From Chloroflexia bacterium (GTDB lineage: Bacteria; Chloroflexota; Chloroflexia; Thermomicrobiales; JALYUS01), in assembly GCA_025924435.1 (NCBI GenBank), contig JAICIL010000125.1, positions 1 through 11,742 of the forward strand: a DNA stretch of 11,742 nucleotides, given 5' to 3'. How positions within the stretch are numbered: the first letter of the stretch is position 1; each line of letters opens with the position of its first letter. A model generated the notes under the pieces. It was not told the DNA's origin, made no database searches, and saw only the letters and a list, made by a program, of their open reading frames with translations. Shown here piece after piece: positions 1 through 11,742 of this stretch. A program made the position numbers and the translations under genes.

Positions 1-1
1 C

Positions 2-223
2 GCCGACGAGCCGCTGGCGCGCGATCGGGTGCGCTCCCAGCCGGGCAAGGGGTGCCCGCGGGCGGTGGAGGAGCCGCCGGTGTACGAGACGCCGTCCCGC
101 TCGCCGCAACGGGCGTTGTGGGAGCGGGATGACACCGAGTGGTTGGAGGTCATCCGGCGACCCGACTGCGCACCGCGGCGACCGAGACGAGCGGCGCCGA
201 CGCAAGCCGCGCTCTTCCCCTGA
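2..223 (+). CDS. 3' end of an unidentified protein (partial at left edge)
   Basis: The frame is open from base 2 to the TGA at 221-223, giving 73 C-terminal residues; the start lies outside the window. Most codons end in G or C, as in the real genes here, which supports coding. The fragment is rich in Arg and Pro, contains a WERDDTEWLEVIRRP segment, and ends in QAALFP. I do not recognise the family. The terminal Q-A-A-L-F fits the QxxLF pattern by which many replication and repair proteins bind the beta sliding clamp, but such a short motif can arise by chance. The gene converges on the APH-family gene with only 8 bases between the stops and no visible terminator. An internal ATG at position 29 would give 64 residues, but nothing favours it as a true start. 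Confidence 0.55.
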   Translation, partial: ADEPLARDRVRSQPGKGCPRAVEEPPVYETPSRSPQRALWERDDTEWLEVIRRPDCAPRRPRRAAPTQAALFP

Positions 224-231
224 TACCGCAG

Positions 232-1083
232 TCAACCATGGGTATCTCGCTCCTTGTGATCGAGCGCTGCGCGGAGCTGGCTGAGCCACTCCGTGCCCAG
301 CTGGCGCCCATTTGGGAATCGGTCGTCTCGATCCCAGCGCCACGTTGTGATCATCGCCAGCACGAGGATCCGACACGCGCGCAGCAAGTCGTGATTGACA
401 CCCGGATAGTGCTCGCCGACCGCTTCGGGCGCATGGGCGAGGTCGAATTCGACCGGCCCACGGCAACACGTCTCGAAGTCGATGAAGCGCAGCCCATCCT
501 TCGTGGCGAGCACGTTGCCCGGGTGCGGCTCACCGTGCAGGAGCTGCTCGGCGGCGCCCCGCTCGCCGATCGCGCGTCTCAGGCTCCGGAGCGTGTCGCC
601 GAGGAGCTCCCGGTCCGCGTCGGCGAGCGCCGGGGTGTGGTCGCGGCTCGCGACGAGTTGTTGCGCCTGCGCAACGCGATCCATGAAGTGCGGCGTCGGG
701 ATGGCGAGCGTGCGCATGCCGGCATGCAACCGCGCGAGCGCACCGGCGTAGTCGGCTGGTGAGACCGCTCGCGGCGTCGCAGGTTCGTAGTAGGTCCACA
801 GCGTGACCACGAAGCCGTCGCGCTCATAGACGCGCGGGGCCACGCGACGCTCAAGCGTCGCCACCGGGCACCCGGATGCGGCGAGCCGCTGAGCGAGCGC
901 GACTTCGAACTGTGCAACCTGAAGCGCGACCGGTGCCACCCGGGCAAGCACGTCACAAGGCAGCAGACGCAGCGTGAGCTTGTTCGAATCATGGAGAACG
1001 ATCGCGTCGTCGGCCATCAGGTCGAGTGATGCGACGGTCGCCATGGCCGCAGCCATCGCCCGTGGGACCTCTGACGCCTGCAT
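232..1083 (-). CDS. APH-family small-molecule kinase (phosphotransferase)
   Basis: A 283-residue protein with the aminoglycoside phosphotransferase / protein-kinase-like fold. The catalytic loop is HGEPHPGN at residues 183-190 and the metal-binding segment is IDFE at 201-204. Classical APH enzymes have Asp in the third loop position (HGDxxxxN); here it is Glu185, a variant I associate with uncharacterised members of the family. The N-terminal lobe (about 1-95) lacks an obvious canonical ATP-binding lysine motif. The substrate cannot be read from sequence; these kinases phosphorylate drugs, sugars, choline or other alcohols, so resistance should not be assumed. The start at 1083 is chosen because AGAGGAG lies about 10 bases upstream and the conserved region follows. 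An in-frame ATG at 1278 would add 65 residues with no family character. It follows the transporter operon on the same strand after 270 bases, so it is probably transcribed separately. Confidence 0.8.
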   Translation of the reverse strand: MQASEVPRAMAAAMATVASLDLMADDAIVLHDSNKLTLRLLPCDVLARVAPVALQVAQFEVALAQRLAASGCPVATLERRVAPRVYERDGFVVTLWTYYEPATPRAVSPADYAGALARLHAGMRTLAIPTPHFMDRVAQAQQLVASRDHTPALADADRELLGDTLRSLRRAIGERGAAEQLLHGEPHPGNVLATKDGLRFIDFETCCRGPVEFDLAHAPEAVGEHYPGVNHDLLRACRILVLAMITTWRWDRDDRFPNGRQLGTEWLSQLRAALDHKERDTHG

Positions 1084-1330
1084 CGTCGCCTGGCTCCTCT
1101 CCCCATCATTTGCGGTTATCCCGCCTCTGCGGTGTCCGCATCGTCCCGAGAGAATGCATCCTACCAAGTCAATGGCAGCACCTTCGGTGCGGTGATCGCT
1201 TTTCAGGTGCCGAGTTGGGACGAGGCCACAGCCCAAGCCGGTATGCGAGCAAGGACAGGTTCGCCAAGATTGCAGCAAAGATGTGCCGGATAGGTCGCGG
1301 CTAGATCTGCGGAGGAGATCGCTCCTTCTT
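1084..1330. other. Non-coding gap upstream of the APH-family gene
   Basis: No convincing gene is visible here. The gap holds the upstream region of the APH-family gene and the downstream region of the MalG-like permease gene. A small perfect hairpin (GCACC, loop TTC, GGTGC) lies at 1178-1190 but has no T-run, so it is at best a weak terminator. On the minus strand TTGACT (1172-1167) resembles a -35 box, but no good -10 box follows at 16-18 bases. Confidence 0.4.
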
Positions 1331-1351
1331 CGAACCTCGAACCTCGAACCC
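1331..1351 (-). repeat. GGTTCGA heptad repeat (three units)
   Basis: On the plus strand CGAACCT occurs twice, followed by CGAACCC; on the minus strand this reads as GGTTCGA units. The array starts two bases after the TAA stop of the MalG-like permease and runs in that gene's sense direction. Its period and GGNNNGA pattern match the GGACTGA arrays at 2365-2391, 11117-11172 and 11582-11609, so I treat it as a member of the same repeat class with a different core. Confidence 0.75.
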
Positions 1352-1353
1352 CG

Positions 1354-2277
1354 TTATCGGATGCCGCTGTGCAGGAAACTGCTCATGAACTGGCGCTGAA
1401 AGAGGAAGAAGAGGCCGAGCAGGGGGGAGACAACGAGCAGCGTGCCCGCCATGACGAGCGCCCACTGCGCGCCGGATTCGCCCATCTGCGTCAGGGTGTT
1501 CAGCCCGACCGTGACGGGGCGGCTACTGTCCGAATTCGTGACGATCAGCGGCCAGAGGAAGTCGCTCCAGTGGAAACTGATGCTGACGACCGAGAAGGCG
1601 ATGAACGCGGCGCGGGCGCTCGGTAGGTAGACGTGCCAGAGCGTCTGCCACCACGCCGCGCCATCGAGCACAGAGGCATCGTCCAGTTCGCGCGGTACCT
1701 GCTTGAAGGTCTGCCGCAGGAAGAAGGTGCCGAATGCGCTGGCGAAAAATGGGAGCATGATCGCCAGTTTCGTGTCGAAGAGATGGAGCCGCCGGATGGT
1801 CGCGTAGTTCGGCACGATCAGCGCGTTCGTCGGCACGAGGATCTGCATGAGGATGAGGATAAAGAGCGCGTCCCGCCCCGGAAAGTCGAGCCGCGCGAAG
1901 GCGAAGCCCGCCAGGCTGATCGTCACGAGTTGCACCGCGAGGATGCCGAAGACGATCATGAAGGTGTTGAGGTAGTACCGCCCGAACGGCACGCGCCCCC
2001 ACGCCTCCGCGAAGTTGTGCAGCGTCAGCCCGCCGCCCCACCACGGCGAGCCGGTCGCGACCGAGACATTCGCCGGGCGCAGGGCGACGGAGATGCTCCA
2101 GAGGAGCGGCAGCGCCCACGAGATGCCGAGCAGCGCGAGGAGAACTGTGCCGATCCGCCCGCCGATCCGCCGCCTGCCGCGCGATCCGCTCGCCGCCCGC
2201 GACCGCGCCGCCCGCTCGCCGCCGAGCGCGTCGAGGATGGCATCGGGCGTTTGCACGGTCGGGATCGTCTTCTGCAT
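1354..2277 (-). CDS. Carbohydrate ABC transporter permease, MalG-like (CUT1)
   Basis: A 307-residue inner-membrane permease of the CUT1 sugar-importer class. Residues 1-40 form an Arg-rich cytoplasmic tail longer than usual. Six hydrophobic segments follow, at about 43-66, 105-128, 137-160, 172-187, 220-245 and 274-293. The EAA loop that docks the ATPase is present in degenerate form as DDASVLDGA (199-207), ending in the conserved DGA and followed by LPSA (218-221). The ATG at 2277 is preceded by GGGAG seven bases upstream, part of which belongs to the REP-like repeat at 2287-2361. It is the last gene of a three-gene set with the MalF-like permease and the binding protein. No ATPase gene is present here; CUT1 systems often share one encoded elsewhere. 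The sugar cannot be named from the sequence. Confidence 0.92.
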   Translation of the reverse strand: MQKTIPTVQTPDAILDALGGERAARSRAASGSRGRRRIGGRIGTVLLALLGISWALPLLWSISVALRPANVSVATGSPWWGGGLTLHNFAEAWGRVPFGRYYLNTFMIVFGILAVQLVTISLAGFAFARLDFPGRDALFILILMQILVPTNALIVPNYATIRRLHLFDTKLAIMLPFFASAFGTFFLRQTFKQVPRELDDASVLDGAAWWQTLWHVYLPSARAAFIAFSVVSISFHWSDFLWPLIVTNSDSSRPVTVGLNTLTQMGESGAQWALVMAGTLLVVSPLLGLFFLFQRQFMSSFLHSGIR

Positions 2278-2286
2278 CGGTTTGCT

Positions 2287-2361
2287 CCCTCACCCCCGGC
2301 CCCTCTCCATCGCCCCTTGGCTTCGATACATCGAAGCCAAGGGGCGATGGAGAGGGGAGCG
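2287..2361 (+). repeat. REP-like element with a perfect 28-bp-arm palindrome
   Basis: The element has a head (CCCTCACCCCCGGC, 2287-2300) followed by a perfect inverted repeat. The arms at 2300-2327 and 2330-2357 are exact reverse complements over 28 bases, with only AC between them. It lies between the two permease genes, so the mRNA would carry a very stable hairpin. The head and the outer stem resemble a second copy in reverse orientation at 9552-9592. The head also provides most of the Shine-Dalgarno sequence of the downstream permease gene. Confidence 0.88.
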
Positions 2362-2364
2362 ATA

Positions 2365-2391
2365 CTCAGTCCTCAGTCCTCAGTCCTACGT
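2365..2391 (-). repeat. GGACTGA heptad repeat at the MalF-like stop codon
   Basis: On the minus strand three GGACTGA units run away from the gene, the last one incomplete. They are preceded by related bases (GGACGAA, GACGTA) that encode the last residues of the permease. The TAG stop at 2388-2386 shares its G with the first GGACTGA unit, so the repeat reaches into the coding end. The same heptad recurs around the four-helix-bundle gene near 11.2-11.6 kb. Confidence 0.85.
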
Positions 2392-3255
2392 CTTCGTCCT
2401 TCGTTCGGAGATCGTAAAGTTGGCGACGGTGAAGATCAGGAGCAGGAGCACGAGAATCACCGTCGCGGCGTTCGCGACGCCGAGATTGCGGAAGCGGAAG
2501 GCGGTCTCGTAGATGTAGAAGAGCAGCAGGTTCGAGGCGTTGCTCGGCCCGCCCTGCGTCATGATGTAGATCTGGTCCACCATCTGGATCGAACCGACCG
2601 CCGCGATGGTGGAGACAAACAGCGTCGTCGGCTGGAGGAGGGGGATGGTGATGGAGCGCACCTGCTGCCAGCGCGCCGCGCCGTCCAGTTCCGCCGCCTC
2701 GAAGATCTCGTCCGGCAAGTTCTGCAACCCCGCGAGGTAGAAGAGCATGAAGTACCCCGTCTGTTTCCAGACCGCCATAATCATCAGGGCGGGCAGGACG
2801 AATCTGGTGTCCCCCAGCCAGTTCGGCGCGCCGAGGCCGACGGCGCGCAATCCCTGATTGACCAGCCCGAAGTTCGGCGTGTAGAGGAAGAGCCAGATCG
2901 CCGCCGCGCTGACCATCGGCAGGACGGTCGGGTAGAAGAAGGCGCTGCGCAGGAGGCCGATCCCCCGCAACTTCCGGTTCAGGAAGAGGGCGAACAGGAG
3001 CGCGAGGATGATGCTCGCGGGTACCGTGCCGAGGATGAAGAGCACCGTATTGCGGAAGACTTCGTGGAACGTCGTATCCGTCGCGACCTCTTTGTAGTTG
3101 CCGAGGCCGATGAAGCGCGGCACGCGCACCGCCTGATTCTGCTTGAACAGGCTGCGATAGAGCGTCGCGATCATCGGATAGAGCGTAAACGCCGCCACCC
3201 CCAGCGCGGTGGGGAAAACAAGAAGCCACGGCAGCAGCGGCGACTGGCGTTTCAT
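2386..3255 (-). CDS. Carbohydrate ABC transporter permease, MalF-like (CUT1)
   Basis: A 289-residue inner-membrane permease, partner of the MalG-like protein in a CUT1 importer. The first hydrophobic segment is at about 8-29; others lie near 70-92, 108-126, 153-176, 209-222 and 263-281. The canonical EAA loop FEAAELDGA (185-193) and ITIPLL (202-207) mark the ATPase contact, and the family signature TQGGPSNAS is at 233-241. I chose the start at 3255 because MKRQ followed by a hydrophobic segment matches the family. The frame stays open to 3639, but that extension reads through a repeat and is not protein-like. No Shine-Dalgarno sequence is visible before the ATG; the repeat at 3268-3381 begins about 13 bases upstream. 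The last residues (RRTKT) appear to be encoded by heptad repeat. The next gene starts 108 bases downstream. Confidence 0.92.
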   Translation of the reverse strand: MKRQSPLLPWLLVFPTALGVAAFTLYPMIATLYRSLFKQNQAVRVPRFIGLGNYKEVATDTTFHEVFRNTVLFILGTVPASIILALLFALFLNRKLRGIGLLRSAFFYPTVLPMVSAAAIWLFLYTPNFGLVNQGLRAVGLGAPNWLGDTRFVLPALMIMAVWKQTGYFMLFYLAGLQNLPDEIFEAAELDGAARWQQVRSITIPLLQPTTLFVSTIAAVGSIQMVDQIYIMTQGGPSNASNLLLFYIYETAFRFRNLGVANAATVILVLLLLIFTVANFTISERRTKT

Positions 3256-3267
3256 GGATCGAAACCG

Positions 3268-3381
3268 ATTGAACCGCAAAGACGCAAAGAGCGCAAAGAA
3301 CGCGAAGAGAAGAAAGGAAGCCAAATCATTTCTTCTCCCTCCTTTGCGTCCTCGGAGCCCTTTGCGTCTCCGCGGTTCATC
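3268..3381. repeat. Degenerate inverted repeat of cgcaaaga-type units
   Basis: The left arm (about 3269-3320) contains repeated cgcaaaga-like units beginning gaaccgcaaagacg. The right arm (about 3331-3380) holds the complement, ending tctccgcggttcat. The outermost 20 bases of the arms pair with two mismatches, and inner pairing is weaker. It fills most of the 155-base gap between the binding-protein and MalF-like genes, so the mRNA could fold into a long imperfect hairpin. Similar cgcaaaga tandem motifs are, from memory, common intergenic repeats in several bacterial phyla. Confidence 0.75.
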
Positions 3382-3410
3382 CCCGGTTACCTCCCGGTTC
3401 TCTCCCCGGC

Positions 3411-4811
3411 CTAGCGGAACTGCTTGAGGATGTTGTCCACATTCTTCTGGGCGTCGTCCATTGCGGCCTGCGGCTGCTTCTTGCCGGTCAGCGCGGCCTG
3501 CAACTCGTCGCCAAAGACCTTCTGCACCTGCGGGCCGCTGTGCGTCGCCAGTTCTCGGCCGGCGTACTGCAACTGATCGCGGGCGACGAGCGCCTGCGGG
3601 TTCTTCGCGGTGTAATCCTTCAGCGCCGGGGTATCCCACGCGCTCTTGCGCGGCGCGACGTAGCCGGAGTCAATCGTCCATTTCGCCGCGTACTCGGGCG
3701 AGGACATGAACTGAATGAACGTCCACGCCGCCTGCTGCTTCTCCTTCGGCGTCTTCTTGAAGAGGTAGAAGTTGCCGCCGCCCGTCGGCGCGCCGGGTTG
3801 CTTGAGGCCGGGCAGGTAGCCGACGCCCACCGGGAATTTCGCGTTCTTGAGGATGTTCGTCAGCGAGCCGGTCGTGTGCCAGACCATCCCCGCCTTGCCG
3901 CCGATGAAGTCGTCCGGCGTCGTGTTCCAGATGACGATGCTCGCAGGCTCGACCTTCTCCTTCGTGCCGAGGCCGACCCACGCGTCGAGCGCCTGGACGA
4001 CGGCGGGGTCGTTGAAGAAGGTCTTCGTGCCGGTATCGTCCACGAAGTTCTTGCCATTGCCGATCGCCATCCCCTCAAAAACCCAGTAGGGGAAGCCGTC
4101 CGACGGGATTTCGATGCCCCAGCGGGAGCCATCCGGCTTGGTCAGTTTCTTCGCGGCGTCCACCATCTCCGCCCACGTCTTCGGCGACTGATCGGGATTC
4201 AGGCCGACCTCCTTGAAGAGGTCCTTGTTGTAGTAGAGCACCGGCGTGGAGCGCTGGAAGGGGATGCCGTACACCTTGCCGCCATCCTTCGAGTTGAGCA
4301 TGAAGGCGTCGTAGAAGTCGGTGATGTAGTTCGGGTCCGCCGTCTTGATGTAGTCGTCGAGCGGGATGATGGAGTCGGCGTCCTTGAGGGCGTAGAGATC
4401 CGTGGAGAGGGAGACGGCGACATCCGGCGGCTGGCCGCCGCCGTCGAGGGTCGTCTGGATTTTCGTGAGGGTGTCCTGGTACGAACCGGCGTAGGTCGGC
4501 GTCACCTTGATGCCGGGGTTTGCCTTCGTGAAGTCTGCGGCGTAGCCGTCAATGATCTTGGTGATCGGGCCGCCGACCGCGACGGGATAGAAGAAACTGA
4601 TCTCGACGGACGCACCGCTGCTCGTGGCGGGCGCGGTCGTCGCGCTCGCGCCGGTGGTCGCCGCCGGCGCCGTCGTCGCGGCGGGCTTCGGCGTATCGGT
4701 CGCGCTGCCGCCACCGCAGGCGGCGAGCACGGCGGCGACCGCCGCGCCCGCGCTCGCGCCGAGGAACCGGCGGCGCGAAAGGTTCCGTTTCTCTTGCTGC
4801 GTTTCCGCCAT
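3411..4811 (-). CDS. Extracellular sugar-binding lipoprotein of a CUT1 ABC importer
   Basis: A 466-residue solute-binding protein that captures a sugar or oligosaccharide outside the membrane and delivers it to the two permeases encoded downstream. The N-terminus carries a twin-arginine motif (SRRRFLG, 12-18), a hydrophobic stretch and a lipobox LAAC with Cys32, so it is likely exported folded and lipid-anchored. An Ala/Thr linker covers about 36-68. The rest matches family 1 (MalE-like) binding proteins: an early FTKANPGIKV segment, YGIPFQRSTPVLYYNKDLFKEVGL in the middle, and WTFIQFMSSPEYAAKW near the end. The start at 4811 is favoured because AAGGGG lies about nine bases upstream and the signal peptide begins there; the frame extends further to 4877. 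It is the first gene of the set. The ligand cannot be inferred. Confidence 0.93.
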   Translation of the reverse strand: MAETQQEKRNLSRRRFLGASAGAAVAAVLAACGGGSATDTPKPAATTAPAATTGASATTAPATSSGASVEISFFYPVAVGGPITKIIDGYAADFTKANPGIKVTPTYAGSYQDTLTKIQTTLDGGGQPPDVAVSLSTDLYALKDADSIIPLDDYIKTADPNYITDFYDAFMLNSKDGGKVYGIPFQRSTPVLYYNKDLFKEVGLNPDQSPKTWAEMVDAAKKLTKPDGSRWGIEIPSDGFPYWVFEGMAIGNGKNFVDDTGTKTFFNDPAVVQALDAWVGLGTKEKVEPASIVIWNTTPDDFIGGKAGMVWHTTGSLTNILKNAKFPVGVGYLPGLKQPGAPTGGGNFYLFKKTPKEKQQAAWTFIQFMSSPEYAAKWTIDSGYVAPRKSAWDTPALKDYTAKNPQALVARDQLQYAGRELATHSGPQVQKVFGDELQAALTGKKQPQAAMDDAQKNVDNILKQFR

Positions 4812-5012
4812 GATCGTGCACCCCTTCTCATTCATCCGCGCGACACGCCACCGCTCGACGCGGCATCCGCGCGCCACTGCTCATCCATCATGCCCCGGCT
4901 CGTTGCCGGTATCCTACCATAGTCTCGGCGCGTTCGTACATCCGCGCCACAGCGTACGGCGCGGGGATCATCGGCCGGTAACTGGGGGATATGCGGGCGA
5001 TAAGCGTACGGT
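4812..5012. promoter_or_regulatory. Upstream region of the sugar transporter operon
   Basis: This 201-base gap should carry the promoter for the binding-protein and permease genes. On the minus strand TAGGAT near 4916 resembles a -10 box, without a clear -35 partner. The 9-mer AGCGTACGG, with palindromic core CGTACG, occurs at 4951-4959 and again at 5003-5011, overlapping the preceding gene's boundary. It may be a regulator site. Support is weak; no LacI-type operator is obvious. Confidence 0.3.
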
Positions 5013-5273
5013 TTATGACGCCCCCGCCGCCTGCTGCTCCGCCTGATAGGCGGCGAGTTCGGCCTGATGGCGGGTGAGCTTCGCGGTCGCTTCACCGATT
5101 TTCTTGCTGTCCCCGGCCTGCTGCGCCGCCCGCAATTCGCTCGTGAGCACGTCCACCAACCCTTGCAGGTCGTAGACCTTCTGGCCGACGAGCGTGCCGT
5201 ACGGCATCCCGGCGGCGGCCGCTTGCTGCTTCATCCGCTGGCGGACGGCATCGGGAATCGTAAAGGTCATCAC
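5013..5273 (-). CDS. Small predicted coiled-coil protein of unknown function
   Basis: An 86-residue soluble protein that I do not recognise. Residues 1-36 start with MMTFTIPDAVRQRMKQQ and contain a GMPYGTLVGQKVYDL segment. Residues 37-84 are rich in Ala, Gln, Glu and Lys with heptad-like spacing, suggesting a helical hairpin or coiled coil. There is no signal peptide or membrane segment. The start is either GTG at 5273 or ATG at 5270; GAGGGG sits five bases before the ATG, which makes ATG (85 residues) slightly more likely. It lies 19 bases after the stop of the HNH-type lipoprotein gene on the same strand and is probably cotranscribed with it, so a functional link such as oligomerisation or immunity is conceivable but unproven. 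Confidence 0.7.
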   Translation of the reverse strand: MMTFTIPDAVRQRMKQQAAAAGMPYGTLVGQKVYDLQGLVDVLTSELRAAQQAGDSKKIGEATAKLTRHQAELAAYQAEQQAAGAS

Positions 5274-5292
5274 GGCCCCTCGTTTCCTCCGA

Positions 5293-5826
5293 CTATTTGA
5301 TCTTCAAGTAAACCGCGTACCAATCCGTGCGAATTTGCTCCTGGGCTTGCGGCAGCGTCATGGCATTTTTGCACACCTGATCGTGCAGATAATTCTCAAC
5401 CTTGTCCTTTTCGTGCGCGCCGATCTTGTTCGGCGCGTCGGGCGTCGCGTACGGCTCCGGCCAGAGATTCGTCACCATATTGCTGCCGCCGAGTTCGAGC
5501 GAGATGAAATGGTCCACTTCGTGCTTGCCCGCCTCATTCGGGATGCCGTATCGCTGATAGACCGCCGCCTTCTCGTCGCTGGAAACCGCGCGAACACTCG
5601 AACTGTAGCCGGAGACGCAGACTTCCTTCGCCGTCACATTGGGGAAGACATCACCGGGCGTCAGCGACGGGTTCGGATAGAGGCTCGCCGGCCCTGCTTT
5701 CCCACCACTCGGCGCGGCTGCCGGGGCGGTCGTCGCCGTCCCGCCCGCGCACCCGCTCAACCCGACGCCGACCGTCAGCGCGAAGGCAATGAGCAGAAAA
5801 ATTCGTGGTGTCCGCCATCGTCGCAT
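5293..5826 (-). CDS. Lipid-anchored HNH-type nuclease-like protein
   Basis: A 177-residue predicted lipoprotein. A basic N-terminus (RRWRTPR), a hydrophobic core at 9-23 and the lipobox LSGC with Cys26 give export and lipidation. An Ala/Gly/Pro linker follows to about 47. The globular part contains KHEVDHFISLELGGSN (101-116) followed by NLWPEPY (120-126). This fits HNH endonuclease-like domains, in which the His-x-x-Asp-His cluster and the downstream Asn and Glu bind metal and catalyse. A conserved-looking tail runs HEKDKVENYLHDQVC (137-151). Cys70 and Cys151 could form a disulfide outside the cell. Catalysis is predicted only; a surface role in degrading or taking up DNA is possible. The start at 5826 is the only in-frame ATG before the signal peptide, and its ribosome-binding site is weak. 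The 86-residue gene follows 19 bases later. Confidence 0.82.
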   Translation of the reverse strand: MRRWRTPRIFLLIAFALTVGVGLSGCAGGTATTAPAAAPSGGKAGPASLYPNPSLTPGDVFPNVTAKEVCVSGYSSSVRAVSSDEKAAVYQRYGIPNEAGKHEVDHFISLELGGSNMVTNLWPEPYATPDAPNKIGAHEKDKVENYLHDQVCKNAMTLPQAQEQIRTDWYAVYLKIK

Positions 5827-5899
5827 CGTCGCATCCCCATCGCCCCGTCGTGCCTCGCAACCCCAATGGCAGCAATCGTACCACGCGGATTACGCCCCA

Positions 5900-6952
5900 T
5901 TATCGCGCGGCGTCGGCGACCGCGCGGGAAGCGGCGAGGGCGCGGTCAATGCCCGCGCGGTCCACGTCGAGATGCGCGACGGCGCGGACGCGATGCCGGC
6001 CCATCGCGTTCATCCGCACGCCGTGGGCGAGGATGGCGTCGCACCACGCGGCGGCGGTCATGCCGAGGGCGGCGACATCGAAGAAGACGAGGTTCGTCTC
6101 GACGGTGCGCGGGTCAATGGCGATCCCCGGCATCTCCGCCAACCCTTCCGCGAGGATGCGGGCGTGCGCGTGGTCCTCCGCCAGCCGCGCGACGTTGTGT
6201 TCGAGCGCGTAGATGCCGCCTGCCGCGATGATCCCCGCCTGCCGCAGCGCGCCGCCGAACGCCTGCTTGTACCGCCACGCCGCGTTGATGAACGCGCGCG
6301 ACCCGGCCAGCGCCGCGCCGACCGGCGCGCCAAGCCCCTTCGTGAAATCTATCCAGACCGAGTCGAAGGGCGCGGCGAAATCGGCGGCGGCGATACCCGA
6401 CGCGACGACCGCGTTCATCAGCCGCGCGCCGTCCATGTGCGTCGCGAGGCCATGCCGCCGCGCGGTGTCGCAGACCGCCGCGATCCGTTCCAGCGGCCAG
6501 ATGGTGCCGCCGCCGAGATTGCTCGTGTTCTCGACCCAGAGGAGGCGCGTCGGCGGGGCGTAGCGGCTCGGCGGGTGGATCGCCGCCTCCACCTGCTCCG
6601 GCGTGTAGATGCCCCGCGCGCCGTCCAGCCCCGTGATGATGACGCCGGAGAGCAGGCCGGGCGCGCCCGCCTCGAAGTGGATCGGGTGCGCGGTCCTGTC
6701 CATCAGCACTTCGTCGCCGGGGCGGGTGTGCACCTTCAGGGCGATCTCGTTGCACATCGTGCCGGACGGCAAAAAGAGCGCCGCCTCCTTGCCGAGCAGC
6801 GCCGCGACCATCGCCTGCAAGCGGTTGACGGTCGGGTCCTCGCCCTTCTGCTCGTCGCCCACCTCGGCGTCGCACATGAAGGCGCGCATCGCCCGCGACG
6901 GTTTCGAGAGCGTGTCGCTGTAGAGATCAACGGCTATCGTCGGCATCGTCAT
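5900..6952 (-). CDS. PLP-dependent threonine aldolase / beta-eliminating lyase family enzyme
   Basis: A 350-residue cytosolic fold-type I PLP enzyme resembling low-specificity L-threonine aldolases (LtaE-like), which cleave threonine to glycine and acetaldehyde. Visible landmarks are YSDTLSKPS (11-19), VGDEQKGEDPTVNRLQ (31-46), the phosphate-binding SGTMCNE (63-69), HMDGARLMNA (172-181) with the PLP-ring Asp174, and TKGLGAPVG (204-212) with the Schiff-base Lys205. RQAGIIAAGGIYAL (237-250) is also typical. Length is normal. The start at 6952 has GGGGAG four bases upstream; a second ATG at 6946 is possible. The frame extends to 7045 but would overlap the divergent gene. The HNH lipoprotein gene follows after 73 bases. 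Related lyases act on other beta-hydroxy amino acids, so the exact substrate is open. Confidence 0.88.
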   Translation of the reverse strand: MTMPTIAVDLYSDTLSKPSRAMRAFMCDAEVGDEQKGEDPTVNRLQAMVAALLGKEAALFLPSGTMCNEIALKVHTRPGDEVLMDRTAHPIHFEAGAPGLLSGVIITGLDGARGIYTPEQVEAAIHPPSRYAPPTRLLWVENTSNLGGGTIWPLERIAAVCDTARRHGLATHMDGARLMNAVVASGIAAADFAAPFDSVWIDFTKGLGAPVGAALAGSRAFINAAWRYKQAFGGALRQAGIIAAGGIYALEHNVARLAEDHAHARILAEGLAEMPGIAIDPRTVETNLVFFDVAALGMTAAAWCDAILAHGVRMNAMGRHRVRAVAHLDVDRAGIDRALAASRAVADAAR

Positions 6953-6998
6953 TGCGCTCCCCAATTCTGCTGTCCCTTGTTTTTCCCGGCGCCCGCCG

Positions 6999-7016
6999 GT
7001 ACGGTAACAGTACAAT
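6999..7016 (+). promoter_or_regulatory. Divergent promoter region with -10-like box and near-palindrome
   Basis: The 83 bases between the aldolase and ThDP-enzyme genes contain TACAAT at 7011-7016, 19 bases before the ATG at 7036 and close to the -10 consensus. No good -35 box lies at 16-18 bases, which may indicate an activator or an alternative sigma factor. Overlapping the -10 box is GTACGGTAACAGTAC (6999-7013), a near-palindrome with six of seven pairs matching around a central A. It is a plausible operator for both genes. Confidence 0.45.
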
Positions 7017-7035
7017 CGCACCGTGAAGGGAGCAA

Positions 7036-8685
7036 ATGATGGCAACGAAGCCGCGCACTACCGCCGATCTCCTCGTCGCGTGCCTCGAAAATGAGGGCGT
7101 CCGGTATATCTTCGGCGTGCCGGGCGAGGAGAATCTGAACCTGATGGAGGCGCTCGCGGAGAGCGAGAGCATCCAGTTTGTCACGACGCGGCACGAGGGC
7201 GGCGCGGCCTTCATGGCCGACGTGTATGGCCGCCTGAGCACCTATCCCGGTGTCTGCCTGGCCACGCTCGGCCCCGGCGCGACGAACCTGCTCACCGGCG
7301 TCGCGGACGCCCAACTGGACCGCGCGCCGCTCGTCGCGATCACCGGGCAGGCGGGACTGGACCGGGTGCACAAGGAGTCCCACCAGTACATTGATGTCGT
7401 GCAGATGTTCCGCCCCGTGACGAAGTGGAACGCCCGCGTCGAGCAACCGGAGAACACGCCGGAGATCGTCCGCAAGGCGTTCCGACTCGCGCGGCTCGAA
7501 AAACCGGGCGCGACACACATCGAACTGCCGGAGGACATCGCCGCCGATCCCGTCGCCGCCGATGCCGCGCCGATGCCCGTCCGGCGCACGACCTACCCGC
7601 GCGCCGACCCGAAGAGCCTCGTGCGCGCCGCCGAACTGCTCGCGAACGCGGCCCGCCCCGTCATCCTCGCCGGCAACGGCGCGATCCGCCGCCATGCGAC
7701 GGACGCCCTGCGCGCCCTCGCAACTGGACTCGGCATCGGCGTGACGAGCACCTTCATGGCGAAGGGCGTCCTCGATTACCGCGACCCGCTCGCCGAACCC
7801 GCCGTCGGCCTCCGCGCATTGGAGGCGAGCCAGTTCGGCCTGACGGACGCCGATCTCGTGATCGTCGTCGGCTACGACCTCGTCGAGTGGTCGCCCGAAC
7901 TCTGGAACCGCGCGCGCGACAAGACGATCATCCATGTGGATAGCACGCCCGCCGAGATTGATCTCTATTATCTCCCCGCCATCGAGGTCGTCGGCGAGAT
8001 CGCGGAGAGCCTCGACGCGCTGCGCGAGGCGATGGCGGGGCGTCGCGGGCAATGGCCCGCCCCGCGTATCGGCAGCGACGAGGAGGAGGAACTGCGCCAC
8101 TTCGCGACGGATGAGAGCATGCCGATGAAGCCGCAGCGCGTCATCAGCGCCCTGCGCGACGCCCTCGGCGACGACGACATCCTCATTTCCGATGTCGGCG
8201 CGCACAAACTCTGGCTCGCCCGCATGTATCCCGCCGCCGAGCCGAACACCTGCATCATCGCCAACGGCTTCGCCGCGATGGGCATCGCCCTGCCCGGCGC
8301 GATCGCCGCCAAACTGGTCTTCCCCGATCGCAAGGTGATCGCGGTCAACGGCGACGGCGGCTTCCTGATGAACGCGCAGGAGTTGGAGACGGCGCGGCGG
8401 ATGAAGACCGCCTTCCCGACCGTCGTCTGGAAGGATGGGCGATACGGCGTGATCGAACTGAATCAGACGCGTCGCTTCGGGCGGACCTTCGGCATCGAGT
8501 TCGGCAACCCCGATTTCGTCCAGTTCGCCCACTCGTTCGGCCTGCCCGCTTTCCGCGTGGACGCCGCCGACGATCTCCTACCTATCCTCAAACGCGCCCT
8601 CGACCTCGACCAGCCCTCGCTGATCGAAGTCCCCGTGGACTACCGCGAGAACCTGCACCTCGCGGAGCGGTTGGGGGTGCAATGA
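7036..8685 (+). CDS. Acetolactate synthase-like ThDP-dependent enzyme
   Basis: A 549-residue thiamine-diphosphate enzyme of the acetohydroxyacid synthase family, expected to condense pyruvate into acetolactate for branched-chain amino acids or acetoin. The N-terminal ThDP domain has FGVPGEENL (26-34) and RHEGGAAFMA with the catalytic Glu54. PVTKWNARV and a central domain follow. The C-terminal domain has NGFAAMGIALPGAIAAKL and the GDGGFLMN cofactor motif, then NPDFVQFA and VPVDYREN near the end. The sequence looks closer to the AlsS-like (catabolic) branch than to classical IlvB, and no small regulatory subunit gene lies next to it. Oxalyl-CoA- or glyoxylate-type relatives share the fold, so the substrate is likely but not certain. 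ATG codons at 7036 and 7039 both follow GGGAG; the second has the better spacing. It is divergent from the aldolase gene. Confidence 0.88.
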   Translation: MMATKPRTTADLLVACLENEGVRYIFGVPGEENLNLMEALAESESIQFVTTRHEGGAAFMADVYGRLSTYPGVCLATLGPGATNLLTGVADAQLDRAPLVAITGQAGLDRVHKESHQYIDVVQMFRPVTKWNARVEQPENTPEIVRKAFRLARLEKPGATHIELPEDIAADPVAADAAPMPVRRTTYPRADPKSLVRAAELLANAARPVILAGNGAIRRHATDALRALATGLGIGVTSTFMAKGVLDYRDPLAEPAVGLRALEASQFGLTDADLVIVVGYDLVEWSPELWNRARDKTIIHVDSTPAEIDLYYLPAIEVVGEIAESLDALREAMAGRRGQWPAPRIGSDEEEELRHFATDESMPMKPQRVISALRDALGDDDILISDVGAHKLWLARMYPAAEPNTCIIANGFAAMGIALPGAIAAKLVFPDRKVIAVNGDGGFLMNAQELETARRMKTAFPTVVWKDGRYGVIELNQTRRFGRTFGIEFGNPDFVQFAHSFGLPAFRVDAADDLLPILKRALDLDQPSLIEVPVDYRENLHLAERLGVQ

Positions 8686-8753
8686 GCGGGCGGCGCAATG
8701 CTCATACGGGCGGTTCGTGAATGTTCGTCCGCCTTGCGGGCGGCTCCCCTCGC
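8686..8753. terminator. Convergent gap with possible alternative hairpins
   Basis: The ThDP-enzyme and lipoprotein genes converge here. CCGCC (8729-8733) can pair with GGCGG at 8739-8743 (five-base loop) or with GGCGG at 8709-8713. Stems are short and lack a T-run, so a bidirectional intrinsic terminator is only a possibility. Confidence 0.25.
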
Positions 8754-9398
8754 CTATGGCCCGCTCGGTGGCGGGACGATGAGGTCGCCCGCGTTGCCGC
8801 ACGATTGGAAATGCAGCGCCCCGTTCGCCTCGCGCGCGAGGCTCGCGCAGAGGTATGCCTTCGCCACCTGGCCGCGCGGGATGATGCGGACCTCCTCCGT
8901 CACCCGGATGGTGCAGCCGCCTCCCGCGCTGTCGAGCCGGAACCCGCGCGTCGTCAGCGTGTCCACCCCCATCTGCGTGACGAGCAAATCCGAGCCGACG
9001 GTGCGGCACTGCTGATACGCCTGCCAGAAGCACGCTTCCGCCTGCGCCGCTGCAGGCCCGCCCACTGTCACCGGTCCCCGCATCTGCACCATGCCGCAGC
9101 CCGGTGCGCCCGGCCCGCCGGAGGCGACGGAGCCGGGAACGGCCGTCGCGATGCTCGTCGTGCCGGCGATCGGCGTTGCCGCCGCCTGGGTGGGTGGAAG
9201 GAGCGCGCCCCGGGTCGCGGTCGGCGCGCCGGTGGGTGGCACGGTCACGGTCGCGACGGTCGTCGCCGTGGCGGTCGGCACGGCGGGAGGCGCGGCGGGG
9301 GCGGAGGATGGGCCGCCGCACGCCGCCAGGAGGAGACCGAGCAGCGCGACCAGCACAACGGGGGCGAACGCGCGGCGAGGGACGGCAATTCGGTGCAT
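8754..9398 (-). CDS. Lipoprotein with a cysteine-containing C-terminal domain, function unknown
   Basis: A 214-residue predicted lipoprotein. Basic residues, a hydrophobic core at about 11-26 and the lipobox LAAC with Cys27 give export and lipidation. Residues 30-97 form a low-complexity Pro/Ala/Thr linker. The C-terminal domain (about 98-214) holds six cysteines, in the contexts GCGM, ACFW, QQCR, GGCT, YLCA and SCGN, which suggests disulfides in an extracellular fold; it also has MGVDTLTTRGF and CTIRVTEEV segments. I cannot name the domain. The start at 9398 is preceded by AAGGGGG about eight bases upstream. The frame stays open far upstream on this strand, but that part only mirrors the ATP-grasp gene. 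It is divergent from the ATP-grasp gene and converges on the ThDP-enzyme gene, so it is probably its own transcription unit. Confidence 0.78.
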   Translation of the reverse strand: MHRIAVPRRAFAPVVLVALLGLLLAACGGPSSAPAAPPAVPTATATTVATVTVPPTGAPTATRGALLPPTQAAATPIAGTTSIATAVPGSVASGGPGAPGCGMVQMRGPVTVGGPAAAQAEACFWQAYQQCRTVGSDLLVTQMGVDTLTTRGFRLDSAGGGCTIRVTEEVRIIPRGQVAKAYLCASLAREANGALHFQSCGNAGDLIVPPPSGP

Positions 9399-9473
9399 GA
9401 AGCAAACCCCCTTTCCCTGAAGGAACGCACGGCGCGTGCCATTCGTTCCATCGAAGCGCCCAGCCCCTCGACT

Positions 9474-11117
9474 TTGGGCAACCGCCATATTGCCGGGAGA
9501 GGCGTTCGCCTCTACCATAGCGCCAGCGGCACAGCAGGGCAGAATGCATCTGGCTCCCCTTTCCCGATACGGGAAGGGGGCCGGGGGGTTAGGAATATCG
9601 GTAAGCGTGTCACGTCCCCGGCCACGATCGCGGCGAACCCGCTCGCGCGCGGCTACGACACCGGCGGGTTCTACGACGAGATGTTCGTGCCGGGATCCGG
9701 CGGGAAGGTCACGCCCCGGCCGCACTATCGCCCGCTCGCCGCGCAACTCGCCCCGTTGGACGCAGGCGACCTCCGCCACGCGAGCGACCTCGCCAATCGC
9801 TCCTTCCTCCATCAGGGCATCACCTTCACCGTCTACTCGGACGCGGAGCACGGCACGGAACGCATCTTCCCCTTCGACCTCATCCCGCGCCTCATCCCGC
9901 CGGACGAATGGCAGCTGATCGAGACGGGCCTCCAGCAGCGCATCCGCGCCCTCAATCTCTTCATCCACGACATTTATCACGATCAGGAGATCCTCGCGGA
10001 CCGCGTCATACCGCGCCAGTTGATCGTCCGGGCGCGCCACTTCCGCCGCGAGGTCGTCGGCATTGACGTGCCGCACAACCTCTACATCCACATCGTCGGC
10101 AGCGACCTTGTGCGCGACGCGAGCGGGCGGTATCTCGTCCTCGAAGACAATCTGCGCAGCCCGAGCGGCGTCTCGTACGTCCTGGCGAACCGGACGACGA
10201 TGCGGCGCGTCCTGCCGGATTGGTTCGGCGAATTGGGCGTCCGCTCGGTGGACCATTATTGCGGCCAACTGGTCGAGAATCTGCGCGCCCTCTCGCCCCG
10301 CCCCGCCCCGCGCGGCTCCGGCGGCCCGACGGTCGTGCTGCTCACGCCGGGCATCTACAACTCGGCGTATTTCGAGCACGCCTTCCTCGCGCAGCAGATG
10401 GGCATCGAACTGGTCGAGGGGCGCGACCTCTTCGTCGTGGACAATCGCGTCTATCTGCGCACGACGCGCGGGCGCGAGCCGGTGGATGTCATCTATCGCC
10501 GCGTGGACGACGAATTCCTCGACCCGCTCGCCTTCCGGCCGGACAGCGTGCTCGGCGTCGCGGGACTCCTCGGCGCGGTGCGGACGGGGAATGTCGCGCT
10601 CGCCAACGCGATCGGCACGGGCGTCGCGGACGACAAGGTGATCTACCACTACGTCCCGGCGATCATCCGCTACTACCTCCATGAAGAACCGATCCTCGGC
10701 AATGTGCCGACCTATCTGCCCGCCGACCCCGAACAGCGGGAATACGTGATCGCGCACGCGGGCGAACTCGTCATCAAGGCGGCGAATGAGAGCGGCGGCT
10801 ACGGCATGCTGATCGGCCCGAGCGCCGATGAAGGGGAGATCGCGCAATTCCGCGCCCGCGTCGCCGCTAACCCGCGCGACTACATCGCCCAGCCCGTCAT
10901 CCCGCTCTCCCGCAGCCCCTCCTTCATCCCGGACGACGCGGGCGATGGCGGGCGGCTCGAAGGGCGGCACATTGACCTGCGCCCCTACATCCTCAGCGGC
11001 CCGAAGGAGATTCATGTCCTCCCCGGCGGCCTCACGCGCGTCGCCCTTCGCCGTGGCTCACTCGTCGTCAACAGCAGCCAGGGCGGGGGGAGTAAAGATA
11101 CATGGGTGCTCAGGTAG
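9474..11117 (+). CDS. Circularly permuted ATP-grasp protein (DUF404/DUF407 type)
   Basis: Matches circularly permuted type 2 ATP-grasp proteins, predicted ATP-dependent carboxylate-amine ligases. Family landmarks are GYDTGGFYDEMF near the N-terminus, HQGITFTVYSDAEHGTERIF, YLVLEDNLRSPSGVSYVL, TPGIYNSAYFEHAFLAQQMG, VDVIYRRVDDEFLDP, GTGVADDKVIYHYVP, GGYGMLIGP, and VVNSSQGGGSKDTWVL at the end. Known family context: these genes neighbour alpha-E and transglutaminase-like genes and are predicted to make or modify peptides. The start is unresolved. The only nearby canonical in-frame codon is TTG at 9474 (547 residues), which would translate the REP-like repeat and has no Shine-Dalgarno site. The conserved part begins about 9630, and no ATG, GTG or TTG occurs in frame from there back to 9474; ATC at 9597 is another candidate. 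The next in-frame ATG, at 9681, is too late. Confidence 0.88.
   Translation: MGNRHIAGRGVRLYHSASGTAGQNASGSPFPIREGGRGVRNIGKRVTSPATIAANPLARGYDTGGFYDEMFVPGSGGKVTPRPHYRPLAAQLAPLDAGDLRHASDLANRSFLHQGITFTVYSDAEHGTERIFPFDLIPRLIPPDEWQLIETGLQQRIRALNLFIHDIYHDQEILADRVIPRQLIVRARHFRREVVGIDVPHNLYIHIVGSDLVRDASGRYLVLEDNLRSPSGVSYVLANRTTMRRVLPDWFGELGVRSVDHYCGQLVENLRALSPRPAPRGSGGPTVVLLTPGIYNSAYFEHAFLAQQMGIELVEGRDLFVVDNRVYLRTTRGREPVDVIYRRVDDEFLDPLAFRPDSVLGVAGLLGAVRTGNVALANAIGTGVADDKVIYHYVPAIIRYYLHEEPILGNVPTYLPADPEQREYVIAHAGELVIKAANESGGYGMLIGPSADEGEIAQFRARVAANPRDYIAQPVIPLSRSPSFIPDDAGDGGRLEGRHIDLRPYILSGPKEIHVLPGGLTRVALRRGSLVVNSSQGGGSKDTWVLR
9498..9513. repeat. Perfect 7-bp hairpin AGAGGCG-TT-CGCCTCT
   Basis: A perfect inverted repeat with two loop bases lies in the region between the divergent lipoprotein and ATP-grasp genes. 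Together with the REP-like element 39 bases downstream it makes this region unusually rich in hairpins. It could be a repeat fragment or a regulatory site; there is no T-run to suggest a terminator. Confidence 0.5.
9552..9592 (-). repeat. REP-like element, second copy, reverse orientation
   Basis: On the minus strand this reads as a CCTAACCCCCCGGCCCCC head followed by a hairpin ending in GGGGAGCC. The stem pairs 9556-9566 with 9570-9580 around ATA, with one G.T pair. The head and the closing GGGGAGC match the element at 2287-2361, so I read them as two copies of one family, the second with a much shorter stem. It sits just before the conserved start of the ATP-grasp protein. Confidence 0.7.
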
Positions 11118-11176
11118 GATGAAGGGCCGAGGACGAAGGGCCGAGGATTGAGGACTGAGGACTGAGGACTGAGGGG
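11117..11176 (+). repeat. Degenerate GGNNNGA heptad array before the four-helix-bundle gene
   Basis: Starting with the G of the ATP-grasp TAG stop, eight consecutive 7-base units follow: GGATGAA, GGGCCGA, GGACGAA, GGGCCGA, GGATTGA and then three GGACTGA, closed by GGGG. The last bases (GAGGGG, 11171-11176) stand five bases before the ATG of the next gene and act as its Shine-Dalgarno sequence. The array therefore fills the whole gap from stop codon to ribosome-binding site. Confidence 0.9.
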
Positions 11177-11181
11177 CAGCA

Positions 11182-11580
11182 ATGGGCAAAGTTGAGCGGT
11201 TCGAGGATTTGATCGCGGGGCAGAAGGCACGGACGCTCACGCGCGAAATCTATCGCGTAACGAAGCAAGGCGAATTTTCCACAGATTACGGCCTTGTGCG
11301 TCAAATCCAGCGCGCCTCCGTCTCAATCATGTCAAATGTCGCCGAGGGATTCGAGCGAGGCGGGCGGGCAGAATTCCACCAATTCCTCTCGACCGCGAAA
11401 GCATCGTGCGCGGAAACGCGATCACTTCTCTATGTTGCACTTGACGCGGAACACCTCGATGGAGAGACATTCGGGCGATTGCTCGAAAATGCCGACGAAG
11501 TCGCGCGAATTGTCGGTGGCCTACGCGCCAAAGTCGAACAACAACGCGACGAACAACGCACCGCACGGAGAGACGCATGA
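11182..11580 (+). CDS. Four-helix-bundle protein (S23 / IVS family)
   Basis: A 132-residue cytosolic helical protein of the family first seen in intervening sequences of 23S rRNA genes and also found as free-standing genes; its molecular role is not settled. The hallmark is QIQRASVSIMSNVAEGFERGG (41-61) followed by EFHQFLSTAKAS (64-75), which matches the family core. The C-terminus is charged and Gln/Arg rich. By hand count about 40% of codons end in A or T, against about 10% in a sample of the neighbouring ATP-grasp gene, so recent transfer is likely. The start has GAGGGG five bases upstream, supplied by the heptad array. Inverted heptad arrays lie on both sides, and the gene separates the ATP-grasp and alpha-E genes. 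No 23S rRNA sequence is present here. Confidence 0.92.
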   Translation: MGKVERFEDLIAGQKARTLTREIYRVTKQGEFSTDYGLVRQIQRASVSIMSNVAEGFERGGRAEFHQFLSTAKASCAETRSLLYVALDAEHLDGETFGRLLENADEVARIVGGLRAKVEQQRDEQRTARRDA

Positions 11581-11581
11581 A

Positions 11582-11609
11582 CCTCAGTCCTCAGTCCTCA
11601 GTCCTCAGT
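11582..11609 (-). repeat. GGACTGA heptad array, four exact units
   Basis: CCTCAGT occurs four times in tandem on the plus strand (GGACTGA on the minus strand), one base after the TGA of the four-helix-bundle gene, and is followed by a partial unit. It has the opposite orientation to the array before that gene. It ends 14 bases before the alpha-E start codon, which has no recognisable Shine-Dalgarno sequence. Confidence 0.95.
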
Positions 11610-11623
11610 CCTGACGCGAAGCG

Positions 11624-11742
11624 ATGCTGAGCCGCATCGCTGAATCGTTGTACTGGATTGGGCGATACGTCGAGCGGGCCGAGGATACGGCGCGCATCAC
11701 GGACGTGAATTACCACCACACGCTGGAGATGGGCGCGTCGCC
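11624..11742 (+). CDS. Alpha-E domain protein (DUF403), N-terminal part
   Basis: The first 39 residues are visible before the window ends. [25 protein letters not shown] is the characteristic beginning of alpha-E proteins, all-helical proteins encoded next to circularly permuted ATP-grasp genes. The pair is predicted, with a transglutaminase-like peptidase often found nearby, to form a peptide-synthesis or peptide-modification system; the biochemical function of alpha-E itself is unknown. The ATG at 11624 is the natural family start. No Shine-Dalgarno sequence is seen upstream; the preceding bases are the end of the heptad array and GACGCGAAGCG. Translation may depend on an unusual signal here, or the insertion of the four-helix-bundle cassette may have removed the original site. 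Confidence 0.9.

Follow-up and report, generated by a model that had tools for sequence, protein, structure and literature searches.

Inverted heptad arrays around S23 family genes suggest a widespread selfish element in bacterial operons and a possible source of seven-base repeats

The stretch of DNA analyzed here, hereafter the window, comprises 11,742 nucleotides from a Chloroflexia bacterium and carries near its end a gene for a 132-aa four-helix-bundle protein of the S23, or 23S rRNA-IVP, family (11182..11580, + strand; PF05635, E 6.1e-32). The gene lies in a host operon between a circularly permuted ATP-grasp gene upstream (CP_ATPgrasp; 9606..11117, + strand; PF14403/PF04174) and an Alpha-E gene downstream that is cut by the window end (11624..11742, + strand; PF04168), and heptad array fills most of both intervening gaps, which measure 64 nt and 43 nt, respectively. 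Inverted-repeat and tandem-repeat searches with shuffles delimited an upstream arm of G-rich tandem GGACTGA heptads (11144..11174, + strand), and an inverted-repeat search and RNA fold delimited a downstream arm of tandem CCTCAGT heptads inverted to the upstream one (11582..11612, + strand). As period-7 arrays these span 11143-11174 (4.6 copies) and 11582-11612 (4.4 copies); the tandem-repeat search extended the upstream array outward by two degenerate 14-nt units (11116..11143, + strand), such that this array starts inside the ATP-grasp stop codon, and the downstream array starts 1 nt past the S23 stop. The arms are 31 nt each with 30 of 31 positions matching (97% complementarity), confirming a first-pass annotation that had placed the S23 gene inside GGACTGA inverted repeats, described there as 30-base arms with 29 of 30 matching. 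Their inverted-repeat score is 28.5, whereas 300 dinucleotide shuffles reached 10.5 at most, which rules out a chance origin. The A/T-richer codons ascribed to the gene were also borne out, with a GC3 of 0.59 compared to 0.88-0.91 in three other window genes.

The only PDB sequence match of the window S23 protein was 2gsc_A (E 2.6e-9), and this one solved relative is a pentamer. Among the ten window proteins scanned with Pfam we found no transposase and no reverse transcriptase, and the cassette itself carries neither gene, which counts against reading it as selfish. The window heptad occurs a second time as a solo array, CTCAGTC x3.3, located without an S23 gene between two ABC permease genes (2365..2387, + strand). 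Next to this solo array lies an inverted repeat (2300-2357) whose 28-bp arms match perfectly around a loop of 2 nt, and a different heptad, TCGAACC, is present in three copies in another intergenic gap of the window (1330-1350).

The ATP-grasp and Alpha-E genes were said to adjoin normally, and they do so in relatives: among the 80 best relatives in the matches listed, all with at most 62% identity to the window ATP-grasp protein, the Alpha-E start lies downstream of the ATP-grasp gene in 76 loci and within 190 nt in 72, with a median gap of 37.5 nt over the 76. The empty-site comparison that the first-pass annotation had proposed at this junction found an S23 gene in none of these 80 distantly related loci, rather than a gene carried by all relatives without arrays. 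Four of the 76 gaps were longer, from 380 to 1235 nt; one of 1.2 kb in Okeania (L046, 11470-12636) is full of heptad arrays and longer repeats but holds no S23 gene. Repeats were also seen by eye, again without S23, in the long gap of locus L072.

We collected S23 genes from five Chloroflexi genomes, 40 relatives of one of these, 50 further genomes, and plasmid records, of which 11 out of 26 were taken. S23 matches were present in 27 of the 41 genomes made up of one Chloroflexi genome and its 40 relatives and in 30 of the 50 further genomes, which belong mostly to other phyla. The loci are the best matches of each search plus 60 more chosen by high score, rather than every match, and after leaving out five repeats and one gene with too little flank, the sample comprised 154 S23 genes, including that of the window. 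Matching inverted arms, counted at an inverted-repeat score of at least 14, flanked 121 of the 154 genes; the controls gave 6 among 600 random intervals taken from L001-L080 and 3 among 400 pairs of mismatched arms. Each element thus has arms of its own. The remaining 33 genes, some of them partial or only weakly related to the family, had no clear inverted pair, and this counts against the selfish-cassette reading proposed below. The best period was 7 or 14 in 85 of the armed elements, 8 in 23, 9 in five, and another value in eight, while the unit sequence varied from element to element. Thus, the search for arrays at S23 genes of other genomes that had been recommended found most of them flanked by inverted arrays, and of the proposed GGACTGA-linked element the period and the inverted layout are shared but the GGACTGA sequence is not. 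In the upstream arm, G outnumbered C in 106 of the 121 elements and was outnumbered by it in 11. An assembly error is unlikely to explain a layout that is found again in independent genomes. Searches of 50,697 phage records revealed no S23 relatives at E 1e-3. In many bacteria, S23 genes are commonly packaged in inverted arrays, suggestive of a selfish element with a wide distribution.

Two loci of this collection had additional peculiarities. At L178, the inverted arms are 49 nt long (score 46.5) and continue past the heptads into sequence without repeats, and L155 holds two S23 genes 1.1 kb apart whose proteins are 95% identical and whose units are different. Among cyanobacteria, Trichormus variabilis ATCC 29413 carries an S23 gene on its plasmid C.

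Where neighbors could be called, the cassettes were mostly oriented with their host genes. The direction of neighboring genes was called by homology, which was right for six of seven window genes and left one uncalled; a second approach based on ORF length and codon G content was dropped after making no right calls on five known window genes. Across 92 different sites, 32 elements could be called on both sides (neither side in 33), and in 27 of these 32 the S23 gene was co-directional with both neighbors; it was opposite to both in two, and the neighbors disagreed in three. In Nostoc edaphicum (L137), the S23 gene runs opposite to both annotated neighbors. Host sites included CRISPR-Cas operons: L142 of Picosynechococcus PCC 7003 has its cassette between cas10 and a gene of the Cmr3 family, and L138 of Anabaena sp. 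90 has one between cas6 and cas4. One gene pair, cysD/cysN by eye, carries a cassette in both a Chloroflexi (L083) and a Verrucomicrobia (L213) genome, with different units.

The window cassette resembles the S23-bearing intervening sequences (IVSs) within 23S rRNA genes of Leptospira, Coxiella, and others, which have a sense S23 ORF, a length of ~0.45 kb, and complementary terminal arms. Likewise, the window has an S23/IVP ORF on the + strand between + strand genes, with which it probably shares a transcript, and complementary 31-nt ends that are predicted to pair as a 31-bp stem. Unlike rRNA IVSs, it sits between two protein genes, ATP-grasp and Alpha-E, outside any 23S rRNA gene, and cassettes of this type elsewhere reach up to 14 S23 matches in a single genome. 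One collected copy, on plasmid AZO_p2 of Azospirillum lipoferum 4B (L140), consists of an S23 gene and inverted heptad-type arms within a full-length 23S rRNA gene, as in an IVS, and therefore rRNA IVSs and operon cassettes look like one kind. BLAST with the L140 rRNA found no other rRNA-located S23 gene among the collected loci, and this proportion of 1 in 154 counts against the kinship. The excerpted text of PMC4990558 describes the Coxiella 23S IVS as an S23 ORF with two to three tandem GACAGAT heptamers upstream and a 28-bp terminal stem, and reports cleavage of this heptamer-bearing IVS by RNase III in vitro.

The first-pass annotation had proposed a small cassette that travels, and the presence, absence, and exchange of different cassettes at two other orthologous sites support this idea, though transposition itself was not observed. 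At site F (15 loci, relatives of G086), G086 and G097 share one S23 cassette, and G087 and G096 hold another at the same junction, with only 38% aa identity between the two S23 cores. The left flanks of G087 and G096 match G086 at 96% and 94%, respectively, and the right flank of G087 at 94%; the right flank was not found in G096, G118, and G126, and its match covers only 34-41 nt in G125, G106, G104, and G103. In other relatives, the junction held a hairpin or repeat-like sequence but no S23 (G109, G116, G106), a long array containing a run of N (G100), or a short gap of 41-67 nt (G124, G101, G125, G104, G103). Among the 11 loci compared at site D, a cassette was present in G007, G013 (where the match is split in two), and G006, internal deletions in G010 and G011, a period-9 hairpin without S23 in G009, and a cassette with other units in G026 and G153; the right flank was not found in G002, G021, and G014. 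From these sequence comparisons we infer insertion of S23 cassettes. MITEs and REP elements are short and intergenic, with inverted ends and gene-less derivatives. The S23 cassette is like them in all these respects, and in a transposon-like manner it has terminal inverted repeats and is present or absent at two orthologous sites in relatives, but it differs in that its ends are tandem arrays of variable sequence and no transposase was identified in the window.

The S23 ORF itself appears to be maintained. We tried dN/dS on 15 S23 pairs and obtained a finite ratio in nine and none in six; the ratio was below 0.3 in eight of the nine and 0.88 in the ninth, which had a very low dS, indicating purifying selection on the ORF in the pairs tested.

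We found that the length of the unit, which is 7, 8, or rarely 9, goes with the lineage of the S23 protein. On a tree of 144 proteins and 109 columns, in which many forks are unresolved, period 7 versus 8 required 13 changes over 114 rows, a number that within-genome label shuffles reached or undercut in 0 of 1000 trials; after hand-thinning to one row per site (98 rows), the shuffles averaged 18.4 changes, and 5 of 1000 needed no more than 13. A clade supported at 85, with 12 rows from Chloroflexi, cyanobacteria, and Verrucomicrobia, had period 8 in 11 rows and one uncalled. A profile of nine clade proteins was then searched against 143 and 150 genomes, and 60 loci were taken, four of them already known. 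Strong new members, with a score of at least 145 bits, numbered 46; the period could be called in 35, and 30 of these had period 8 as predicted, four period 7, and one period 9, compared to ~16 of 110 with period 8 in the rest of the first S23 set (Fisher p 1.5e-14, relatedness uncorrected). Inverted arms scoring at least 14 were present in 33 of the 46 and absent in 13, which counts against the selfish-cassette reading, and ten weaker clade relatives were divided among period 7 (five), period 8 (two), and uncalled (three).

Heptad and octad arrays also accompany S23-bearing genomes in the sampled genome pieces, away from the S23 genes themselves. For this comparison, we used pieces, mostly contig starts, of 10 S23-bearing and 10 S23-free genomes without correcting for kinship; many S23-bearing genomes in the sample had shorter contigs. 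Outside this sample, cyanobacterial genomes included 12 with no S23 match and eight with 5-11. Period-7 arrays numbered 23 in 686 kb of S23-bearing sequence versus one in 844 kb of S23-free sequence (Mann-Whitney over genomes p 0.002), and period-8 arrays numbered nine versus none (p 0.035), though one S23-bearing genome (G034) had no arrays in its sample. None of the 33 period-7/8 arrays lay within 400 nt of an S23 gene in these pieces, which held only two S23 genes, a point on which the first-pass interpretation has to be modified.

These solo arrays raise the possibility that the array comes first, i.e., that slippage makes heptad arrays, which act as insertion or recombination hot spots where S23 lands as a passenger. 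The excess of sampled arrays over S23 genes fits such an order of events, as do the solo arrays and hairpins at the same junctions in relatives, but arrays are nearly absent from S23-free samples, unit length tracks S23 lineage within genomes, and the arms are in inverted orientation, unlike the halves of a single interrupted array, and we thus regard it as rather improbable. A less likely explanation still is that S23 is an ordinary host gene whose arms are conserved as a stem for RNA processing or termination. The 31-bp stem (z of -4.3 for the whole element), the sense-strand placement among co-directional genes, and the RNase III cleavage of such a stem in an rRNA IVS described in the passages from PMC4990558 are in line with this role. 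Selection on an RNA stem had been expected to yield an excess of G-U among arm mismatches, whereas we counted 114 G-U versus 151 A-C; RNA pairing is therefore not visibly selected, which also counts against the cassette reading below, and the matching of the arms looks like a DNA-level process. A stem also needs neither period 7 or 8 nor a tandem layout, and its presence varies among close relatives. A third alternative, in which slippage and template switching at hairpins during replication suffice to match the arms at the DNA level and S23 has an unrelated cellular role, agrees with the mismatch types and with L268, where the arms of one copy have drifted apart and each is still regular, but leaves unexplained why S23 genes in particular carry arrays and why unit length follows the S23 clade, making it highly improbable.

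We consider it fairly probable that the window holds a small IVS-like selfish cassette within a protein operon, whose S23 protein acts on its tandem-repeat ends. In such a cassette, the host operon would provide transcription, the arms would pair in the RNA, and RNase III could cut them as in rRNA IVSs; both neighboring messages would be left intact, and we propose that insertion therefore costs little. The S23 protein may bind the repeat arms and, together with host polymerase or recombination enzymes, extend, match, and spread them, with unit length set by the geometry of the protein. Hairpins and solo arrays that lack S23 would then be non-autonomous by-products of the cassette. According to the extracts of PMC10053308, PF05635 resembles Avd in sequence and structure, and with this resemblance to a retroelement factor an RNA-to-DNA step is conceivable. 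Avd of diversity-generating retroelements is also like S23, as pictured here, in being a protein that acts with a repeat-bearing RNA, but unlike such retroelements, the window has no reverse transcriptase among its ten scanned proteins.

S23 IVSs and heptameric repeats are each already known. The first-pass annotation did not recognize the arrangement as a described element, a view that needs qualification, as 23S rRNA IVSs carry S23 between complementary arms, in Coxiella with heptamers (PMC4990558, excerpts). Heptameric SSRs or STRRs of Xanthomonas (GGGAATC), Nostoc, Calothrix, and Beggiatoaceae (TAACTGA) are, like those of the window, intergenic tandem 7-nt arrays, and Rehm et al. reported 70 and 75 inverted heptad pairs in two Xanthomonas genomes (PMC4692102, in part). 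The terms "S23" and "four helix" are absent from the main text of the Xanthomonas/Nostoc and Beggiatoaceae heptad papers. Within open PMC, which excludes subscription papers and the bioRxiv collection, only the available portion of PMC4990558 brought S23 and heptamers together, and the two were not joined in the retrieved passages of PMC4679880, PMC4692102, PMC8700078, PMC10053308, PMC10910872, PMC4853749, and PMC6749651. Similarly, no paper among the open PMC matches listed linked S23 genes of operons to inverted arrays of heptads, or unit length to the S23 lineage, in the portions covered.

Neither the abundance of heptameric repeats nor the role of S23/IVP has an accepted explanation in the covered portions of the open PMC papers, and the link between heptads and S23, with unit length following protein lineage, merges both puzzles into one experimentally accessible question and extends rRNA IVSs from a ribosomal RNA curiosity to a class of selfish elements in protein operons. 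The puzzling seven-base repeats of bacterial genomes could have a source in S23 elements. More tentatively, and with less confidence than we place in the cassette, S23 proteins may be rulers, each lineage making or maintaining arrays of fixed unit length (7, 8, rarely 9 or 10) and free sequence, both in inverted orientation on either side of its gene and as solo arrays at other genomic positions. In that case, S23 elements would be a source of much unexplained heptameric repeat content in bacteria, and rRNA IVSs would be merely their best-known insertions. Unit sequence tracked the S23 protein only weakly, which counts against the cassette reading: its correlation with protein identity was r 0.085 for period 7 (38 of 1000 permutations as high) and r 0.31 for period 8 (0 of 1000). 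Arrays without S23 and the S23 arms of the same genome had units in common only slightly more often than by chance, in 11 of 32 cases compared to a null mean of 6.6 and maximum of 13, and this likewise counts against it. Heptad hairpins were also seen at L337 and L340, with loops of 20 and 35 nt that are too short for a gene.
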